From assembly GCA_030607875.1 (NCBI GenBank), contig JAUWJD010000016.1, positions 1 to 64,000 of the forward strand: a stretch of DNA of 64,000 nt, read 5' to 3'. Both the position numbers and the translations under genes were made by a program. Positions 1-64,000 of the stretch are shown one piece after another. Within the stretch, counting starts at the first letter, position 1, and each line of letters begins with the position of its first letter. The notes beneath the pieces are model-generated. The model saw nothing but the letters and a program-made list of their open reading frames with translations. It was not told where the DNA came from and ran no database searches. Source of the DNA: Chloroflexota bacterium. Lineage in GTDB: Bacteria; Chloroflexota; Anaerolineae; UBA2200.

Positions 1-2
1 CC

Positions 3-1478
3 CCCCCTACGGACACTGTGAGGCGCCCGCCGACGTACACGCTGACGCCAATACCTACCGACACACTGACGCCGACCCGGACAGACACGCTGACACCGAC
101 CCCGACGGATACATTGACGCCCATGCCGACGGACACGTTGACCCCGACGCCGACGGGTACGTTGACACCCGCGTCCACGGACACGTTGACCCCGACGCCG
201 ACGGGTACGTTGACACCCACGTCCACGGACACGTTGACCCCCACGCCGACAGGGTCAGCAACGGCGACCCGCACAGGAACCCCAACACGCACATCGACGC
301 GAACCCGGACGCCAAGCCGGACCAGAACGCCAAGCGCAACGCCAACCCGCACGCGCACACCGACGGCAACAAGGACGCCATCGCCAACCCAAACCAGCAC
401 GATGACTCGGACGCCAACCTATACTCTGACCCCCAGCCCGACGGTCATGCTGACTCCGACGCGGACGCGCACCTGGACGCCAACGGTCACCCTGACGCCG
501 ACGAAAACCAAGACGACGACCCCGACACCGTCCGAGACACCACTCGGGGATGTCACCCTGAGCGGCCTGGTGTACGATCCAACCACAGGCCCTGCCTGGC
601 CCATCCCGGGAGCCGTGATCACGGTGGAGATGTGCATGGCGCAAGGCTTCCAGACAACGACTGGTCCTGACGGGTGCTACTCGCTGCTGCTGCCAGGTGA
701 GTATTTGAATCGCTGCATGGAAGTCACGCTGCATGCCTGGGCAACTGGCTACTACAGTTTCGCAGAGGTCATCTTGGTCGCCGACCTCCGAGCCCAACCG
801 GAGCGTGACATCGGTCTGTGGCCAATGGAGTTGCCCATGCCCACGGACACATCAACCTCAACGGAGTTGCCAAGCAATGACTCTGTTTTCCTGCCCATCG
901 TGCTGCGCGGCTATCCGTCTGCCTCTCCCAGCCCCACGCCTACACGCACAGTCACGCCGACGCCTGGGGCAACCCCGACAGCTACGTTCACGCCAACTGT
1001 GACACCCACGCAGCAGCCCCTGCAATTGATCGTCAATCCCAGCTTTGAGACAGACGAGGCCTGGGTAATCCCAAGGACTGTCTATCCTGCAGGCTACTCC
1101 GTCTCCCGTGCGCATACTGGAGCGCGCTCGATGCGTCTGGGACTTGCCCCTGGCGGCAACCTGTACAGCTACTCGTCGGTGCAGCAGACAGTCGAGATCC
1201 CCAATTGGGCAACGCGGGCTGAGCTCTCCTTCTACTATTTCCCCTTGATGGCACTGGACGATGGTGACCGCATCTACTTCTGTGTGTTGCGTGCCAGCGA
1301 CAATACCATTCTGCAGTGGTCCTTCTGGACAGATGCCCATCAAGCCTGGAATCTGCGCACCTTTGAGCTGCGGGACTATGCTGGGCAGCGCATCAAGGTG
1401 CACTTTGGCGTGAGAAACGACGGCCTGGACGGCATTACTGCGGTGTATCTGGATGACGTGGAGCTGTGGGTGTACTGA
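3..1478 (+). CDS. Secreted Pro/Thr-repeat protein with C-terminal jelly-roll-like domain (5' end outside window)
   Basis: Surface or secreted protein of unknown binding partner. The frame is already open with the same Pro-Thr-Asp-Thr repeat before the first possible start (GTG at 18), so the true N-terminus and signal peptide lie left of the window. From the GTG, residues 1-170 are TLTPxPTDT-type repeats, encoded partly by a 48-bp tandem DNA repeat. Residues about 177-270 look like a carboxypeptidase regulatory-like beta-sandwich (GLVYDP...PGAVITV...GPDGCYSL). The motif VFLPIVLRG follows near residue 290, then a second Pro/Thr linker. Residues about 338-486 form a domain starting NPSFETDEAW and ending YLDDVELWV, which recurs at the C-terminus of the cohesin protein at 22021-23190. 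A carbohydrate or surface-adhesion role is inferred from architecture only. Confidence 0.8.
   Translation, partial: PPTDTVRRPPTYTLTPIPTDTLTPTRTDTLTPTPTDTLTPMPTDTLTPTPTGTLTPASTDTLTPTPTGTLTPTSTDTLTPTPTGSATATRTGTPTRTSTRTRTPSRTRTPSATPTRTRTPTATRTPSPTQTSTMTRTPTYTLTPSPTVMLTPTRTRTWTPTVTLTPTKTKTTTPTPSETPLGDVTLSGLVYDPTTGPAWPIPGAVITVEMCMAQGFQTTTGPDGCYSLLLPGEYLNRCMEVTLHAWATGYYSFAEVILVADLRAQPERDIGLWPMELPMPTDTSTSTELPSNDSVFLPIVLRGYPSASPSPTPTRTVTPTPGATPTATFTPTVTPTQQPLQLIVNPSFETDEAWVIPRTVYPAGYSVSRAHTGARSMRLGLAPGGNLYSYSSVQQTVEIPNWATRAELSFYYFPLMALDDGDRIYFCVLRASDNTILQWSFWTDAHQAWNLRTFELRDYAGQRIKVHFGVRNDGLDGITAVYLDDVELWVY
120..262 (+). repeat. 48-bp tandem repeat inside the Pro/Thr-rich gene
   Basis: About three copies of a 48-bp unit (GGACACGTTGACCCCGACGC and onward) encode the TDTLTPTPTGTLTPxS repeat. 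The period is a multiple of three, so copy number can change without breaking the frame. Confidence 0.7.
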
Positions 1479-1628
1479 TGCCAGATCTGATCGCTGCGGA
1501 AGGAATATCATCGACCAGGAACAGGTCCTGGAAGTACTTGCGCGCAATGTGCAGGTTATCAAGATGCAGACCGAGCGGCTGATGTAGGACAACAGCTCTT
1601 TCCTTTCCCAGTTCAAGGAGGATGAGGG

Positions 1629-3881
1629 ATGGACATACGGATCAAGGCTTGTATCATCCCAACCGTTTGCTTGCTGTTGCTCAACCTGTTACTGGGCTGT
1701 TCGGCAGCTCACACGCCGGGAGTTGAACCGACTGCCCGGACCAGTCCAACTTCCGGCCCAACCAGTACTGCTTGGCCAGCCCCGACCCTGACTGAGCTCC
1801 TCACCGCCACAGCGCCAACACGCCAGCCTGCCACTCCGCCACCATCGCCTTCTGCAAAGCCAACTGAGCCACAGGTGGCAGAGTTACGTCCACCGATGAT
1901 CGTGGACAGCGAAGCAGGCCGTCTCTACCTGACTGCGGTAGTTGATAGCAGCGAGCAGATTCTAGCTCTGGCGACGGACGATGGGCGGTTGTTGGCTACG
2001 TATGGGGTCAGTGGCACGTTTGCGGTTGATAGCGCTCACGGCTGGCTGTATGTTGACCAGGGCAACCAAGGATTGGCTGTGTTGGACGTCGAGACGGGGG
2101 CGCTTCATGCTCTCGTGTCTCTGCCGGCAGGCAGTTCATGGGTCACACCAGCACCGCAGGCTGACCCCGCCAGCGGTCGGGTGCTGGCATTCCGTGACAA
2201 TACGGTCTTCTGGATCGACCCGCAGGAGGGCACGGTCACACGTACCATCCCCTTCGATGTCCAGGCGGCCGGGGGGTCTTGCGGCACAGGCGACGGTCCG
2301 TTGCCTATCCAGGATGCTGAGTATGACAGCAGGCATGGCATCCTCTATCTCGAATTCCTGACCTACGTCTGCACGCCTTGGACCGGTTACACCATCGTCT
2401 CCTATGACATGGCGACCGGCAGCGAGATTGCGCGCAAGCATGGCTCTGGTCCAGAAGCGCTGCCTGTGGCCTTTGATGGCTACCTGTACGGTTCCAGTTG
2501 GTACCGCCTGGGTATTGGCTATCGTTGGGCTTTGCGGGATGGGCGGCCGTGGATCGATGTATCGGACTGGCAGGGTGGCTTTGCCCGTTTTCAAGTAGAT
2601 GCAAGGCGTGGATGGTTGTATGAAGCGACGGGTGTGGCGAAGGGCTTGCGTGTCCTGGACCGGCACACGATGGCCCTAATTTTGCTTGTGCCCCTGCCCT
2701 TTGAGGGCCAGTTGGTGGGCTATGACCCCAAGACAGACCAACTGTACTTCCTCAACGAGGGACAACTTGGCCGCTGGCTGGGCAGCGCAATCAGGCCGCC
2801 CACGCCGGAGCCACTTGCCGTCACCGAGCCCCCCACATCTGCCCTCCGTTCGCTTCTTGTCTCTCCCGACTGGACTGAGGATCGCACCTTGTTCGGCATC
2901 TGGGATGTGGGGATAGTGCCAGGGGAGTGCTGGGTCTTGAACCAGGTTCCTGGCCAGCTCTACGCTAGCCATGACGCAGGGCGCACGTGGGGCCAGCCGC
3001 GAGGCGGCTTGCGTGGTGGTTGTGGGCACGTCACCGCCCTGGCTGTCTCTCCAGACTATGCTCATGACCGCACCTTGCTGGCTGGGATCGCTGGCCTGGG
3101 TATTTTCAAGTCCAGCGATAGCGGCCGGTTGTGGCAGCCGTCGAATGCTGGCCTGATGAGCATGGGCATCCGCCAGATTCTGCTCTCGCCAGGCTTTGGC
3201 GACGACGAAGCAGCTTTCGCTCAAGTGGTCTCATCCGGTGAGCTCTACCGTTCGACGGACGGTGGAAGCACCTGGGAAGCGCTTGGCGTCGATTTTCATC
3301 TCGTGGCCATGTCGCCTGAATTCGATCAGGATCGGACTCTGCTGGGGATTGCCTACGGTGGCGAGGGGTCAGGGGATGAATTGCACGTGTCGCGGGATGG
3401 TGGAGGCCATTGGGAGCGCGTGGGTGAGGTGCCGGCCGACGCCACGGTCAGCCTGTTGAGCATGTCCCCTCTGTTTGAGAAGTGGGGTGTGATCTTGATG
3501 CAGGCCAACGATGGCAAGTTGTATCGCTCTGACGACGGGGGAGTCTACTGGGACCATGTGCTCACCACCGCCCCTCCGGACCTTGCGACTTTCCCTGGGC
3601 CGGAGCGGTTGGTGTATGCACCTGACATCGAGGTAAACCGACCAGTGTTCCTGGTCACGAGCAGGAGCAACTACAGTACGGTCTCGCCATCGCGACATGG
3701 AGTGCTGTACCAGTCGGGGGATGGCGGCGTTACCTGGCGAGAGGTGCTGTTGCCGGAAGACATCACACCGACGGCGGTGGCCATTTCGCCCAGCTTTGCC
3801 CAGGACGGGTTGGTGTTCGTAGGCACGGCGGATGGGCGGGTGATCACGTTGCGGGCCGCGGAGCTGCAGCTAGCTGGCTAG
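1629..3881 (+). CDS. Lipoprotein with beta-propeller and sortilin/BNR-type repeats
   Basis: Predicted lipoprotein facing the cell exterior. The N-terminus is a lipoprotein signal with lipobox LLGC (Cys24), followed by a Pro/Thr stalk to about residue 80. Residues 85-390 contain WD40/YVTN-like blades (for example GRLYLTAVVDSSEQILAL). Residues 400-740 hold BNR/sortilin-type repeats: SPDWTEDRTLFG, SPDYAHDRTLLAG and the Asp-box-like strings SHDAGRTW, SSDSGRLW, STDGGSTWE. BNR repeats occur in sialidases, photosystem assembly factors and sortilins, but no catalytic residues are evident, so a binding or scaffold role is more likely. A GGAGGATGAGGG purine stretch precedes the ATG. Confidence 0.8.
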   Translation: MDIRIKACIIPTVCLLLLNLLLGCSAAHTPGVEPTARTSPTSGPTSTAWPAPTLTELLTATAPTRQPATPPPSPSAKPTEPQVAELRPPMIVDSEAGRLYLTAVVDSSEQILALATDDGRLLATYGVSGTFAVDSAHGWLYVDQGNQGLAVLDVETGALHALVSLPAGSSWVTPAPQADPASGRVLAFRDNTVFWIDPQEGTVTRTIPFDVQAAGGSCGTGDGPLPIQDAEYDSRHGILYLEFLTYVCTPWTGYTIVSYDMATGSEIARKHGSGPEALPVAFDGYLYGSSWYRLGIGYRWALRDGRPWIDVSDWQGGFARFQVDARRGWLYEATGVAKGLRVLDRHTMALILLVPLPFEGQLVGYDPKTDQLYFLNEGQLGRWLGSAIRPPTPEPLAVTEPPTSALRSLLVSPDWTEDRTLFGIWDVGIVPGECWVLNQVPGQLYASHDAGRTWGQPRGGLRGGCGHVTALAVSPDYAHDRTLLAGIAGLGIFKSSDSGRLWQPSNAGLMSMGIRQILLSPGFGDDEAAFAQVVSSGELYRSTDGGSTWEALGVDFHLVAMSPEFDQDRTLLGIAYGGEGSGDELHVSRDGGGHWERVGEVPADATVSLLSMSPLFEKWGVILMQANDGKLYRSDDGGVYWDHVLTTAPPDLATFPGPERLVYAPDIEVNRPVFLVTSRSNYSTVSPSRHGVLYQSGDGGVTWREVLLPEDITPTAVAISPSFAQDGLVFVGTADGRVITLRAAELQLAG

Positions 3882-4047
3882 TTCTCTGTCAGTGTTGGAC
3901 TGCGAGGTTCGTAGTGTCCCGCCTGGCGGCAATTGGAATCGCTACCACAAGCCCCAGATTCGAGGTTGACAGAGCACTAGCCGCAAGTGCTGTGCTGTCT
4001 TGCTGCTACTGGCAAACTGACAGCGAAATAGCGATAGCCTCTCTGCG

Positions 4048-4508
4048 CTAACTCACGATCTTTTCGATCTGGATGTCCCGCTTGCCCAGTTCGGCGAAGA
4101 ACGGCGTGGGCTCCAGGCAGCCTTCTGGGGCGTACACGCCCTTGAGCTTGATCTCTCCTTGTGCCAGCATCCGTGCACCGGTGGCTGCGGAGATACCGGT
4201 CAGCCGTTTCATCTTGTCCGCAGTGCGGTAGGTGTAGGTGCGTGGCTGGCCATCTTGGGCGCAAAGTGGTAGAAAGGCCCGATGGCTCCCACGGCTGCAT
4301 CTGCATCCTGTAAGACCGAAGCCAGCGACGCAGGGTCGTTGGCGTCTACGAAGGCTGCCCTTGCCTTCTTGCCGAGCTGGTCCGCGTACTCCCCAGCGCC
4401 TGCTGCGCGGTAGTCGGCGATGACTACCTCTACGTCCGTGTGCTCGATCAGGTCCTCTACCACTCCCTGGCCCATGTCCCCATAGTCGCCCAGCACGACG
4501 ATTTTCAT
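4048..4508 (-). pseudogene. Saccharopine dehydrogenase-like oxidoreductase remnant (internal deletion and frameshift)
   Basis: The first ~90 residues, read from the ATG at 4508, are a Rossmann start typical of saccharopine dehydrogenase/Lys9-like proteins (MKIVVLGDYGDMGQGVV, then a DAAVGAIGPFYHF segment). Near 4240-4260 the frame is lost, and a second frame supplies the family C-terminus (GISAATGARMLAQGEIK, then GVYAPEGCLEP) up to the stop at 4048. Only about 150 residues remain of a family usually near 370-400, so the central catalytic region is missing. A good AAGGAGG ribosome site remains upstream of the ATG. Deletion within a once intact gene is the simplest reading; an assembly collapse is possible. 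Confidence 0.75.
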
Positions 4509-4950
4509 CGCACCCTACCTCCTTGCGGCAATGTTTCCTGCCTGAAACCAGTTTCCATAAAGGAGTGAAGCACAGCTGGTTTGCCCAGTCAAACCGGCAT
4601 GCCGGCGGGCGATGGCGCAGTGATGGTTCGCATGATGCCGCGCCTTCCTTTTGTGTCCCGTCATCCGCTGCGCTCGGACGCGGTCCCACTTGATGGACGG
4701 TCTGATTGGGTGTAGAATGCCCGACATGAGGCTGCTCAACTTCTCTTGAGGGTCGTGACGCCGGGTGAGTTCATTGCCATGTGGCAGGCGATACGTTCGA
4801 GGGCTGGAGTATCAGAACCGTTCGGAGATGGCAGCGACGGCCTTGACCTGGCGGGTGGTCTATCTGCATGATGGCTAGTGGTTGGCGGTTGGCAGTTAGC
4901 CGTAGGCGTTCTGCTCTGCGCTGCAGTCCGGGCTGAGAGGGGGCTTTGAG
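4509..4950. other. Intergenic region, 442 bp
   Basis: No convincing gene. It holds the ribosome site of the remnant upstream on the minus strand, a possible plus-strand promoter (4690-4718), and at about 4868-4900 a copy of the GTTGGCGGTTGGCAGTT dispersed repeat, shortly before the beta-helix gene. Confidence 0.6.
4690..4718 (+). promoter_or_regulatory. Possible sigma70 promoter upstream of the beta-helix gene
   Basis: TTGATG (4690-4695), 17-bp spacer, TAGAAT (4713-4718). It lies about 230 bp before the start codon at 4951, so the assignment is tentative. Confidence 0.3.
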
Positions 4951-6480
4951 GTGAAGGGAAAACGGCTTTTCAGACTGATTTGCGTGTGGATAATCGGTGT
5001 CCATCTGGCATCTGCGAGCTGCCATGCAAAAGGGCCGCAGCCGGCGCTCGGGGCTCCACCGGATTTCCCAAGTCGCCCGGAAGCTGCTGTCGCTGCCAAT
5101 ACATACTACGTTGCTCTTTATGGCAGCGATGCCAATCCAGGCACGAGGAGCGCGCCCTGGGCCACGCCGGGCTATGGCTCGCGACAGTTGCAGCCCGGGG
5201 ATACGTTGATCATCCTGGGTGGGCGCTACGTTTTGAGCGACTACGACGAGGACATCGTGACGCCGCGCTCTGGCAATGCCAATGCCTGGATCACCATCCG
5301 CGGGGAAGCAGTCAACCGCCCTATCCTGGCTGGGCGCGACAACCTGGCCATGGCCGTCAACCTCTCTGGGGTGAGCTATGTGCGCGTGGAAGACTTGGAG
5401 GTCACCCATGATGCGACAGCTCGTGGCGAAGGGATATACTTCCGCGATGGGATTCTGATCGTCGATCAACCGGCGCAGCACATCATCCTGCAGTACCTCT
5501 ACATCCACCACATCGACGAGTTTGCGATGAACTTTCAGGATGTGAGTGACCTTCAGGTGCTCGACTGTCGCATGGAATACTGTGGCTTTGGGGCTATGGG
5601 TGGGCCGGATGCGGAGCACGGAGGGTGGCAGAACGTGCGCGTGGAGCGCTGCCGGTTGTCCTATGGCGGGCACTATTACCAGGGAGGCGACGGATCAGAT
5701 CGACCCTACGACCGGCCCGATGGCTTTGGGATCGAGCCCTCGGACGGACCCATCGAGATTGTGGACACAGTGGCCGAGCACAACTATGGTGACGGTCTGG
5801 ATTCCAAGGCGGCCAGCACGACCATCCGCCGCTGTTTCGTGGCCAACAACTCCTGTGATGGCGTCAAGCTGTGGGGTGGCAACAGCAGGGTAGAGAACAC
5901 ACTCATCTATGGCCGCGGAGATGGAAACTCTGAGCCGACTCCCTGGGCCGCAATTGTCATCGGTACGGAACAGCGACACACGCAGTTTGAACTGGTTAAC
6001 GTAACAGTGGATGACACCCTGGGCCACAATTACCTGGTGTACGTGCAGTACGACGAGGCCAACGTTCCTATCCACCTGACGATCAAGAACAGCATCTTTC
6101 GCGGGATTGGGCCCAGATGCCACATCTTCATAGGCTGGGCGACGCAGCTCACGGCAGTACACAACCTGTTTTGGTTGCCGCAGCCTGAGTATGTCTTGGA
6201 GCACGGCGATTCATTCTACACAGCGGCGACCATTGGCACGTTGGGCCGCGGCAACCTGTATGGGGACCCACGGTTTGTCGCGCCAGCGTGGGGCACTGCT
6301 GGCAACTACGACCTGCAGTCAGGCAGCTCGGCGATCAATGCGGGCACGGCCGAGGGAGCGCCGGCCGACGACCTCGCTGGGCGCGCTCGCGATGCCCGGC
6401 CTGACATCGGCGCGTATGAGTACTGGGTGCCGGTGGGGAGAATCTGGCTGCCTATCGTGCTCAAAGGTGCAGCGCGTTAG
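4951..6480 (+). CDS. Secreted right-handed parallel beta-helix protein
   Basis: Predicted exported protein with a hydrophobic signal segment in the first ~27 residues (GTG start). After it comes TYYVALYGSDANPGT, the usual entry strand of DUF1565/pectate-lyase-like beta-helix proteins, then many short repeating coils (residues ~60-400) such as YLYIHHIDEFAM and VERCRLSYGGHYY, and a closing segment with INAGTAEGAPADDLAGR, common in this fold. Proteins of this type are often polysaccharide lyases or surface adhesins, but no lyase active site could be assigned by eye. The extreme C-terminus is IWLPIVLKGAAR, the shared motif seen in five other exported proteins of the window. Confidence 0.8.
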   Translation: MKGKRLFRLICVWIIGVHLASASCHAKGPQPALGAPPDFPSRPEAAVAANTYYVALYGSDANPGTRSAPWATPGYGSRQLQPGDTLIILGGRYVLSDYDEDIVTPRSGNANAWITIRGEAVNRPILAGRDNLAMAVNLSGVSYVRVEDLEVTHDATARGEGIYFRDGILIVDQPAQHIILQYLYIHHIDEFAMNFQDVSDLQVLDCRMEYCGFGAMGGPDAEHGGWQNVRVERCRLSYGGHYYQGGDGSDRPYDRPDGFGIEPSDGPIEIVDTVAEHNYGDGLDSKAASTTIRRCFVANNSCDGVKLWGGNSRVENTLIYGRGDGNSEPTPWAAIVIGTEQRHTQFELVNVTVDDTLGHNYLVYVQYDEANVPIHLTIKNSIFRGIGPRCHIFIGWATQLTAVHNLFWLPQPEYVLEHGDSFYTAATIGTLGRGNLYGDPRFVAPAWGTAGNYDLQSGSSAINAGTAEGAPADDLAGRARDARPDIGAYEYWVPVGRIWLPIVLKGAAR

Positions 6481-6651
6481 CTTGTCATAACCTTGAGGTA
6501 TGTTCCATACGCTGGGTTGCAGTGACCTAGACCTTCCTTCGTCAAGCACGGGCAGCCCTGTGGGCACGCTCGCGCTGCACGTCTATGTGCTGGCGCCTGG
6601 CAACGCCCGTTACGCGGATGGCGCGCCGGTGCTGATTTGGGCTGGGCAGCT

Positions 6652-7263
6652 TCACCTTCGGCTGGGCTGTGGAGAGAGCATCCGAGAGGTCAGGACGACG
6701 TAGCGATTGGGTTGGTCACAGATTGTAGCACAGTCCAGGTCGGCTGCAGCCAACAGGCTGAACATCTCTGCTTCAGCGGGAATGATGTCATTGGCAATGG
6801 GTTCACCGATGCTTTGGTGGATGGCGTTCACCGTCTCGCGGCCCTTGGGATGGCAGATGAGCAGTCTGCCGCCAGGTTTCAGCACGCGGCGCGTCTCGCG
6901 TAGGGCGGCTGGTTCGTCTGGAAAATGGGGCAAGGCGGAATTGCAGATGACCCAGTCCAAGGTCTGATCCGTTAGCGGCAGACTTTGCCCATCTCCCTGT
7001 ACGCAGTGTACGTTATAGCCTTTGCGCCGTGCTAACCTGAGCATTTCAGCGGAGATGTCCAGGCCAATGATGAGGCCGTCTCGCCCCACCTTCTCCAGGA
7101 GCATAGGAAAAAGCACTCCCGTTCCACATCCCAGGTCCAGCACCTTTGCCCCCGGCTGGATGTCCGCGCTGGCTATGATTCCGCGCAGTCGGGCGATGAT
7201 GTCCTCGGTGAGCATCGTGTCCCATTTGCTGGCCATTTGATCGAACCATTCACGGTGATTCAT
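6652..7263 (-). CDS. Class I SAM-dependent methyltransferase
   Basis: Cytoplasmic methyltransferase of the UbiE/COQ5-like group; substrate unknown. Motif I is VLDLGCGTG (about residue 42), motif II includes LIIGLDISAEML, motif III/post is LDWVICNSALPHFPD, followed by RVLKPGGRLLICHPKG. The start is taken as ATG at 7263 (MNHREWFD), since only a TTG lies three codons upstream at 7272. Total about 203 aa, typical for a stand-alone domain. It converges on the beta-helix gene, and nothing nearby indicates a pathway. Confidence 0.82.
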   Translation of the reverse strand: MNHREWFDQMASKWDTMLTEDIIARLRGIIASADIQPGAKVLDLGCGTGVLFPMLLEKVGRDGLIIGLDISAEMLRLARRKGYNVHCVQGDGQSLPLTDQTLDWVICNSALPHFPDEPAALRETRRVLKPGGRLLICHPKGRETVNAIHQSIGEPIANDIIPAEAEMFSLLAAADLDCATICDQPNRYVVLTSRMLSPQPSRR

Positions 7264-7411
7264 CCGGCGCAATCTTCCCCCTCTAGCAACTTGATGTCGA
7301 GACCTACAGCGGATATTCTACACACGTACCCACGATGCGCAAATGCGTGAGTGTGGAGGGGGCCATTTTGTCAAATCGCTGAATTGGTTCTATCATCAAA
7401 AAGGTACAGGG

Positions 7412-7440
7412 TTGACTACCAGTGAGCCCGGACGTATCTT
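7412..7440 (+). promoter_or_regulatory. Sigma70-type promoter of the alcohol dehydrogenase remnant
   Basis: TTGACT (7412-7417), 17-bp spacer, TATCTT (7435-7440), shortly before a GGAGG site and the ATG at 7463. The signals outlived the gene they served. Confidence 0.5.
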
Positions 7441-7462
7441 GCACGGATAGGAGGTTGGAGAC

Positions 7463-7627
7463 ATGGAGACGACGCTGGCAATGCTCTTACATTCACCCCA
7501 ACCGATCGAGGAGAGTTCCCTGGTGCTGTCTACCGTGCCCAAACCGGTTTCAGGGCCTGGGCGTGTGCGGCTGCGAGTGTGTGCCTGTGGCGTCTGCCAC
7601 ACTGACCTGCATATGGCAGAGGGAGAG
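7463..7627 (+). pseudogene. N-terminal remnant of a zinc-dependent alcohol dehydrogenase
   Basis: An ATG with a good ribosome site opens about 54 residues that match the N-terminus of medium-chain zinc alcohol dehydrogenases: MLLHSPQPIEESSLVL, then RVRLRVCACGVCHTDLHMAE with the first catalytic zinc Cys in GVCHTD. Beyond that the sequence no longer resembles the family; it becomes repeat-like (ACACGAAGCACACGAAG near 7710). The frame happens to stay open into xdhC, giving a false fusion of 426 codons. A promoter and ribosome site inside this stretch show xdhC is separate. Confidence 0.72.
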
Positions 7628-7810
7628 ATTCTTATGTTGGAAGAGGCCAATGCGGCGCGAGGTCCGCGGAAGCGCTGTGCTGAGCATCCCGTAGAAGGAT
7701 CATCGTACACGAAGCACACGAAGAAAAAGCCGAACAACACGAGATCTCAATGGTGCTTCTTCGTGCCAGGCCGACCAGAAACGGGTTTCTCCATTGGTCG
7801 TTGCGCGTTG

Positions 7811-7839
7811 TTGACCTGGTCCCATCGATGCGCTATAAT
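7811..7839 (+). promoter_or_regulatory. Sigma70-type promoter of xdhC
   Basis: TTGACC (7811-7816), 17-bp spacer, perfect TATAAT (7834-7839). It lies 70 bp upstream of the GTG at 7910, inside the apparent open frame, and supports starting xdhC at 7910. Confidence 0.7.
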
Positions 7840-7909
7840 CCGCCGTGGATTCTCGGCACTTTACCTGGAAGGCGTGCACTCTGCCAGGATTTTGTTTTGT
7901 GGAGGAGCA

Positions 7910-8743
7910 GTGGAGGAGAACGAGGCTGTCTACGAAGCTACATTGCAGGCCATCCGCAAGAACCAGCCAGCCAGTCTGATAACTGTGATCGAGGCACTCG
8001 GATCGACGCCACGGGAAGCAGGAACCAAGATGCTGCTGCGGGCGGATGGTTCCACGGTGGGCACGATCGGCGGAGGCGCGATGGAAGCAGCCGCCATTAT
8101 GGACGCAAGGGCTGCTTTGGGCAGTGGCCAATCGCGCTTGGTGGAGTACTCGGTCCGTGGGGAGGACGAGCGCGACCTCGGCGTCTGTGGTGGCCAAGTG
8201 CGGGTTTTCATCGAGGTGCTGCGCCTGAAGCCGACCCTACTCATTGCTGGGGCTGGACACGTGGCGCAGCCGCTGGCCCGGCTGGGGCACCTGCTGGGCT
8301 TTTGCACGGTGGTCGTTGACGACCGGGCCCAACTGGTCAGCCAGGAACGTTTTCCGCACGCTGATGAGCTAGTGGTCACGGATTTCGATCACCTCTTGGA
8401 GAGGGTCCCGATTACGACGCAGACCTTTGTGGTCATTGTGACTCATGGCCATGAGCATGATGCGCTGGTGCTGCGTCAGGTGCTGACGACCACGCCAGCC
8501 TACATTGGCATGATTGGCAGCCGCAAGAAGGTGCGCAAGGTGTTCGACAACCTGCTGGCCGAAGGTGTGCCCGGGGAGAAGCTGGCGCAGGTCTATGCGC
8601 CGATAGGGCTGCGTATCGGTGGGCAGACGCCGGCAGAGATCGCGCTGAGCATTATGGCGGAGATCGTTCTGCTGCAGCATGGTGGCAGTGGGGAGCCGTT
8701 CAGTTGGCGGGATAACCCACTGAGAGGATCGAAGAGCGACTAG
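7910..8743 (+). CDS. xdhC: XdhC/CoxI family molybdenum-cofactor insertion protein
   Basis: XdhC-type proteins bind and deliver sulfurated molybdenum cofactor to xanthine dehydrogenase-like enzymes. The N-terminal XdhC_CoxI domain (residues ~10-90) contains SLITVIEALGSTPREAGTKM and the GTIGGGAMEAA segment; the C-terminal Rossmann domain (from ~105) starts LLIAGAGHVAQPLARLG and includes YIGMIGSRKK. Length 277 aa is normal. Start: GTG at 7910 with GGAGGA at 7901-7906 and a promoter just upstream, preferred over the much longer open frame from 7463. No molybdenum hydroxylase subunit lies nearby, so its client is unknown. Confidence 0.88.
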   Translation: MEENEAVYEATLQAIRKNQPASLITVIEALGSTPREAGTKMLLRADGSTVGTIGGGAMEAAAIMDARAALGSGQSRLVEYSVRGEDERDLGVCGGQVRVFIEVLRLKPTLLIAGAGHVAQPLARLGHLLGFCTVVVDDRAQLVSQERFPHADELVVTDFDHLLERVPITTQTFVVIVTHGHEHDALVLRQVLTTTPAYIGMIGSRKKVRKVFDNLLAEGVPGEKLAQVYAPIGLRIGGQTPAEIALSIMAEIVLLQHGGSGEPFSWRDNPLRGSKSD

Positions 8744-8804
8744 AGTCGCCACCACGGAAACGAATAGAGGCTAGACACACTCAACGTGGAGGAATGGACA
8801 AAGC

Positions 8805-10448
8805 ATGGATTGGCAGAGTAAGGTAGCAGAGCTTGTACATCAGCATCCCAATGTGCAGCATAACCTGCCCAGGCGGGAGATGATCGCGCAATCTGTTGCG
8901 CGCAAGGAGGCGTTGGTTGCCGCAAATGGCGCTCTGGCTATGTGGACGCCGCCCGAGTCCACCGGGCGCAGCCCCAAGGACACATACATCGTGCGCCGCG
9001 CGAAGAGCGAGGAGACCATCGATTGGGATTCACCGAACAATATCCCCATGGCGCCTGATACGTTTGACATGGTCATGGCGGACGCGTTGAGTCTCCTGGC
9101 GGGCAGGGAAACGTTGTACGCCACCGACCGCGTCTTGGTCGCCGATACCTCGTACGCGATGCCCGTCAAGACCCTCACAGATTGGGCCCTCAGCGCCCTG
9201 TTTACCGACAGCATGTTCCGGCCGGTTCCCCCAGACATTGAGCGGAGCATTCTGGCTGAGCAGGGATTCACGTTGATTGCCATTCCCTATCACAAGCTGG
9301 ACCGGGAAAAGTACGAAGGACGCCTGCGCAAGTTTCCGGATGGTCGCACTTCGAACATGGCCGTGACAATGGACTTTGATCGGCGACTGGGCGTAGTGTT
9401 CGGTTCGGCCTATGGCGGCAGCGTGAAGAAGCTGATGTTCACGGTGATGAACTACGTGCTGCCAGGTGTGGGGATACTGCCGCTGCACTGCTCGGCCAAC
9501 GAAGGACCTGGTGGCGACACCGCTCTGCTGCTCGGTCTCTCTGGCACGGGCAAGACAACGCTCTCGGCTGACCCACGCCGCGCCCTGTTGGGCGATGATG
9601 AGCATGGCTGGAGTGACAACGGCATCGCGAATTTCGAGAACGGGTGCTACGCCAAGCTGATCAACCTCCGTCAGGAGAAAGAGCCAGAGATCTGGAACGC
9701 TGTGCTGCACGAAGCACACTACCTGGAGCACGGCGCGATCGTCGAAAACGCCATGATGTATCCCGACGGCCGTTTTGACCTGGACGATGACCGCTTGACC
9801 CCCAACTCGCGGGCCTCTTACCCACTGCGCTTTTTGAGCAACATCAAGGAGCCGCCCACAGGCTCGCACCCCAAGACGATCCTCTTCCTCACCGCCGATG
9901 CCAACGGAGTGATACCCCCGATTGCGAAACTGACGCCGGAGCAGGCCATGCTGTGGTTCCTGATGGGCTACACCAGCAAGCTGGCCGGCACCGAGACGGG
10001 CATTACTGACCCGGTGAGCACCTTCTCCCGCTTTTTCGGTGAGCCGTTCATGCCGCGCAGTCCGGATGTGTACGCTTCGATGCTGGGGCAGCGCATGCGT
10101 GGCCATGGGACCGAGGTGTACCTGGTCAACACCGGCTGGAGCGGAGGGCCGTTTGGCGTTGGCGCACGCATGGATATTGACATAACTCGCACGCTAGTGC
10201 ATGCTGCTCTGAGCGGCCAGTTGAGAGATCTCGAATATGACGAGGACCAACTGTTCCACATCCTGGTGCCTCGGACCTGCCCCGGCGTCGACCCTCGGAT
10301 TCTCTACCCGCGGAACACCTGGGAGGACAAGGAGGCTTGTGACCGCAGGGCGCGCAAGCTAGCCGGTGATTTCTGCAGCCATTTCGACAGAACATACGGG
10401 AACAAAGGGATCGATCACACCGTAAGCAGCCAGTGCCCCGGAAAGTAG
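8805..10448 (+). CDS. pckA: Phosphoenolpyruvate carboxykinase (ATP)
   Basis: Cytoplasmic enzyme converting oxaloacetate plus ATP to phosphoenolpyruvate, CO2 and ADP, the entry step of gluconeogenesis. The ATP-type P-loop GLSGTGKTTLS (about residue 243) and the family signature LLGDDEHGW (about 264) are present, along with RTSNMAVTMDF and the Arg-rich C-terminal region. Length 547 aa fits the ATP-dependent class; the GTP class differs in these motifs. The ATG at 8805 follows GGAGGAATGG at suitable spacing. It stands alone between xdhC and a zinc-finger protein gene. Confidence 0.95.
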   Translation: MDWQSKVAELVHQHPNVQHNLPRREMIAQSVARKEALVAANGALAMWTPPESTGRSPKDTYIVRRAKSEETIDWDSPNNIPMAPDTFDMVMADALSLLAGRETLYATDRVLVADTSYAMPVKTLTDWALSALFTDSMFRPVPPDIERSILAEQGFTLIAIPYHKLDREKYEGRLRKFPDGRTSNMAVTMDFDRRLGVVFGSAYGGSVKKLMFTVMNYVLPGVGILPLHCSANEGPGGDTALLLGLSGTGKTTLSADPRRALLGDDEHGWSDNGIANFENGCYAKLINLRQEKEPEIWNAVLHEAHYLEHGAIVENAMMYPDGRFDLDDDRLTPNSRASYPLRFLSNIKEPPTGSHPKTILFLTADANGVIPPIAKLTPEQAMLWFLMGYTSKLAGTETGITDPVSTFSRFFGEPFMPRSPDVYASMLGQRMRGHGTEVYLVNTGWSGGPFGVGARMDIDITRTLVHAALSGQLRDLEYDEDQLFHILVPRTCPGVDPRILYPRNTWEDKEACDRRARKLAGDFCSHFDRTYGNKGIDHTVSSQCPGK

Positions 10449-10499
10449 GGCAACGGATTCCAGCACAACATAACAGGGGGATAGAAAGGGGAGCCAGGA

Positions 10500-11171
10500 A
10501 TGCAGGAGCAGATGCCAAACGGGGAGTGTCTTCTGTGCAAAGGTGTTTTCAGCAAGAGGCAGATGACAAGACACCTGCAGGAATGCCTAGCGAGCAAGGG
10601 TGTTTTGGGGACGCCGCCCAAGACCAGAGTATTCCACCTCGTGGTTGAAGGTCGCTATGCGCGTGAGTACTGGCTGCACGTCGAAGCAACAGCCAACGCT
10701 AGACTGCAGAGCCTGGACGGTTTCCTGCGCGACATCTGGCTGGAATGTTGCGGACACATGAGTGCGTTCACAGTAGAAGGAGAGAGTTACATGTCCGGAG
10801 GACCGTACGCAGAGCTTGGCGACAGAGGCATGTCTGCCAGATTGGCAGATGTGCTCAGGCCTGGGATCGTGTTTGAGCATGCGTATGACTTTGGTACCAC
10901 GACGCACCTTAGGCTGAAGGTCATGTCAGAACGAGAAGGCGAAATGAAAGGTGAGCCGATCCGGCTTCTGGCCAGGAACGAACCTCCGTCGATCGCTTGT
11001 GAGGTGTGTGGGAAACTGGCCACGCAGGTGTGTGGTCAATGCATCTACGAGGGTGAAGGATGGCTCTGCAAACAGTGCGCACAAGAGCACGAGTGCGGCG
11101 AAGATATGCTGCTGCCTGTAGTGAATTCCCCGCGGGTAGGGATGTGTGGATACACGGGCCAGACTTGGTAG
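10500..11171 (+). CDS. Plasmid pRiA4b ORF-3-like protein with N- and C-terminal zinc-binding motifs
   Basis: Unknown function. The central part matches the pRiA4b ORF-3/IS1096 passenger-like fold: a helix with LQSLDGFLRDIWLECCGHMS and the conserved FEHAYDFGTTTHLRLKV. The N-terminus has a small zinc finger, CLLCKGVFSKRQMTRHLQEC. The C-terminal ~55 residues carry CEVC, CGQC, CKQC and HEC groups and end LLPVVNSPRVGMCGYTG, a second zinc-ribbon-like module. AAGGGGAG precedes the ATG. Domain families of this kind are often found near mobile elements, but none is visible here. A nucleic-acid or protein-binding role is plausible but unproven. Confidence 0.75.
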   Translation: MQEQMPNGECLLCKGVFSKRQMTRHLQECLASKGVLGTPPKTRVFHLVVEGRYAREYWLHVEATANARLQSLDGFLRDIWLECCGHMSAFTVEGESYMSGGPYAELGDRGMSARLADVLRPGIVFEHAYDFGTTTHLRLKVMSEREGEMKGEPIRLLARNEPPSIACEVCGKLATQVCGQCIYEGEGWLCKQCAQEHECGEDMLLPVVNSPRVGMCGYTGQTW

Positions 11172-11310
11172 CCGAGTGTCCAGACAAAGGCAAGCTTGGC
11201 AGCAACGAGTGGACCCCAAAGCAATGCGCAGCGTTTGATCTGTCGGAAAGGTAGCCTGCGGCAGCTCGTCCCAGCTTGAAAGCAGATGGCTGCTGCCCGG
11301 TGCCATCGCT

Positions 11311-12246
11311 TTGGCGTTGCTGGCTATCTTTCCCATGATCTATCAAGGCGCTATGGCGCTGACCGATTTCAGCAGCCTCTCGATCAAAGATGGCCTGCAA
11401 GGCGGCGTGTGGCGTGCTGTGTGGCAGGGACTGACTGGGCAGGCAAAGCCCGTGCCGGTCGACTCGCTTCTCGGTGGTGCCCGGTCCAAGACGGTCAACT
11501 ACGCCGGACCCGGCCTGTTAGCACGGCTTTTCCTCGGCGGTATGCCCGATGTGCTGGTATTTGACATGCTGTGGACCGTGCTGTCGGTTGCACTGCAGGC
11601 TATCTTGGGGGTGCTGGCGGCACTGCTGTTGCACCACCCTGGGGTACGCTTCAAACGGTGGTGGCGGGTGATCTTTATCCTGCCCTGGGCTATTCACGAA
11701 TTCGTCGGCGCGCTGTTCTGGATGCGCATTTTCGAGCCGCGCTTTGGCTGGTTGGTTCTGGCGCGCAATCTGCCCTGGAGCGCCCAGCCGCCGGTGTGGA
11801 TCGAGAATCCCAATTTCACGCTGCCGAGCTTGTTGATTGCAGCGACCTGGTACGGTTTTCCGTTCATCATGCTGGCGGCAACAGCCGCCCTGAAGCTGAT
11901 ACCCGCCGAAGTGTACGATGCGGCGGCCATTGACGGGGCCAGCCGCTGGGCGCAATTCCGGCACGTTACCTGGCCACTGCTGTTTCCTCTACTCCTGCCG
12001 GCAATCGTTGTGCGCTCGATATTCGCTTTCAACCAGTTCTATTTGTTCTACGTGCTGCAGACCGATTTCCCTCTGCTCACCTTCGCCACGCTTGTTTACT
12101 ACAGGTTCAATCCCACCGGTGGTTACGGTGGCGGCCAGTTCGCTGTGGCAGCCGCAATCAACCTGTTCACTGTGCTTGTACTGCTGGTGTGGATGGTATC
12201 GTTTGACCGCTGGAGCAAGGCATCCGAGGGGGTGACCTATGTTTAG
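11311..12246 (+). CDS. MalF-type sugar ABC transporter permease, 5' end uncertain or truncated
   Basis: Inner-membrane permease of the carbohydrate uptake CUT1 type. The EAA loop is recognisable (EVYDAAAIDGASRWAQFRHV then TWPLLFP), with about six membrane segments. The TTG at 11311 cuts into the first membrane helix: the same frame is open from 11239 and reads ESRWLLPGAIALALLAIFPM, the expected first helix, but has no ATG or GTG start and no clear ribosome site. The gene may have lost its start through a breakpoint between 11172 and 11300. It overlaps the MalG-type gene by 8 bp. No ATPase or sugar-binding protein lies alongside. Confidence 0.75.
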   Translation: MALLAIFPMIYQGAMALTDFSSLSIKDGLQGGVWRAVWQGLTGQAKPVPVDSLLGGARSKTVNYAGPGLLARLFLGGMPDVLVFDMLWTVLSVALQAILGVLAALLLHHPGVRFKRWWRVIFILPWAIHEFVGALFWMRIFEPRFGWLVLARNLPWSAQPPVWIENPNFTLPSLLIAATWYGFPFIMLAATAALKLIPAEVYDAAAIDGASRWAQFRHVTWPLLFPLLLPAIVVRSIFAFNQFYLFYVLQTDFPLLTFATLVYYRFNPTGGYGGGQFAVAAAINLFTVLVLLVWMVSFDRWSKASEGVTYV

Positions 12247-13083
12247 GCTAAAGGGCTGGCGGCAAGCATTGTACCAGTTGGGCTTGGCGGCTATCGCCGG
12301 GTTCGTGCTGTTGCCCATGTGGGGCGTGGTCTACCTGGCCTTTGATGGCAGTGTCAAAGGCTCACCGACCAGCTTTCGCGTTTGGCCTGAGCAGTTCACG
12401 TGGTCGGTGTTCCAGCAGCTCTGGACGGGCTCGTATCAGATACCGCCCTTTTCGCGCATCTTGAAGAACAGCCTGGCCGTCTCCGGTGGCGCTGCTGTCC
12501 TGTCGGTGGCCTTGGGGCCAGCATGGCCTATGCCTTCGCACGCTATCGTTTTCCAGGCCGCCGTGCGGGCCTGCTTGGGCTGCTGGTGGGCGCGCTGCTG
12601 CCCCCCGTAGCGCTGATGGTCCCGCTATATGTCTTGCTCTCGGCAATCGGGATACGCACTTCGTTGCTCGGCCTGATGGTCGTCTATACCTCCTTCGCCA
12701 TGCCTTTCTGCATCTGGAACATGCGGGCTGCCTTCCAGGCGGTGCCGAAGGAGCTGGAGGAATCGGCCTTCCTCGACGGCGCTACGCCCTGGGTCGCTTT
12801 CTGGCGAGTGACTATGCCGCTGGCGCTACCTGCCGTCTCGGTCGCTGCTCTGCTCGCCTTCCTGCTCGGCTACTCGGAGTTTGCCATGGGCTGGCTGTTT
12901 GTGGAGAGCAGCCAGAACGTTACCCTGGCCATGGCCATTTCAGGCATCGTGGGCCGAGGGACGCAGTCGTGGAGCTACCTGGCGGCCCTGTCCATCTTGA
13001 TGAGCATGCCGGTGGTGGTGATTTTCCTGCCCTTGCAGCGCCATCTGCTGGATAGGTTTCTGTTTGGGCCGCTGGGGGATTGA
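12239..13083 (+). pseudogene. MalG-type sugar ABC transporter permease with one-base frameshift
   Basis: Partner permease of the gene at 11311. The first frame (from ATG 12239) gives the N-terminal helix and the periplasmic region (WPEQFTWSVFQQLWTGSY, ILKNSLAVSG). It breaks in the G-run at 12514-12517, after VLSVALG. The next frame continues seamlessly with ASMAYAFARYRFPGRRAG, the EAA loop KELEESAFLDGATPWVAFWR and the end LFGPLGD. One missing G would explain the shift. Restored length is about 281 aa, normal for MalG proteins. Either a genuine recent mutation or a homopolymer sequencing error. Confidence 0.82.
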
Positions 13084-13159
13084 GTGACAAACAACGCATA
13101 GGCTGAGACTGCAAGTGTGAATGTCTGATCTTGAGCTGAGTTGGGAGGTTTGGGTGGGG

Positions 13160-13243
13160 TTGCCTTCAACGAATGTGAAAACGAATGAACGAATCCAAAG
13201 CCACGCCATTCGTTCATTCGCCAAAGGTCCCGGCCTGACGGGG
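13160..13243. repeat. AACGAAT-type palindromic dispersed repeat, copy A
   Basis: Downstream of the permease pair. It reads TTCAACGAATG...AACGAATGAACGAAT, then GCCACGCCATTCGTTCATTCG, so it can fold on itself. Related copies lie at 48861-48943 and 52810-52894, each just after a stop codon. Confidence 0.75.
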
Positions 13244-13325
13244 GTGACCTTACTGGTTGATGGCAGGCCCTCCCCGAAACTCAAGCTTCCAGGAAGGTAG
13301 GGCATGTCCTGTCCAGGGCCGCTGG

Positions 13326-13952
13326 CTAGACGTTGCCTGCTTTGATCAGTCTGCCGGCCAGCATTCCGCCGAGAACGGCCAGGTCTTCGGTGGGCAGGTA
13401 GTGTCCGGCGCTGGCGTCGAACAGCACGTTCACGCGTGGGCCAAACTCCTCATCGCCCACGTGCAGGATGACTGCCATGCGCATGCGCGGGAAGATGCGG
13501 AACATGTAGGAGACGTCGCCAAAGGTGAGCCGCTCTCCTCCCAGCGCCTCTGCCGCTGCGGCGAAACCCTTGGGGTCCATGCCGTACTCGCGTACCAGCC
13601 GCAGGCTTGCGCGGCGCTGAAAGGCGGGGTCATATACCAGCCCATTGGGCAGCTCGCGAAAGGCGATCCAGTGGTCGGCGAGTGGCGCGCCGTCGGCGTG
13701 GATGAGGTAGTGCAGGATGATCAGCCGCGTGGTGATGTCGGGTTCCTTGCCGCTGGCACTCTGTACCGAGATCTTGGGAAAGGTGACTACATAATCCTCG
13801 CCGAAGAAGGGCACCGGGAGCCGCCCTCCACCTTCCTCGGGGTGAAAGTTACAGCCGGCCGTGTAGGCGGTCTTGTACGGTTCCAGTTTCTGCAGGGCCT
13901 GGTGGGCCTTGCGCAGCGCAGTTTCGTGGGCTTTTTCTCTTGTGCTGGGCAT
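13326..13952 (-). CDS. DUF3786 domain-containing protein
   Basis: Cytoplasmic protein of unknown function whose family is common in anaerobes. Conserved segments include LPVPFFGEDYVVTFPKIS, LHYLIHADGAPLADHWIAFR, LGGERLTFGDVSYMF and the near-invariant ending VLFDASAGHYLPTEDLAVLG. Start at ATG 13952 (MPSTREKAH) is preferred to the longer frame because CCTCC at 13957-13961 gives a minus-strand GGAGG site 4 bp away and because the upstream extension is repeat DNA. Length 208 aa is usual. No partner gene in the window hints at its reaction. Confidence 0.85.
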   Translation of the reverse strand: MPSTREKAHETALRKAHQALQKLEPYKTAYTAGCNFHPEEGGGRLPVPFFGEDYVVTFPKISVQSASGKEPDITTRLIILHYLIHADGAPLADHWIAFRELPNGLVYDPAFQRRASLRLVREYGMDPKGFAAAAEALGGERLTFGDVSYMFRIFPRMRMAVILHVGDEEFGPRVNVLFDASAGHYLPTEDLAVLGGMLAGRLIKAGNV

Positions 13953-13965
13953 TGTTCCTCCTATT

Positions 13966-14018
13966 TGTACACGAAAGACACGAAAGCTGTACACGAAAAA
14001 CACGAAAGGGCACGAATC
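13966..14018. repeat. ACACGAAA-type dispersed repeat
   Basis: Several copies of ACACGAAA in a row between the DUF3786 and Nudix genes (GTACACGAAAGACACGAAAG and onward). Related short copies occur near 7706-7725 and 56090-56105. The adjacent stretch 14075-14100 contains the related ATCTGCGTAATCTGCGTAAT repeat, which is translated as the tail of the Nudix protein. Confidence 0.65.
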
Positions 14019-14658
14019 AGAAGGATTCTTTCTGGTCTTTCAGTTTGCGCACTTCTTTGACAGGCACGCATGTCTGCGTAATCTGCGTAATCTGTGGATC
14101 ATTTGGTGCGTGCAGCCGGTGCCAGGCCAAAAGCAGCGCGGCAGTGCTGTTGACGTCTCGGAAATCGCCGTTGTGCACCGCGGCCTGGACGGCGGCAGCA
14201 AAATCCATCTTCTGCACCACGATCTTCTCATTGGCGTCCAGTTGTTGTTCGCCTGCATGGCGCAGGCCGGTAGCGAGAAAGACGTGGGCGCGATGCGACG
14301 ACGCACTGGGCGAGGCGAACAGAACCGCCAGAGGCTCGATTTGTGCCGCCTCATAGCCGGTCTCTTCACGCAGTTCGCGCTGCGCGCAGACGACGGGATC
14401 TTCGCCGTCCTCGATGTAACCCGCGGGCAGCTCGCGTATCACCTGCCCCGCACCGTGCTTGTACTGGCGTACCGTCAGCACTTGGGAGTCGGCTGTGAGG
14501 GCTACGATCAGCACGTAGTCAAACCTGTCTACGACGTAATAGTCGGTGATGTTGCCGCGATTGGTGCGCACAATGTCCTTGCGCACGCGCAGCCAGCGGC
14601 TGGAGAATTCCGTTGAGGATTCGAGCACTTGCCAGGGTTTGATTCTACGTTTGTGCAA
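14017..14658 (-). CDS. Nudix hydrolase, ADP-ribose pyrophosphatase-like, with repeat-derived C-terminal tail
   Basis: Cytoplasmic pyrophosphatase; ADP-ribose or a nucleotide sugar is the probable substrate by family resemblance. The full Nudix box is visible: G-Y-I-E-D-G-E, then seven residues, then RELREETGY (residues ~80-102), preceded by RQYKHGAGQVIRELPAG. The last ~28 residues (NDPQITQITQTCVPVK and on) have no counterpart in the family and are encoded by the ATCTGCGTAATCTGCGTAAT dispersed repeat, suggesting that an insertion replaced the original end. TTG is the likely start, with GGAGG 11 bp upstream. Confidence 0.85.
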   Translation of the reverse strand: MHKRRIKPWQVLESSTEFSSRWLRVRKDIVRTNRGNITDYYVVDRFDYVLIVALTADSQVLTVRQYKHGAGQVIRELPAGYIEDGEDPVVCAQRELREETGYEAAQIEPLAVLFASPSASSHRAHVFLATGLRHAGEQQLDANEKIVVQKMDFAAAVQAAVHNGDFRDVNSTAALLLAWHRLHAPNDPQITQITQTCVPVKEVRKLKDQKESF

Positions 14659-14778
14659 TGTGTTTTGGGCCTCCTGAGGGTGCGCCGCACGTATCTATGC
14701 GCTCTGACTTGCGTCATCAATTGCGGATGAGTATTATACGTGCATCAGCCATGCCTGGCAATTGCGGCAAAAGGCCGG

Positions 14779-14981
14779 TAGTGTGTCCTTGGCTCAGGAA
14801 ATGCTGCATATGTAGCATAGGGGCTTGTCCCCGTCGGTGACGGCATATGTAGCATAGGGGCTTGTCCCCGTCGGTGACGGCACATGTAGCATAGAGGCTT
14901 GTCCCCGTCCGTGACGCATAAAGCGCTATGCTACGTACTCATCTGCTCTCGGGACCCAATTTCCTGAGTCAAAGATACTGT
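14779..14981 (+). mobile_element. MITE-like element, copy 1, with terminal inverted repeats
   Basis: Left end GTGTGTCCTTGGCTCAGGAA, right end TTTCCTGAGTCAAAGATACTG; these are imperfect inverted repeats. The second copy, in reverse orientation, is at 28382-28663 and shares both ends plus the inner marks CATCTGCTCTCGGGACCCAA and GTAGCATAGGGGCTTGTCC. There is no coding capacity and no transposase in the window, so mobilisation in trans is inferred. Confidence 0.65.
14807..14917 (+). repeat. Three tandem copies of a 37-bp unit
   Basis: Units at 14807-14843, 14844-14880 and 14881-14917, with few differences. Each contains GTAGCATAGGGGCTTGTCCC and GTCGGTGACGG. There are no spacers, so this is not a CRISPR array. 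A single diverged unit appears inverted in the element at 28382-28663. Confidence 0.85.
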
Positions 14982-15078
14982 ACCCAAAGGCCTCTGAGGC
15001 TTGTGTGCACCGGTTTTTCTCAGCCGAAGGAATGGCTCAAGACTTCGGGGGTCTGAAACCTGGAAGGTGTGCCACAAG

Positions 15079-15107
15079 TTGACAAGTTGGCGCTTTTATG
15101 GTAATAT
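15079..15107 (+). promoter_or_regulatory. Strong sigma70-type promoter of the cohesin gene cluster
   Basis: Perfect TTGACA (15079-15084), 17-bp spacer, TAATAT (15102-15107). A start of transcription near 15114 would leave a leader of about 70 bases before the ATG at 15187, which is preceded by AAAGGGAGGG. Confidence 0.72.
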
Positions 15108-15186
15108 GTGACTGGAGCAGTGTTGCAAAGCCTCAGAATCTCTGTGCCAGGCCGTCCGGCACAATTCCACAAAAGGGAGGGAAGAA

Positions 15187-18100
15187 ATGCCCAAGGCAGG
15201 TAGAGTCTTCGTTGCGTTGAGCGTCACTGTGGTTTTGTTGGTTGCGTTGGCCGTCTTGATGGCCGGAGGGCAGGGCCTGACCGTTGCAGAGGCCCAGGAG
15301 TCCACCTACCACACCCTGCGCGTCTATGGACGTGCAAATCAGGGCGCAGGCCCGCTCACTCCGGTTGGCTACTACGGAGTGCTAGGTCCCACCGTCGCTG
15401 ACCCCGGGACAGGGTTCCCTCCCGAGGACGCGCCGTACACTGAGCCTGAACCCATCTTCAACCCTCAGCTCGAACAGGCCCCGATCAAGGACTCTATTAC
15501 CTTCAACCCTTTGTTCATGTCCGAATTCGAGACTTTTGATGAGAATCGCGCCCAGGGTCTGTACAACAAGATCTTTGCCGGTGCGCGCAATGCCACCGAG
15601 AAGGTATGGTTCCGCATGTGGTACGAGCCCTGGCATTGGGACAAGGACCTGAATGCGGATAACTTTCTGGACATAGACCCCGATACGCTGATGCCCTATC
15701 CGCAGGGGGAGCACGACGAATGGTACCCGGCGGTGATGCAGGAGTTCACCTACATGCTGCTGGAAGCCGATCTGCTGGCTAACGAGCCGCAGCCGCTGGC
15801 CGGCCAGGTGGGCCGCACCAGCTTCGTCTTCCCGGTGGGCTTGCGCCAGCAGGACCTGTTTGAGCCCGGCGGCGAAGTGGACACCACGTCGGCAAACGCG
15901 CGCTATGGCTACGGCCTGACCAGCCTGGATGGCGACTTTGATGGCGAACCGGACATCGTGTACGTTGAGAGCGAGCTGACACTGTTCGACAAGACCCGCA
16001 TCGCCGCCGACTTTGATGGCGATGGCGACATTGAGGCGCTGGATCGGGATGCAGATGATCTCAGCGGAGACGAATTGGCCATATTCCGTCTGGGGACAAA
16101 GAGCCGTGAAGTGGGCGAGGCGCTTCAGTTCCTGGATCACCTGATCATCGTCAAGGCTGTGTTCAACGACAGCGTCCTGCTCGACGTCTGGTATACGGGC
16201 GACATGGTTCCCGCCTACCTGGGCAACAAGACCATCTTTGTCGGTGACATGCTGCTCTCTGGGAGCAGCGGGCCGGGCCAGCACATCCGAGCCGCTTCTA
16301 ACGGCGGGCCGGGGACCAACGCCTGCGACTTCCCGACCGGGCCCTGGGTCGCCTACCTGGAGAGTATCGACCAGCTGGAGGACCAGGCGCGACTCATGGT
16401 TGGCCGTGCCCTGGGTGCCACGTACAGCGCCATGGAAGAGGCGCCATTCCAGACTGACCTGTGGCCTGGAGACCCCTGGTTCCTCAAACGCTTCTACGTC
16501 GATGGACACGAGTACAACGTGGTGGCGATCAAGACGGAGGATGGTGCACCGATTGTCTATTCGCCGGTAGACCCTTGTGATCTGGACACCGATGACGATG
16601 GTGAGATCGATGTATGGACACCGCCGCAAGATCCGACGCGGTTCAAGTTCATCACTATCCGCACGCCGATCCCCAAAGAGGGCACGTACGACGATCCCCT
16701 CACGGGCTACCTGATCGAGCAGCACTCGGTGCGTCTGCAGCCCTATGAAGAGACCAACGAGCTGTCGGTTCTACCCCCGTACAACTACGAGCACTATCTC
16801 ATTCTGGACGTACAGGCCATCGATTGGTTCACGTGCGACGAGGACGACGTGGACTACATCGGGCCTCTGGGTGGTCCTGTGCCACCGATCTTGCAGCAGA
16901 ATGGCCCCTTCCCCTACCAGGGCGTCGGGCCCTACAGCCCGTACAGTGACCCGCGCGAGATGGCACTGTTCTACGTGGAGGAGGGCAAGAACCCGCAGTT
17001 CCTGGGTGAGCTGAAGCAGAAGTACGGCGAAGACGTGGGGGCAGGGGAGTTCTGGTACGTGGAGCAGTTCCACACGCTTCCCTGGGAGTACACCGAGTTC
17101 GTACTGCCGGACGTGGACCCTGCGCACATCGACGACTACAGGGATCTGTACCTGCTCACGAGCGCGTTCACAGCTACCCAGAGCGAATACGTCCTCTTCA
17201 CGCAGGACGTACCGACGGATACCACACCGACCTACAATCTGTACTGGGACTATGATGAGGAATGCTGGGCGCGAGGTGAGCCTACAACCTACATCACGGC
17301 CACCGCGCCCATCCCCTGGAGTCCGCGTGTCAAGTTCTGGTTCGACCCGGCTGAGGGTGGGAAGAAGTACAAGGACGACCAGGGGATCCGCCTCTACGGC
17401 TATGACAGCGAGGGGCCCGGGGAAAAAGTCGATGATCCTGAGGATTCTTCTTATCCGGTGGAGGTCTGGCCCTACACCGACACGTGGGCGGTCTTCAACC
17501 CGCAAATGGACCAGGCCCCACGCAAGGATTCGTTGACCTTCAACCCGGCGTATATGAACGAGTTCATCCATGGCAACGAGTCGCTGGCCAGCCTGTACAG
17601 GCAGATATCGATCCGCGAGCAGAATGCCTACGAGAAGGTCTTTTTGCGCATGTGGTACGAGCCCGAGTACCTGGACAAGATACTGGTACTGGATCCTGTG
17701 GACCCGACTCCGCCGTTTACTGCCACATCAGTCTACACGTTCCCGGCAGTGATGCAGGAGTTCACCTACATGTACCTCGACACCCGCGCCCAGCCGGCCA
17801 GCGCCCAGCCCGGGTCCAGCGCTTTTGCTTTCCCCATGGCCACAGCCGCGGGCCAGTTGCCGAGGCCGGATCCGCTGACGTTCGCCCTGCCGGCCGCGCA
17901 ACTGCCCAGCTTTGGCTGGGGACTGACCAGCTTCGATGCCAACTTTGACGGGCAGCACGACATTGTGTTCCTGCACAGTGAGCAGTCGTTGTCGACGACA
18001 ACCGGAATACAGGCTGACTTTGACGGCGACAGCGTGGTGGATTGGCTTGATGAGGATGCCACGGCTCTAAACGGCAACGAACTGGTCATCTTTGCCCTGG

Positions 18101-20358
18101 AAGACATGCTGCTGCAGCGCGGCGAGAGCGTGCAGTTCCTCGATCACATGGTCACGCTGGAAAACGTGTCAGCGAGTTCCGCTCTGCTCAAACTCTGGTA
18201 TACTGGCGGCGGCTATCACCCCGTGTCTGGCGGATTCTCGCTGCACCCTGACGAGCTCGGGTCATACACGTTGCAAGCAAATGAGATGGCGATCGTCAAC
18301 CGGTTCCCTCCGGCACGGGTTCTGCCCGCTGGTGGCGATAACCTGGGCTCTGTTGACGGTGCCTGGTTCGTCTTTGTCAACGCCATCAACAGCAGCAACG
18401 AGACCGTCTCGCTGCTAGTTGGCCGCGCGCTGGGTGCGACCCACAGCGCCATGGACGATGGCGCCGGCGGGCACGATTTGGAGCCTGGAGATCCCTGGTA
18501 CCTGAAGCGCTTCTTCGTCGATGGACACGAGTACAATGTCGTGGCGGTATATACGGAGCCGGCTGCGATCATCAACCCCGGCGACGAAGACTATGAGTTC
18601 AAGTACATCACCATCCGCACGCCGGTGCCCAAGGAGAACTTTGTCAACTACGAGGATTCGCAGAAGCTGGAAGGCTACTACAGCGGCGTTGTCTGGGGAG
18701 TGGATACCTCCTACATCTCCGTGATGCCGCCGTTCAACTTTGAGCATACCTCTCTGGAGGACGTCCAGGATCTGGCGGAGAGAGAGGTGCCGCCGACCGG
18801 CTGCCTGGACGAGTGGGAGCAATTCGTCTTTGGCAACCGCCGGTTCTACGATACCAGCTTGTGGTGTCCACCAGTGGATGGGTGCCTGAACTGCCGCGGC
18901 AAGCCAATCAAGAACATACCACCCTTCCAGATTCGCATCGTGGACGAGGATCGAGAACCCCAGTTCTCCGGCGAGCTGAAAGAGAAGTACTACGAATGTT
19001 GCGACGACGAGTTGTGGCAGACGGAGCAGTGGCGCATCGTGCCCGACCAGTACACTGAACTGCAGTTGCCTGCCGGCCAGAAATACCTTGTGACCAGCAA
19101 TTGGCAATCAAACCAGAGCCGTGCTCACTACTATGGCTGCGGCGACGGCGGTTGCTACGATCAGCCTCTCTTGCATGGGTGGAGCGGTGGCCAAATTCCC
19201 GACTGGAATGTAGAGATAGTCGCCCCTGCCCCTCCGTCCATACCGCCGATAAGGTACAGGTTCTACGATGCTCAGTTCGGCGAGGATCCTTTGCGCGTCA
19301 AGTTCTGGTACGACCCGCAGGATCCGAAGGACATCTACGTCAATACCTGGCAAGGGCCTGGCCCAGCGCCGACACCGACGCCTACGGCCAGTCCCACGCC
19401 GCCAGCCGGTGGCACGGGCACCATCACCGGCAAGGTGACGTTGATGGGCCGCACCAACTTCAGCGGTGCGGTGGTGACGGCTGGTGGCGTGAGCGCTGTG
19501 ACCGATGCGAGCGGCTACTTCACCTTGTCCAGTGTGCCGGTGGGTACGCACGACGTCGTTGCGGACATGGATGGCTACCTCGAGCATGTGAAGAGCGGCG
19601 TAGTGCTGGCGGCTGATGCCATCCTGGTGCTTCCGGACGTGCAGTTGCTCGGCGGTGATGCCAACGACGATTGCCTGGTCAACATCTTTGACCTGGTCAT
19701 CGTGAGCTGGAACTATGACTCCTCGCCGCCCAGCGATCCACGGGCGGACATCAACGGCAACAACATCGTGGACATCTTTGACCTGGTGCTGGTGGGGGCC
19801 AACCTGGATCAGGCCTGCCCGGGTGTTTGGGCTGCGCCAAGCATGGCTGCTCCACAAGCGGTGGCCCCGGCGCACCTGCGAGTTTGGCCGGCTGATCCAT
19901 TGCTGGTCGGTGTCGGTGGTCTGGTGAAGGTCACACTGGAACTGGAGGACGTCGAGAATCTCTTTGGCGTGGACGTCCGCTTGACCTTTGATCCAGATAT
20001 CCTGGAAGTGATGGATGCAGATGCGGTCACGCCGGGCGTGCAGATCCACCGGGGAACCTTCCCTGATCCGCAGTCGGGCGAGGTTGCTCTGGACGAAGCC
20101 GACAATGAACAAGGCACGGTGCAGTATGTCATTACTCTTGTGCGCCCCGCCGAGCCAGTCAGCGGAGACGGTACCCTGTGTTCCATCACTTTCCGCGCCA
20201 AGGCTGCCGGGACCAGTGCGCTGGCGTTCGAATCGGCAACCTTGTTGGATCCGGCTGCGGTTGAGATCGAAGTGACCACACATGATGGCGCGGTGCAGGT
20301 GGGTGATGACTACACCTTGCTGTACCTGCCCATCATTCGCAAGGCCGGACCACGGTAG
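15187..20358 (+). CDS. Giant secreted protein: duplicated module, dockerin-like and cohesin-like domains
   Basis: Exported protein of 1723 aa with a signal peptide (VTVVLLVALAVLMAGG). Two homologous halves of about 680 aa follow: FNPQLEQAPIKDSITFNP near residue 88 pairs with FNPQMDQAPRKDSLTFNP near 768, and MWYEPWHWDKD pairs with MWYEPEYLDK. Their function is not recognised. After a Pro/Thr linker (~1395) come a carboxypeptidase regulatory-like domain (~1410-1485), a dockerin-like pair of calcium loops (DANDDCLVNIFDLVIV and DINGNNIVDIFDLVLV, ~1489-1535) and a cohesin-like domain (~1560-1700; VENLFGVDVRLTFDPDILEV). The C-terminus is LYLPIIRKAGPR. Dockerin and cohesin on one chain would permit self-assembly or binding to the two cohesin proteins next door. 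First gene of a three-gene cluster. Confidence 0.85.
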   Translation: MPKAGRVFVALSVTVVLLVALAVLMAGGQGLTVAEAQESTYHTLRVYGRANQGAGPLTPVGYYGVLGPTVADPGTGFPPEDAPYTEPEPIFNPQLEQAPIKDSITFNPLFMSEFETFDENRAQGLYNKIFAGARNATEKVWFRMWYEPWHWDKDLNADNFLDIDPDTLMPYPQGEHDEWYPAVMQEFTYMLLEADLLANEPQPLAGQVGRTSFVFPVGLRQQDLFEPGGEVDTTSANARYGYGLTSLDGDFDGEPDIVYVESELTLFDKTRIAADFDGDGDIEALDRDADDLSGDELAIFRLGTKSREVGEALQFLDHLIIVKAVFNDSVLLDVWYTGDMVPAYLGNKTIFVGDMLLSGSSGPGQHIRAASNGGPGTNACDFPTGPWVAYLESIDQLEDQARLMVGRALGATYSAMEEAPFQTDLWPGDPWFLKRFYVDGHEYNVVAIKTEDGAPIVYSPVDPCDLDTDDDGEIDVWTPPQDPTRFKFITIRTPIPKEGTYDDPLTGYLIEQHSVRLQPYEETNELSVLPPYNYEHYLILDVQAIDWFTCDEDDVDYIGPLGGPVPPILQQNGPFPYQGVGPYSPYSDPREMALFYVEEGKNPQFLGELKQKYGEDVGAGEFWYVEQFHTLPWEYTEFVLPDVDPAHIDDYRDLYLLTSAFTATQSEYVLFTQDVPTDTTPTYNLYWDYDEECWARGEPTTYITATAPIPWSPRVKFWFDPAEGGKKYKDDQGIRLYGYDSEGPGEKVDDPEDSSYPVEVWPYTDTWAVFNPQMDQAPRKDSLTFNPAYMNEFIHGNESLASLYRQISIREQNAYEKVFLRMWYEPEYLDKILVLDPVDPTPPFTATSVYTFPAVMQEFTYMYLDTRAQPASAQPGSSAFAFPMATAAGQLPRPDPLTFALPAAQLPSFGWGLTSFDANFDGQHDIVFLHSEQSLSTTTGIQADFDGDSVVDWLDEDATALNGNELVIFALEDMLLQRGESVQFLDHMVTLENVSASSALLKLWYTGGGYHPVSGGFSLHPDELGSYTLQANEMAIVNRFPPARVLPAGGDNLGSVDGAWFVFVNAINSSNETVSLLVGRALGATHSAMDDGAGGHDLEPGDPWYLKRFFVDGHEYNVVAVYTEPAAIINPGDEDYEFKYITIRTPVPKENFVNYEDSQKLEGYYSGVVWGVDTSYISVMPPFNFEHTSLEDVQDLAEREVPPTGCLDEWEQFVFGNRRFYDTSLWCPPVDGCLNCRGKPIKNIPPFQIRIVDEDREPQFSGELKEKYYECCDDELWQTEQWRIVPDQYTELQLPAGQKYLVTSNWQSNQSRAHYYGCGDGGCYDQPLLHGWSGGQIPDWNVEIVAPAPPSIPPIRYRFYDAQFGEDPLRVKFWYDPQDPKDIYVNTWQGPGPAPTPTPTASPTPPAGGTGTITGKVTLMGRTNFSGAVVTAGGVSAVTDASGYFTLSSVPVGTHDVVADMDGYLEHVKSGVVLAADAILVLPDVQLLGGDANDDCLVNIFDLVIVSWNYDSSPPSDPRADINGNNIVDIFDLVLVGANLDQACPGVWAAPSMAAPQAVAPAHLRVWPADPLLVGVGGLVKVTLELEDVENLFGVDVRLTFDPDILEVMDADAVTPGVQIHRGTFPDPQSGEVALDEADNEQGTVQYVITLVRPAEPVSGDGTLCSITFRAKAAGTSALAFESATLLDPAAVEIEVTTHDGAVQVGDDYTLLYLPIIRKAGPR

Positions 20359-20472
20359 TCATGGTAAGTAGGACGGCAGGCGGGGTGCGTCCTGCTGCCC
20401 GCGCAGCGGGGCACGCCTCAGCCTGTGGTTTCTTGATCGGACGTAAGCTATTCTTGCAAAGGAGGGACATCA

Positions 20473-21570
20473 ATGCGGAAAGGAACTAGTCGAGTTATCC
20501 TGTTGACGCTGGTTGTGCTCATGGTGTTGCTGCCTGTTTCCACGGCCTTGGCCCAGGCGACCATCGTGCTGGTGAATCCGCCATCGCAGTCGGTGGACGT
20601 GGGCCAGACGGTCATTGTGGAGATCAAGGTGGATACGGTGACTAACCTGTATGGCGTGGACATCCGCCTGAGCTTTGACCCAGCCAAGCTGCAGGCCCAG
20701 GACGCGGACGGCAATGCTGCCAATGGCGTGCAGCTCGAGCCTGGCAACTTCCTGAATCTAGGAGCGGGCTTCCTGGCGAAGAACTCGGTGGACAACACAA
20801 CGGGCCAGGTGCAGTACGTCTTTGCGCTCATGGCTCCTGCTTCACCGGTGAGCGGCACAGGCGTGATGGCGCGCATCACCTTCCAGGCCCAGGCCGAGGG
20901 CAATGCCGTCATCTCGCTGGACAGCGTGACCTTGTCCAACGAGCAGGCACAGCCCATTCCGGCAACGCTGATGAACGGCTCGATCACGGTCTTGCCGGTG
21001 CCTGGACCGACGCCTACGCCTTCGCCGAGTCCTACCAGCCCGCCAGGCCCGACGCCAACTCCGGCGCCAACTCCGGTGCCAACTCCGGTGCCTGGAGGAG
21101 GGTTCTACTACACGGTGCAGTGGGGCGACACGCTGTACGGCATCGCGCGGCGCTTTGGCGTCACGGTGGCTGCCATTGTGCAGGCCAACAACATCGCCAA
21201 CCCCAACTACATCCGCGTTGGTCAGGTGCTGTGGATTCCAGGGCAGGCGCCGCCGCCTCCTCCGCCGACAACGACCTACGTGGTGCAAGCGGGCGACAAT
21301 CTGTACCGCATCTCGCTAAAGTTCGGAGTGACGGTGAATGCCATTGTGGCGGCCAACAATATCATCAACCCATGGTACATCTACGTTGGCCAGGTGCTGA
21401 CCATCCCCGTGGGTGGCGCACCTCCGGCCAACACGTATGTTGTGCAGCCAGGTGACACGCTGTATGGTATTGCCGCCAAGTTCGGGATCAACATGTGGAC
21501 CATCGTCACTCTCAACAACTTGCCCAATCCCAACCTGATCTACGTGGGGCAGATTCTACAGCTTCCGTAG
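20473..21570 (+). CDS. Exported cohesin-like protein with three LysM repeats
   Basis: Signal peptide (VILLTLVVLMVLLPVSTALA) and then a cohesin-like domain (residues ~32-175) with TNLYGVDIRLSFDPAKLQ and SPVSGTGVMARITFQA, clearly related to its two neighbours. A Pro-rich linker leads to three LysM modules (~213-257, ~272-317, ~323-365), each with YxVQxGDTLYxIAxxFG and NPxxIxVGQxLxIP. LysM binds N-acetylglucosamine-containing polymers such as peptidoglycan, so this protein could hold dockerin-bearing partners at the cell wall. AAAGGAGGG precedes the ATG. It lies 114 bp after the giant gene and is followed by a terminator-like hairpin. Confidence 0.88.
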   Translation: MRKGTSRVILLTLVVLMVLLPVSTALAQATIVLVNPPSQSVDVGQTVIVEIKVDTVTNLYGVDIRLSFDPAKLQAQDADGNAANGVQLEPGNFLNLGAGFLAKNSVDNTTGQVQYVFALMAPASPVSGTGVMARITFQAQAEGNAVISLDSVTLSNEQAQPIPATLMNGSITVLPVPGPTPTPSPSPTSPPGPTPTPAPTPVPTPVPGGGFYYTVQWGDTLYGIARRFGVTVAAIVQANNIANPNYIRVGQVLWIPGQAPPPPPPTTTYVVQAGDNLYRISLKFGVTVNAIVAANNIINPWYIYVGQVLTIPVGGAPPANTYVVQPGDTLYGIAAKFGINMWTIVTLNNLPNPNLIYVGQILQLP

Positions 21571-21589
21571 GCCGAAGTAGTCCAAAAGG

Positions 21590-21620
21590 CCAGGCTCGTG
21601 TCTTCTCGGCACGAGCCTGG
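21590..21620 (+). terminator. Hairpin terminator after the cohesin-LysM gene
   Basis: A perfect 11-bp stem, CCAGGCTCGTG / CACGAGCCTGG, with a 9-base loop, 20 bp after the stop codon. The following T-run is short, so intrinsic termination may be weak. Confidence 0.6.
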
Positions 21621-22020
21621 TCCGTGCTGCTTTGTCTCATGGACCTCTTGGAAGCCTGCTGCCGGTGCGAGTGACAGGCACGGGTGATGCTGCCTGCTCC
21701 AGCCGGCGAGGCGTGTCGTGACTGCGGGATGGCATCGCTTCCGGCGGCTGCGCCCTTTGCCGCTCCAGAGTTTTCCCCGGCATCTTTTTTTCGACAGCTT
21801 ACAGAGTACTGCGTCAGTTGCCAGACCTGAGCAGCCGCTCTCATATCGCCGAAGGTCCCGCCGAAGGTCTTGTCGCCGAAGATCTTGGCGAAGACAAGGC
21901 CAAAGGCGACAGCCGAAGGGTCCCGCACCGACGGGATGGCTCGACGGGACGGCAGTCTGACCAAAGAGGTCTAGCATCGATGCGCGAAGCAGTATGATCT
22001 CTCCGTTTGTTTCCCCTCAT
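21621..22020. other. Intergenic region with GCCGAAGGT repeat
   Basis: No gene seen. From about 21845 to 21960 several GCCGAAGGT or GGCGAAGAC-like units occur in a row, related to the arms around galU and to part of the element at 28382-28663. Confidence 0.5.
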
Positions 22021-23190
22021 ATGCCGAAGCGGCGAACCAAACGCGGAACGCTTGCGGGCCTTTTCCTGATCGCAGCGGTGGCTATTCCTCTGCTGGCCAG
22101 TACCGGGCGTGCGGCACAGGGAACGCAAGTTGTGGTTGTGCCCGCTTCCGTGGTCGTGGATCCGGGTGAGATGTTCACCGTTGACGTTGAGGTTCACGAT
22201 GTGGTCGATCTCTACGGTCTGGACATCCGTCTGGTTTTTGATCCCACCATTCTGGAAGGCCAGGACGTTGTGGCAGGTGCTTTTCTCCCGCACACAGTGT
22301 TTGAGGCGAGTAGAACTGTGGACAACGCAGCGGGAGAGGTGCGATACGTCGTTGCCCTGATGCCCCCTTCCACAGCCTTGAATGGCAGCGGTGTATTGGC
22401 CAGGGTCACGTTTCGCGCGCGCAGCCCTGGCAGCAGCGAGCTGCACCTGAGTGTCATGCTGGCAAGCGATCTCGCCGAGGCCATCCCCGCCGAGGTGAGC
22501 GGGGGCTCGGTGGTCGTCAGCGGAGACACGCCAACTCCGTCACCCACAGGCCCGGCTGGAGCGCGTCGCGCTTTCTTACCCATCGTCCGGCGGGGTTTTC
22601 CAGCGCCTACCCCTAGCCCCACGCCCACGCAGACAGCGACGCCGTCTGTCACCGCGACGCCCACGGTGACAGGCAGTGTGACACCGTCGGCGACCCCTTC
22701 GCCCACGGTGAGCGTGACGCCGCAGTATCAGCAGTTGCTGGTCAATCCCAGCTTTGAGACAGACGAAGCGTGGATTCGTCAGGGAGGCTATCTGCCAGGC
22801 TATTCTGTGTCTCGCGCGCGCAGTGGTTTGAGATCCATGCGCCTGGGCATCGTCGCGCCCTATCCTTTGGAAGTGTACTCTTCGGTGCAGCAGACGGTGG
22901 ATATCCCCAGTGGAGCCACGGAGGCGCTGCTGTCTTTCTACTACTTCCCGGTCAGTTCCTCTGATGACAGCGACTACCTCTACGTGGTGCTGTATCGAGC
23001 CAGTGATCACTACAGGTTGCGCACTGTGACGTGGATGGAGCGTCACCAGGCGTGGAACCTGCAGACCCTGGACTTGCTGGAGTATGCCGGGCAGCAGATC
23101 GAGCTGCGCCTCGGCCTGTACAGTGACGGGCAGGGCGTGACAGCGGTGTATCTGGATGACGTCGAGCTGTGGGTGGCGGGTAGCGGGTGA
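22021..23190 (+). CDS. Exported cohesin-like protein with C-terminal jelly-roll-like domain
   Basis: Signal peptide (KRRTKRGTLAGLFLIAAV), then a cohesin-like domain (residues ~30-165; VVDLYGLDIRLVFDPTILEG, GSGVLARVTFRARSPGSS). Next come the motif AFLPIVRRGFP, a Pro/Thr linker, and a ~150-residue C-terminal domain (NPSFETDEAW to YLDDVELWV) shared with the first gene of the window. The start is chosen as ATG 22021, since the Lys/Arg-rich signal peptide begins there; ATG 21994 is in frame and possible. Neither has a clear ribosome site. The last four residues (AGSG) come from the repeat arm that starts at 23173; the paralogue instead ends LWVY. Confidence 0.83.
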   Translation: MPKRRTKRGTLAGLFLIAAVAIPLLASTGRAAQGTQVVVVPASVVVDPGEMFTVDVEVHDVVDLYGLDIRLVFDPTILEGQDVVAGAFLPHTVFEASRTVDNAAGEVRYVVALMPPSTALNGSGVLARVTFRARSPGSSELHLSVMLASDLAEAIPAEVSGGSVVVSGDTPTPSPTGPAGARRAFLPIVRRGFPAPTPSPTPTQTATPSVTATPTVTGSVTPSATPSPTVSVTPQYQQLLVNPSFETDEAWIRQGGYLPGYSVSRARSGLRSMRLGIVAPYPLEVYSSVQQTVDIPSGATEALLSFYYFPVSSSDDSDYLYVVLYRASDHYRLRTVTWMERHQAWNLQTLDLLEYAGQQIELRLGLYSDGQGVTAVYLDDVELWVAGSG

Positions 23191-23228
23191 CGGGTGGCGA
23201 GTGATGGGTGGTGGGTCTCGGGTGACGG
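23173..23228. repeat. Left inverted arm of the four-helix-bundle cassette
   Basis: GGCGGGTAGCGGGTGACGGG-type sequence, the inverse of 23726-23789. It contains the stop codon of the preceding cohesin gene. A related copy lies near 55990-56013. Confidence 0.75.
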
Positions 23229-23274
23229 AGATCGAGGCAGAGATGATGAGTAGAGAGGATCAGAAAGGGGAGCG

Positions 23275-23643
23275 GTGGACTATCGCACAAGCAGAGCGTG
23301 GCAGAAGGCCGACGATCTGGCGGTGGCGGTCTACGAGGCGAGCAGGAGCTTTCCCAAGGAGGAGACGTACGGCCTGACCTCGCAGATGCGCCGCGCTGCC
23401 GTTTCCATTGCTGCAAACATTGCCGAGGGCTCTGGCCGCAGCACCAGAAAAGACTACTTACATTTCCTGTACCAGGCACGAGGCTCCCTGCGAGAAGCCG
23501 AGTATTATGTCCATTTAGCGCAGCGCCTTGGCTACATCGACGAGGGAACCGGCCACAACCTGCGAGTTTCGGCGGACGAGACTGGCCGCGCTCTACATGG
23601 TCTGATCAACCACTGGCAAGAACAGACAGGCAAAACAATCTAG
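23275..23643 (+). CDS. Four-helix-bundle protein (23S rRNA intervening-sequence protein family)
   Basis: Small cytoplasmic protein (122 aa) of the S23/IVP four-helix-bundle family, related in fold to the Avd accessory protein of diversity-generating retroelements. Typical marks: RAWQKADDLAVAVYEAS, FPKEETYGLTSQMRRAAVSI, AANIAEGSGR and LREAEYYVHLAQRLGYI. The GTG start at 23275 has GGGGAG just upstream. The molecular function of free-standing members is unknown. It sits alone between inverted arms (23173-23228 and 23726-23789) that abut the ends of the genes on both sides, so gene and arms look like one inserted unit. No reverse transcriptase and no 23S rRNA are nearby. Confidence 0.88.
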   Translation: MDYRTSRAWQKADDLAVAVYEASRSFPKEETYGLTSQMRRAAVSIAANIAEGSGRSTRKDYLHFLYQARGSLREAEYYVHLAQRLGYIDEGTGHNLRVSADETGRALHGLINHWQEQTGKTI

Positions 23644-23725
23644 CCTCAGGTCACGGGTAACGGTACACAACGCACAACACAGCACGCCCTAACCTCCATT
23701 CCCCCTGCTCCCCACGGACAGCCTG

Positions 23726-23789
23726 CCATCCGCTACCCCACGACCCACCACCCGCTACCCACTACCCGCTACCCGCTACCCGTCCCCCG
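23726..23789. repeat. Right inverted arm of the four-helix-bundle cassette
   Basis: CCGCTACCCACTACCCGCTA-type sequence, the inverse of the left arm. It supplies the stop codon and the final Gly-Asp-Gly residues of tex on the minus strand. Confidence 0.75.
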
Positions 23790-25941
23790 TTTTCCCCTTC
23801 ATGCTCAGGCCGATGCGGCCACGGTCCTTGTCGATACGGATCACGCGCACGCGGATGATGTCGCCGACCGAGAGCACGGCAAAGGGATCGCGCACGTACT
23901 TCTCTCCCATCTCCGAAACGTGCACCAGACCGTCCTGCTTGACACCGATGTCCACAAAGGCGCCGAAATCGACCACATTGCGCACTGTGCCGGTGAGCAT
24001 CATCCCTTCGCGCAGGTCGTCGATGCTTAGCACGTCACGGCGGAGGATGGGGCCAGGCAGGCTCTCGCGGGGGTCCCGTCCGGGGCGAACCAGATCCTCA
24101 ATGATGTCGGTCAGCGTAGGCACGCCTACTTCCAATACCGCCGCCAATTCCTCAAGGGAGTGCTGGGCACGGAATGCGCGCGCACGTTCAGCCAGGTCTG
24201 GCTCGTTGTCTTGTACGTCCATCAGGGTGAACAGGCGCTCGACTACGGGATACGACTCGGGGTGGATGGCTGTGCGATCCAGTGGATTAGGCGCATCGGG
24301 GATGCGCAGAAAGCCTGCGGCCTGCTGGAAGGCCTTGGGACCGATCCCGGGCACCTGCAGTACCTCAGCACGGGAAGTGAGCGGCCCTTCCGCGTCGCGC
24401 CGTTTGACCAGGGCCTGCGCCGCCCGGGCATTGAGGCCGGCTACGTGCCGCAGCAGGGCTGCTGAGGCCGTGTTCACATCCACGCCCACATAGTTGACCA
24501 CTGACTCAACCACTGCATCCAGTGCCTCACTCAAGGCCTTTTGGTGCACGTCGTGCTGGTACAAGCCCACGCCGATGGACTTGGGATCGATCTTGACCAG
24601 TTCAGCCAGCGGGTCCTGCAAGCGACGGGCGATGGATATGGCACCGCGCATCGACACATCCAGGTCGGGGAATTCCTCACGGGCAAGCCTGGATGCAGAG
24701 TAGACACTGGCTCCAGCCTCGCTGACAATGGTGTAGCGCACGTCTACACCGCTATCAATGAGTTCGGCAACCAGTTTCTCGGTCTCGCGGGAGGCAGTGC
24801 CGTTGCCAATGGCAATGACCTGAACCTGGGACCCGGATACCCAGTCACGCAGTGTTTCCAGGGCTTTATCCCACCTTCTCTGCGGCGGATGCGGATAGAT
24901 GGTCCTGCCGCCCAGGAACTTGCCCGTCTCGTCCACCAGCGTGACTTTGCAGCCGCTGCGATAGCCGGGGTCAATGCCCATGACGCGCACGCCGCGCATG
25001 GGCGGTTGCAGCAGCAGGTGGCGCAGGTTGGTGGCGAATACCTTGATGGCGTGTTCTTCAGCCGCTGCGGTTTGTTGGCGGCGCATCTCACGCTCGAGGG
25101 AAGGACCGATCAGCCGGCCGTAGCTATCTTGCAGGGCTTGCTCGATCTGGCCCACAAGAATACAGTCCGGGTTGCGCAGGTAATGCCGGCGCAGAAAAAA
25201 GAGGGCTTTATCTTCTGGCACCTCCAGGTGCACTCGCAGTGCTTTCTCCTGCTGCCCACGGTTGATGGCCAGCAGGCGATGCGGCGGGATGTCGCGCAGT
25301 CGCTCGTGATGATCGTGGTAGTGGGCATACTTGTTCTCTGGGTCGGCGTCCTCCTCAGCCAGCGAAACTATCAACAGACCCTGCTCCAGGGTCAGCCGGC
25401 GCAATTCACGGCGGACCTCGGCGTTCTCAGATGCCACTTCGGCGACGATGTCGCGTGCACCGGAGTAGGCGTCTTTTACGGTGGGAACTTGATCGCTGAG
25501 GAAGGGCTGTGCAGGTGCTTCGAGCGTGCCAGAGCTGATCTCCTGGGCCAGCAGCAGGTCGGCCAGAGGCTCCAGACCCTTCTCACGGGCAACCATGGCC
25601 CGGGTGCGGCGCTTGGGCCTGTAGGGAAGATAGAGATCCTCGACCTCCTGTAGCGTGCGTGCCTGGCGGATGGCAGCTTCCAGTTCTGGGGTGAGCTTGC
25701 CTTGTTCGGCAATGCTCTTCAGCACCGTGTCCTTGCGCGCGGCCAGATTGCGCAGGTAGGACAGGCGTGCCTGCACGTAGCGTATCTGTTCCTCGTCCAG
25801 GCCCCCAGTGGCTTCTTTGCGATAGCGCGCGATGAAGGGGACGGTGTTGCCATCGTCCAGCAGTTGAGCGGTCTGTGCTACCTGACCGTTGGGCAAGCCT
25901 AATTCAGCAGCAATTGTGGCCAAGATGGAGGAGTTGGACAT
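23776..25941 (-). CDS. tex: Tex family RNA-binding transcription accessory protein
   Basis: Conserved cytoplasmic nucleic-acid-binding protein of about 721 aa. Order: Tex N-terminal helical region (AELGLPNGQVAQTAQLLDDG, FIARYRKEATGGLDEEQ), YqgF-like nuclease-fold domain (RVMGIDPGYRSGCKVTLVDE), helix-hairpin-helix region (ALLRHVAGLNARAAQALVKR, VPGIGPKAFQQAAGFLRI), and a C-terminal S1 domain (GTVRNVVDFGAFVDIGVKQD). The ATG at 25941 (MSNSSILAT) is preceded by GGAG and matches the family start; an upstream open extension to 26130 runs into the tRNA promoter and is rejected. The last residues come from a repeat arm. Confidence 0.93.
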   Translation of the reverse strand: MSNSSILATIAAELGLPNGQVAQTAQLLDDGNTVPFIARYRKEATGGLDEEQIRYVQARLSYLRNLAARKDTVLKSIAEQGKLTPELEAAIRQARTLQEVEDLYLPYRPKRRTRAMVAREKGLEPLADLLLAQEISSGTLEAPAQPFLSDQVPTVKDAYSGARDIVAEVASENAEVRRELRRLTLEQGLLIVSLAEEDADPENKYAHYHDHHERLRDIPPHRLLAINRGQQEKALRVHLEVPEDKALFFLRRHYLRNPDCILVGQIEQALQDSYGRLIGPSLEREMRRQQTAAAEEHAIKVFATNLRHLLLQPPMRGVRVMGIDPGYRSGCKVTLVDETGKFLGGRTIYPHPPQRRWDKALETLRDWVSGSQVQVIAIGNGTASRETEKLVAELIDSGVDVRYTIVSEAGASVYSASRLAREEFPDLDVSMRGAISIARRLQDPLAELVKIDPKSIGVGLYQHDVHQKALSEALDAVVESVVNYVGVDVNTASAALLRHVAGLNARAAQALVKRRDAEGPLTSRAEVLQVPGIGPKAFQQAAGFLRIPDAPNPLDRTAIHPESYPVVERLFTLMDVQDNEPDLAERARAFRAQHSLEELAAVLEVGVPTLTDIIEDLVRPGRDPRESLPGPILRRDVLSIDDLREGMMLTGTVRNVVDFGAFVDIGVKQDGLVHVSEMGEKYVRDPFAVLSVGDIIRVRVIRIDKDRGRIGLSMKGKTGDG

Positions 25942-26024
25942 GTTGTCTCCTTGTATACGGTGGGTGGGTGAAGTATACACCAGCGGGAGGCGAGAGGAAA
26001 ATGCGGCAGTAATTTGTAGTAGAT

Positions 26025-26052
26025 TTGCATTCTGGGCTCGGTTGTGTATAAT
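26025..26052 (+). promoter_or_regulatory. Promoter of tRNA-His
   Basis: TTGCAT (26025-26030), 16-bp spacer, perfect TATAAT (26047-26052); expected transcription start near 26059, about 13 bases before the tRNA. hisS may share it. Confidence 0.72.
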
Positions 26053-26071
26053 GCATTTATCCAAATGACGT

Positions 26072-26145
26072 GGTGGATGTAGCTCAATGGGTAGAGCGCC
26101 GGTCTGTGGAACCGGTTGTTGCGGGTTCAAATCCCGTCATCCACC
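26072..26145 (+). tRNA. tRNA-His (anticodon GTG)
   Basis: Full cloverleaf. The acceptor GTGGATG pairs with CATCCAC, with an extra G at -1 (26072) opposite C73, the identity mark of tRNA-His. D-arm GCTC/GAGC; anticodon stem CCGGT/ACCGG with loop CTGTGGA (anticodon GTG at 26106-26108); T-arm GCGGG TTCAAAT CCCGT. CCA is not encoded. The next gene downstream is the cognate synthetase. Confidence 0.97.
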
Positions 26146-26233
26146 CTGTGGCCGCGCCAGGGAGCGCAGAGCGGTGGTGCTCGCGCTCTTATTTGTTTAT
26201 CCGTAGCCTGGAGATACCTCGGGAGAGTAGCGT

Positions 26234-27559
26234 ATGGAGCTGATTCGCCCCCGTTTACCCAAAGGCATGAGAGACATCCTGCCCAGAAGGATGGTGCTGC
26301 GCCAGCAGGTCTTGGGCATCGTCGAGGAGGCCTTTGCCGAGTTTGGTTTTGAGCCCTTGATCACGCCAGCGGTGGAACTGGCTGAGGTCTTGCTGGGCAA
26401 ATACGGTGATGACGCGGAAAAGCTGATTTTCATGGTCCAGCACCCAGGCGGCAAGGAGGAACTGGCCCTGCGCTTTGACCTCTCTGTGCCCTTGAGCCGC
26501 GTTGTGGCGCAATATCCCGATCTTCCCAAGCCGTTCCGTCGTTACCAGATTGCACCGGTGTGGCGGGCGGAGCGGCCGCAGAAGGGGCGGTATCGAGAGT
26601 TCTATCAATGCGATGCGGATATTGTGGGCTCAGCGAGCATGCTCGCTGATGCCGAAATCATTGCCTTGATCTACACCGTGCTCCGACGGCTCGGCTTTCA
26701 GCAATTCGTAACCATTATCAATGATCGCAAGATCCTCACTGGCATCGGGCAGTACTCAGGTGTGCCCGAGGATCAGGTGCCCCAGCTCTATCGGGCCATC
26801 GATAAACTGGACAGAATCGGCATCGATGGTGTGCGTGACGAGTTGCGCAAAGGCGGACTGGACGCGCGAACCGTGGATCGTTTGCTAGGGATCCTGCGGC
26901 CTGAAGACGGAGCAGGAACAGCTCTCGACGATTTGCGCCGGGAGCTGGCAGACTACCCAATGGCCCTGGAGGGCATTGACGAGCTGGAGGAGTTGCTCGG
27001 GTACCTTCCAGCGTTGGACGTAGTGCCCGAATTCTACCGCGTGGACCTGGCTATGGTCCGTGGCTTGGACTACTACACAGGCCCAATCTACGAGACTGTG
27101 GTGGAGAAACCGCGCATCGGCAGCATTACCGGCGGCGGGCGTTTTGACGGCCTGGTGGGCAGGTTTTCGTCGCAGAGTTATCCGGCAACCGGGACGACCA
27201 TCGGTATCGAGCGCATTATCGACGTCATGGAGGAGCTGAAGATGTTTCCTCCTGGCGAGACCACAGTTGAGGTGCTGGGCACGGTCTTTCGTCCTGAGCT
27301 ACTCACTGACTCCCTAAAGCTCCTCACAGAGCTGCGCGGTTTCGGCCTGCGCTGCGAGCTGTACTACGGCGAAAATCCGCTGGGAACACAGATCCGCTAT
27401 GCCTTGAAGAAGGGTATCCCCGTATTGGTCATTCTGGGCCCGGACGAACTGGCTTCTGATCGGGTCGCCGTGCGCGACTTGGAAAGCAAGTCCCAAATCA
27501 CCGTGGCGCGGGCAGACGTGGCCGGTTCTGTGCGTGAGCTGTTGGATAGGCGGGACTAG
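26234..27559 (+). CDS. hisS: Histidyl-tRNA synthetase
   Basis: Class II synthetase charging tRNA-His, acting as a cytoplasmic dimer. The start RPRLPKGMRDILP is typical. Motif 2 is YQIAPVWRAERPQKGRYREF (about residues 104-123), followed by YQCDADIVG; the histidine-binding strings GLDYYTGPIYE (about 276) and GGGRFDGLVGRF are present. The C-terminal anticodon-binding domain covers about 340-441. Length 441 aa is normal. It starts 88 bp after the end of tRNA-His, and rnc follows after 13 bp, so the three probably share transcription. Confidence 0.96.
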   Translation: MELIRPRLPKGMRDILPRRMVLRQQVLGIVEEAFAEFGFEPLITPAVELAEVLLGKYGDDAEKLIFMVQHPGGKEELALRFDLSVPLSRVVAQYPDLPKPFRRYQIAPVWRAERPQKGRYREFYQCDADIVGSASMLADAEIIALIYTVLRRLGFQQFVTIINDRKILTGIGQYSGVPEDQVPQLYRAIDKLDRIGIDGVRDELRKGGLDARTVDRLLGILRPEDGAGTALDDLRRELADYPMALEGIDELEELLGYLPALDVVPEFYRVDLAMVRGLDYYTGPIYETVVEKPRIGSITGGGRFDGLVGRFSSQSYPATGTTIGIERIIDVMEELKMFPPGETTVEVLGTVFRPELLTDSLKLLTELRGFGLRCELYYGENPLGTQIRYALKKGIPVLVILGPDELASDRVAVRDLESKSQITVARADVAGSVRELLDRRD

Positions 27560-27572
27560 GCGGGAACTCGTT

Positions 27573-28313
27573 GTGAGCGATGTGGAGAAGCAACGAAAGA
27601 ATCGGGCCGCACTGCAACAGCGAATTCGCATTACCTTTCGCGACCCGACACTGCTACGACGTGCGCTCACTCATGCCTCGTACCTGAATGAAAACCCGGA
27701 CTGTGAGTGGGGCGATAACGAGCGGCTAGAGTTCCTGGGCGACGCGATTGGCGACTTCATTGCCACAGAGTATCTGTACTGCAAGTTCCCGGAGTGGCGA
27801 GAGGGTCAATTGACCAGTCTGCGCGCCGAACTGGTGCGCAGTGATACGCTGGCACGCTTTGCAGCGGAGATTGACCTGGGAAGCTACCTGCTGCTCGGGC
27901 GTGGCGAAGAACAGGGAGGTGGCCGCACTCGCGCCACGATGCTCGGAGATGCTTTCGAGGCCTTGCTCGGTGCGCTGTACCTGGATCAGGGTCTGGATGT
28001 CACGCGCCAGTTCTTTCTGCCTTTCCTCGAATTCCACCTCGAGTCCTCAGCCGGTGCAGTGCTGTTGCGAGATGCCAAGACCCGCTTGCAGGAATGGGCC
28101 CAGTCTATCCATCATGAGGCGCCGAGTTACGTGACGGTGCGGGAAAGCGGACCGGATCACGCCAAGCAGTTCACGGTGGAAGTGCGGATCCAGGGCCAGG
28201 TGCGCGGTCGAGGTGCAGGCCGCAACAAGCAAGCGGCGGAACAGGCCGCAGCTCAAGCCGCCCTGGACGCGATTTCCACGCCGGCCGATCACAGCGGCCG
28301 CATGGACTGCTGA
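27573..28313 (+). CDS. rnc: Ribonuclease III
   Basis: Double-strand-specific endoribonuclease processing rRNA and other structured RNAs. The catalytic signature NERLEFLGDAIGDF (about residues 50-63) and the second acidic cluster TMLGDAFEALLGALYLD are intact. The C-terminal dsRNA-binding domain (about 165-240) has DAKTRLQEWAQ and GRGAGRNKQAAEQAAAQAAL. Start is taken as GTG 27573 (VSDVEKQRKN), just after hisS; in-frame alternatives further upstream overlap hisS. 246 aa is the normal size. Confidence 0.93.
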   Translation: MSDVEKQRKNRAALQQRIRITFRDPTLLRRALTHASYLNENPDCEWGDNERLEFLGDAIGDFIATEYLYCKFPEWREGQLTSLRAELVRSDTLARFAAEIDLGSYLLLGRGEEQGGGRTRATMLGDAFEALLGALYLDQGLDVTRQFFLPFLEFHLESSAGAVLLRDAKTRLQEWAQSIHHEAPSYVTVRESGPDHAKQFTVEVRIQGQVRGRGAGRNKQAAEQAAAQAALDAISTPADHSGRMDC

Positions 28314-28381
28314 GTTCGGCGCATTAGTGCTCCTTTCCCTCCCTCAAGGCCGATAACCTCTTCTACGCTGCTTCCCAGGTG

Positions 28382-28663
28382 CAGTATCTTTGGCTCAGGG
28401 AATTGGGTCCCGAGAGCAGATGGGTGCTAAGCAGGGTATGTAGCATAGCCCCTTGCAGTTCGTGCTCTGCATGCCCTGTGGGCGACCGCCGAAGGTCTCG
28501 CCGCATCGTCTCTGGGGAGACGATACCCAGAGGAAGGCGATGGCTTGACGGGGTGGGCGTCACGGACGAGGACAAGCCCCTATGCTACATAAGGGGGCGC
28601 ACTGACACAGCAATCGAGCCATGTCGGTACTGAGGCAGCATTTCCTGAACGAAAGATACACTG
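28382..28663 (-). mobile_element. MITE-like element, copy 2
   Basis: Inverted copy of the element at 14779-14981. Its ends are CAGTATCTTTGGCTCAGGG and TTTCCTGAACGAAAGATACACTG, imperfect inverted repeats of about 20 bp. It shares GGGTCCCGAGAGCAGATG and a single GTAGCATAGGGGCTTGTCC-type unit with copy 1, and has extra inner sequence containing a GCCGAAGGT motif. There is no open frame of note, and it occupies most of the rnc-hutU gap. Confidence 0.65.
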
Positions 28664-28679
28664 CCGCTTCCCATTCGAC

Positions 28680-28708
28680 TTGTCTCCAGCACCACGTCGG
28701 CGTATAAT
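28680..28708 (+). promoter_or_regulatory. Promoter of hutU
   Basis: TTGTCT (28680-28685), 17-bp spacer, perfect TATAAT (28703-28708). Transcription would begin near 28715, which rules out starts before the ATG at 28740. Confidence 0.7.
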
Positions 28709-28739
28709 GAGCACATCAAACTCAGCGAGGAGGTGTGTG

Positions 28740-30392
28740 ATGGCCAAGCGAATGGTGCGTGCGCCGCGAGGCACCCAGTTGACTTGCAAGGGCTGGGGCC
28801 AAGAAGCGGCCATGCGCATGTTGATGAACAACCTTGATGCCGAGGTGGCGGAGAAGCCTGAAGAACTCGTGGTCTACGGTGGCAGCGGCAAAGCGGCGCG
28901 AAACTGGGAATGCTACGAGGCTATTGTCCGCAGTCTCAAGGAGCTGGAGAACGACGAGACGCTGCTGGTGCAATCGGGCAAGCCGGTGGGCGTCTTCCGC
29001 ACGTACCCCGATGCGCCGCGCGTGCTGATTGCCAACTCCAATCTGGTGGGGAAGTGGGCCACGCAGGAGTATTTCCACGAACTGGATGCCAAGGGCCTGA
29101 TCATGTATGGCCAGATGACGGCCGGTAGTTGGATCTACATTGGCACGCAGGGCATCTTGCAGGGCACGTACGAGACTCTGTCGGCGTTGGCGCAGAAGCA
29201 TTTTGGGAGCAGCCTGAAGGGCAAGTTCGTGCTCACGGCGGGCCTGGGTGGCATGGGCGGGGCGCAACCGCTGGCGATCACCATGAATGAGGGCGTGGCC
29301 CTGATTGTGGAGGTGGACCGTGCCCGCGCCCAGCGGCGTTTGGATACGCGCTACGTGGACACCGTGGTGGACAACCTGGAAGAAGCCATGAGCCTGGTGG
29401 AGCAGGCAGTGGAAGACAAGCGACCGCTGTCTGTGGGCCTGATTGGCAATGCTGCCGATGTGTATACCGAACTGGTCACGCGCGGCGTCACTCCTGACGT
29501 GGTCACCGACCAGACACCAGCGCATGACCCGCTGAACTATGTGCCTGCGGGCCTGTCCGTGGCTGAAGCCGAGGAACTGCGAGCGAAGGACCCGGCGGAG
29601 TATACGCGACGTTCTATGGAGTCCATGGGCCGTCACGTGCAGGCGATGCTGGATATGCAGAAGCGCGGTGCTGTGGTCTTTGATTATGGCAATAACCTGC
29701 GCCAGCGGGCCTACGATGCCGGGGTGAAGGATGCTTTTGCCTATCCAGGCTTTGTTCCTGCTTACGTCCGGCCGCTGTTGTGCGTGGGCAAAGGTCCCTT
29801 CCGCTGGGTGGCCCTGTCTGGAGACCCCAGGGACATCCACGTCACCGACGAAGTGGTGATGAAGGAATTTGCCTACGATGAGCACCTGGTGCGCTGGATT
29901 CGCCTGGCACACGATCAGGTGGCGTTCCAGGGACTGCCGGCGCGTATTTGCTGGCTGGGCTATGGTGAGCGGGCGCGCTTTGGGCTGCTGATCAACGACC
30001 TGATCGCCAAGGGCAAGATTTCGGCGCCTATCGTCATCGGGCGGGATCACCTGGATGGGGGCTCGGTGGCCAGCCCCAGGCGCGAGACCGAGAGCATGCT
30101 CGACGGCTCGGATGCCATAGCCGACTGGCCGATCCTCAATGCATTGCTGAATGCGGTGGGAGGCGCTACCTGGGTGAGCTTCCACCACGGTGGTGGTGTG
30201 GGCATTGGCTACTCGCTGCACGCTGGTCAGGTCATCGTGGCGGATGGCACCCCGGAAGCGGCCAAGCGGCTGGAGCGCGTGTTGACCTACGATCCGGGCA
30301 CGGCCATCGTCCGGCATGTGGATGCGGGGTATTCGCAGGCGATTGAGGCGGCGAAGGAGTATGGAATCCGCATCCCGATGCGGGAAAAGTGA
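28740..30392 (+). CDS. hutU: Urocanate hydratase
   Basis: Cytoplasmic NAD-dependent urocanase, second step of histidine breakdown (urocanate to imidazolonepropionate). Family marks: [18 protein letters not shown] near the start, the NAD-binding [12 protein letters not shown] (about residue 163), [14 protein letters not shown] and [15 protein letters not shown], and [20 protein letters not shown] near the end. 550 aa is the normal length. The ATG at 28740 follows GCGAGGAGGTG and lies downstream of the promoter. The other hut genes (hutH, hutI, hutG or hutF) are absent from the window. Confidence 0.95.
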
Positions 30393-30412
30393 AACGTGAA
30401 GCGTGAGGCGTA

Positions 30413-31534
30413 GTGTGTGAGCTTGGGACTGGACAGCGGGTGCTGGCAACCGGCAACTGGCAACCGCACAGGCGAATCCTGGTCATACGGCCTGGGGCTT
30501 TGGGTGACGTTCTGCTGACCCTGCCGGCGCTGCAGGCCTTGCAGGAGGCGTTCCCGCAGGCCGAGATCGAGGTGATGGGCAACCTGGCCGTATTGCAATG
30601 GCTGCCTGGTCGCAGTGTGGTTGCTGCGGTGTCGTCTTTTGATCGGGTGGATCTGGCTGGCCTGTTCCAATCCTCAGGCGTTGTCGCCGATTGTCTGCAA
30701 AGCTACCTGGCCCAATTCGATTGGATTCTCTCCTATGCTGTGCCGCCAGAGCGCCTTTTCGCCCGCAATCTGTCGCGCCTGGCACGTGGCATAGTGCTGA
30801 GCTTTGATGCGCGGCCCAGGCCGGACTTGTGCATGCATATGAGTCTGCATCTGCAGCAGCCCCTTCGGGAGCTGGGCGTGTCTGTGTGCACCGAGCCACC
30901 GCGCCTGCGGCTGACCGCAGCGGACCCGCAGGAGACTGCGCGGTGGTGGGTGGATCACGCGCTGGGTGACGAGCCTGTGCTGGCGGTACATCCGGGCAGC
31001 GGAAGCCCGGCCAAGAACTGGCTCGCCGAGCGCTTTGCCGCAGTGGCACGGCACCTGCATCGTGAACGCGGAGTAGGTATCTTGCTGATCAGCGGCCCTG
31101 CGGATGATCGGGCCGTTGGCAACGTGCAACGGGCTCTCGACGGTGTGGACTACGTGTTGCTGCATGACCCACCCTTGCCCCTTCTGGCGGCGATCCTGGC
31201 GCGCTGTTGGGCCTATCTGGGCAACGACTCGGGCGTGAGCCATCTGGCTGCGGCTGTGGGCGTGCCCACGGTGGCTATCTTCGGCCCCACGGACCCAGAC
31301 GTGTGGGCACCGCGTGGAGCCTCGGTGCGCGTGGTGCGTGGCAGCGCGGCTTGCGCGCCGTGCAGTTTGGAGCAGCGGCAGGCCTGCCAGCAGCGGGTGT
31401 GCTTGGGCGCGATTTCGACGGCTGAGGTGTTTGGCTTGTTGCAGGGCGTGGCCCTCACCCCCGGCCCCTCTCCCCTCGCCACGGGCGAGGGGAGAGGGGA
31501 GATGTGCTTCTCTGCGCATGGCCATCTGGGTTGA
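30413..31534 (+). CDS. Glycosyltransferase family 9 (heptosyltransferase-like)
   Basis: GT9 enzymes transfer ADP-heptose or related sugars. The core runs from RRILVIRPGALGDVLLTLPA (donor-fold start) through LAVHPGSGSPAKNWLAERFA to the conserved NDSGVSHLAAAVGVPTVAIF and GPTDPDVWAP. The enzyme body ends near VFGLLQGV; the last ~25 residues (ALTPGPSPLATGEG and on) are translated from a dispersed palindromic repeat. The first ~18 residues are also repeat-like (GTG 30413; GTG 30440 is an alternative), so both ends are encroached on by repeats. The acceptor is unknown. GT9 genes are not limited to LPS-bearing bacteria. Confidence 0.85.
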   Translation: MCELGTGQRVLATGNWQPHRRILVIRPGALGDVLLTLPALQALQEAFPQAEIEVMGNLAVLQWLPGRSVVAAVSSFDRVDLAGLFQSSGVVADCLQSYLAQFDWILSYAVPPERLFARNLSRLARGIVLSFDARPRPDLCMHMSLHLQQPLRELGVSVCTEPPRLRLTAADPQETARWWVDHALGDEPVLAVHPGSGSPAKNWLAERFAAVARHLHRERGVGILLISGPADDRAVGNVQRALDGVDYVLLHDPPLPLLAAILARCWAYLGNDSGVSHLAAAVGVPTVAIFGPTDPDVWAPRGASVRVVRGSAACAPCSLEQRQACQQRVCLGAISTAEVFGLLQGVALTPGPSPLATGEGRGEMCFSAHGHLG

Positions 31535-31620
31535 GGACGCAGGCTCCCTCTCCCCACGCTGGAAGATCAGGGAGTAGCCGAGACGTGGCGCGTGGGGAGA
31601 GGGTTGGGGTGAGGGGCAGA
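31449..31620. repeat. CCCTCACCC...GGGTGAGGG palindromic repeat, left copy
   Basis: Begins CCCTCACCCCCGGCCCCTCT and ends GAGAGGGTTGGGGTGAGGG, so each copy can fold on itself. A similar copy in the same orientation lies at 31995-32163, and the pair frames the DUF559 gene. Confidence 0.8.
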
Positions 31621-31624
31621 GCAC

Positions 31625-32116
31625 ATGAGGGACGCACGTAAACGGCGAACGGGTACTTTGACGGCTTCCAGGGCTCGCGACCTGCGCCAACGACAGACGT
31701 TAACTGAGATGAAGCTGTGGAGGCGCTTGCGTGACCGAAGGCTTGGCGGGTTCAAGTTTCGGCGGCAGTATCCGATGGGTCGCTTCATCGTCGATTTCTA
31801 CTGTGCGGCCTGCAAGGTGGTTGTGGAAGTGGATGGAGATTCGCATGCCGAACAGCTTCAGTACGACGCGGCGCGGACGGAATCGTTGCAGGCTCACGGT
31901 TGCCGGGTGATCCGCTTCACGAACAGGGAGGTTGGCAATCAACTGGCTGCAGTGCTGGAGGCGATTTTGGAGGAATGTCAGAAGAGGGAGCAAAGCCCTC
32001 ACCCTCGGCCCGCGCGCAGCCTCCCCGGAGCAAAGCGCAGGGGGCTCTCCCCTCGCCACGGGCGAGAGGAGAGGGGATACTTGCGTGAGCTCCCTCTCCC
32101 TACGCCGGAAGGCTAG
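31625..32116 (+). CDS. DUF559 endonuclease-like protein
   Basis: Small protein of the DUF559 family, which shares the PD-(D/E)xK/Vsr-type nuclease fold; the biological role of the family is not established. Visible marks: LTEMKLWRRLRDRRLGGFKF, RQYPMGRFIVDFYCAACK with the Asp of the active-site strand, VVVEVDGDSHAEQ with the E-x-D part, and GCRVIRFTNREV. The real domain ends near residue 120 (LEAILEECQK); the rest, to 163, is translated repeat. The gene lies wholly between two ~170-bp direct copies of a palindromic repeat, as in a composite element. Confidence 0.85.
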   Translation: MRDARKRRTGTLTASRARDLRQRQTLTEMKLWRRLRDRRLGGFKFRRQYPMGRFIVDFYCAACKVVVEVDGDSHAEQLQYDAARTESLQAHGCRVIRFTNREVGNQLAAVLEAILEECQKREQSPHPRPARSLPGAKRRGLSPRHGREERGYLRELPLPTPEG

Positions 32117-32163
32117 GGAGTAGTCGAGACGTGGAGCGTGGGGAGAGGGTTGGGGTGAGGGGA
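31995..32163. repeat. CCCTCACCC...GGGTGAGGG palindromic repeat, right copy
   Basis: Same orientation and overall plan as 31449-31620, including GGGAGTAGTCGAGACGTGGA near its end. It overlaps the 3' end of the DUF559 gene. Confidence 0.8.
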
Positions 32164-32237
32164 GGCTGCCGCTATTTGGAAGGGTAGTGGCGACGGTCTC
32201 GATTGAATCTGCGGGCTGATGTCAAAGGAGGACAGTC

Positions 32238-32606
32238 ATGGCCAAACTCGGAGGAGAAGTCAAGGAAGTCATGGAGCAGGTTGAGGTTGTCACCATCGGT
32301 ACTTGCGGAGAAGAAGGTGTCCATCTGGTGGCAACGTGGGGCGACTATGTAAGGAAGTTGGGCATCCAGAATGGCGAGATCTTGCTCGTTCCTGCGGGCG
32401 GATTCGGCAAGACGGAGCAGAACCTGAGCACGAATCCACGCATAGAGGTCCTGGTAGGCTCCAAGCAGGCCAACACCGGCTTCAGGCTGTCTGGCAGCGG
32501 CGAGGTACAGACCTCGGGTGAGTGGGCGGACATGGTGAAGGCTGAGTATCCCTGGGCGAGAGGAGCGCTTGTCATCCGCGTGGAGACGGTGGAAAAGCTC
32601 CTCTGA
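32238..32606 (+). CDS. Pyridoxamine 5'-phosphate oxidase family protein (FMN-binding split barrel)
   Basis: Short split-barrel flavoprotein-like protein (122 aa). The pattern VVTIGTCGEEGVHLVATWGD, GFGKTEQNLSTNPRIEVLVG and GFRLSGSGEVQTSGEW fits stand-alone PNPOx-fold proteins that bind FMN or a similar cofactor. Substrate unknown; it is too short for true PdxH. The start has an excellent AAAGGAGG site. Transcribed alone between the DUF559 repeat and a lipoprotein gene. Confidence 0.8.
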   Translation: MAKLGGEVKEVMEQVEVVTIGTCGEEGVHLVATWGDYVRKLGIQNGEILLVPAGGFGKTEQNLSTNPRIEVLVGSKQANTGFRLSGSGEVQTSGEWADMVKAEYPWARGALVIRVETVEKLL

Positions 32607-32698
32607 CGTGTGATCTTGGCGTGGCCAGACAGTGACTCAATGGCTCGACTGTGGCCTCCTCCTGCTGCTGACCGTGTAGGACTGGAATCTGGAGGCAG

Positions 32699-33865
32699 AT
32701 GATGACGCGACGACCAAATGCTCCTGCAGGCCGCTCCTGGAAGGTGTGGCTTGCTCTCATACTATCGGCGCTTGTGCTGTTCGCGTGCGCTCCCGCGCCA
32801 TCGCCGACTCCTGTGCCCACTCGGACGGCGGTGCCGCAACCCATAGCGACTCCTACTGCGGTCCCGCTGCCCACGAGCACCGAGATGGCCGCACCACCGG
32901 CAGCAGCGACAGCCGCGATCCCAGCTCTCGACACTGACCGCATGCCGGTTTTTATTACCACTGACATGAGCTCTGACGATCCGGTCGCAATCCTGTACCT
33001 GCTGAGCCACCCCGAGGTTCAGGTGCTTGGTATCGGCTCGGCTGACGGTGTGGCGCATGTTGAGCCCGGCGCGCGCAACGTCCTGCGCCTGCTGGCTGTG
33101 GTTGGCCAAGAGGACATTCCGGTTGCCGTGGGCAGAGCCGAATCGCTCGAAGGAGACCATTCCTTCCCCGGTCTCTGGCGGAGTGGGGCGGATCGTCCCT
33201 ATGGCTCCTTTATTCCAGAAGCCAAGGCGGATCTTGTAGAGGAATCCACAGCGGAACTGCTGGCTAAGGTGGTGAACACGTACCCCGGAGAGGTTACGGT
33301 AGTGCTTCTGGGAGCGCACACAGACCTGGCGCTGGCCCTGCGTGACGACCCAGACCTCGCCGGTCGCACCAAGCGCGTCTTCATGATGGGCGGCGCCGTG
33401 CATGTGCCTGGTAACATCCAAGCAGAGTACTCGGCAATCGCGAACGAGGCGGCAGAGTGGAACCTGTGGGTGGATTACGTGGCGACGGCGGAGGTGTTTT
33501 CCGCTGGGATCCCCCTTGGCATGGTGCCCCTCGATGCAACCAACCAGGTGCGGGTGGATCGGGCCTACTTCAACGAATTCGAGTCCAAGGCGGAGTCTGC
33601 AGCAGCGAAGGCTGTCGCACAGCTCTGGAAATCGAGTTTCAACTTCTCATCGCAGTTCTACATCTGGGATGTGGTGGCTGCCGTAGTCATGATGTCGCCG
33701 GACATTGCAGGATGGGAATCGCTCGCCATTGAGGTCGTGACCGACGAGCCCAACAACCTGGGTCAAACGCGGCCACGAGCGGACCAGCCGCCCAATGCCG
33801 AGGTATGCGTCTCGGTGGACGTTCCGCGGCTTCAGGAGGACTTGATCAGGGTTCTGAATCATTGA
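32699..33865 (+). CDS. Lipoprotein with nucleoside hydrolase-like domain
   Basis: Predicted membrane-anchored extracytoplasmic protein. Lipobox LFAC (about Cys30) is followed by a Pro/Thr stalk to about residue 75. The domain that follows resembles inosine-uridine nucleoside hydrolases: VFITTDMSSDDPVAILYLL, where the family has an Asp cluster for calcium, then VVLLGAHTDLALALRDDPDL, RVFMMGGAVHVPGN and NEAAEWNLWVDYVAT. The first acidic motif is not a perfect DxDxGxDD, so activity is uncertain. Scavenging of nucleosides outside the membrane is a reasonable guess. Confidence 0.8.
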   Translation: MMTRRPNAPAGRSWKVWLALILSALVLFACAPAPSPTPVPTRTAVPQPIATPTAVPLPTSTEMAAPPAAATAAIPALDTDRMPVFITTDMSSDDPVAILYLLSHPEVQVLGIGSADGVAHVEPGARNVLRLLAVVGQEDIPVAVGRAESLEGDHSFPGLWRSGADRPYGSFIPEAKADLVEESTAELLAKVVNTYPGEVTVVLLGAHTDLALALRDDPDLAGRTKRVFMMGGAVHVPGNIQAEYSAIANEAAEWNLWVDYVATAEVFSAGIPLGMVPLDATNQVRVDRAYFNEFESKAESAAAKAVAQLWKSSFNFSSQFYIWDVVAAVVMMSPDIAGWESLAIEVVTDEPNNLGQTRPRADQPPNAEVCVSVDVPRLQEDLIRVLNH

Positions 33866-33975
33866 GGTAGCCGTCAAGTCCGGGGCTTTTGTCAACTCTG
33901 AAGGTCCCCATCTGGCGTGTTGAGTGATTGATTGTATGTATCCCACAGGGCCACAATGACGGTGGTGGAGCGAGC

Positions 33976-34527
33976 ATGAGCACGAGGTACGAGGTTCTTC
34001 TTGCGGGTCAGGGCGGTCAAGGCTTGATCCTGGCCGGGGTGATCCTGGCCGAGGCCGCGGCTACCTACGATGGCAAGAACGTTGCACAGACGCAGTCCTA
34101 CGGGCCGGCAGCCCGCGGTGGGGCCTGCAAAGCAGAAGTGGTGATCAGCGATGAGCGGATCGACTACCCCAAGGTCACCGAAGCCAACCTGCTGTTGGCC
34201 CTGAGCCAGGAAGCATGCGATAAGTACTGCCAGGACTTGCGGCAAGATGGCGTCCTGATCGTGGACTCGATCCTCGTACATCAGGTGCCCACCGCGCGTG
34301 CCTATCGGGTTCCGATCACCAAGATTGCGGAGGAGGCGACGGGCAGGCGCTTGATGGCGAACATCGTGGCCTTGGGATTGATGGTCGGCCTCACCGGTAT
34401 TGTTTCGCGAGAAGCCATTGAGTCGGCAGTTGCCGCGCGTGCACCAACAGGCACGCAGGAGCTCAACTTGAAGGCGCTGCACGCTGGGTTGCAGTTGGCG
34501 GAGAACCTGAAAGTGCGTGGGCACTAG
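33976..34527 (+). CDS. 2-oxoacid:ferredoxin oxidoreductase gamma subunit (KorC/PorG-like)
   Basis: Gamma-type subunit of ferredoxin-linked 2-oxoacid oxidoreductases. The hallmark GQGGQGLILAGVILAEAA, then AQTQSYGPAARGGACKAEVV, and ANIVALGLMVGLTGIV are clear. Start ATG 33976 (MSTRYEVLL) has GGTGGAG upstream; an open extension to 33928 lacks family similarity. Full length, 183 aa. The alpha and beta subunits that normally precede it are missing from both sides, so it is either an orphan partner for a distant complex or what remains of an operon. Confidence 0.88.
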   Translation: MSTRYEVLLAGQGGQGLILAGVILAEAAATYDGKNVAQTQSYGPAARGGACKAEVVISDERIDYPKVTEANLLLALSQEACDKYCQDLRQDGVLIVDSILVHQVPTARAYRVPITKIAEEATGRRLMANIVALGLMVGLTGIVSREAIESAVAARAPTGTQELNLKALHAGLQLAENLKVRGH

Positions 34528-34581
34528 GGGACAGACCGGGCGAAGCAGGGCTGTGCCAGAAGGAGCAATTGGGGGACGGCT

Positions 34582-35472
34582 ATGGATGAGGAAACGGGGA
34601 AGGGAACGGGCTCTCAGGGAGCAGAGTGGGATCGGATGCGGTGGTTTCTCGAAGCGGTTGCCCTGGTGGCAGGTATGGCCGCTGTGGTTTCCAATATTCC
34701 CCCTGGTGCTTCCTGGCAGGCTCAGGGATGTCTCGTCTTTGGCGCAGCCCTTCTGTTTCTCGGAATAATGACTTCCATCATGGAGGCGATTCTCCATTTC
34801 AATCAGCGCCGCAAGCCGGGGACGGAATCCCTGCCCAGATTTGAGGGCGTGTACATCTCGGATCAGCCTGGCCTTCCTCCCCAAGACCTGCTGGGCATGG
34901 AGTTCGAGTATGCGCGCATCACTGCCAGCGAAGCGATGAACGATCGCCATACAGTGGTCAACTTTTACCTGCTGTTGACTGGGGTCGTGGTATCGGCGGT
35001 CGCAGCGTTACTCAGCGCCGAGAGGCCCCCTGGACCTGGGGCGGATGCTTTGCCTTATGTTGGCATGGCGCTCTTGTGGGCGTTGTGCATCGTCGGTTGG
35101 CTTTATCTGCTGCAGATCATTCGCCTGCGCCAGGCGTGGCGAGGCAGCGCCGCAACAATGAATCAGATCAAGGCGTTCTACTTCGCTAACGTGGCTCGGT
35201 TCACATCCAGAGAGTTCAAGAAAGCTTTCTGCTGGCAGATGGAGACGCTGCCGCCAGCGGCAAAACTGTGGACCATCCACTTTTTCTCTGCTGCGTTGAT
35301 CGCTTTGCTAAACAGCCTGGTCTACGTTGGCGGGGGACTGCTTCATACGGTTGGGCTGCAGGTGTCGTCAGAAGCGTGGCCTTGGCTGGTACCATCTTTA
35401 GCATTCCTGGGGCTGGTGCTCTTTGTCTTCAGTCTGCACATGTACGTGCGTTTTCTCAGGCAAGAGGCCTGA
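34582..35472 (+). CDS. Six-helix membrane protein of unknown function
   Basis: Not recognised. Hydrophobic segments lie at about residues 21-41, 48-70, 124-145, 155-178, 229-253 and 264-290. Between helices 2 and 3 is a cytoplasmic stretch with EFEYARITASEAMNDRHT, and between 4 and 5 a basic stretch with MNQIKAFYFANVARFTSREF. The layout (helix pair, coupling helix ASEAMNDRH, helix pair, linker, helix pair) recalls small bacterial membrane proteins of the SLATT-like class, but the similarity is too vague to name. It lies 54 bp after the gamma subunit gene and 13 bp before a Nudix gene. Confidence 0.7.
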   Translation: MDEETGKGTGSQGAEWDRMRWFLEAVALVAGMAAVVSNIPPGASWQAQGCLVFGAALLFLGIMTSIMEAILHFNQRRKPGTESLPRFEGVYISDQPGLPPQDLLGMEFEYARITASEAMNDRHTVVNFYLLLTGVVVSAVAALLSAERPPGPGADALPYVGMALLWALCIVGWLYLLQIIRLRQAWRGSAATMNQIKAFYFANVARFTSREFKKAFCWQMETLPPAAKLWTIHFFSAALIALLNSLVYVGGGLLHTVGLQVSSEAWPWLVPSLAFLGLVLFVFSLHMYVRFLRQEA

Positions 35473-35485
35473 TACGGGGGCAGCC

Positions 35486-36067
35486 ATGCGGGTTAGAGTA
35501 ATGGAACGGCATCGCGAGTACGATGGCTTCTTCAAGTTGGACAGGGTCGTGCTGCGCTATCAGAGGTTCAACCGGCGCATGAGCGAACCGGTCACGAGGA
35601 TTGGCTTTGAGCGCGGCGATTCGGTGGCGGTGCTGTTGTACAGTCGAGAGCGCGACTCGGTCATACTGGTCGAGCAGTTCCGCTATCCGGCCTACGTGCG
35701 GGATGAGCGCGATGGGCGGCTTTTGGAAGTGGTCGCCGGCATCATCGACCGGGATCGCACGCCGGAGGTCGTAGCCCGCAGCGAGTTGGTGGAGGAAGCA
35801 GGCTACTGCGTGGAGGATCTTGAACACGTGGCCACCTTCTACCCTAGCGCGGGGGCGTGCACAGAGCGCATCTTTCTCTATCTGGGCTATGTGTCTTCTG
35901 CCGCGCGGGTAGGTCCGGGTGGTGGAAAAGCGGATGAGGGCGAGGACATCCGTGTGCATGAAATGCCGCTGAGCAAGGCGCTGCGCCTGGTGCGCCAGGG
36001 GAGGATTCGCGACGCGAAGACGATTATCGCCTTGCAGCACCTGGCTTTGCGCCTAAAGGAGCAGTAG
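35486..36067 (+). CDS. Nudix hydrolase (nucleotide-sugar type)
   Basis: Cytoplasmic Nudix pyrophosphatase, closest in pattern to ADP-ribose/GDP-mannose hydrolases: RGDSVAVLLYSRERDSVILV and VEQFRYPAYVR before the box. The box reads G-IIDRD-R, seven residues, S-E-L-V-E-E-A-G-Y: the metal-binding Glu residues are kept, but Arg-15 of the motif is Ser and Glu-7 is Arg, as in some NudK/TrgB-like proteins. Start ATG 35486 (MRVRVMERH) after the membrane gene's stop is preferred to an overlapping start at 35423. The CCA-adding enzyme gene begins 2 bp after the stop. Confidence 0.83.
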   Translation: MRVRVMERHREYDGFFKLDRVVLRYQRFNRRMSEPVTRIGFERGDSVAVLLYSRERDSVILVEQFRYPAYVRDERDGRLLEVVAGIIDRDRTPEVVARSELVEEAGYCVEDLEHVATFYPSAGACTERIFLYLGYVSSAARVGPGGGKADEGEDIRVHEMPLSKALRLVRQGRIRDAKTIIALQHLALRLKEQ

Positions 36068-36069
36068 AG

Positions 36070-37527
36070 TTGGGCCTGATGTCCTATGCACAGGATGAAC
36101 TGCTGAAACGCATCATCCGCTTCCTGACTCAGGCAGTGGCGTCGTGTTACATCAGTGGTGGCTATGTGCGCGATTTGGTGCTGGGCCGGCAGGCCAAGGA
36201 CATTGACTTTGTTGTTCCTGCGGGGGCCATACCGCTGGCGCGTCGCCTGGCCGACGACACTGGTGGCGCCTTTTACGCTCTGGACGAGGAAACCGATGCT
36301 GCTCGTATTGTGTACCCCTCGCCCTCTCGCTGGGTCGTTGACTTGGCAGCGATGCGCGGGCCGGACATCCTTGCTGATCTGAGGGCACGCGACTTTACGG
36401 TCAATGCCATGGCGGTGGACATCCGCGACTGCTTCGAGCCCGAGCCAACGATCATCGATCCGTGCGCTGGGCAGAGCGACCTGGCGGCCGGCATCCTGCG
36501 GGCGACGAGCGAGCAGGCCTTTCGGCAGGATGCTGTGCGTTTGCTGCGTGCCGTGCGATTTGTTGCCACACTGAACCTGCGCATCGAACCCCGAACCGAG
36601 TCGTGGCTGCGGCGCGATGCGGACTTGATCACTCGGCCCTCAGCAGAGCGGAAAAGGCAAGAGCTGGCTCTGATCGTAGCGGCCCAGGGCGCTGCCGATC
36701 ATTTGCGGCGCATGGACGAACTGGGTCTGCTGCAGCACGTCCTGCCCAAGCTGGCGAAGTTGAAGGGCGTTACGCAATCAGCTCCGCACATCCACGATGT
36801 GTTCGAACACACTCTGGTCACCATCGCGCAAGCAGAGCGGCTGGGAGCATTCCCAGATGCCCAACTGGGCCAGGACGAAGAAGAGTTCTTGAGTCCCTTC
36901 TCTGCCGAGCTGGGCGAGCATTTCGGCCAGATAGTCAGTGAGGGGCGCACTCGCGCCACGCTGCTCAAGTTCGCGGCCATGCTGCACGATGTGGGCAAAC
37001 CGAGCACGCGCACCATCGAGCCTGACGGGCGGATACTCGCTTCTGGACATGATTCTGCTGGCTCAGGAATAGCAGAAGCGGTGTTGCGCCGGCTGCGCTT
37101 CTCGGCCAGAGAAATCCGCCTGGTGGGTACTATCGTGAAGCACCACATGCGTCCGGGTCGGCTGTTGAAGTCGGGCCCGGTGACCCGCAGGGTCATCTAT
37201 CGCTTCTTTCGCGATACCGGCGATGCAGGGATCGACGTGCTGATTCTGGCCCTGGCGGATCAACTGGCTACGCGGGGCGAAACGCTGGAGAGAGACCACT
37301 GGCGGGACTATCTGGGGTTGGCCCAGTTGATGCTGGAGAGCTACTACCGCAAGCCACAGGAGGTAGTGGATCCACCGAGACTGGTCACCGGCCAGGACGT
37401 CATGTCAGAGCTGGGCCTGGCACCCGGACCACGCGTGGGAGAGCTTCTGGAGACAGTGCGCGAGGCGCAGGTCGAGGGCCAGTTGCAGACGAGGGAAGAG
37501 GCACTGGAGTTCTTGCGGCGGCTTTGA
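36070..37527 (+). CDS. cca: CCA tRNA nucleotidyltransferase / poly(A) polymerase family with HD domain
   Basis: Adds or repairs the 3' CCA of tRNAs, which fits the tRNA-His here lacking an encoded CCA. The nucleotidyltransferase head has SGGYVRDLVLGRQAKDIDFV with the catalytic Asp pair, then RARDFTVNAMAVDI and the neck FRQDAVRLLRAVRFVATLNL. The C-terminal half has an HD phosphohydrolase domain (LLKFAAMLHDVGKPSTRT). Length 485 aa. The TTG start at 36070 has AAGGAG at proper distance; ATG 36079 is the alternative. It is probably co-transcribed with the Nudix gene. By sequence alone, a poly(A) polymerase cannot be excluded. Confidence 0.87.
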   Translation: MGLMSYAQDELLKRIIRFLTQAVASCYISGGYVRDLVLGRQAKDIDFVVPAGAIPLARRLADDTGGAFYALDEETDAARIVYPSPSRWVVDLAAMRGPDILADLRARDFTVNAMAVDIRDCFEPEPTIIDPCAGQSDLAAGILRATSEQAFRQDAVRLLRAVRFVATLNLRIEPRTESWLRRDADLITRPSAERKRQELALIVAAQGAADHLRRMDELGLLQHVLPKLAKLKGVTQSAPHIHDVFEHTLVTIAQAERLGAFPDAQLGQDEEEFLSPFSAELGEHFGQIVSEGRTRATLLKFAAMLHDVGKPSTRTIEPDGRILASGHDSAGSGIAEAVLRRLRFSAREIRLVGTIVKHHMRPGRLLKSGPVTRRVIYRFFRDTGDAGIDVLILALADQLATRGETLERDHWRDYLGLAQLMLESYYRKPQEVVDPPRLVTGQDVMSELGLAPGPRVGELLETVREAQVEGQLQTREEALEFLRRL

Positions 37528-37560
37528 GAGTTGGCAGTTGGCGGTTGGCAGTTTGTTGCG
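37528..37560. repeat. GTTGGCAGTTGGCGGTTGGCAG dispersed repeat at the cca stop
   Basis: Begins directly after the TGA of cca. Related copies lie at about 4868-4900, 30440-30466 (inverted), 58128-58162 and 61915-61965. Confidence 0.7.
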
Positions 37561-37666
37561 GGCAGTGCGCAGTTCCTGTTCCTACCTGGCCGCATCATCC
37601 GCGTTGGTGTGAAACGCAGTAGACATCCCAATCACGCCTCATGTTTTGCGTTTCGCGCATCCCGTT

Positions 37667-38119
37667 CTAGGTTTCAACACCCCACAGCTTCTTCAGCCAG
37701 GCAGGGAGCCTCGTCTCGGCGATGGCGTCCCCGCGCGGGAGGTAGGGCTTGATGTCCAGGATGGGGCTGCCGTCGAGTGCGTCGATGCCGCGTATGGTCA
37801 GCACATTGGCCTCACGGGAAACGAACTCCACCACCTGCAGGCCAATAGGGTTCGGCCGGTAGGGTGTGCGTGTGGCAAATATGCCCACCAGTGGCAAGTC
37901 TTGGCGCCCTTGTGGATGGGTTTTCGGTTTGATTCCTTCACGGGGGATGCGGTGCAGCCAGAAGAGAATAATCAGGTGTGAAAACCCCTCTACGCCCTCT
38001 AGAGCAGGCAGCCATTTCTCGTTGATGATAATCTGAGCCTCTTTGGTCTCCCATCCTTTGGATATGCGGTCCCCACACTCATTTCTCAATATGCCTATGG
38101 GCTCTAAGCGGATGGTCAT
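37667..38119 (-). CDS. trmO: tRNA (N6-threonylcarbamoyladenosine(37)-N6)-methyltransferase TrmO
   Basis: TsaA/YaeB/TrmO family, using SAM to methylate t6A37 in certain tRNAs. Marks: PIGILRNECGDRISKGWETK at the start, LPALEGVEGFSHLIILFWLH, and the signature LPLVGIFATRTPYRPNPIGL, then VLTIRGIDALDGSPILDIKPY. Length 150 aa is normal for the single-domain form. The ATG at 38119 overlaps the stop of the upstream phosphodiesterase gene by 4 bp (ATGA), so translation is likely coupled. Confidence 0.93.
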   Translation of the reverse strand: MTIRLEPIGILRNECGDRISKGWETKEAQIIINEKWLPALEGVEGFSHLIILFWLHRIPREGIKPKTHPQGRQDLPLVGIFATRTPYRPNPIGLQVVEFVSREANVLTIRGIDALDGSPILDIKPYLPRGDAIAETRLPAWLKKLWGVET

Positions 38120-39900
38120 GTCAGTTCTCCCACTCGTTTCTTCTTTTCTGGGACCAACGCGCGCTGTCGGGCGAAGAATGGATACAAGTCGCGCGAATTG
38201 CGCACGTGTGACAGGTCCCAATCCAATCGCTGCGGATAGATGATGAAGGGATAGTCCTGCGAACCTCCCAGACCACCGTGCGAGGCCCACTGCCTTTCGA
38301 AACACACCACCTGGTCCTTGTCTAGGTCATATGCGCCCAAGAGGATCAGGTCGCCGCTTTGGGGGAAGCTGGCGATGCGGCGTATTTGCCCAGCAGCGTG
38401 CCAGGGATCGGGCAGCCCAAGCAGCGGGTGCTTTCCTTCCGTGTAGGCCTGACCCTCAGCATCGAGCGTCAAAATGCCCTCCTGGGCCATGATCAACGTT
38501 TGTTTCTCCTCACGGGCGATGACCAGCCAGATGCCTTCGTGCGCCAACAGCTTGACCACCAGCCCAGGATACGCGGCCGAGATCTCGCTCAGATCCATGC
38601 GCTGATTGCTGATGTTGAAGTAGACGTGCGCCAGTGAACCGGAGCTTCTGACCACCACGTCCTGTTGCCGCTCCATGTCCCATTCTGGTAGTTCACGGCT
38701 AAGCCTCAGTCGCCGCTGAACCAGAAGGCGGATGCGGCGAGCTACCTTGGTGGCTGTGGGGCCCAGATTCTGCTCGACGGCCTTTAATTCGTCAAGCAAG
38801 AAGCGTGTCTGGAACATGTGATCGTACTCACCACCTGCGTGCTCGACGAGGAACACGCCGCTGCCAAGCTTCTCAGAAAGGTACTGGCCCAGGGGCGGCC
38901 CGTAGCGTGCGACAAAGGGCTGTGAGGGCGGGAGGCCATGGTCACTGAGGACGCAGAGGGTGTAGGAGCGGCTGAGCTTTGCGCGCAGCAGCCGGTCAAT
39001 CTGTCCGATGCGCTGGTCAATGTCGTGCAGAGACTGGAGTGCTGCCCTGCTCCCCACGCCAAAGTGATGGGCGATTTCGTCATAGCCGTAGTAGGTAGCA
39101 TAGATGGCCGGCACATCGCGATAGACGTCTACCAGCACGGCAAAGGTCTCGATTTCTCTGAGGATGACGTTGCTGACAATGCGCACGAAGGGGAAAGTGC
39201 TCAGCACGGGGAGGTACGACTGCCCTTTGATTCGTGCGGACAGCCTCTGCAAGCTGTCGGTGGCATACTCTTTCAATACGAGGTACAATACTCTAAATGT
39301 GCGGAGCGGGTTGAGCAGGAAGAGGGCGAGGAGGCCAGCGCCGCGCACACCTTCAAAGAAACTCTGTGTGCGAAGAGCGCTGACGGTGAAGAGCGAACGG
39401 GCAGCCCCGCCATCGAGCATGTTCACATAACTGGAACCGCCACTGAGGATCCCTGGGTTGCTGCGGGATGCGTGGCTTTGCAGTTGGTTGGCGATTTCGG
39501 GCGATTTGCAGACTACGGACCTGCGCAATGGCTTGTCATACCAGCGGAAGGCGGGGATGTCGTCGTTGTCACCGAACATGATGCCAGCCTGAGCGGCCGG
39601 GGTGCTGCTGGGGAGACCGCAGCGCCAGCGCGACAAGGTGAATTCATCCCTGTCGAGCATCCGCCGAATGTTCGGCAAACGCCGCCTGCGCATCGCCTGC
39701 AACAAGTGTTCGTGTGCCAGACCGTCGATCTGAATGATGATCAGGCCTGGATCATCGGCATCCTCGGCAATCTGCTGACGAAGCCCCAGACGTTTGACAA
39801 TTGCGGCATACTTTTTGGAATAGTAGAGGCCGGTGATGGCGGCAAATGTGTCGAGCAAGGAGGCGGCGAGACGCGCCAGCCAGTAGCGTATGGTGTTCAT
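38116..39900 (-). CDS. Alkaline phosphatase superfamily / type I phosphodiesterase-like protein
   Basis: Probable metal-dependent phosphodiesterase or phosphatase (594 aa), substrate unknown. Superfamily marks: LIIIQIDGLAHEHLLQAM (metal Asp), CGLPSSTPAAQAGIMFGDN (nucleophile Thr/Ser region), YATYYGYDEIAHHFGVGS (metal Asp and His), VLSDHGLPPSQP (Asp-His) and, near the C-terminus, ASHGGLGGSQDYPFIIYP (His). A hydrophobic segment around residues 185-210 (GLLALFLLNPLRTFRVLYLV) may bring it to the membrane. It shares an ATGA overlap with trmO. Confidence 0.85.
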   Translation of the reverse strand: MNTIRYWLARLAASLLDTFAAITGLYYSKKYAAIVKRLGLRQQIAEDADDPGLIIIQIDGLAHEHLLQAMRRRRLPNIRRMLDRDEFTLSRWRCGLPSSTPAAQAGIMFGDNDDIPAFRWYDKPLRRSVVCKSPEIANQLQSHASRSNPGILSGGSSYVNMLDGGAARSLFTVSALRTQSFFEGVRGAGLLALFLLNPLRTFRVLYLVLKEYATDSLQRLSARIKGQSYLPVLSTFPFVRIVSNVILREIETFAVLVDVYRDVPAIYATYYGYDEIAHHFGVGSRAALQSLHDIDQRIGQIDRLLRAKLSRSYTLCVLSDHGLPPSQPFVARYGPPLGQYLSEKLGSGVFLVEHAGGEYDHMFQTRFLLDELKAVEQNLGPTATKVARRIRLLVQRRLRLSRELPEWDMERQQDVVVRSSGSLAHVYFNISNQRMDLSEISAAYPGLVVKLLAHEGIWLVIAREEKQTLIMAQEGILTLDAEGQAYTEGKHPLLGLPDPWHAAGQIRRIASFPQSGDLILLGAYDLDKDQVVCFERQWASHGGLGGSQDYPFIIYPQRLDWDLSHVRNSRDLYPFFARQRALVPEKKKRVGELT

Positions 39901-40104
39901 GGTGTGTGTCTATCTAGGCTTGCAGACTCTTGGATCACGCCGCGGATTATACCGGCTGGTTGTGCGGTTTCAAAGTCGGTTAGATTGGCAGCGACGGATT
40001 TGGTTTCTGCAGAGCCAGAGTGTGGAATAGGCGACAACGCAGGCCTGTTCAGGTACTTCGTCGGGCTTCTGGGCATCTGAAATGGCGGGAGGCGCTGTGC
40101 TTGC

Positions 40105-40455
40105 TCAAGGAGGGCTACCGCGCCTAGCCCGCTTCTGATGCTTGTCAGATGCTAGCTCAGCGGATACGACCGAGTTTGTGCCTCCGTACGGGTTGGGCAC
40201 GTATTCGTCCGCTTTCCAGTCGTTGTGCCATTCACGTCCGTTCACCAGGTAGCGGAACTCGTACTCTCTACCGCGATCGAGTTCTAGTGTGAGGTACCAT
40301 GTACCGTCATCACGATCCGCTATCATCGGATGGGAAGTTTCGTTCCAGTCGTTAAAGTCTCCCACCAGAAAAACGCGATCGGCCCATATCGCTGGTGGCA
40401 GTTCGAATCTGACGATAATCTTATTGGGATCCCGGGAGGGCATTTTGGTGATCAT
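40105..40455 (-). CDS. CBM48-type glycogen-binding (isoamylase N-terminal) domain protein
   Basis: Single-domain protein (116 aa) of the isoamylase-N/AMPK-beta-like class: VRFELPPAIWADRVFLVGDF, NDWNETSHPM, YLTLELDRGREYEFRYLVNG and EWHNDWKADEYVPNPYGG. Such free domains bind alpha-glucans or tether partner enzymes; no amylolytic enzyme lies next to it. The basic C-terminal tail (KHQKRARRGS) is unusual. It lies 47 bp downstream of the site-2 protease gene on the same strand, so the two may share a transcript. Confidence 0.88.
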   Translation of the reverse strand: MITKMPSRDPNKIIVRFELPPAIWADRVFLVGDFNDWNETSHPMIADRDDGTWYLTLELDRGREYEFRYLVNGREWHNDWKADEYVPNPYGGTNSVVSAELASDKHQKRARRGSPP

Positions 40456-40502
40456 GCCAATGCTCCTGTTGACCGTAAACGGCCAGTGGCAGGCGGATGC
40501 AG

Positions 40503-41657
40503 TTAGAGTAAGATCATGGGTATCGGCGTGAACAACAAGACGAATAGGATCAACATGCAGATGGCGAATGCCTTCTGTCTCGCTGTCAACGGAGTGACGT
40601 CATCCAAGGGTTCAGCATTGCGCTGACCGAGCAAGAGAAGCATCACTGTCCAGAAAAACCATCCGGACCAGATGAGACCCAGAGCGGCAGTGGCAACAAC
40701 GGCCAGGCGATTCAACCGCCGGGTCTGCTTTCCAAGGAGGGCATAGGCGATGTGCCCTCCATCTAGTTGTCCAGCAGGGATGAGATTCAGCGCTGTGAGC
40801 AGCAAGCCTGCCCAGGCTGCGAATGCTATGGGATGCAGGAAAACGTCGTACCCGTTGCGTGGCAGGAACTGACCAAACACCAGGAACTTGAGTGCCGCAT
40901 AAAGCAGGGAGTTGCCCTCCACAAGGATGCCTTCCTGCATGGGGATTGGCTGGACTGTCGAGAGCAACAGCCCAATGATCAGTGTAGGGAGGGCGACGAC
41001 CAGGCCAGCGATAGGCCCGGCGGCACCGATGGCCAGGACTTGGTGCCGGTCACGCATTGGGCTTCTGGTGCGAATAACAGCACCCATCGTGCCAAAGAGA
41101 TTGAACGGCATAGGGATGAAGTAGGGCAGGCTGGCAGCCACGCCCAGCCGTCGTGCCATCACATAGTGCCCCAGTTCGTGTGCGACCAGGATGCCCAGGA
41201 GCGTGCCAGCGAATGGCAAGCCCGACAAGGGATGTCTGAGGATCCAAGCCAGGTCAGGGGCCTGCGCTGTGGCGCTGGCAAAAAGCATCGAAAGCACGGT
41301 GAGCACAAAGAGCACGATGGCGGGGTAATCCCGCGTTGGCTTGTGGGTGAAGATGCCCGGCAGGGCAATGACCACAGCGCGTCCATTCTGCTGGCGCAGC
41401 ACGGCTGTGTAGCCATGCCTTCTGAAGCCTGCTGCGATGTGGCTATAAGCCTGCTCCGAATCGGTGAGCAGTTGTCCTTGCAGGCGGATCGCGCGCCCGC
41501 CGCCAATGCCTGTGGTGATTTCTTCCACCGCAAACACGGGACTGATGGCCTCAGCGAGCTCTCGGGCCAGGTCTGTGGAGGTACTGGAGCTGCTTTCTCT
41601 GTCTGTCAAATGATTATCCTCGTACTTCTCCATCTGCGAACATATTGCTTCGTGCAT
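40503..41657 (-). CDS. Site-2 protease family (M50) membrane metalloprotease
   Basis: Intramembrane zinc metalloprotease. The active-site helix has LVAHELGHYVMARRLGV (HExxH), and the third zinc ligand lies in LNLIPAGQLDGGHIAYALLG. About seven hydrophobic segments are visible. An N-terminal cytoplasmic domain of ~100 residues (FAVEEITTGIGGGRAIRLQG, LPGIFTHKPTRDYP) resembles the EGY1-like S2P group. Likely clients are membrane-bound regulators, none of which is adjacent. The start is uncertain: ATG 41657 or ATG 41633, neither with a clear ribosome site. Confidence 0.9.
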   Translation of the reverse strand: MHEAICSQMEKYEDNHLTDRESSSSTSTDLARELAEAISPVFAVEEITTGIGGGRAIRLQGQLLTDSEQAYSHIAAGFRRHGYTAVLRQQNGRAVVIALPGIFTHKPTRDYPAIVLFVLTVLSMLFASATAQAPDLAWILRHPLSGLPFAGTLLGILVAHELGHYVMARRLGVAASLPYFIPMPFNLFGTMGAVIRTRSPMRDRHQVLAIGAAGPIAGLVVALPTLIIGLLLSTVQPIPMQEGILVEGNSLLYAALKFLVFGQFLPRNGYDVFLHPIAFAAWAGLLLTALNLIPAGQLDGGHIAYALLGKQTRRLNRLAVVATAALGLIWSGWFFWTVMLLLLGQRNAEPLDDVTPLTARQKAFAICMLILFVLLFTPIPMILL

Positions 41658-41688
41658 CGAAGGTAGCCAAACCTCGTTGCTCGGACAC

Positions 41689-41900
41689 TTGCACCCCGTT
41701 CGGGCCGCCTCGGCCGAAGGTGTCGGTCCCTCAGCCGAAGGTGTCGTCCCCGTTTACGCCTCTGGCGCAAAGACCAGAGGTGAGACAGGGCGAGAGAGGT
41801 GGAGCCCCTGTCCCGTCAAGCCATCGCCGCTTGCAGCAAAGACGCTACGCAAGAGCGAAACGACCTGCGCTGCGCTCCGGCGCAAGTGTAGGTATTGCCG
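41689..41900. repeat. Inverted repeat arm downstream of galU
   Basis: Contains CCCGTTCGGGCCGCC, CAGCCGAAGGTGTCG, CCCCGTTTACG, AGACCAGAGGTG, GAGACAGGGC and AAGACGCTACGCA in this order. The same strings occur in inverted order and orientation at about 43000-43215, on the other side of galU. No gene seen in the gap. Confidence 0.78.
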
Positions 41901-41972
41901 CATGAGAACGGCTGGTTAAGTTTAGCGACTGACGCAGTTACACTGTAGGAGCCTTGTTCTGCTCTGGAGCGA

Positions 41973-42902
41973 TCAGTCCCCCGGTTTCCTGTCCGCTTCT
42001 TGCGCGCAAGCTTCTTCTAAATAGCTGCGCACCTCGTCTCCGAAGTAGGGGTCCATCAGCGCGAAATCCAAAAAGGTCCGGAAGTAGCCGGCAAAGTTGC
42101 CGACGTCGTGCCGTCGCTGCTCTGGCGAGAGACGTACTGCCTGCACGCTGCCGCCCTGGCGGAGCAGGATGCGAATGGCATCGGTCAGTTGCGTTTCCCC
42201 TTCCCATCCTGGCCTGGTTCGGCGGATGGCGGAGAAGATGGACGGAGTGAAGACGTACCGGGCAGCGATGGCCCAATTGCTGGGAGCCTGGTCTGGTTCG
42301 GGTCTCTCAACGAGGTCACTGATCGGGAATACCTCGTCCTGGTCGCCCACCGATATCGCGGGTTGAACAATCCCGTAGTGACGCACCCTCCCTTCAGGAA
42401 CAGCTTCCACAGCGATTGTGGCTGCCGCACCGTTCGCCATATGTCTATCAATCATCCTGCGCAGGAGCGCCCCCATCTTGGGTTCGTGGATGATCGAATC
42501 TCCCAGGGCTACCACAAATGATTGCTCGCCGATGAAATTCTCAGCCAGGCTCAAGGCATCGGCCAAGCCCTGGGGCCCGCTCTGCCGAATGTACGTCAGA
42601 TGCAGCCCAGATTCCAGGTAGGCCAATTCTGCCAGCAGCTCGTCACGTCCAAGGTCCTGCAGGCGACGCACCAGTTCGGGGTCGTTATCAAAGTGTTCCT
42701 GGATGAGCGTCTTCTTGCGTCCGGTGACCAGGCAGATGTGTTCCAGCCGCGCAGCGCGCATCTCCTCGACAACGTATTGGATGACTGGCCGGCGTCCAAC
42801 GGGCAGCAGCTCCTTGGGCAACACCTTTGTGATAGGCAACAAGCGTGTGCCCAGGCCACCGACAGGGATTACTGCCTTGTGTACAGCCAAAGTGGTGGAC
42901 AT
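41973..42902 (-). CDS. galU: UTP-glucose-1-phosphate uridylyltransferase
   Basis: Cytoplasmic enzyme making UDP-glucose from UTP and glucose-1-phosphate, feeding the Leloir route and cell-wall glycans. N-terminus AVIPVGGLGTRLLPITKVLP and KELLPVGRRPVIQYVVEEM carry the nucleotide-binding motif; then VVALGDSIIHEPKMG, RYVFTPSIFSAIRRTRPG and GEIQLT-like GETQLTDAI. 309 aa is the usual length. ATG 42902 follows GAGGAAGG; a longer frame to 42944 is rejected. The gene sits between two inverted repeat arms. Confidence 0.93.
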   Translation of the reverse strand: MSTTLAVHKAVIPVGGLGTRLLPITKVLPKELLPVGRRPVIQYVVEEMRAARLEHICLVTGRKKTLIQEHFDNDPELVRRLQDLGRDELLAELAYLESGLHLTYIRQSGPQGLADALSLAENFIGEQSFVVALGDSIIHEPKMGALLRRMIDRHMANGAAATIAVEAVPEGRVRHYGIVQPAISVGDQDEVFPISDLVERPEPDQAPSNWAIAARYVFTPSIFSAIRRTRPGWEGETQLTDAIRILLRQGGSVQAVRLSPEQRRHDVGNFAGYFRTFLDFALMDPYFGDEVRSYLEEACAQEADRKPGD

Positions 42903-42999
42903 GTATCCTTCCTCTGTGCAGAGTAGCCCTGAGGCCCAAAACAATTGTAGTCCAAACGGGCCGCTCCCACAAATCCACTCAGATTGCTACCGGCGACTT

Positions 43000-43215
43000 G
43001 GCAGGCCATCTCGCCCCTGCGTAGCGTCTTCGCCGCAAGCAGCAAACGGCGGCGGGCTTGCCCTGTCTCACCTTTGTCTTTGCGCCACCTCTGGTCTATT
43101 CGCCAGGGGCGTAAACGGAAGGCGTCGTCTACGCCTTGCCTCAAGCCGACAAGGCGTAGAGACAAGGTAAACGGGGCCGACACCTTCGGCTGTGGCGGCC
43201 CGAACGGGGTACAGA
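43000..43215. repeat. Inverted repeat arm upstream of galU
   Basis: Inverse of 41689-41900: TGCGTAGCGTCTTCGCCGCA, GCCCTGTCTCACC, CACCTCTGGTCTAT, CGTAAACGG, CGACACCTTCGGCTG and GGCGGCCCGAACGGGG. It also contains an internal inverted repeat around ACGCCTTG...CAAGGCGT (43132-43161). Confidence 0.78.
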
Positions 43216-43288
43216 TGAGCAGAGCAGGCATGGGAGCCCGCTGTGCTGAGTCTTGCCATCACCGGTAACGAGCCATGCCTCGCTGTGG

Positions 43289-45511
43289 CTATGGATAGGT
43301 CAGCCTGAGGATGATGGGCAGAAAGGTCTGCGCGCGAGGCGTGGGCGTTGGCTTCCGTGGTGCGGACAGCGCTGTGCCGATATCCAGCTTGCCCCATCCC
43401 CAACGGAAGTTGGGCACCAGCCCCGTGTGGGCGTCCTGTGCTGCGCTGTCGTGCAGCATCTGTTTGACTTGCTCGGGACGGGTGCCGGGGTTCTGCTGCA
43501 GCAAGAGCGCCACAGCAGCGGCAACGTGCGGCGCCGCGGCGCTGGTTCCACCAAACCACCCGTACTGCCCCAATTGCCCACCAGGGACGTCTTTGGAGCT
43601 GGCACAGGCAATGTCGGTGTAGTGCCCAGGGGCGGCCAGGTCCAAGACACGCTCACCGTCGATGCGGGGCCCCTGGCCGCTGAAAGGAGAGAGGGCACCT
43701 CGCCCGTCTCCTTCTCTTGCGCGTGTGCTGTAGGAGGCCACGGTAATCGCGCTGTCCGCTGTGCCGGGGGAGGTGACGGTGTACATGTCGTCTATATGAT
43801 CCAGGAAGATGACCCCACCGCTCCAACTATGGGCCAGGTCAGAGACGTAGGCGTTGACGTTGAGCCCGTAAGGTGTTTGGTTGCGCAGCCTCAATACCCA
43901 ATCGCCTTCGACCAAAGTAGAGCCGCCGCGGTACACCAAAATGTCGAACCTGGAGGTGCCCTGGTTCGAGTGCTCTCGGTAGCTCCAGATGCTGTGCCCA
44001 TCCACGTTGATCATGGTGTCGTTTCCGGGAAGGGTAACGGAGGTTCCCCACGGTGTCACTACTTGCACGCTCACCGCATCCAGCGCGGCCGGCCACAGAA
44101 TGCTCAACCAGGCGTCGGCGATTTCCTCTCCGTAGGGCACCATGAAGCGCACGTTGTGCGCATAGGCGGTGCTGAGGATGAGGTGGGCGTGCTTCTGCCC
44201 TCCAGCCAGGTTGCCGGCGACGGCGATCTGAACGATGCCTTTCGCTGATTCGGCATCGAGCATTTGTTCCAGGTTGGACGAGCCATCCATGAACTCCTGA
44301 ACCCAGCTTCCGAACTCGTAGAGCATGATGTGGGCGCCATTGTCCTCGGCCCACGGTATGTAGGATGTGTAGGCATTGTTGCCCTGGGAGTCGAGGAATT
44401 CGGCCAGCAGCAGCTTGCTGTCTGGAGCTACGCCCACGTAGCGCCGCAATCCCATACTGCCCCCGCAGAGGATGCTGCCGACATGGGTGCCATGGCCATT
44501 CACGTCGGGCGGGTTGTGGATCAAGTTGATATCCCGTGTACGTTCAACGCCGCTGGCGTCGCGGGTCTTTTGCACCTTGCAAGTGCCCAGCGCCAGCAAC
44601 ACTTCGCCCGTGTCTACGATTCTATTGTCGTTGCTGTCGTTCAGCAGGAAGAGACGTTCACCGTACGTTGGGTCTTGCTCCACAAAACCCGATGGCAGGC
44701 CATAGTCCCGCTGGCCGTTGCCGTCAGCGTCGTTGTACAGCCAGTCCATCCTGGGATAGAGCACGCCGTCATCGGCACCGGGGACGGCGTCGGACTGCGA
44801 GGAGGTGCTGTTGACGAAATCCAGCAGTTCGTTGGCCTCGGCAGAACCGTTGCGGTTGAGATCGACAGCATCTATGCCGGGGTCAAAGGTACCGTTGGCG
44901 TTGGTGTCCAGCCACTGGTAGGTTCCGCCGTCTGCGCGCCAGAAGTCAGGGGGAAAGACGTCTATGCCGGTGTCAAAGTCGGCGATGACAATGCCCCGAC
45001 CGGTGACCGGCCAGCCCCCTGCGTCCAGCAATTCCCAGACATCGTCCGCGCGGATTTCATGAGTGCTCACGTCCAGAGCTGTGGCCATGGCTGGCTTCCA
45101 GGTAGAGTCCACCCGTGCGACCCCAGGCCAACTCGCCAGGCGATCCAGCGCATCCCACGGCACCTGCGCTCCGCAGATCTGCCCGACCCTGGCAATCCGG
45201 CCATTCACCCGCGTGAACTCGATGTCCAGTTCCCTCTCCATAAGTGCCAGGTTCGGAGCCGAGAGCAGCCATCCTCCTCGGAAGCGCACGCTTGTGTCAA
45301 CCTTGGGAGAGTCCAGAAGGCTGCGCAGGCGCGGCGGTGGATTTACCTGGGTGCGCAGCGTTCTCAGAAGCTGCAATGTCGAATCCAACACGTATTCATG
45401 CTCGGGCGACTGGGTGTGCATAGCCTGAGCCAGCGCTGGCGCGCAGCACAACATAATCAGGGCCAGCAGGAGCAAAGTGCGCATTCTCGGGGGTGGGCTA
45501 GGTGAGGTCAT
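43289..45511 (-). CDS. Exported subtilisin-like serine protease (S8)
   Basis: Secreted protease of 740 aa with a signal peptide (MRTLLLLALIMLCCAPALAQ). A complete catalytic triad is visible: Asp in VIADFDTGIDVF (~residue 182), His in VNGHGTHVGSILCGG (~337), Ser in GGTSAAAPHVAAAVALLL (~657). Between Asp and His are four EF-hand-like acidic loops (DTNANGTFDPG, DLNRNGSAEANEL, NDADGNGQRDYG, NDSNDNRIVDTGE), suggesting calcium binding. The C-terminus is QTFLPIILRLTYP, the shared surface motif. Start ATG 45511 has GGGAAGAA upstream. Confidence 0.9.
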   Translation of the reverse strand: MTSPSPPPRMRTLLLLALIMLCCAPALAQAMHTQSPEHEYVLDSTLQLLRTLRTQVNPPPRLRSLLDSPKVDTSVRFRGGWLLSAPNLALMERELDIEFTRVNGRIARVGQICGAQVPWDALDRLASWPGVARVDSTWKPAMATALDVSTHEIRADDVWELLDAGGWPVTGRGIVIADFDTGIDVFPPDFWRADGGTYQWLDTNANGTFDPGIDAVDLNRNGSAEANELLDFVNSTSSQSDAVPGADDGVLYPRMDWLYNDADGNGQRDYGLPSGFVEQDPTYGERLFLLNDSNDNRIVDTGEVLLALGTCKVQKTRDASGVERTRDINLIHNPPDVNGHGTHVGSILCGGSMGLRRYVGVAPDSKLLLAEFLDSQGNNAYTSYIPWAEDNGAHIMLYEFGSWVQEFMDGSSNLEQMLDAESAKGIVQIAVAGNLAGGQKHAHLILSTAYAHNVRFMVPYGEEIADAWLSILWPAALDAVSVQVVTPWGTSVTLPGNDTMINVDGHSIWSYREHSNQGTSRFDILVYRGGSTLVEGDWVLRLRNQTPYGLNVNAYVSDLAHSWSGGVIFLDHIDDMYTVTSPGTADSAITVASYSTRAREGDGRGALSPFSGQGPRIDGERVLDLAAPGHYTDIACASSKDVPGGQLGQYGWFGGTSAAAPHVAAAVALLLQQNPGTRPEQVKQMLHDSAAQDAHTGLVPNFRWGWGKLDIGTALSAPRKPTPTPRAQTFLPIILRLTYP

Positions 45512-45675
45512 GTTCTTCCCTTGTGGGCTGGAAGCAGGAAGCACACCAACTCGATGTACTTCTCGTGGTTCTGGCGTTTGCATTTGCCTGCCATGCGCGT
45601 GGCGGCTCCACAGTGGATCGAGCGCCCACGACAGGCCTGGCCGTCTTCATAGCAAGCATGGCATGGCACCATGGA

Positions 45676-47424
45676 CTACTGGACTGGCTCGACCTGGAGC
45701 AGCGAACGTTCATCGGTGAGCGAGAGAATCCCAGTGGGCACAAAGAGCCAGTTCTGGAAGCGATCTTTGCGGAAAGCCTGTATTGCCAAGTCGTAGTACA
45801 GGATGATACTGGGCCGGTCATTGAACGCCGTTTCTTGCATTTGCCAGACGATCTGTCGACGTTGTTCCTGGTCCAGGGCCGTTGCCTGTTGCTCGTAGAG
45901 TGTGTCGTAAGCGGGATTCGAGTAGCCCGTCTCGTTGAGGCCAGCAGCGATCTGCGCAGTGGTCAAGGTGCTCAGCACAAAGGCCGGGTCTGGGCCACTT
46001 TCTTGTTCCCACAGGATCATGTCATAGTCGAAACCTGGACAACAGATGGCCTTCAGTGCATCTGGCAACAGCGTTTGACGAGTCACGCCAACGCCAATCT
46101 GGCGCAGCCAGTTGGCGAGCATTTCTGCTTCACGGCTGCTCGTGGCCGAGTCCGCTGAGATATACAGGCGAAGGCTCAGGGCTATGCTGCCGTCAGGCAT
46201 CTCGCGCCAGCCATCGCCATCTGCGTCGGCGTACCCGGCATCGTCCAGAATACGATTTGCCTCCTCCAGGTCGAATGCAATGTCCTCTATTTCGGCGTTG
46301 AACCAGGTGTGCAGCGCCGGTGGGATGATGTTCAGGCCAGGCATGGCTCGGCCCAGGAACACCACGTCAATGAGCTGCTCTTTGTCAATCGCAAGGGCGA
46401 TAGCCAGGCGCACCTGCGGATCCTGGAGTGCCGGGTGACCTGTGCTCGGCGCTTCTGTGGAGACATTAAACAGAAGCTGGCGCAGATGGGTCTGTGGGCC
46501 GGACAACACTTGGATGTGATTGTCACTGCGGAGATCGGAGATAAGCGCTGGTAGCACGTGAGTGATCAAATCAACATGTCCATCCATGATTGCGTCTGCC
46601 AGTGCCTCGGCATTGGGGTAGGTGTAGAAGACCACGGCATCTACCTTGGGCGCCCCCATCCAATAGGCCTGGTTGGCCACGAGGGTGATCTGCTGGCCGG
46701 GTTGATACTCCTTCAGTATGAATGGCCCAGTGCCCACGAGCATGCTTTTGTCCACTTCGGTTGTACTGCTGATCTCTATAGTCTCCCAGATATGCTTCGG
46801 CAGGAGGGGTACCCAGTGTATGAGCGCCTCGATGTTGGCAATGGGGTGACTCAGGGTGATGGTCAAAGTGTAAGGCCCTGTGGCCTCGATGCTCTCCAGT
46901 GTGGGCATCTGACCACTGTAGTATTGGAACCTGGGATTCCCTTGGAATAGCTCTAGGCTGAATGCCACGTCCTCCGCAGTAAGGGGCTGTCCGTCGTGAG
47001 TCATCACGTTGGGCTCCAAGCTGAAGCTCCACGTCTTTCCATTGCCCAGGCTGAACCAGTTCCTGGCAATGGCTGGGGCATACGTGTTGTCCAGGCGACG
47101 ATAGATCAAGCGGTCATAGATCAGGGACCAAATGGTGTCCGCGCTGCTGGGTCGCTCGGCAAAGGGCCACAGTGGATCGGAAACTCCCAGCCAGCCAATG
47201 CGCAGGGTCGAGGTAAGAGGGTGAGGGGTGGGTGTGCCAGGTTGAGGTTCAGTTGGAGTGGCTGTCAAGACAGGCTCTGTCGTTGCAGGAGTGAGGGTGG
47301 GAGCCGATGTTGGCGTAGGGGCAGGAGTAGGAGTTTGTGTCGGCTTCAGGCAAGCGCACAGCAGGAGCAGGGAAGCGAGAATGAGAACAAACACCGCTCT
47401 GGCGAGCGCAGACTGTCTTTGCAT
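45676..47424 (-). CDS. Solute-binding lipoprotein of a peptide/nickel-type ABC transporter (family 5)
   Basis: Extracytoplasmic receptor for a Dpp/Opp-type importer. Signal and lipobox LLLLCACLKP, then a Pro/Thr stalk, then SBP_bac_5 features: GKTWSFSLEPNVMTHDGQPL followed by TAEDVAFSLELFQGNPRFQY, TGPFILKEYQPGQQITLVAN, PQVRLAIALAIDKEQLIDVV and MILWEQESGPDPAFVLSTL. 582 aa. The ATG at 47424 has AAGGAGAG and a promoter at 47457-47484; the open frame continuing to 48009 overlaps galK and is rejected. The permease and ATPase genes are not in the window. Confidence 0.9.
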   Translation of the reverse strand: MQRQSALARAVFVLILASLLLLCACLKPTQTPTPAPTPTSAPTLTPATTEPVLTATPTEPQPGTPTPHPLTSTLRIGWLGVSDPLWPFAERPSSADTIWSLIYDRLIYRRLDNTYAPAIARNWFSLGNGKTWSFSLEPNVMTHDGQPLTAEDVAFSLELFQGNPRFQYYSGQMPTLESIEATGPYTLTITLSHPIANIEALIHWVPLLPKHIWETIEISSTTEVDKSMLVGTGPFILKEYQPGQQITLVANQAYWMGAPKVDAVVFYTYPNAEALADAIMDGHVDLITHVLPALISDLRSDNHIQVLSGPQTHLRQLLFNVSTEAPSTGHPALQDPQVRLAIALAIDKEQLIDVVFLGRAMPGLNIIPPALHTWFNAEIEDIAFDLEEANRILDDAGYADADGDGWREMPDGSIALSLRLYISADSATSSREAEMLANWLRQIGVGVTRQTLLPDALKAICCPGFDYDMILWEQESGPDPAFVLSTLTTAQIAAGLNETGYSNPAYDTLYEQQATALDQEQRRQIVWQMQETAFNDRPSIILYYDLAIQAFRKDRFQNWLFVPTGILSLTDERSLLQVEPVQ

Positions 47425-47456
47425 GTCGTCTCTCCTTGTACCAAGATTGTTGGCAT

Positions 47457-47484
47457 ATTGTAGCCGGAATAGGTATCTCGTCAA
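47457..47484 (-). promoter_or_regulatory. Promoter of the solute-binding lipoprotein gene
   Basis: On the minus strand TTGACG (47484-47479), 16-bp spacer, TACAAT (47462-47457). The gap of 267 bp to galK holds divergent promoters. Confidence 0.62.
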
Positions 47485-47582
47485 AAACTGCCTCCTGAGT
47501 TGGGTGTGTGTGAATCGCCCGGTGTTTGCTATCGCGTCAGGGATGTAGTAAGCTCTGCGCAATCCCCAAGTCAGGCCGAACT

Positions 47583-47612
47583 TTGCCCCTCGTTGTGCGG
47601 CCATTGTAAGAT
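47583..47612 (+). promoter_or_regulatory. Possible promoter of galK
   Basis: TTGCCC (47583-47588), 18-bp spacer, TAAGAT (47607-47612), about 80 bp before the ATG at 47692. Confidence 0.4.
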
Positions 47613-47691
47613 GGCAATGCAGGCAGATGTGCGGACAACTGCCAGATCGACGGTAAGCGTGAGCGCCACGCGCCACAGGAGGGATTGTCAA

Positions 47692-48855
47692 ATGGGTACA
47701 GCGGATTTGCAGCAGCAGGTCACCGAGGCTCTTGGGCAGCGCTTCCCCGGAGTTTCGGCACGCTTCTTCCAGGCTCCAGGCCGCGTTAACCTGATTGGTG
47801 AGCATACCGACTACAACGACGGCTTTGTGCTGCCCGTAGCTATCGATCGCCAGGTGATGCTTGCCGCACGGGTGCGCACGGACGCACGGGTGCGGCTGTG
47901 GTCGGTGAACTTTCGACAGAGCAGCGGATTTTCGCTGGAACAGATCGAGCCTGACTCCGCTGCGCCTTGGAGCAACTATGTGCGCGGTGTGGCGGCTGTA
48001 TTGCAGCAAGAAGGCTTTGTGTTGCGGGGCATGGATGCAGTGATCGCCGGCAATGTGCCTATCGGCTCCGGGCTCTCCTCTTCAGCAGCCATAGAGGTGG
48101 CCACAGCGGTGACTCTGCGTGACTTGAGTTCCTTGGATATTTCACCGGTGGACCTGGCCTTGCTCTGCCAGCGGGCGGAAGACGAGTTCGTGGGTATGAA
48201 ATGCGGCATCATGGACCAGTTTATCGCGGCATTGGGCCAGCGTGGGCATGCGTTGTGGATTGACTGCCGCAGCCTGGAGTATGAGGCCGTGCCGTTGCCG
48301 TCTGGGGTGTCTGTGGTGGTCTGTGACACCATGAAGCGCCGCGGTTTGGTTGACTCTGAATACAATGCGCGCCGTCGCGAATGCGAGCAGGGCGTGGAGT
48401 TGCTGCGGCAGTGCCTGCCGGACGCGCAAGCGCTGCGTGACGTAACCAGTGCCGACCTGGCCAAGTACGGCGACATCCTGCCAGCCATCGTGCACAAGCG
48501 CTGCGCCCATGTGGTCAGTGAGAACGAACGCGTCTTGTCAGCCGTAGCTGCCCTGCGAGCTGGTGAGGTGGAGGAGTTTGGCCGACTGATGGACCTATCA
48601 CACGCCAGCCTGCGCGATGACTATGAGGTGAGCTGTGCGGCACTGGACACTATGGTCGACTTGGCGCATAAGGCTCCGGGCTTCCTGGGAGCGCGGATGA
48701 CCGGCGCTGGATTCGGCGGATGTACCGTCAATTGGGTAGACTCGGAAGCCGCTGTGGAGTTCGCACAGCAGGTGGTCAGGCAGTACGCAGAGAAGACAGG
48801 TGTGACGCCGGAGGTTTACATCTGTGCGGCCAGCGCGGCTGCAGGGGAGTTGTGA
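47692..48855 (+). CDS. galK: Galactokinase
   Basis: GHMP kinase phosphorylating galactose at C1, first Leloir step. Galactokinase signature GRVNLIGEHTDYNDGFVLP (about residue 29), ATP-binding PIGSGLSSSAAIEVA, KCGIMDQFIAALGQ with the catalytic Asp, and motif 3 MTGAGFGGCTVNWV. 387 aa is normal. ATG 47692 follows AGGAGGG; the frame is open further upstream to 47500 without family similarity. The GH36 enzyme at 61982 would supply galactose; galU at 41973 would supply UDP-glucose. Confidence 0.95.
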   Translation: MGTADLQQQVTEALGQRFPGVSARFFQAPGRVNLIGEHTDYNDGFVLPVAIDRQVMLAARVRTDARVRLWSVNFRQSSGFSLEQIEPDSAAPWSNYVRGVAAVLQQEGFVLRGMDAVIAGNVPIGSGLSSSAAIEVATAVTLRDLSSLDISPVDLALLCQRAEDEFVGMKCGIMDQFIAALGQRGHALWIDCRSLEYEAVPLPSGVSVVVCDTMKRRGLVDSEYNARRRECEQGVELLRQCLPDAQALRDVTSADLAKYGDILPAIVHKRCAHVVSENERVLSAVAALRAGEVEEFGRLMDLSHASLRDDYEVSCAALDTMVDLAHKAPGFLGARMTGAGFGGCTVNWVDSEAAVEFAQQVVRQYAEKTGVTPEVYICAASAAAGEL

Positions 48856-48860
48856 ACGCG

Positions 48861-48943
48861 TTGCCATCAACGAATGCAGGAACGAAAAAACGAATACCGA
48901 GCCACGCCATTCGTCTATCCGTTGCCCCATTCATTGACGGGCT
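48861..48943. repeat. AACGAAT-type palindromic dispersed repeat, copy B
   Basis: Starts 6 bp after the galK stop: TTGCCATCAACGAATG...AACGAAT, then AGCCACGCCATTCGTC and ATTCATTGACGGGCTGC. Same family as 13160-13243 and 52810-52894. Confidence 0.78.
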
Positions 48944-48979
48944 GCTGCCGCAGCGAATACCATTGCGGCCAGCCAGTTC

Positions 48980-49771
48980 TTAAACCTTGATCTCTGCGAC
49001 TGACGGGAGAATGTGCGTGGGGCGATAGGGGAAGCGCTCCACGTCCTCGCGCTTGGTAACGCCGGTAAGCACCAGGATGGTTTGCATGCCGCTTTCAATG
49101 CCGGAAACGATGTCCGTGTCCATGCGGTCGCCGACCATAGTTGTGTTCTCAGAGTGCTCGCCCAGGTAACGCAGAGCGGTGCGCATCATCAGGGGATTGG
49201 GCTTGCCAATGAAATAAGGCGCTACTCCGGTTGCCGCCTGGATCAGAGCTGCCATCGCGCCGCAGGCTGGCTCTAGCCCTTCCTTGCCTGGCCCGCTGAC
49301 ATCTGGATTGGTGGCGACAAAGCGAGCTCCAGCAGCGACTAGGCGGACGGACTGGGCGATTTTGTCAAAGCTGTACGACGTGGTCTCGCCCAGAACGACG
49401 TAGTCAGGGTTGTGGTCGGTGAGGATGTAACCGATCTCGTGCAGCGCGCTGGTCAGTCCGCTCTCTCCGATGACGAAGGCGGTGCCCTTTGGCCGCTGCG
49501 AGTCCAGGAACTGTGCCGTGGCCATGGCCGAGGTGTAGAAGCATTCCACAGGGATGTCCAGACCGAGCGTCTGGAGACGATGCTGCAAATCGAGCGGCGT
49601 GTAGATGGGATTGTTGGTCAGAATGAGGAACTTGCTGCGGCGACCGATGAGCCGGCTGATAAAGTCCTTGGCACCGGGGATCAGCGTGTTGCCGGCTATG
49701 ATGACACCGTCCATATCGATGATGTAGCTCTTGGCTGGTGTTGGCCCAGGTACTCTCGTTTGCTTCTTCAT
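48980..49771 (-). CDS. HAD-IIA family hydrolase (NagD-like)
   Basis: Cytoplasmic phosphatase of the NagD/pNPPase group. Motif I is [19 protein letters not shown] (nucleophile Asp and second Asp), motif [14 protein letters not shown], motif [19 protein letters not shown] and [20 protein letters not shown]. 263 aa. Sugar phosphates and nucleotides are common substrates in this group, so a detoxifying or sugar-phosphate role is possible; the sequence does not decide it. It converges on galK. ATG 49771 follows GAGGTGAT. Confidence 0.88.
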
Positions 49772-49788
49772 GTTATCACCTCGTCATT

Positions 49789-50259
49789 TCACTGCGTGAT
49801 CGGCACAGCATGTGCGCGGGTGACCCGTAGCAGGTCGCCAGGGAGCAAGCTGAGATTGATTCCCCGCTGTCCCGCGCTGACATAGACTTTGGGCAGGTCC
49901 AGGAGCGCTTGATCTGCGTAGACCTCAAAGGCTTTGGTCAGCAGACAAAGAGCGGAGATACCTCCCACCTGGAGACCGGTAAGGGCCTCTGCTTCCTTGT
50001 GTGTGGCCATACGCAGTCTCTTCTCCCCTGCGGCTTTGGCCAATAGTTTCAAGTCCAGGGCTTTGTCTCCAGGCACCATCACCAGTAGCGGCCGGCCATC
50101 TGTGCGGGTGACGACCAGCGTCTTGTAGACCTGGTTGACCGACACACCCAGAACCTCGGCGACTCCCTCGGCAGAATGGATGTCGGGAGAGAATTCGTGT
50201 GCTCGATAGGAGATTTTGCGCGACTCCAGCAGTCGCATCGAGTTAGTCTTCTGCCGCAC
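49789..50259 (-). CDS. ybaK: YbaK/EbsC-type aminoacyl-tRNA deacylase
   Basis: Trans-editing enzyme of the INS superfamily; the E. coli member removes Cys from Cys-tRNA(Pro). Marks: SAEGVAEVLGVSVNQVYKTL, VVTRTDGRPLLVMVPGDKAL, the conserved Lys region MATHKEAEALTGLQVGGIS and VYVSAGQRGINLSLLPGDLL. 156 aa is the normal size. GTG 50259 is taken as start (VRQKTNSMRLL); ATG 50238 is an alternative. It lies 17 bp upstream of the HAD gene on the same strand, probably one transcript. Confidence 0.9.
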   Translation of the reverse strand: MRQKTNSMRLLESRKISYRAHEFSPDIHSAEGVAEVLGVSVNQVYKTLVVTRTDGRPLLVMVPGDKALDLKLLAKAAGEKRLRMATHKEAEALTGLQVGGISALCLLTKAFEVYADQALLDLPKVYVSAGQRGINLSLLPGDLLRVTRAHAVPITQ

Positions 50260-50374
50260 GGATTTGGCCTCGGCTAAAGGTTGCGCTTGGGATTCATCCC
50301 ATTATACCTTCCCTGGTGAGCATGCACAAATCCACGTTGTGCACTGTGCCGGGTTGGCACGGTAAGGAAGCAGT

Positions 50375-50402
50375 TTGCCATCTCGCAATTGTGTGCTATG
50401 CT
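50375..50402 (+). promoter_or_regulatory. Promoter of the aspartate/glutamate racemase-like gene
   Basis: TTGCCA (50375-50380), 16-bp spacer, TATGCT (50397-50402), about 36 bp before the ATG at 50439. Confidence 0.6.
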
Positions 50403-50438
50403 AATAACACGTCATCAAGGTAAGGAGAGGAGGCACCG

Positions 50439-51134
50439 ATGCACAAGAGGATCGGAATCCTGGGTGGTCTGAGTCCGGAATCCACAGTGGAGTACTACGA
50501 GTACATCACCCACACCTATACCGAGCGTTTTGGCGACTATGGCTATCCCGAGATCATCATCTACAGCGTTCGTTTCCAGAACTACGTGGATTGGTGCAAT
50601 CAAGAGCGCTGGGATTTGGTTGCCGGAGGTTTGAGCCAGGCAGCGCAGAAGCTCGAGGCGGCGAGGGCGGAGCTGATTATCATTGCTGCCAACACCATGC
50701 ACCTGGTCTTGGAGCAGGTGCATGCGAGCGTCCAGGTGCCGGTGCTGAGCCTGCTGGACGCGGTGGGCGAGGCCATTGTCGCGTGCGGAATGACAACGGT
50801 AGGGCTGCTTGGCACCAAGTTCACCATGGAGAAGCCTCTCTATCACGATACACTGGCCAAGAGGGGCATCGTGGTGCTTGTGCCGGAGGCCGACGACCGT
50901 GAGTATGTCAACAGGGGGATCTACAATGAACTGGTAGCCGGCCAGGTCCGCGACGAATCGCGCGCTGGGTTCGTTGCGATCATCAAGGAGCTTGCGGCGC
51001 GTGGAGCCGAGGGCGTCATCCTGGGCTGCACCGAGATCCCTCTGTTGGTCGGTCAAGAGGATGTGGACTTGCCTTTGTTCAACACTACGACCTTGCACGC
51101 TGAAGCCGCGTTGAACTATGCCCTGCGAGAGTAG
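50439..51134 (+). CDS. Aspartate/glutamate racemase family protein
   Basis: Cofactor-independent amino-acid racemase fold, 231 aa, start IGILGGLSPESTVEYYEYI. The second catalytic cysteine is present in GVILGCTEIPLLVG (~residue 194). The first site, which is usually Cys-Asn-Thr, reads IIIAANTMHLV, so the first cysteine is replaced by Ala. Single-cysteine relatives such as the YgeA group are known to have altered specificity or direction, so racemisation cannot be taken for granted. GGAGAGGAGG precedes the ATG. Monocistronic, with its own promoter. Confidence 0.88.
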   Translation: MHKRIGILGGLSPESTVEYYEYITHTYTERFGDYGYPEIIIYSVRFQNYVDWCNQERWDLVAGGLSQAAQKLEAARAELIIIAANTMHLVLEQVHASVQVPVLSLLDAVGEAIVACGMTTVGLLGTKFTMEKPLYHDTLAKRGIVVLVPEADDREYVNRGIYNELVAGQVRDESRAGFVAIIKELAARGAEGVILGCTEIPLLVGQEDVDLPLFNTTTLHAEAALNYALRE

Positions 51135-51245
51135 ATTCACCGGCAGCAGTTGATCATCGTGCCGGCCAGCGGAGCCAGTTGTAAACTGTGAAGGCCATGC
51201 CGCTCCAACCGACGCGCCAGTATCTTCATTTGATCCAGCTCCGAG

Positions 51246-51274
51246 TTGCCGAAACAGAACATTTGTGCTATACT
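51246..51274 (+). promoter_or_regulatory. Promoter of the DUF3795 gene
   Basis: TTGCCG (51246-51251), 17-bp spacer, TATACT (51269-51274). It excludes the upstream in-frame start at 51188. Confidence 0.62.
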
Positions 51275-51340
51275 GACATTGGCTCAGCGCACGGCTGTGC
51301 CTGGAGCTTCACAATTGAAACTGAAGAGAGGAGATCTTCA

Positions 51341-51697
51341 ATGGAGCGGATGATTGCTGTATGTGGGATAGATTGCGCCGCGTGCGAAGCCTACCTGGCT
51401 ACACAAGCAGACGACGAGTCGGCCAAGGAGCGCGTCGCCGCCAAGTGGCGGAAGGACTACAACGCGCCTAACATTGACGCCGCCTACGTCACTTGCGATG
51501 GCTGCCTGGCCTTCGATGGGCGACTGGGCGGGCACTGTCCCGAGTGTGAGATCCGCGCTTGCGGCGTCGGGCGTGGACTGCCCAACTGTGCGCACTGTCC
51601 CGACTATAACACGTGCGACAAGCTGGCAGGGTTCATCAGCTTTGTCCCTCACGTGAAAGCGACGTTGGACGAGATACGAGAGTTGTTGGATGATTGA
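51341..51697 (+). CDS. DUF3795 domain-containing cysteine-rich protein
   Basis: 118-aa protein with conserved cysteine pattern CGIDCAACEAY near the start, CDGCLAFDGRLGGHCPECEI, and CAHCPDYNTCDKLAGF, typical of DUF3795 proteins, which probably bind zinc or an iron-sulfur cluster. The function is unknown; the family is frequent in anaerobes and methanogens. ATG 51341 has GAGAGGAG upstream and lies about 60 bp after the predicted transcription start. Confidence 0.85.
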   Translation: MERMIAVCGIDCAACEAYLATQADDESAKERVAAKWRKDYNAPNIDAAYVTCDGCLAFDGRLGGHCPECEIRACGVGRGLPNCAHCPDYNTCDKLAGFISFVPHVKATLDEIRELLDD

Positions 51698-51794
51698 CAG
51701 TTGCCGGTGAGCGATTGAGGGGCGTGTTTTCCCCAAGGAGCCTGGTGGTGCCGCTGAGCGTGACTTGGGTGCCTGGCCAAGGAGATGTGCAACG

Positions 51795-52797
51795 GTGACG
51801 ACTTCCTATGCGACCAATCTCACGAACCTGGAAGCATTAGACGTGCATGCTAGAGTTGCCGAGGTGGTCACCTGGCGCGGACGCAGGGCGCTTAGGCTAG
51901 ATGGTTTGGCGCTGGTACCCGATCTGGAGGTGCGGGAAGCAAGCGTCGAGGTCGAGATCTGGGCCGAGGGTGCCTGCTATCCAGGCATCGTCTTCCGCGT
52001 GGCGGACGTGCTGAACTTTGAACTGGCGTATGCCGTGCCCCATTGCAGTGGTGTGTGGGATGCCCTGCAGTACGATCCAGTTTTCCATGGTTCGAACACC
52101 TGGCAACTGTATCATGGGGAAGGGTACCAGAAGGCGGCGACGGTTCCCACAGGGGAATGGTTCCACCTGCGGGTGGATGTCCAGGGGGAGAGTGTAGCCA
52201 TCTGCGTCGACGGCCAGCCGCCTCTGGTGGTGCAGCAATTGGCCCACGCCCATGCCTCAAAGCGTGTAGGACTGTGGACCTACCTGCCTGCATACTTCTC
52301 GAACCTGCGTGTCTCGTCATGCCGGCAGCTCCCGGAGGCTACCTTGGGCGGGCTGCGGTCTCCCGCCCGACGTCATCAGCGAATGGTTCGTGGATGGTTT
52401 CGGGCGCGTGCAGTGTGAGCCCAACGGTGTGCTGAATCTGAACCGCTGCTTGCCGGCGTCCCTGGGCGAGTTGCGCCTGACGAGGCGCTTTGAGACACTG
52501 TTGGCCCAGGAGATCGAACTGGCCTTTGGCTTCAGTGATGAGCTGTCCCTGGAACTGGACGGCCAGGTGCTGTTGACTGGCACGAACGCGTCTAAAGACT
52601 TCGGCAGTTACGACGAGCGGGGCTACGTGAACCTCGATGCCCATTCCGCCCGCCTGCGCCTGGAGCCGGGTGTCCATCAACTGGCCGCTACGCTGAAGGT
52701 GAGTGAGGGCTTTGGTTGGGGGCTTGTGCTGGCGCTGCGTGGCGAGCAGGTGCGGCTTTTGCCGGCCGAAGGGATAACAGGCGCAGCAGACAGTTAG
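51795..52797 (+). pseudogene. Jelly-roll (LamG/DUF1080-like) protein with frameshift
   Basis: Two frames make one protein of about 330 aa. The first (GTG 51795, AAGGAGAT site) gives a beta-sandwich with SVEVEIWAEGACYPGIVFRV, WQLYHGEGYQKAATVPTGEW and RVDVQGESVAICVDGQPPLV, like 3-keto-disaccharide hydrolase/LamG domains. Around 52340-52375 the frame changes, and the continuation SEWFVDGFGRVQCEPNGVLN leads into a second domain to 52797. A single extra base in the C/G-rich stretch near 52365 would explain it. There is no signal peptide, so it may be cytoplasmic. Genuine decay or a sequence error. Confidence 0.7.
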
Positions 52798-52809
52798 TTT
52801 CTGGCGCAA

Positions 52810-52894
52810 GTGCCATCAACGAAAAAGCACAACGAATAAGCGAATGGTGCGGCTCTCGATTCGTTTATTCGTTTTCCTATTCGTTGACGGCCTG
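52810..52894. repeat. AACGAAT-type palindromic dispersed repeat, copy C
   Basis: Starts 13 bp after the preceding stop: TGCCATCAACGAA, AACGAATAAGCGAATGG, CTCGATTCGTTTATTCGTT, ATTCGTTGACGGCCTGC. The best palindrome of the three copies; it separates convergent genes and could work as a terminator on both strands. Confidence 0.78.
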
Positions 52895-52922
52895 CAATCC
52901 ACTATCAGCCAGTCGCCCCGGG

Positions 52923-53450
52923 CTAGCCCTCGGCTTGGCCTCGCTTCTGCAAGTGGCCTCGGTAGACCCGGCTGGCGTCGTCAACGGTGACAAAGGCCGA
53001 TTCGTCCACTGCGGATACCAAATTCATGATGGCGGGGATGTCACGCCGGTTGGCCACGGTGGTGATGACGTGCACCTTGCCTCTCAAGCCCTCACCCACC
53101 AGTTGCGTCACGCCGTAACCAGCCTTGCGTAGTGCTGCGGCAATCTCCTCACCTGTCGTCTGCGAGATGACCTGCACTGCGGCAAAGCCAAGAGCGAGCC
53201 TCTCCTCGATCTTCAGCCCCACCATGGTACCGACAGCAAAGCCACCGCTGTAGCCGAGCACGTTCCAGACGTTGTTCGCATTCTGCAACACCTTGCTGAT
53301 AGCCACGATGAAGATGAGCGACTCGAAGAAGCTGATCACGCTGGCCAGGCGTTTCTGCCCTCTCATTGCTAATAGACTGCGCACTGTGCCCATGGACACA
53401 TTGACTACCCGTGCGACAAAGACCAGCAACCCTGCTACGAAAGCCTCCAT
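52923..53450 (-). CDS. UPF0316/DUF2179-type membrane protein
   Basis: Membrane protein of about 175 aa. The N-terminal half has hydrophobic helices (LLVFVARVVNVSMGTVRSLL, VISFFESLIFIVAISKVLQN, VLGYSGGFAVGTMVGLKIEE), matching DUF5698. The C-terminal half is a small alpha/beta DUF2179 domain (LGFAAVQVISQTTGEEIAAA, GYGVTQLVGEGLRGKVHVIT). DUF2179 domains in related proteins have been linked to nucleotide sensing, but the role here is unknown. ATG 53450 lies 12 bp after GGAGG. Confidence 0.87.
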   Translation of the reverse strand: MEAFVAGLLVFVARVVNVSMGTVRSLLAMRGQKRLASVISFFESLIFIVAISKVLQNANNVWNVLGYSGGFAVGTMVGLKIEERLALGFAAVQVISQTTGEEIAAALRKAGYGVTQLVGEGLRGKVHVITTVANRRDIPAIMNLVSAVDESAFVTVDDASRVYRGHLQKRGQAEG

Positions 53451-53495
53451 AGCTCGAATGAACCTCCAAGATGTTTGATGGTATACAGCAAGAGT

Positions 53496-53525
53496 ATTGT
53501 ACTGTACTTTTGCTTGCCTGGGCAA
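53496..53525 (-). promoter_or_regulatory. Possible promoter of the UPF0316 gene
   Basis: Minus strand TTGCCC (53525-53520), 18-bp spacer, TACAAT (53501-53496), about 45 bp before the start codon. Confidence 0.4.
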
Positions 53526-53743
53526 GCCGGTCTTTTGGATTGCAGCTACCCAGTTTGTCGGAAGTGGCCTGGGCCGATTCCAGCGATTTCTCAGCCCGGT
53601 TCACCGGGCTTGCACAGCCTCAGCCAGGAGACTTCAGCTCCTGGCGCTGCTCGGTGGTGAAGAGACGCCATTTTCGGCCTGAGGCGAAAGGTGCTACAAT
53701 CCCTGGCACAATCGGCACCTGCGAAGACAGAATGGGGGAAGGT

Positions 53744-54859
53744 ATGGAGTACCGCAAACTGGGCAGGATCGGTCTGGATGTCAGTGTGGTCGGCTTAGGG
53801 ACGGAGTACCTGAACAAAAAGCCCCGCAAGACCGTCGTTTCTGTGGTGCGCGAGGCGATTGAGCAAGGGGTGAACTACTTTGACGTGGTCTTTGCTTTCC
53901 CTGACTACCGCGACAACCTAGGCGCTGCCTTCGAGGGCTACAGAGATCGGGTCTTTCTTGCAGGGCACATATGCACCGGGGAAACGAATGGCCACTACCG
54001 CATGACCCGAGACGTGGCGGAGAACGAGGCGCTGTTCTTCGACCTGCTCTCGCGACTGCACACCGACCATGTGGACGTCCTGTTCATCCAGATGGTGAAC
54101 AGCATGGAAGGGTATCAAGAGGTGATGAAGCCGGGTGGCGTGATGGACCTGGCGCGACGCTTCCAGCGTGAGGGCAAGGCGCGCTTTATCGGCATGAGTG
54201 GTCACCGCCCCCCGGCTGCCCTGGAAGCAGTAGAGAGCGGGCAAGTCGATGTGTGGATGTTCCCGATCAACCTGGCCTGGGATTTCGCCCCAGGCAGGAA
54301 AGAGGTCTTCCAGGCCTGTGCCGAGCACAACGTGGGGCTGGTGGCGATGAAGCCTTTCGCCGGGGGCAAGCTCTTCCAGCAGAAGGACCGCGGCAGCATC
54401 ACCCCAGTGCAGTGCCTGCACTACGTGCTCTCGCAACCTGGCGTCACAGCCGCGGTGCCAGGCCTGAAGAACCTGAAGCAGCTCAACGCGGCACTGCATT
54501 ACGCGGAAGCCACGCAAGAAGAGAAGGACTACCTCCCGATCCTGGCAGCCTTTCAGCAGGACGTGGAGGGGAACTGCGTGTACTGCAACCATTGCCTTCC
54601 CTGTCCGGTGGGCATTGACGTCGGTTCCGTCATACGCAAGCTGGATCGAGCCTTGAAGGCGTCTGGCGAGCCAAGCGGGCAGGCACGCGCAAGTTTCTAC
54701 AACCCCTCCCGCATCCGCTCCCCGAAGGAAAAACCTACAGAGCGCAGCGCTGCAGCTTCGGACTGCATCGAGTGCGGGGAATGCGTGGAACGCTGTCCTT
54801 TTGATGTGGATATCATCTCCAAGATGCAGTTAGCAGCCGAGCTGCTGGAAGCCGGATGA
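53744..54859 (+). CDS. Aldo/keto reductase-fold protein with C-terminal 4Fe-4S cysteines and degenerate active site
   Basis: 371 aa. The AKR barrel is clear (YRKLGRIGLDVSVVGLGTEY, GKARFIGMSGHRPPAALEAV, VGLVAMKPFAGGKLF). The usual catalytic tetrad Asp-Tyr-Lys-His is mostly lost: NYFDVVFAF has the Asp but Phe for Tyr, VFLAGHIC has His for Lys, and DVLFIQM has Gln for His. The C-terminal part holds ferredoxin-like cysteines, CVYCNHCLPCP and CIECGECVERCPFDVDI, enough for one or two clusters. An electron-transfer role rather than NADPH-dependent carbonyl reduction is inferred. ATG 53744 follows GGGGGAA. Its stop overlaps the next start by 4 bp. Confidence 0.87.
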   Translation: MEYRKLGRIGLDVSVVGLGTEYLNKKPRKTVVSVVREAIEQGVNYFDVVFAFPDYRDNLGAAFEGYRDRVFLAGHICTGETNGHYRMTRDVAENEALFFDLLSRLHTDHVDVLFIQMVNSMEGYQEVMKPGGVMDLARRFQREGKARFIGMSGHRPPAALEAVESGQVDVWMFPINLAWDFAPGRKEVFQACAEHNVGLVAMKPFAGGKLFQQKDRGSITPVQCLHYVLSQPGVTAAVPGLKNLKQLNAALHYAEATQEEKDYLPILAAFQQDVEGNCVYCNHCLPCPVGIDVGSVIRKLDRALKASGEPSGQARASFYNPSRIRSPKEKPTERSAAASDCIECGECVERCPFDVDIISKMQLAAELLEAG

Positions 54860-55353
54860 TTGCTCCACGGTTTGTCGCTATCCTGCGCAAGATACACGAC
54901 CGGCTGCGCGATAGCAGCGTGAACTGGGCGGTCACAGGCAGCCTTGGCCTGGCACTCCAGGGGGTGCCTGTGGAGGTGCACGACATTGACCTGCTGACGG
55001 ATGAGGCGGGGGCCTATGAGATCGAGAGGCGCCTCTTCGAGTTCGTGACCCGCAGGGTGCGTTTTTCTGCTGAGGAGCACATTCGCTCCCATTTCGGCGC
55101 CCTAACGATCGATGGCGTCAAGGTGGAGATCATCGGCGATGTGGAGACGCGGCGAGCAGATGAAAGCTGGGAGGGAGGCTGGGACCTGGCCCGACACAAG
55201 CGTGTAGTGGAGATCGAGGGGAAACAAATCCCAGTCCTGTCGTTGGAGTGCGAGTATGAGGCATACCAGAGGCTGGGCAGGACCGAGAAGGTGGAGTTGC
55301 TGCGCGAATGGCTGTATGGGAAGCGTGGGTTCAGTGGAATGTTGGAACGTTAG
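54856..55353 (+). CDS. Nucleotidyltransferase-fold protein, coupled to the upstream gene
   Basis: 165 aa. The N-terminal region WAVTGSLGLALQGVPVEVHD leading to IDLLTDEAG has the Gly-Ser and Asp-x-Asp pattern of the polymerase-beta-type nucleotidyltransferase superfamily; a third acidic residue may lie in VKVEIIGDVE. Similar small proteins include antibiotic-type nucleotidyltransferases and AbiEii/MenA-like toxins, but no antitoxin partner is apparent. The ATG overlaps the stop of the iron-sulfur AKR gene (ATGA), indicating coupled translation. The function is not known. Confidence 0.78.
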   Translation: MIAPRFVAILRKIHDRLRDSSVNWAVTGSLGLALQGVPVEVHDIDLLTDEAGAYEIERRLFEFVTRRVRFSAEEHIRSHFGALTIDGVKVEIIGDVETRRADESWEGGWDLARHKRVVEIEGKQIPVLSLECEYEAYQRLGRTEKVELLREWLYGKRGFSGMLER

Positions 55354-55389
55354 GGCGTGACAACGTGACACGAACGAGGATGATCTGTT

Positions 55390-55877
55390 GTGAAGCAGCG
55401 TAGACAGATCGAAGCAAGTATCGACATTCGTCCGGCCAGCGAGGCCGACATACCGGACCTGGTGTGGCTGCGGCGGACGATGTGGGAGGCGATGGGCTTT
55501 GATGACCCAGCTCAACTGGAGGCCGCTGACGTAGCAGCCGCGGCCTATTTCGCCAGGGCCATCCCTGCCGGCGAGTTCCACGGCTGGCTGGCGGTGACGT
55601 CGGCGGGAGAGGCGGTGGGCGCGGCGGTGTGGTGATCGACCCACATGTGCCTGGCCCGACCAACTTGTCAGGTCGGATTGGGCACATCCTGAATCTGGTG
55701 ACCGACCCTGCTTATTGCCGTAGGGGCATTGCGCGGCGCGTCATGAAGGTGATGCTGAGTTGGCTGAAGCAACAGGGCATCCAGAACGTGTCATTGCACG
55801 CCACAGAGATGGGGCGACCACTGTATGATGAGCTGGATTTTGTGGGGAGCAATGAGATGACGCTGAGGATGCAGTGA
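55390..55877 (+). pseudogene. GNAT family N-acetyltransferase with frameshift
   Basis: The first frame (GTG 55390) gives the GNAT beginning: IDIRPASEADIPDLVWLRRT and a central strand GEFHGWLAVTSAGEAVGAAV, stopping at 55635. The second frame, overlapping at 55629, continues VIDPHVPGPTNL, then motif A as LNLVTDPAYCRRGIARRVMK (acetyl-CoA loop RRGIAR) and the C-terminal LYDELDFVGSNEMTLRM. A one-base deletion near 55620-55630 would restore about 162 aa. Either a recent inactivation or a sequence error in a G-rich run. Confidence 0.78.
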
Positions 55878-56342
55878 CAACTGATCCTACGAGGCAACGC
55901 AGCGTTCCCGGTTTTGCGCGATGCCTATGAGAGCGTCCCGCGCCTGGGTAGTCCTCCTGACTGGCAGCCGTGGAGGTTGGAGGAGGTGAATGGCGGGTAG
56001 TGGGTGGTGGGTGGCGTTCGCTCTAGAGGCCCTGCAGAGCTTTTCATTTTCACCGTGCGCTGGTCTGAGGATGCCAACCTCGAACAGGTCACGAATACAC
56101 GAATGGGGGCGCGGCGGAGGCGGATTCTGGCACAGATTGCACGGATTCCTCGGCGAGATGGAGGGCCACACCGTGTATCGGCGTAAGATTCCGCGCTGTG
56201 ACAGCGTCCTTTGTGCAGGAGGGGGGCGTTTCCGGCTGTGCATTGTTCAGACCTGAAGGCAGCCAGTCATGGGTTGGTCGCTCGATAGCGACCATGGCCT
56301 GAAATGCCGCGCCCTACTGCAACCGATACATGGAGGTACTTG
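55878..56342. other. Intergenic region, 465 bp, repeat-bearing
   Basis: No credible full gene. Contains a GCGGGTAGTGGGTGGTGGG copy (about 55990-56013) related to the four-helix-bundle cassette arms, and CACGAATACACGAATG (about 56090) related to the ACACGAAA repeat. A short open stretch after the GNAT stop (to about 55998) reads like protein but has no start codon. Confidence 0.5.
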
Positions 56343-57230
56343 ATGGAAACCCGACCCTTTGGTAAGACTGGGGCAAGCCTGCCCATCCTCAGCCTGGGCT
56401 GCCAGCGTCTGGTGGACGAGGAGGGCTGCAGCGAGGAGCAGGCCGTTGCCATTCTGAACACCGCTCTGGAGCGGGGCATCCGCTACTTTGACACGGCATG
56501 GATCTACTCGCAGGGCCAGAGCGAGCAGCGGGTGGGCCTGGTGGCCAAGCACCGCCGCAAGGAGATGTGGATCGCCACCAAGACCTGGGATACGACCCGC
56601 GATGGTGCGCGCCGCCAGTTGGAAGAAGGCTTAGCCCGTCTGCAGACCGACCATGTGGACGAGTGGCGCCTGCATAACGTCTATGACATGGCGCGGCTGG
56701 ATGCCATGATGGGCACGGGCGGCGCATTGGAGGCGGCCATCCAGGCACGGGAGGAAGGCCTGGCGCGTTTTATCAGTATCTCGGGACACAGCAATCCGCA
56801 GGTGCAGGTCGAGGCACTGCGCCGCTTCCCCTTTGATACCGCGTTGGTGGCAGTATCGGTACTGGATCACTTTATCCACAGCTTTGCGGAAGAGTTCCTG
56901 CCGGTGGCGCAGCACCGCGGCGTGGGCGTGGTGGGGATGAAGATCTTTGGCCTCCGAGCGCTGTCTCACGTCGCTGGCCGTGCCCTGCGCTATGCGCTGG
57001 CTCTGCCGCTGACCACGGTCATCGTGGGCTGCTCGACCATGGAACAGTTGGAAGCGGACCTGGCTGTGGCCGAAGACTTCCAGCCGATGACCGGGCCGGA
57101 ACGTCTGGAGTTCTTTGGCGAGATGCTGCCGCTGGTGAGGCCGGAGAACATGCCCTGGAAGGCAGCCGACTGGGGCAATCCGACAGAGTGGAGGCCACGG
57201 CAGGAGCCGGCAGGATTGTTCAACTGGTGA
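56343..57230 (+). CDS. Aldo/keto reductase
   Basis: 295-aa AKR barrel with an intact tetrad: Asp and Tyr in RYFDTAWIYSQGQSE, Lys in MWIATKTWD, His in DEWRLHNVYD. Further marks are LSLGCQRLVDEE at the start and TTVIVGCSTMEQLEADLAVA at the cofactor end. Expected to reduce an aldehyde or ketone with NAD(P)H in the cytoplasm; substrate unknown. No iron-sulfur tail, unlike the paralogue at 53744. ATG 56343 follows TGGAGGT at good spacing. Confidence 0.88.
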   Translation: METRPFGKTGASLPILSLGCQRLVDEEGCSEEQAVAILNTALERGIRYFDTAWIYSQGQSEQRVGLVAKHRRKEMWIATKTWDTTRDGARRQLEEGLARLQTDHVDEWRLHNVYDMARLDAMMGTGGALEAAIQAREEGLARFISISGHSNPQVQVEALRRFPFDTALVAVSVLDHFIHSFAEEFLPVAQHRGVGVVGMKIFGLRALSHVAGRALRYALALPLTTVIVGCSTMEQLEADLAVAEDFQPMTGPERLEFFGEMLPLVRPENMPWKAADWGNPTEWRPRQEPAGLFNW

Positions 57231-57332
57231 ACTCATATTCACGATTGGCTGGGTTGGCAGGGCGGGGTCTTGATTGTGAGCGAGACAGCGCAATGCCGAA
57301 TACAACATGATGTCTGCCTTGAAAGGAGGAAC

Positions 57333-57620
57333 ATGGATTGGATACACGTTGATGGTGAGCACAAAGGAGAGATCAAGCTTTTTGCCCTGAGCACCTGTGG
57401 TTGGTGCAGGAGGACCAAGGCTCTCCTGGATAAGCTCGGTGTGGAGTACGAGTACAAGTACGTTGACTTGTTGGCTGGAGCGGAGAGGGACGAGGTGCTC
57501 GAAGAGATAGGACGCTGGAACCCGGCGCGCTCGCTTCCCACTATGGTGCTCAACGGCGACAGGTGCATCATCGGCTACAAGCCGGACAAGATCAAGGAGG
57601 CGTTGAGCGATGGCGAATGA
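57333..57620 (+). CDS. Glutaredoxin-like protein (CxxC)
   Basis: 95-aa thioredoxin-fold protein with active site [18 protein letters not shown], the cis-Pro region [16 protein letters not shown] and [10 protein letters not shown], similar to NrdH/glutaredoxin-type redoxins. AAAGGAGGA precedes ATG 57333. Its end overlaps the start of the FTR-like gene by 11 bp, so the two are co-translated and probably act as a redox pair, the reductase reducing the disulfide of this protein. Confidence 0.9.
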
Positions 57621-58125
57621 GCAAATCCCTATGGCAGAAGTGAACAAGCTGTATGAGAGGCTGAAGCAGGAAGCTGAAGCCGGTGGGTACGACCTCACTC
57701 CAGATGTGGAGTTCGCCAAAGAGCTGGTCTGGGGCCTGCTCACCAACGAGCAGCGCTACGGGTACCGGGCGTGTCCCTGCCGCCTGGCTTCAGGCAACAA
57801 AGAGGAGGACCTGGACATCATTTGTCCCTGCGACTACCGTGATCCAGACCTCAGCGAGTATGATGCCTGCTACTGCAGTCTGTACGTGTCGGAAGCTGTG
57901 ACCAAGGGCGAGAAAGAGGTCGGATCGATTCCCGAACGACGTCCACCACCAGAGGAAAGGGCGAAGGAGAAGGCGGAAGCGCAGCCTGTGGTCGGTACGC
58001 TCTCGTCATTGTCCTACCCGGTGTGGAGGTGCCGCGTCTGTGGCTATCTCTGCGCGCGGGACGAGCCACCTGGGGTGTGCCCCATCTGCAAGGCCAAGCA
58101 GGAGCGATTCGGGCGATTCCTCTAG
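57610..58125 (+). CDS. Ferredoxin:thioredoxin reductase catalytic-subunit-like protein with rubredoxin-type tail
   Basis: 171 aa. The FTR beta-like domain has the cysteine set [20 protein letters not shown] and [13 protein letters not shown] (residues ~54-100), which in the family hold a 4Fe-4S cluster next to a redox disulfide. The C-terminal ~35 residues, [12 protein letters not shown] and [13 protein letters not shown], form a rubredoxin/rubrerythrin-type iron or zinc site joined by a charged linker. Overlap with the glutaredoxin-like gene implies that electrons pass from ferredoxin or the rubredoxin site to that CxxC protein. Confidence 0.9.
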
Positions 58126-58127
58126 GA

Positions 58128-58162
58128 TAGTTGCCAGTTTGCAGTTGGCGGTTGCCAGTCAT
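58128..58162. repeat. GTTGGCGGTTGCCAG dispersed repeat after the FTR-like gene
   Basis: AGTTGCCAGTTTGCAGTTGG and following, directly after the stop codon. Same family as 37528-37560. Confidence 0.65.
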
Positions 58163-58168
58163 GGACCC

Positions 58169-59152
58169 CTAACGGTCAACTGCCGCCCGCGCGGCGAGGA
58201 TGTTGCCCACTGGTGTGTTGATGAACATAACGCAGCCGGTGCCGATGATCACTCGCTGGCCGCTGGTCTCCTCCAGTGCTGCCTGCACCTTGGCGCGCAC
58301 TTGCTCGGGCGTGCCTCGTAGCATGGTTGTCACGCGGTGCAGCCCACCAACCAGCGCGCCATGAAAGCGCGGCAGCGCTTCCCGGAGAGAGGGTGGCGTC
58401 TCGCGGTCGTGCCAGTTGATAGCCTGTACGGGGTAGTCCACGACCAGATCGAACATAATGTGATCCCCGTGCACGTGCAATAGGTTGAACCACAGCCCCT
58501 GGGTGGCCTCTAGCACACGCAGATCGTAGGGGCGTCCGAACTCGCGGTACTCGGCCTCACTGAGCAGATCGTAAGTGGCATGCTGGAGGGCCAGGAAGAT
58601 GCCGGCGATGCCCGTACCCCGCGCCGCCTCGATGAAGCGCATGGTGCTCTCGGTGATGGTCTCCAGGCCGGCCTTGAGGGCCTCGGGGTGCTGGCGCAGG
58701 TGGGGGAGCAGCCGGGCCCCGGCCAGGTTCTTGGCCTGAGCCAGCGGATTAAAGATGGTCTGGATGAAGGGAGTTCCCTTTTCCAGCCCCTGCCCGATCG
58801 TGTCCAGCGCGCGACAGGCCTCGCCCAGCGTTCCCTGGTAGGGGTCGAGCACCTGGAGTTTGGCCCAGTCTTCGGGCCGCTGGATGACCCGTGGGCCCCA
58901 TTCCCTTGTTCCTTCGTCGTTGCCCACCCAGCGAGAGGTTGCGCCCCAGTCGGTGATGCAGTAGTTGCTGCCGGGCATGCACTTTACAAAGTCAAAATCG
59001 TAGGTGTGCTGAAAGTCCAGGATGGCGCGAGCCAGGCCTACCGCTCGTTGGTCATCACCGGGCCAGTGACGCCACAAGGATACCGCCGGCCGATCCACTG
59101 GCTGTCCGGCAACAGTCGCTTCCAGGCGCTCGCGCTTGGTCATCTTGGACAT
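58169..59152 (-). CDS. Uroporphyrinogen decarboxylase (URO-D) family protein
   Basis: 327-aa TIM-barrel protein: TKRERLEATVAGQPVDRPAV at the start, FIQTIFNPLAQAKNLAG, IFLALQHATYDLLSEAEY, WFNLLHVHGDHIMFD and, near the end, VIIGTGCVMFINTPVGNILA. Family members include HemE and the corrinoid-linked methyltransferases MtaA/CmuA. The N-terminal Arg-rich substrate motif of true HemE is not obvious, and no heme genes are nearby, so a methyltransferase-like role is the better guess. ATG 59152 lies after GGAGG. Confidence 0.85.
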   Translation of the reverse strand: MSKMTKRERLEATVAGQPVDRPAVSLWRHWPGDDQRAVGLARAILDFQHTYDFDFVKCMPGSNYCITDWGATSRWVGNDEGTREWGPRVIQRPEDWAKLQVLDPYQGTLGEACRALDTIGQGLEKGTPFIQTIFNPLAQAKNLAGARLLPHLRQHPEALKAGLETITESTMRFIEAARGTGIAGIFLALQHATYDLLSEAEYREFGRPYDLRVLEATQGLWFNLLHVHGDHIMFDLVVDYPVQAINWHDRETPPSLREALPRFHGALVGGLHRVTTMLRGTPEQVRAKVQAALEETSGQRVIIGTGCVMFINTPVGNILAARAAVDR

Positions 59153-59252
59153 GACGTGCCTCCTGTGATTGTTCTGTCAGGCATGGTATTATACCTGAAG
59201 CTGTTGGAAATGGCTGATCACTGATGGGAGTGTGTGCTGAGTTGTAGCGGTC

Positions 59253-59786
59253 CTATGGTGTCACCGTAATCACCAGCGGCGGCGCAAAGCTGCTGGCCCA
59301 ATATGCTGGGCCTGGATAGCCCAGGTGCACTTCGAAACTGGTGTAAGCGCGCAGCGTGGCTTGACCTGCCCCGACAGCCTGCAGCATGAAATCCGCCTGG
59401 TCATAGTTCCCTGGAGCGACGGCCAGGTAGTGGATTACCTGCAGCGGTGTGAGCGCCTCGATGATGGGCTCTGTTGCCTGACTTTCCCACCATAGGGTAT
59501 GCAGGGGCAGACCCAGAGCAACACAGCCTTGGTTGTAGAGCGTGCTGGTCACGGTGACCTTTTCGCCCACACGAAGTGTTGTGGCCGTAGTCGATAGGGC
59601 CATCGAAGCGGCATGCGTTTGGCACTCACCTTTGCGTACAACGGGCAAGAAGACCTGATGTGTCGTCATTGCCAGCCTCTCTGTGCTTAGTACAGGAGTA
59701 ATGTGTGTGGACACTGGAGCAAATCCAAGGCATGCCCAGAGCAGCAGGCTGATGAACAGAGTGTGTTTCGCAACAGTCACGGTCAC
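59253..59786 (-). CDS. Small exported protein with LPVVRKG motif and beta-sandwich domain
   Basis: 177 aa. Signal peptide HTLFISLLLWACLGFAPVST, then the motif QVFLPVVRKGE (~residue 50) near the start of the mature protein, then a domain with LRVGEKVTVTSTLYNQGCVA, LHTLWWESQATEP and YTSFEVHLGYPGPAYWA, which looks like a CARDB/DUF11-type Ig-like sandwich. GTG 59786 is taken as start, with GGAAAGGA upstream; earlier in-frame codons lack a signal-like start. No enzyme features. Surface-exposed role inferred. Confidence 0.75.
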   Translation of the reverse strand: MTVTVAKHTLFISLLLWACLGFAPVSTHITPVLSTERLAMTTHQVFLPVVRKGECQTHAASMALSTTATTLRVGEKVTVTSTLYNQGCVALGLPLHTLWWESQATEPIIEALTPLQVIHYLAVAPGNYDQADFMLQAVGAGQATLRAYTSFEVHLGYPGPAYWASSFAPPLVITVTP

Positions 59787-60027
59787 AAGTCCTTTCCGGG
59801 AGGCCGTTTCGTATCCCGCCTGGTGGGTTGCCGCCAATCCGTTCGGGCGCTTGCGCAGCTTGGCCAATCATTGCGCCCAGGGTTACCCAAGCTCACCTGT
59901 TGCTCTGCACAATTATACCACAGAAGTGTGCTGACGGACACATGGCGGTGCCTGTTGGAGTGCTCTTGGCGTTCCCGGAGGTGATGGGGTGCTCCGAAAT
60001 GGAGGTGTACCCGTTTTGGCAGATGAT
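59787..60027. other. Intergenic region between divergent genes
   Basis: No gene seen. A minus-strand TATAAT lies at 59917-59912 with a weak -35 (TGTCCG) and may serve the exported-protein gene; the cold-shock promoter begins at 60028. Confidence 0.5.
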
Positions 60028-60056
60028 TTGACAGACTAACGATTATATGCTATCGT
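60028..60056 (+). promoter_or_regulatory. Promoter of the cold-shock gene, with long leader
   Basis: Perfect TTGACA (60028-60033), 17-bp spacer, TATCGT (60051-60056). Transcription from about 60063 leaves a leader of roughly 145 bases before the GTG at 60207, comparable with the long leaders of cspA-type genes. Confidence 0.65.
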
Positions 60057-60206
60057 GTATTTGTCAACAGAATGGAGGAAGCACCCCAAGCGGCCGGTAG
60101 GTGCATCCAGCCAGGCTCTGCCTGCGCCGGTGTTTCTTATCTGGTGCTCGTCGGGCGATGTCCTTCGCTCTAGAGATGAACAAAAGCAAGGAAGGAGCAG
60201 TGGATT

Positions 60207-60416
60207 GTGAGCGAGCGTATTATCGGTACTGTGAAGTGGTTCAACAGCGGCAAGGGCTACGGGTTCCTCTCCCGTGAGAATGGTGAGGATGTCTTTGTGC
60301 ACTATTCGGCGATAGAAGCAGAAGGCTTCCGCAAGCTCGAAGAGGGCCAGCGAGTCGAATTCAGCGTCGAGGATACCCCCAAGGGACCGCAGGCAACAAA
60401 CGTCATCCTCCTCTAG
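60207..60416 (+). CDS. Cold-shock domain protein
   Basis: 69-aa CspA-like RNA chaperone. RNP1 lies in [15 protein letters not shown] and RNP2 in [13 protein letters not shown]; the ending [10 protein letters not shown] is typical. Binds single-stranded RNA or DNA and melts structure at low temperature. GTG start with AAGGAAGGAG about 14 bp upstream. Own promoter with long leader upstream, strong terminator downstream, hence monocistronic. Confidence 0.96.
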
Positions 60417-60433
60417 ATCGACAGAGAATTACT

Positions 60434-60470
60434 AAAAAGGCGCTTTGGCTCGCAGCCAAGGCGCTTTTTT
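60434..60470 (+). terminator. Rho-independent terminator of the cold-shock gene
   Basis: A 17-bp inverted repeat AAAAAGGCGCTTTGGCT / AGCCAAGGCGCTTTTTT with a 3-base loop and a T-run, 18 bp after the stop. The A-run on the other side means it could also end minus-strand transcripts. Confidence 0.93.
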
Positions 60471-60493
60471 GGTACCGCGAAGGGGCATGAAGA

Positions 60494-61906
60494 GTGAACT
60501 CAAAAAGTGCTGCAGTGATGACAGGTTTGATGCTGGTAGTAGTGATGGGCGCGTGCGCTCCGCTGGCGACACCTACGCCAGTCACACTGGAACCCACTGC
60601 TACAGTGAAACCTACTGCAACGCTGCAACCTACAGCTACGGCGGCGATGCCTGAACCTACGATGACACCTGAACCTACGATGACGCCTGCACAGCCCACC
60701 GCAGTGCCCACGCCCACTCGGGCCTCAGAGACGTATTCTGATCCCGTTTTCGGCGTCGTTTTGCAGTATCCTGCAGGCTGGCGGCCGCAGTCGGGGTACG
60801 AGAGGAAATACGCTGGCCTGGATGGGTTCTTCCAGTTGAGCGCCATTGCGAGCGCAGGGTCAAGCATCGATGAGGTCGCCGATAACGACGCTCATCACAA
60901 ACTGCAGCCCTACGGCTCCGAGCCCATGATTGAGAAGCTGCAGGTAAAAGGCCGGGAGGCACGCCTGATTTTGCCTTCCGCCGACCAGCCTGCAGCCATG
61001 AAAGGGCAGGCAGGGCTGATCGTTGACCTTCCACAGCCCATCGAGATCTCGGGGCAGAAGTATGACTATCTGATTTTGTGGGCCGATAACGAGCACATCC
61101 GCGAAATCGCTCAGACGCTGGAGCTGCAGAAGCCGGTAGCGCAAGCGACACCAACGTCTTCTCCTGCTGCAACGTCAACGGTTGTCCCCGCCGCAACCTG
61201 TGCGGTCCAGGCAGGCCAGCACCCATGCTCGTCCAATGTGCAACTTGTGGACGAAAGCGGTGTCGGGCAAACGGAAGTCGTGCACTACCTGCTGTATCTG
61301 CCGGAAGACTATGGTGCCGCCCCACAGCAGGAGTGGCCCCTGATCCTGTTCCTGCACGGATCGGAGGAACGGGGTACTAACCCGATGGTGCTCACCCTGC
61401 AGGGCTTGCCCAAGATCCTGGCACAGCGGCCTGATTTTCCCTTCATCGTCGTGTCGCCGCAATGTCCACCAGAACAGTGGTGGCGGTCTCGCACGCACAT
61501 TCTGAGCGCACTGTTGGAGAAGATCGAGTCAAGGTACTCCGTGGACAGCAAGCGCATATATGTGACTGGCTTGAGCATGGGGGGGTACGGCACCTGGGCG
61601 CTGGCCCATCGCTATCCGCAACGGTTTGCGGCTATCGCGCCCGTCGCTGGCGGTTACTACGATGGCACTGCCGCACTGCCTGAGGATATTTGTGTCTTGA
61701 AGGATGTTCCGACATGGGCTTTCCATGGAGCGATGGACAACGTGGTGCTTCCGAGCGAGTCGGAAAGGATGGTGAACGCGCTGAAAGCGTGCGGCAGCGC
61801 CGTGCGCTTCACGCTCTACCCTGAGGCTGGGCACGTCGAGTCCTGGGAGTTGGCCTATGATGATCCTGAGCTCTACGAGTGGTTGCTGCAGCATGCGCTG
61901 GAATGA
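60494..61906 (+). CDS. Lipoprotein esterase: PsbP-like region plus alpha/beta hydrolase
   Basis: 470 aa. A lipoprotein-like signal (LMLVVVMGACAP, Cys ~21) and a Pro/Thr stalk are followed by a domain at ~80-215 (YSDPVFGVVLQYPAGWRPQS) of the kind often found as a lipoprotein sandwich. From ~250 comes an alpha/beta hydrolase resembling dienelactone hydrolases and polyhydroxybutyrate depolymerase-like esterases: WPLILFLHGSEERGTN, nucleophile Ser in YVTGLSMGGYGTWAL, Asp in WAFHGAMDNVV, His in YPEAGHVESW. The complete triad suggests an active esterase on the outer face of the membrane. GTG 60494 assumed; a later ATG at 60518-60524 is possible. Confidence 0.85.
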   Translation: MNSKSAAVMTGLMLVVVMGACAPLATPTPVTLEPTATVKPTATLQPTATAAMPEPTMTPEPTMTPAQPTAVPTPTRASETYSDPVFGVVLQYPAGWRPQSGYERKYAGLDGFFQLSAIASAGSSIDEVADNDAHHKLQPYGSEPMIEKLQVKGREARLILPSADQPAAMKGQAGLIVDLPQPIEISGQKYDYLILWADNEHIREIAQTLELQKPVAQATPTSSPAATSTVVPAATCAVQAGQHPCSSNVQLVDESGVGQTEVVHYLLYLPEDYGAAPQQEWPLILFLHGSEERGTNPMVLTLQGLPKILAQRPDFPFIVVSPQCPPEQWWRSRTHILSALLEKIESRYSVDSKRIYVTGLSMGGYGTWALAHRYPQRFAAIAPVAGGYYDGTAALPEDICVLKDVPTWAFHGAMDNVVLPSESERMVNALKACGSAVRFTLYPEAGHVESWELAYDDPELYEWLLQHALE

Positions 61907-61914
61907 GGGAGCAG

Positions 61915-61965
61915 TAGGCAGTTTGCGGGTGGCAGTGGTCGGTTGCCAGTTGCCGGTGTCCGCTA
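61915..61965. repeat. GGCAGTTTGCGGGTGGCAGT-type dispersed repeat
   Basis: Lies just after the stop of the esterase gene, before the alpha-galactosidase. Same family as 37528-37560 and 58128-58162. Confidence 0.6.
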
Positions 61966-61981
61966 GTCGAGGAATACGGCC

Positions 61982-63985
61982 ATGTCTTGGAATCTGAGGC
62001 CAAGCCAGCGCGCGTTTACCATCCAACACGCGGGCTACTCGGTGGAGCTGACGCGGTGGAACGGCCTGCTTGGCTATCGGGTGGGGTACCGGGACTATCG
62101 TGAGCCGATCGAGTTTGCCCTTGGCAGCGCGGGTGCCCAGGGTGATAAGGCTATCGTAACTATGGAAAGCACTTGCGTCAGCGTCCGCTTGGCCTTCGAT
62201 GTGCACGGACAGGTGCGCATCACAGGGACGCTGCGGAATCACTCTGCTGAGGACCTCGCCCTGGACCGGCTGGCACTGACAACGGAGGTGCGGCTAGGCA
62301 GTGGGACAGGGCGACACTCTTTTTTCAAGAACGGCTATCAATCGTGGAGCGAGACTCGCTCGTTCTGCGCCCAGGACCGGGAATTGGTGCCCCTTCTTCA
62401 CACCATGACCGTGCTGCAGGACAATCCACGCAATCTCTCTTCGCAGAAGCGGGGCGAGTTCACCTCAGACATGTTTGCGGTGCTTGGCAACCTGGAAAAG
62501 AAGCTTTTCCTGCTGCTGGGACAGGCTGGAGGATTCCGTCAATTCATTTACATAAAAACAACTCTCGCTGCGGATGAGTCTGTCGCCTCCAGGCTGGAAC
62601 TGCAATTTGACTTTGTTGGACAGGTCTTACCGGCTGGCGGGCAGGTTGACCTGGATGCGGTTGTGATCATCGCTGACGACCATGCCAACCGCATCCAGGA
62701 TCGCTATTTCGACCTCATCCAGATCGACGGCGACAGCTCACGGGATCTGCCCACAGGGTGGTGCTCGTGGTACTACTACTACGCCAAGGTCAGCGAGCGA
62801 GACGTGCGGGAGAACCTCGACGCGATCCGTGCCCGAAAGGTGGATTGGCGCCATTTCGTGCTGGATGACGGCTACGAAACGGCGGTTGGCGACTGGCTCT
62901 CTACAAATGACAGGTTCCCCGATGGGCTGGCACCCATCGCCGCAAGCATTCGCGCGGTGGGATTGACTCCGGGCCTGTGGATCGCGCCGTTCATTGCCCG
63001 CAGGAATTCGCGCCTCTACCGTGAGCATTCCGAGTGGCTGCTCAGGGATGACAAGGGCAAACCCGTGTTGGCGGGCTGGAACCCAACCTGGGGGCTGGAA
63101 GGGCGCTTCTACGGGCTCGATACCACCCACCCTGGTTTTCAGGAGCAGTTGCGGGAATGGATTCAGGCCATTGTCCACACCTGGGGCTTTCGCTACTTGA
63201 AACTTGACTTCACCTACGGCGCATGCCTCTACGGTTTGGCGTACGATCGCTCGCTGTCCGCCGCTGAGCGGCTGGCGCTTGGATACACCATCATCCGGGA
63301 GGCTGCAGGGGAGGACGTGTTCATCCTCGGCTGTGGATCGCCGCTGAGCCCGGCTGTTGGCCTCGTCGATGCCATGCGCGTTGGGCCCGACGTCGCGCCC
63401 TATTGGTTTGCCAAGTACAGGTATTATCTCACACGCGACCCGCACGCGCTATGCACCAAGTTTGCCATCCGCAATGTCCTGAACCGCTGCCAAATGCATC
63501 GCAGGCTGTGGATCAATGATCCAGACTGCTTGTTGCTGCGCGACACCGATACCAAGCTCACCCCAGACGAGCGCATGTCATTGGTCAATGCGGTGATCAT
63601 CAGCGGTGGCATGTACTTCATCTCCGACAGGCTGACCCAGCTTGTGCCACGGACCTGGAAACGCATGGACAAAATCGAACGCCTGGTACGTGAATGCGAC
63701 CAGGGCCGACCTTGGGCACTCGATTACATGGAACGCGGAATACCGGAGATCGTTTACAACTCCAAAGGATACCTGGCCGTTTTCAATTTCGTGGATCGAA
63801 CAATACATAAGAGGGTGCCATTGAATGCCTATTTGGAGAGGAGGCTGGACCAGCGCGATTGGTTTGTGGACGTCTGGAACAGTGATCTGTTTATTGTCTC
63901 GGATGGCATCCTGGATCTGGGGCAGATGAGAGCGCATTCGTCCCGATTGCTCAAGTTTCAGGCCTCAGCGGCGATGCCGATTTGA
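61982..63985 (+). CDS. GH36 alpha-galactosidase
   Basis: 667-aa glycoside hydrolase releasing terminal alpha-galactose from melibiose- or raffinose-like sugars. The N-terminal beta domain contains FFKNGYQSWSETRSF; the barrel contains LPTGWCSWYYYYAKVSERD, RHFVLDDGYETAVGDWL and LTPGLWIAPFIA. The nucleophile Asp is in RYLKLDFTYGACLYG (~residue 407) and the acid/base Asp in DAMRVGPDVAPYWFAKY (~469). No signal peptide, so it is cytoplasmic and depends on uptake; the damaged sugar permeases at 11311-13083 are a possible but distant partner. It fits functionally with galK and galU. Confidence 0.93.
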   Translation: MSWNLRPSQRAFTIQHAGYSVELTRWNGLLGYRVGYRDYREPIEFALGSAGAQGDKAIVTMESTCVSVRLAFDVHGQVRITGTLRNHSAEDLALDRLALTTEVRLGSGTGRHSFFKNGYQSWSETRSFCAQDRELVPLLHTMTVLQDNPRNLSSQKRGEFTSDMFAVLGNLEKKLFLLLGQAGGFRQFIYIKTTLAADESVASRLELQFDFVGQVLPAGGQVDLDAVVIIADDHANRIQDRYFDLIQIDGDSSRDLPTGWCSWYYYYAKVSERDVRENLDAIRARKVDWRHFVLDDGYETAVGDWLSTNDRFPDGLAPIAASIRAVGLTPGLWIAPFIARRNSRLYREHSEWLLRDDKGKPVLAGWNPTWGLEGRFYGLDTTHPGFQEQLREWIQAIVHTWGFRYLKLDFTYGACLYGLAYDRSLSAAERLALGYTIIREAAGEDVFILGCGSPLSPAVGLVDAMRVGPDVAPYWFAKYRYYLTRDPHALCTKFAIRNVLNRCQMHRRLWINDPDCLLLRDTDTKLTPDERMSLVNAVIISGGMYFISDRLTQLVPRTWKRMDKIERLVRECDQGRPWALDYMERGIPEIVYNSKGYLAVFNFVDRTIHKRVPLNAYLERRLDQRDWFVDVWNSDLFIVSDGILDLGQMRAHSSRLLKFQASAAMPI

Positions 63986-64000
63986 TGAGGAGGGTGGAAG

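Follow-up and report, generated by a model that had tools for sequence, protein, structure and literature searches.

The locus raises the question of what job is done by three consecutive genes that each encode a cohesin, one of them also a dockerin, in an uncultured bacterium of the Chloroflexota (class Anaerolineae). The cohesin-dockerin lock is known from cellulosomes; outside cellulosomes such pairs are, to our knowledge, widespread and mostly have no assigned job. The window, i.e., the whole stretch of DNA that was analyzed (64,000 nt), makes up nearly one entire contig of 64,765 nt in the source genome (3.37 Mb, 69 contigs, 84% complete). The three genes are called A, B and C here, and genomes used for comparison are given by our own numbers (G000 and so on). 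Coordinates are listed in Table 1.

Table 1. Features of the A-B-C cluster and the related domain at the contig start; positions are those of the window.
Feature	Position	Strand	Description and basis
Second jelly-roll copy, gene 3-1478 (contig start cuts gene)	999..1475	+	Sequence match to C
Promoter-like site, 5' of gene A	15079..15107	+	TTGACA-17-TAATAT
Gene A	15187..20358	+	ORF, 1723 aa: MOD-MOD-linker-X-dockerin-cohesin
MOD1, first orphan module copy	15316..17385	+	Profile coordinates; no Pfam family above cut-off
MOD2, second orphan module copy	17386..19350	+	Profile coordinates; no Pfam match
X-like module of A (CarboxypepD_reg, PF13620)	19414..19641	+	39.2 bits, cut-off 32.3
Dockerin of A	19651..19806	+	Two Ca-loop repeats, loops start 19657, 19747
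Cohesin of A	19870..20307	+	PF00963, 34.0 bits; 2xdh and 6kgc_A fold matches
Gene B	20473..21570	+	ORF, 365 aa: signal peptide-cohesin-3xLysM
Cohesin of B	20560..20997	+	PF00963, 48.2 bits
Three LysM repeats of B	21103..21567	+	PF01476, 173 bits total, above cut-off
Gene C	21994..23190	+	ORF, 398 aa: signal peptide-cohesin-linker-jelly-roll
Cohesin of C	22120..22524	+	PF00963, 36.8 bits
Jelly-roll-like (MAM/CBM-like) domain of C	22714..23178	+	59% identical to domain in gene 3-1478

The first-pass annotation had described three consecutive exported genes with related cohesin-like domains, and this was upheld: all three domains scored above the curated Pfam cut-off for the cohesin family (PF00963, 24.1 bits), and a hydrophobic Sec-type leader was read by eye at the start of each protein. 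The gap between A and B is 115 bp, an AGGAGG Shine-Dalgarno site precedes B, and a search of this intergenic region found no terminator-like site; B and C are separated by 423 bp. Protein A is acidic (pI 4.2, 2.4% Lys), and its orthologues are 51-61% identical to it. Codon usage of A gave no sign of high expression, and the ribosomal genes themselves barely differed from background, so this comparison says little.

Two dockerin-like calcium loops had been proposed for A. Both are canonical loops of the F-hand type (D-x-N-x-D/N...D, positions 1, 3, 5, 9 and 12), starting at amino acids 1491 and 1521, and in the AlphaFold2 model a helix follows each of them, giving two loop-helix repeats. When scored against Dockerin_1 (PF00404, curated cut-off 22.9 bits), A itself was sub-threshold (13.7 bits for the whole protein, 16.5 bits for the 56-aa segment), and the same segment passed in A orthologues (24.6, 31.0, 28.7 and 25.8 bits). 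The canonical motif, together with the orthologue scores, confirmed the loops; a pattern search for such loops at the DNA level returned counts at chance level. The X-dockerin-cohesin tail of A was modeled by AlphaFold2 with a pLDDT of 90.7 and a pTM of 0.84. In Foldseek comparisons its X-dockerin part matched the type II X-dockerins of CipA and ScaA; TMt was ~0.7 over ~150 columns for 2b59_B, 4wi0_B and 5g5d_B (0.71 with E 4e-9 for 2b59_B). An Ig-like X module is packed ahead of the dockerin in the model, which is the layout of the type II X-dockerin dyad. As judged from motif and model, A has a genuine dockerin with an X-like module ahead of it.

The cohesin of A, modeled with high confidence, showed the cohesin jelly-roll fold (Foldseek E to 3e-11); it matched a non-cellulosomal cohesin of Archaeoglobus (2xdh, TMt 0.81), and cellulosomal cohesins were matched too. 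The first-pass annotation would have been contradicted by unrelated Ig-like or CBM folds, and for the tail of A the matches were to true cohesin and X-dockerin folds. A, B and C carry true cohesins, an identity backed by the profile scores and for A also by the fold; the fold comparison covered A, and the cohesins of B and C were assigned by sequence alone.

The description of B as a cohesin placed on three LysM repeats was confirmed (173 bits), and these repeats are a predicted peptidoglycan anchor. The jelly-roll-like domain of C had been said to recur in gene 3-1478, as it does (59% identity, E 2e-52). It reached 16.7 bits against InhA-like_MAM, which is below the cut-off, and a PDB profile search with it gave weak matches only. 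No CBM was matched in A, B or C by the Pfam search.

The tandem module (MOD1 and MOD2), with its conserved LysM partner, is what sets the locus apart most. The reported duplication of a ~680-aa module is real (36% identity between copies, E 3e-94), and the copies are ~650-690 aa each and very acidic. No Pfam family matched the MOD of the window gene, a few homologues giving weak matches only, and a profile search against PDB sequences gave chance matches only. The AlphaFold2 model of MOD2 was of moderate quality (pLDDT 69, pTM 0.78), and comparison with the PDB by Foldseek yielded no match (best E 0.04, low probability, poor TM-score). The tandem duplication had prompted a search for the S-layer family PF07752 (Methanosarcina type), which was dropped after no match was obtained in the source genome at E <= 10. 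Of 396 Anaerolineae genomes sampled, 25 encode MOD; in a sample of 400 genomes drawn from the whole phylum it was present in 3, all from the same class. These searches place MOD, an orphan family, in Anaerolineae alone. All intact copies seen are tandem pairs; one A gene was split across frames (G136), and two genomes had partial MOD matches only (G090, G002).

The neighborhood of A was compared across genomes. A LysM gene adjoins A in 15 genomes of six families, and A lies next to a cohesin-LysM gene of the B type in 12 genomes of five families (G000, G001, G003-G007, G013, G045, G048, G076 and G168, with the cohesin-LysM gene on the opposite side of A in G168). As the A-B order with the same domains was kept in eight genomes of the first comparison, the cluster is not a chance arrangement. 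C-type genes (cohesin plus jelly-roll) follow B in G003 and G005; G006 has one at a distance of 3.6 kb, and in G048 the gene that follows is a related one. Four relatives within the same family share with the window a position of A-B close to hisS and/or rnc, an arrangement indicative of vertical inheritance.

Exceptions to the simple plan of A beside a LysM gene were seen in G153, G136 and the genomes of family f38. The A of G153 bears a dockerin, but a search of that genome yielded no cohesin-LysM gene; in G136 the cohesin-LysM gene is located away from A. Family f38 is mixed: some A copies of G042 have no dockerin though this genome has a cohesin-LysM gene, which is not adjacent to A. A family-level Fisher test (p = 0.033) was withdrawn because f38 is mixed and the families are not independent.

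In one group of genomes the coupling domains are replaced. The A proteins of G033, G066 and G093 keep both MODs and end in a domain named FYG here (after its VNFYG motif), with no X-dockerin-cohesin tail, and the gene beside A encodes four FYG domains followed by three LysM repeats and no cohesin. In G020, A also ends in FYG, and the next gene encodes three FYG domains, a jelly-roll, two cohesins and a dockerin; G276 has the same FYG-ending A as G020, its neighbor being cut by the contig end. FYG was not detected at the A loci fetched from other lineages. In a maximum-likelihood tree (midpoint root, for drawing only), the five FYG genomes form one clade (f16+f29, 92/98) among dockerin-bearing lineages, and this nesting looks like one replacement event. 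According to the predicted domains, the coupling domain of the LysM neighbor changes along with that of A. Because the MOD pair is kept while the dockerin is replaced, with a matching LysM neighbor, we argue that wall display of MOD is the conserved function and that the cohesin-dockerin pair is one exchangeable display route. The A of G063 (L066 record) ends in a jelly-roll, without dockerin or cohesin, and the search for a cohesin-LysM gene in G063 found none; its contig stops 68 bases after A, so B could lie in a gap, and the case is weak as a second clean loss event.

The source genome has 12 dockerin proteins in addition to A, and several of these are hydrolases. The earlier remark that no hydrolase is adjacent is true locally but misleading for the genome. 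Eight of the 12 share the dockerin class of A (class 1, DLV(I/L)V-type loops); among them are an SNase-like nuclease, a SpoIID+amidase protein, an MBL-fold (metallo-beta-lactamase) protein that also has an LTD domain, and a protein weakly similar to GH10. The other four are of class 2 (DFS(L/V)L-type loops): two are S9/esterase-like and carry CBM96-type domains, and two are glycosidase-like. No clear cellulase family was found among the 12, three of which have weak or partial glycosidase similarity. In a small tree the cohesins fell into two groups, A/B/C and four others (support 1.0), and A, B and C are all the class-1 cohesins found in the genome; a further partial cohesin match, at C8:135177, lies outside the two-group assignment. 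Two proteins, A and L077, have a dockerin and a cohesin on one chain, and in each the two are of the same class (1 with 1 in A, 2 with 2 in L077); we infer that between the dockerin and cohesin classes like binds like. The suggestion of a minimal, non-cellulolytic scaffold held in that the cluster has no cellulosome hallmark, but not in its isolation, given the eight other class-1 dockerin proteins. No scaffoldin with several cohesins and a cellulose-binding module is present in the cluster, A, B and C having one cohesin each.

From domain order, models and neighborhood conservation, A is probably exported and may be S-layer-like, its link to peptidoglycan being formed by its dockerin, the cohesin of B and the LysM repeats of B. 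It would be an acidic, Ca-loop-rich surface protein whose tandem MODs face outwards. Its C-terminal X-dockerin would bind the cohesin of B, presumably in a calcium-dependent manner, and the three LysM repeats of B would in this species hold the A-B pair to peptidoglycan. The cohesin of A would stay free for a second class-1 dockerin, either that of another A (chain or lattice growth) or one from the remaining eight class-1 dockerin proteins; putative head-to-tail chaining of A, as raised in the first-pass annotation, is possible. C would act as a second cohesin carrier, its jelly-roll perhaps reaching envelope or exopolysaccharide glycans. Counting against this reading are the sub-threshold Dockerin_1 score of A, a loop insertion in G001 and G004, the exceptions in G153, G136 and family f38, the missing S-layer family match and the codon usage of A. 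In a bolder form, which we consider rather doubtful, A would be the founding member of a new surface-layer-like class that combines lattice-forming MODs, exchangeable non-covalent locks to peptidoglycan and a docking cohesin. The locks would mostly be X-dockerin/cohesin-LysM, in another lineage FYG-domain/FYG-LysM, and perhaps a jelly-roll in a third; the free cohesin of A would make the layer a docking surface for dockerin enzymes.

The orphan MOD and the conserved LysM pairing make A look more like displayed cargo or a surface-layer protein than an enzyme scaffold. An enzyme-recruiting role, which we regard as unlikely, would mean that the class-1 cohesins of A, B and C serve mainly to tether hydrolases from other loci to the wall, as a small, dispersed cellulosome-like system in which the MODs do no more than bind substrate. 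The eight other class-1 dockerin proteins (SNase-like, MBL-fold, SpoIID+amidase and weakly GH10-like ones among them) and the location of all three class-1 cohesins found within the A-B-C cluster would fit such recruitment. However, there is a single cohesin per protein and no cellulose-binding CBM on the cohesin proteins, few clear polysaccharide hydrolases are in the class-1 set, and the MOD pair persists in the FYG clade, where A has neither dockerin nor cohesin, so MOD is not kept for enzyme docking.

An adhesin or aggregation factor, with the cohesin and dockerin of A linking cells, or cells and matrix, and the MODs binding a ligand on cells or surfaces, is quite improbable. A is large, exported, acidic and Ca-loop-rich with a swappable C-terminus, and the MAM/CBM-like jelly-roll is common to C, gene 3-1478 and the A of G063, all of which would suit adhesion; yet no known adhesin domain or fold was found in A, including its MODs, by the Pfam and PDB fold searches. 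Binding in cis, where the dockerin of A would occupy its own cohesin and so fold or cap the tail with no role in assembly, is agreeable with the position of both domains on one chain, ~20 residues apart, and with the confident overall model of the tail (pTM 0.84). Such binding would leave the cohesin of B unused, and the joint change of the coupling domains in A and its LysM neighbor suggests an intermolecular role; we therefore give cis binding very little credence.

The A-B-C system is a variant of known non-cellulosomal cohesin-dockerin systems. That cohesins and dockerins occur outside cellulosomes is established (Peer et al. 2009, as cited in PMC9012536); there, as here, they are single domains on assorted exported proteins, without cellulolytic context. 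The non-cellulosomal Archaeoglobus fulgidus cohesin 2xdh is among the closest solved folds to the cohesin of A. What differs from other such systems is the conserved two-gene unit, the LysM anchor, the orphan tandem-module protein and the coupling replacement. As in type II cellulosome anchoring (CipA X-Doc/SdbA cohesin, 2b59), X stands directly before the dockerin, the modeled fold matches, and the cohesin is on a separate, wall-anchored protein (here B, as predicted). Unlike the cellulosome, there is no multi-cohesin scaffoldin and no cellulose-binding module, the anchor on B is LysM and not SLH, and the dockerin bearer is a giant orphan-module protein, neither scaffoldin nor cellulase. Proteins with S-layer domains and dockerins have been reported in ANME-2c archaea, where the dockerin was suggested to fasten proteins to the outer layer of the cell, as in the model of A (PMC9012536); in contrast to these, A did not match an S-layer family in the search with PF07752 and belongs to a bacterial wall with a LysM anchor. 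In the same phylum, an S-layer-like lattice was seen by cryo-ET in the filament Litorilinea aerophila, its protein going unnamed in the accessible part of the report (PMC13319060), and a link to A is hypothetical. Cohesin and dockerin were reportedly missing from five genome bins of Anaerolineae and from A. thermophila (PMC4877987), whereas both are plentiful in other Anaerolineae.

Under the preferred reading of A as a wall-held surface protein, the comparative data point to one job for the pair, which would be to keep a giant, conserved protein of the cell surface attached to the wall, and in its own lineages the MOD family offers a specific candidate for S-layer-like layers. Partners and classes are defined closely enough for pull-down testing. 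As far as could be found in the open-access literature, the giant MOD protein A and its lineage-specific lock swapping have no earlier description.

Two further observations concern the 5' side of gene A and its dockerin. The cluster had been taken to start at 15079, which is the first base of the promoter-like site but no codon of gene A; the site has 10 of 12 matches with TG before the second hexamer, and sites of this type are near chance (3 found vs. 2.3 expected). In G001 and G004, a 6-aa insertion lies within the first calcium loop of the dockerin of A.

Many exported proteins of the genome under study and its relatives carry, at the C-terminus or ahead of PT linkers, the pattern aromatic-[LI]-P-[IVL]-[IVL]-x-[RK], a short recurrent motif that is possibly a sorting or processing signal. 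The motif was also present in L077 proteins, from a locus of the second cohesin–dockerin class that this genome carries besides that of A, B and C. The signatures of the second class were VDGAEVH in cohesins and DFSLL in dockerins, and one of its proteins has cohesin and dockerin together. Dockerins on unusual cargo were found on a staphylococcal-nuclease-like protein and on a SpoIID plus amidase protein.

In one clade, A-family proteins and those encoded next to them had in common a domain of about 95 aa that lacks annotation (FYG; consensus WVNFYG...PVGA.V.A.DP.G..CG...GDTI.F.ING); for this domain Pfam yielded no more than a weak PapC_C match, in the neighbours. The B orthologue of genome G005 contained an X stretch (ambiguous or withheld bases) inside its first LysM repeat.

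In the window, a beta-propeller-like gene (Sortilin-Vps10/BNR matches) adjoins the jelly-roll gene at the contig start and is not part of the conserved cluster. The small ORF directly 3' of C, judged by eye, resembles the four-helix-bundle family of 23S rRNA intervening-sequence proteins.

Locations of motif instances, domains and genes
Feature	Location	Detail
Motif	A, C-terminus	LYLPIIRK
Motif	C, near 22.6 kb	AFLPIVRRG
Motif	gene 3-1478	VFLPIVLRG
Motif	A of L066	LYLPIVSKR
Second class	L077:4607-9696, L080, L081	own genome, contigs C8, C29
Nuclease-like dockerin protein	L079:2604-3671	own genome, C27
SpoIID plus amidase dockerin protein	L076	
FYG proteins	L156:9511-11808, L156:4249-9384	
FYG proteins	L159:1780-5100, L159:5137-9807	
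B orthologue	L054:7652-8635	G005
Beta-propeller-like gene	1629-3881	window
Small ORF	23275-23643	window

Follow-up and report, generated by a model that had tools for sequence, protein, structure and literature searches.

Among the described systems closest to the locus reported here are REP/RAYT (TnpA-REP) and REPINs, in which an enzyme gene is flanked on both sides by tagged palindromes, enzyme and palindrome form cognate pairs, and non-autonomous copies, mostly intergenic, are dispersed as tagged inverted pairs. Rickettsial palindromic elements are in-frame palindromes in proteins, to which they add low-complexity peptides, and we know of no nuclease gene belonging to them. PIT/TM repeats, known since about 2000 and present in more than 260 genomes, have no associated mobility gene in their literature and an unexplained origin; E. 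coli carries 23 copies (TM_ECO; PMC4666352), and in the most detailed study the genes neighbouring these sites never had activities giving genetic mobility (PMC4666352). Here the same motif is linked to DUF559/YcjD, a family whose E. coli member has been assigned to the PD-(D/E)XK superfamily (PMC1189080). A literature search returned no function for YcjD or for its gonococcal relative NGO0050, and what our limited search covered of the DUF559 literature held nothing on repeats, although such a link may still be published.

Organisation of the locus

The window analysed is a 64,000-nucleotide stretch of a contig from a Chloroflexota bacterium (JAUWJD010000016.1), in which a glycosyltransferase gene, a repeat, a DUF559 gene, a second repeat and a pyridoxamine 5'-phosphate oxidase family gene follow one another (Table 1). 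A sequence-only reading had placed a DUF559 nuclease-like gene between two direct copies of a palindromic repeat, and this arrangement is borne out, with copies of about 165 bp in the same orientation that share the 5' end CCCTCACCC and the 3' end GGGTGAGGG. A 22-base end is found without mismatch at two places in the window, where 0.01 would be expected. The copies are 91% identical over their 3' 74 bp, and in their 5' parts hairpin 1 is common to both while the remainder is diverged or rearranged. The hairpin structure was confirmed, but each copy contains two hairpins and not a single palindrome, in the order tag, hairpin 1, spacer, hairpin 2 and inverted tag with the tags outward, a layout that from its sequence is REPIN/BIME-like. 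Folded as single-stranded DNA, hairpin 1 of the left copy has a perfect 16-bp stem of -22.2 kcal/mol (z=-5.4 against shuffles) and hairpin 2 a z of -3.7, and the hairpins of the right copy fold more weakly and are more decayed. In both copies a CCCTCTCCC-loop-GGGAGAGGG hairpin precedes the third, purine strand GGG(T/A)GAGGG, so that the repeat is the PIT/TM intrastrand-triplex motif CCCTCTCCC..GGGAGAGGG..GGGTGAGGG, and they match the published E. coli list.

Table 1 Coordinates of features at the repeat-DUF559-repeat locus (positions in the window)
Feature	Position	Strand	Remarks
GT9 (glycosyltransferase family 9) gene, host side	30413..31534	+	PF01075 E=1.8e-27; last ~27 codons read from left repeat
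Left flanking repeat (REPIN-like)	31452..31615	+	tag CCCTCACCC 31452-31460; hairpin 1 31465-31499; spacer
Left flanking repeat, continued		+	hairpin 2 ~31546-31603; tag GGGTGAGGG 31607-31615
DUF559 (YcjD-like) PD-(D/E)XK nuclease gene, 163 aa	31625..32116	+	PF04480 E=1.8e-40, 137.6 bits; domain 31664-31981
Right flanking repeat	31996..32161	+, direct	tag 31996-32004; hairpin 1 ~32045-32076
Right flanking repeat, continued		+	hairpin 2 ~32092-32149; tag 32153-32161
Pyridoxamine 5'-phosphate oxidase family gene, next downstream, outside element	32238..32606	+	PF01243 E=1.8e-10

Both repeats reach into reading frames, as had been proposed. Orthologues of the GT9 gene from the same family have a clean end (...EEVMEALAHLR*) before the repeat, and the window frame reads through into the left copy (...LLQGVALTPGPSPLATGEG...); at the other side the last ~44 codons of the DUF559 frame lie beyond the domain and mostly inside the right copy. 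The DUF559 protein, which belongs to the same family as N. gonorrhoeae NGO0050 (PDB 3HRL) and E. coli YcjD, was modelled with AlphaFold2 (pLDDT 84), and Foldseek ranked NGO0050 first, then the catalytic domain of I-Bth0305I (3R3P; E=1e-3, probability 1.00, TM-score 0.62-0.73) and then, weakly, Vsr. The putative catalytic residues D57, E68, D70 and H74 are invariant among 13 sequences. On this modelled fold, DUF559 is a PD-(D/E)XK nuclease with Vsr and the homing endonuclease I-Bth0305I as relatives.

Window ORFs and Pfam gave no transposase in the repeat-DUF559-repeat unit, an Rfam search of the window returned a tRNA only, PADLOC gave no convincing defence family, and no intein splicing blocks were seen by eye in the ORFs flanking DUF559. 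A phage origin was considered and rejected, a relative being present in only 3 of 50,697 phage records.

The window's own genome (3.37 Mb, 84% complete) contains just these two full repeat copies, both adjoining the DUF559 gene. A third occurrence, one short solo TM hairpin plus tag on contig C41 (~88419-88454; L011:1420-1455), lies within the gene of an N6/N4 DNA methylase, whose frame translates it as LPSPPGRGAGGEGEG close to the N-terminus. The same genome has a second, distant DUF559-domain ORF (C50:39020-39313; L002, L012) in a 290-aa frame with no palindromes nearby.

DUF559 genes are associated with palindromes across genomes

The proposed association of repeat and gene in related genomes was found to be strong in Chloroflexota and Gammaproteobacteria and weaker in Deinococcota, and it recurs at single Neisseria and E. 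coli loci. The longest words shared by left and right flanks miss many real cases because the repeat arms diverge, and hairpin-based tests were therefore used. DUF559 is present in 127 of 400 Chloroflexota genomes, and around 90 of these loci we counted 104 TM hairpins in the 52.9 kb lying within 300 bp of the gene versus 8 in the 325 kb beyond 500 bp, a density about 80 times higher. Within 300 bp, 43 of 83 Chloroflexota loci have a TM hairpin and many others have a different G+C-rich palindrome. The strict motif stands on both sides of the gene in 26/83 Chloroflexota and 17/35 gammaproteobacterial loci, and more are flanked when any hairpin is accepted. Judged against each genome's own TM density, 60 occurrences near DUF559 were observed versus 0.65 expected, a 93-fold enrichment. 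Gammaproteobacterial loci have TM in 24/35 cases and any long perfect hairpin in 31/35; the weaker Deinococcota figures are 8/27 and 20/27. As a control we used UPF0102, of similar gene size and the same nuclease superfamily, and its 29 genes (17.4 kb) gave 0 TM and 1 hairpin. Chance or an intergenic bias is ruled out as the source of the association by the outer-flank, genome-density and UPF0102 controls, and its generality across several bacterial phyla is nearly certain.

These counts also bear on the most ordinary explanation, that these are terminator-like hairpins beside a small intergenic gene, or G+C-rich palindromes clustered by chance. Hairpins are often found 3' of genes, and the authors of the Enterobacter 638 genome took CCCTCTCCC..GGGAGAGGG as presumable terminators (PMC2869309), but such an account is contradicted by the UPF0102 control, by the confinement of both full copies in 3.37 Mb to the sides of DUF559, and by repeats that lie on both sides of the gene and within reading frames; we regard it as highly improbable.

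Whole genomes with DUF559 have a median of 18 TM copies, those without it a median of 1, and the odds ratio for at least 5 TM copies given DUF559 is 7.5 (p ~1e-18, phylogeny not corrected for). Fewer than 5 copies occur in 36 of the 127 DUF559 genomes, some of which use other palindromes, and at least 5 occur in 69 of the 273 genomes without a DUF559 match. These TM-rich, DUF559-negative genomes may be relics, missed genes or the work of another mobiliser; many of the surveyed genomes are incomplete MAGs, and the negatives may include misses, as the E. coli control was unmatched by PF04480 although K-12 carries ycjD, possibly through the use of another strain.

On two cyanobacterial plasmids (Pseudanabaena and Picosynechococcus; L159, L160) DUF559 sits between palindromes of the CCCCCAATTCTGGGGG type that have GATTTAGGGGG-like tags, and these palindromes are a cyanobacterial counterpart of TM. 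At two further loci (L121, L125) long poly-lysine frames (KKKKKKKK) lie beside DUF559 and are possibly assembly artefacts.

Palindromes follow the nuclease

Each nuclease clade tends toward its own palindrome. A tree of 166 nucleases, whose short sequences leave many of its forks unresolved, shows 23 changes of palindrome class, versus 46 with shuffled labels. In Chloroflexota each locus was compared with that of its nearest nuclease from a different genome, taken at a non-homologous site; the hairpin word similarity is 0.48, as against a permuted mean of 0.21 and maximum of 0.35 (2000 permutations), and two different nucleases in one genome have a hairpin similarity of 0.19, equal to background. 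The palindrome therefore follows the nuclease and not the genome.

The unit at unrelated sites and as solo repeats

One genome (G168) holds two units (L053 and L079) that are 81% identical over 616 bp with unrelated flanks, the homology beginning exactly at ACCTACCCCCTGCCCCCTCCC and extending to the right repeat. Past its right repeat, L053 has a further, incomplete DUF559 copy, which corresponds to the 3' part of the gene and was duplicated in tandem by way of the repeat. The ~80-bp repeat of these units, or its halves, bounded by ACCTA..TAGGT, occurs about 30 times each in G168 and the congeneric G343, two genomes that have DUF559; another congener, G200, has no DUF559 match and lacks the ~80-bp repeat. 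The orthologue of the L079 site in G343 (flanks 88-90% identical) has a solo repeat in place of the gene unit. Neither a target-site duplication nor a clean insertion product was seen in the alignments of L053/L079 and G343.

It could be that the repeats are spread by an undescribed transposase, by replication slippage or by recombination, and that DUF559 is carried along by chance flanking, or inserts into repeats as safe sites. Repeats do far outnumber DUF559 genes, and some genomes have them with no DUF559 detected; clade-specific palindromes, two nucleases of one genome carrying different ones, the 93-fold enrichment around one gene family and the congener that lacks both nuclease and repeat speak against it, and we consider this explanation unlikely.

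In-frame invasion of coding genes

In Anaerolineae-like relatives, the class of the window's genome, the MetH linker before the cobalamin cap exists as an empty allele, as a repeat-only allele with a single REPIN-like repeat (L138) and as a full repeat-DUF559-repeat allele, all in frame. The nucleases of the MetH set form one clade in the nuclease tree, and much or part of this pattern may therefore reflect vertical descent and loss instead of repeated homing. In-frame DUF559 units span Chloroflexota, Gammaproteobacteria, Deinococcota and one alphaproteobacterium, and their hosts include DUF1156, ISP-type, MmeI-like and N6/N4 DNA methylases as well as an aminotransferase-fold (BioF-like) protein, a Mur ligase and an EPSP-synthase-family (MurA-like) protein.

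DNA methylases recur as such hosts (L040, L043, L098, L112, L115, L116, L117, L119, L200 and L215), and of the two close DUF1156 methylases L043 and L040 only the former contains the in-frame TM peptide PHPQSLSLWERETARHPSPAGRGAGGEG. At four loci (L110, L111, L113 and L124) DUF559 lies within what appears by eye to be an intein of a DNA methylase (..CVRKG.. to ..HNCGSGTTA..), with palindromes inside that are read in frame.

The fold and the hairpins would also suit a resident nuclease of DNA repair, resolving or trimming repeat hairpins or triplexes and moving with them through linkage only. The Vsr-like fold, the well-paired, purine-rich stems and the instability reported at TM sites (Holder 2015, PMC4666352) are all in keeping with this, yet some genomes hold more than 100 TM copies with no DUF559 match, and a caretaker need not occupy a flanked unit at different sites of one genome or lie in frame within unrelated conserved genes. 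We find such a role rather improbable, somewhat more so than carriage by another agent.

A candidate minimal mobile element

Our preferred reading, to which we give a probability of roughly 60%, is that the repeat-DUF559-repeat unit is a minimal selfish element in which cutting and recombinational copying mobilise both the unit and its cognate palindromes. DUF559 would recognise its cognate pyrimidine/purine palindrome (in the window the PIT/TM hairpin with its GGGTGAGGG tag) and cut or nick it as duplex, cruciform or single-stranded hairpin, after which repair or template switching would copy the palindrome or the whole unit to new places. The two direct repeats could act as homology arms, and recombination between them would delete the gene and leave a solo repeat; gene-less repeats would be non-autonomous offspring, as REPs are to RAYTs. 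The sequence-only reading had already suggested an element that is mobile or driven by gene conversion and has no classical transposase, a view supported by the association, the L053/L079 pair, the MetH alleles and the solo repeat in G343. As DUF559 is regularly flanked by matching palindromes, the long-missing enzyme behind the spread of 'triplex' repeats in many bacterial genomes is probably this nuclease.

The comparison with REP/RAYT holds for the flanked enzyme gene, the cognate pairing, the mostly intergenic positions and, in G168 and G343, the dispersal in tagged inverted pairs; the window's genome differs in having only one further short copy. The enzyme also differs, RAYTs being Y1 HUH transposases and the window protein matching PF04480 only, as do the window tags (CCCTCACCC/GGGTGAGGG and not GTAG/CGTC), the homopyrimidine/homopurine stems, and the insertion of repeats and enzyme gene in frame within coding genes. 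By analogy, the element would combine a REP-RAYT-like organisation with homing-endonuclease-like chemistry and would fall outside the RAYTs. With the Vsr-like I-Bth0305I it has the catalytic-domain fold in common, and some DUF559 domains resemble intein endonucleases in lying within apparent methylase inteins; unlike these systems, the window locus has no intron or intein, and the elements have palindromic ends and many sites per genome. A classical insertion sequence is a poor match for a unit with no transposase, direct flanking copies and no target duplication seen. The in-frame palindromes recall the rickettsial elements, from which DUF559 repeats differ in sequence and in their wider taxonomic range.

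More tentatively, and with somewhat less than even confidence, we suggest that DUF559/YcjD elements are a new and very widespread class of mobile element with a single PD-(D/E)XK nuclease and no transposase, recombinase or reverse transcriptase. From them would come the PIT/TM repeats found in E. coli, Neisseria and other bacteria, as well as the analogous G+C-rich palindromes of cyanobacteria, and they would bring palindromes in frame into conserved and essential proteins. Our findings also suggest what the DUF559 domain may do and that palindromes can be mobilised by a non-HUH nuclease, with conserved genes such as that for methionine synthase invaded in frame. The candidate enzyme named here for PIT/TM spread is present in E. 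coli K-12 (ycjD) and has been crystallised from the gonococcus (3HRL), and the origin and spread of these repeats are therefore directly testable in laboratory strains.

DUF559 in E. coli and Neisseria gonorrhoeae

In E. coli K-12 ycjD (b1289, 1351407-1351760), which carries a DUF559 annotation, lies 168 bp from TM_ECO no. 9 of Holder et al. (1351204-1351239). The region with ycjD is mostly present in about 62% of 5,426 complete E. coli genomes, and the other E. coli examined have different DNA between sapF and fabI; ycjD has been treated as the occupant where the eef operon is missing (PMC12817139). As other lineages carry the eef operon in place of sapF-ycjD-fabI, there is no simple empty site, and E. 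coli was set aside as a clean insertion system. E. coli also varies at the TM loci lldD-trmL and alx-sstT, with gaps that may equally be deletions or insertions. At the N. gonorrhoeae locus (NZ_CP119142.1; L158) a DUF559 gene, probably of the NGO0050 family of PDB 3HRL, is flanked by TM-like repeats and followed by a tandem array of them with a period of ~280 bp.
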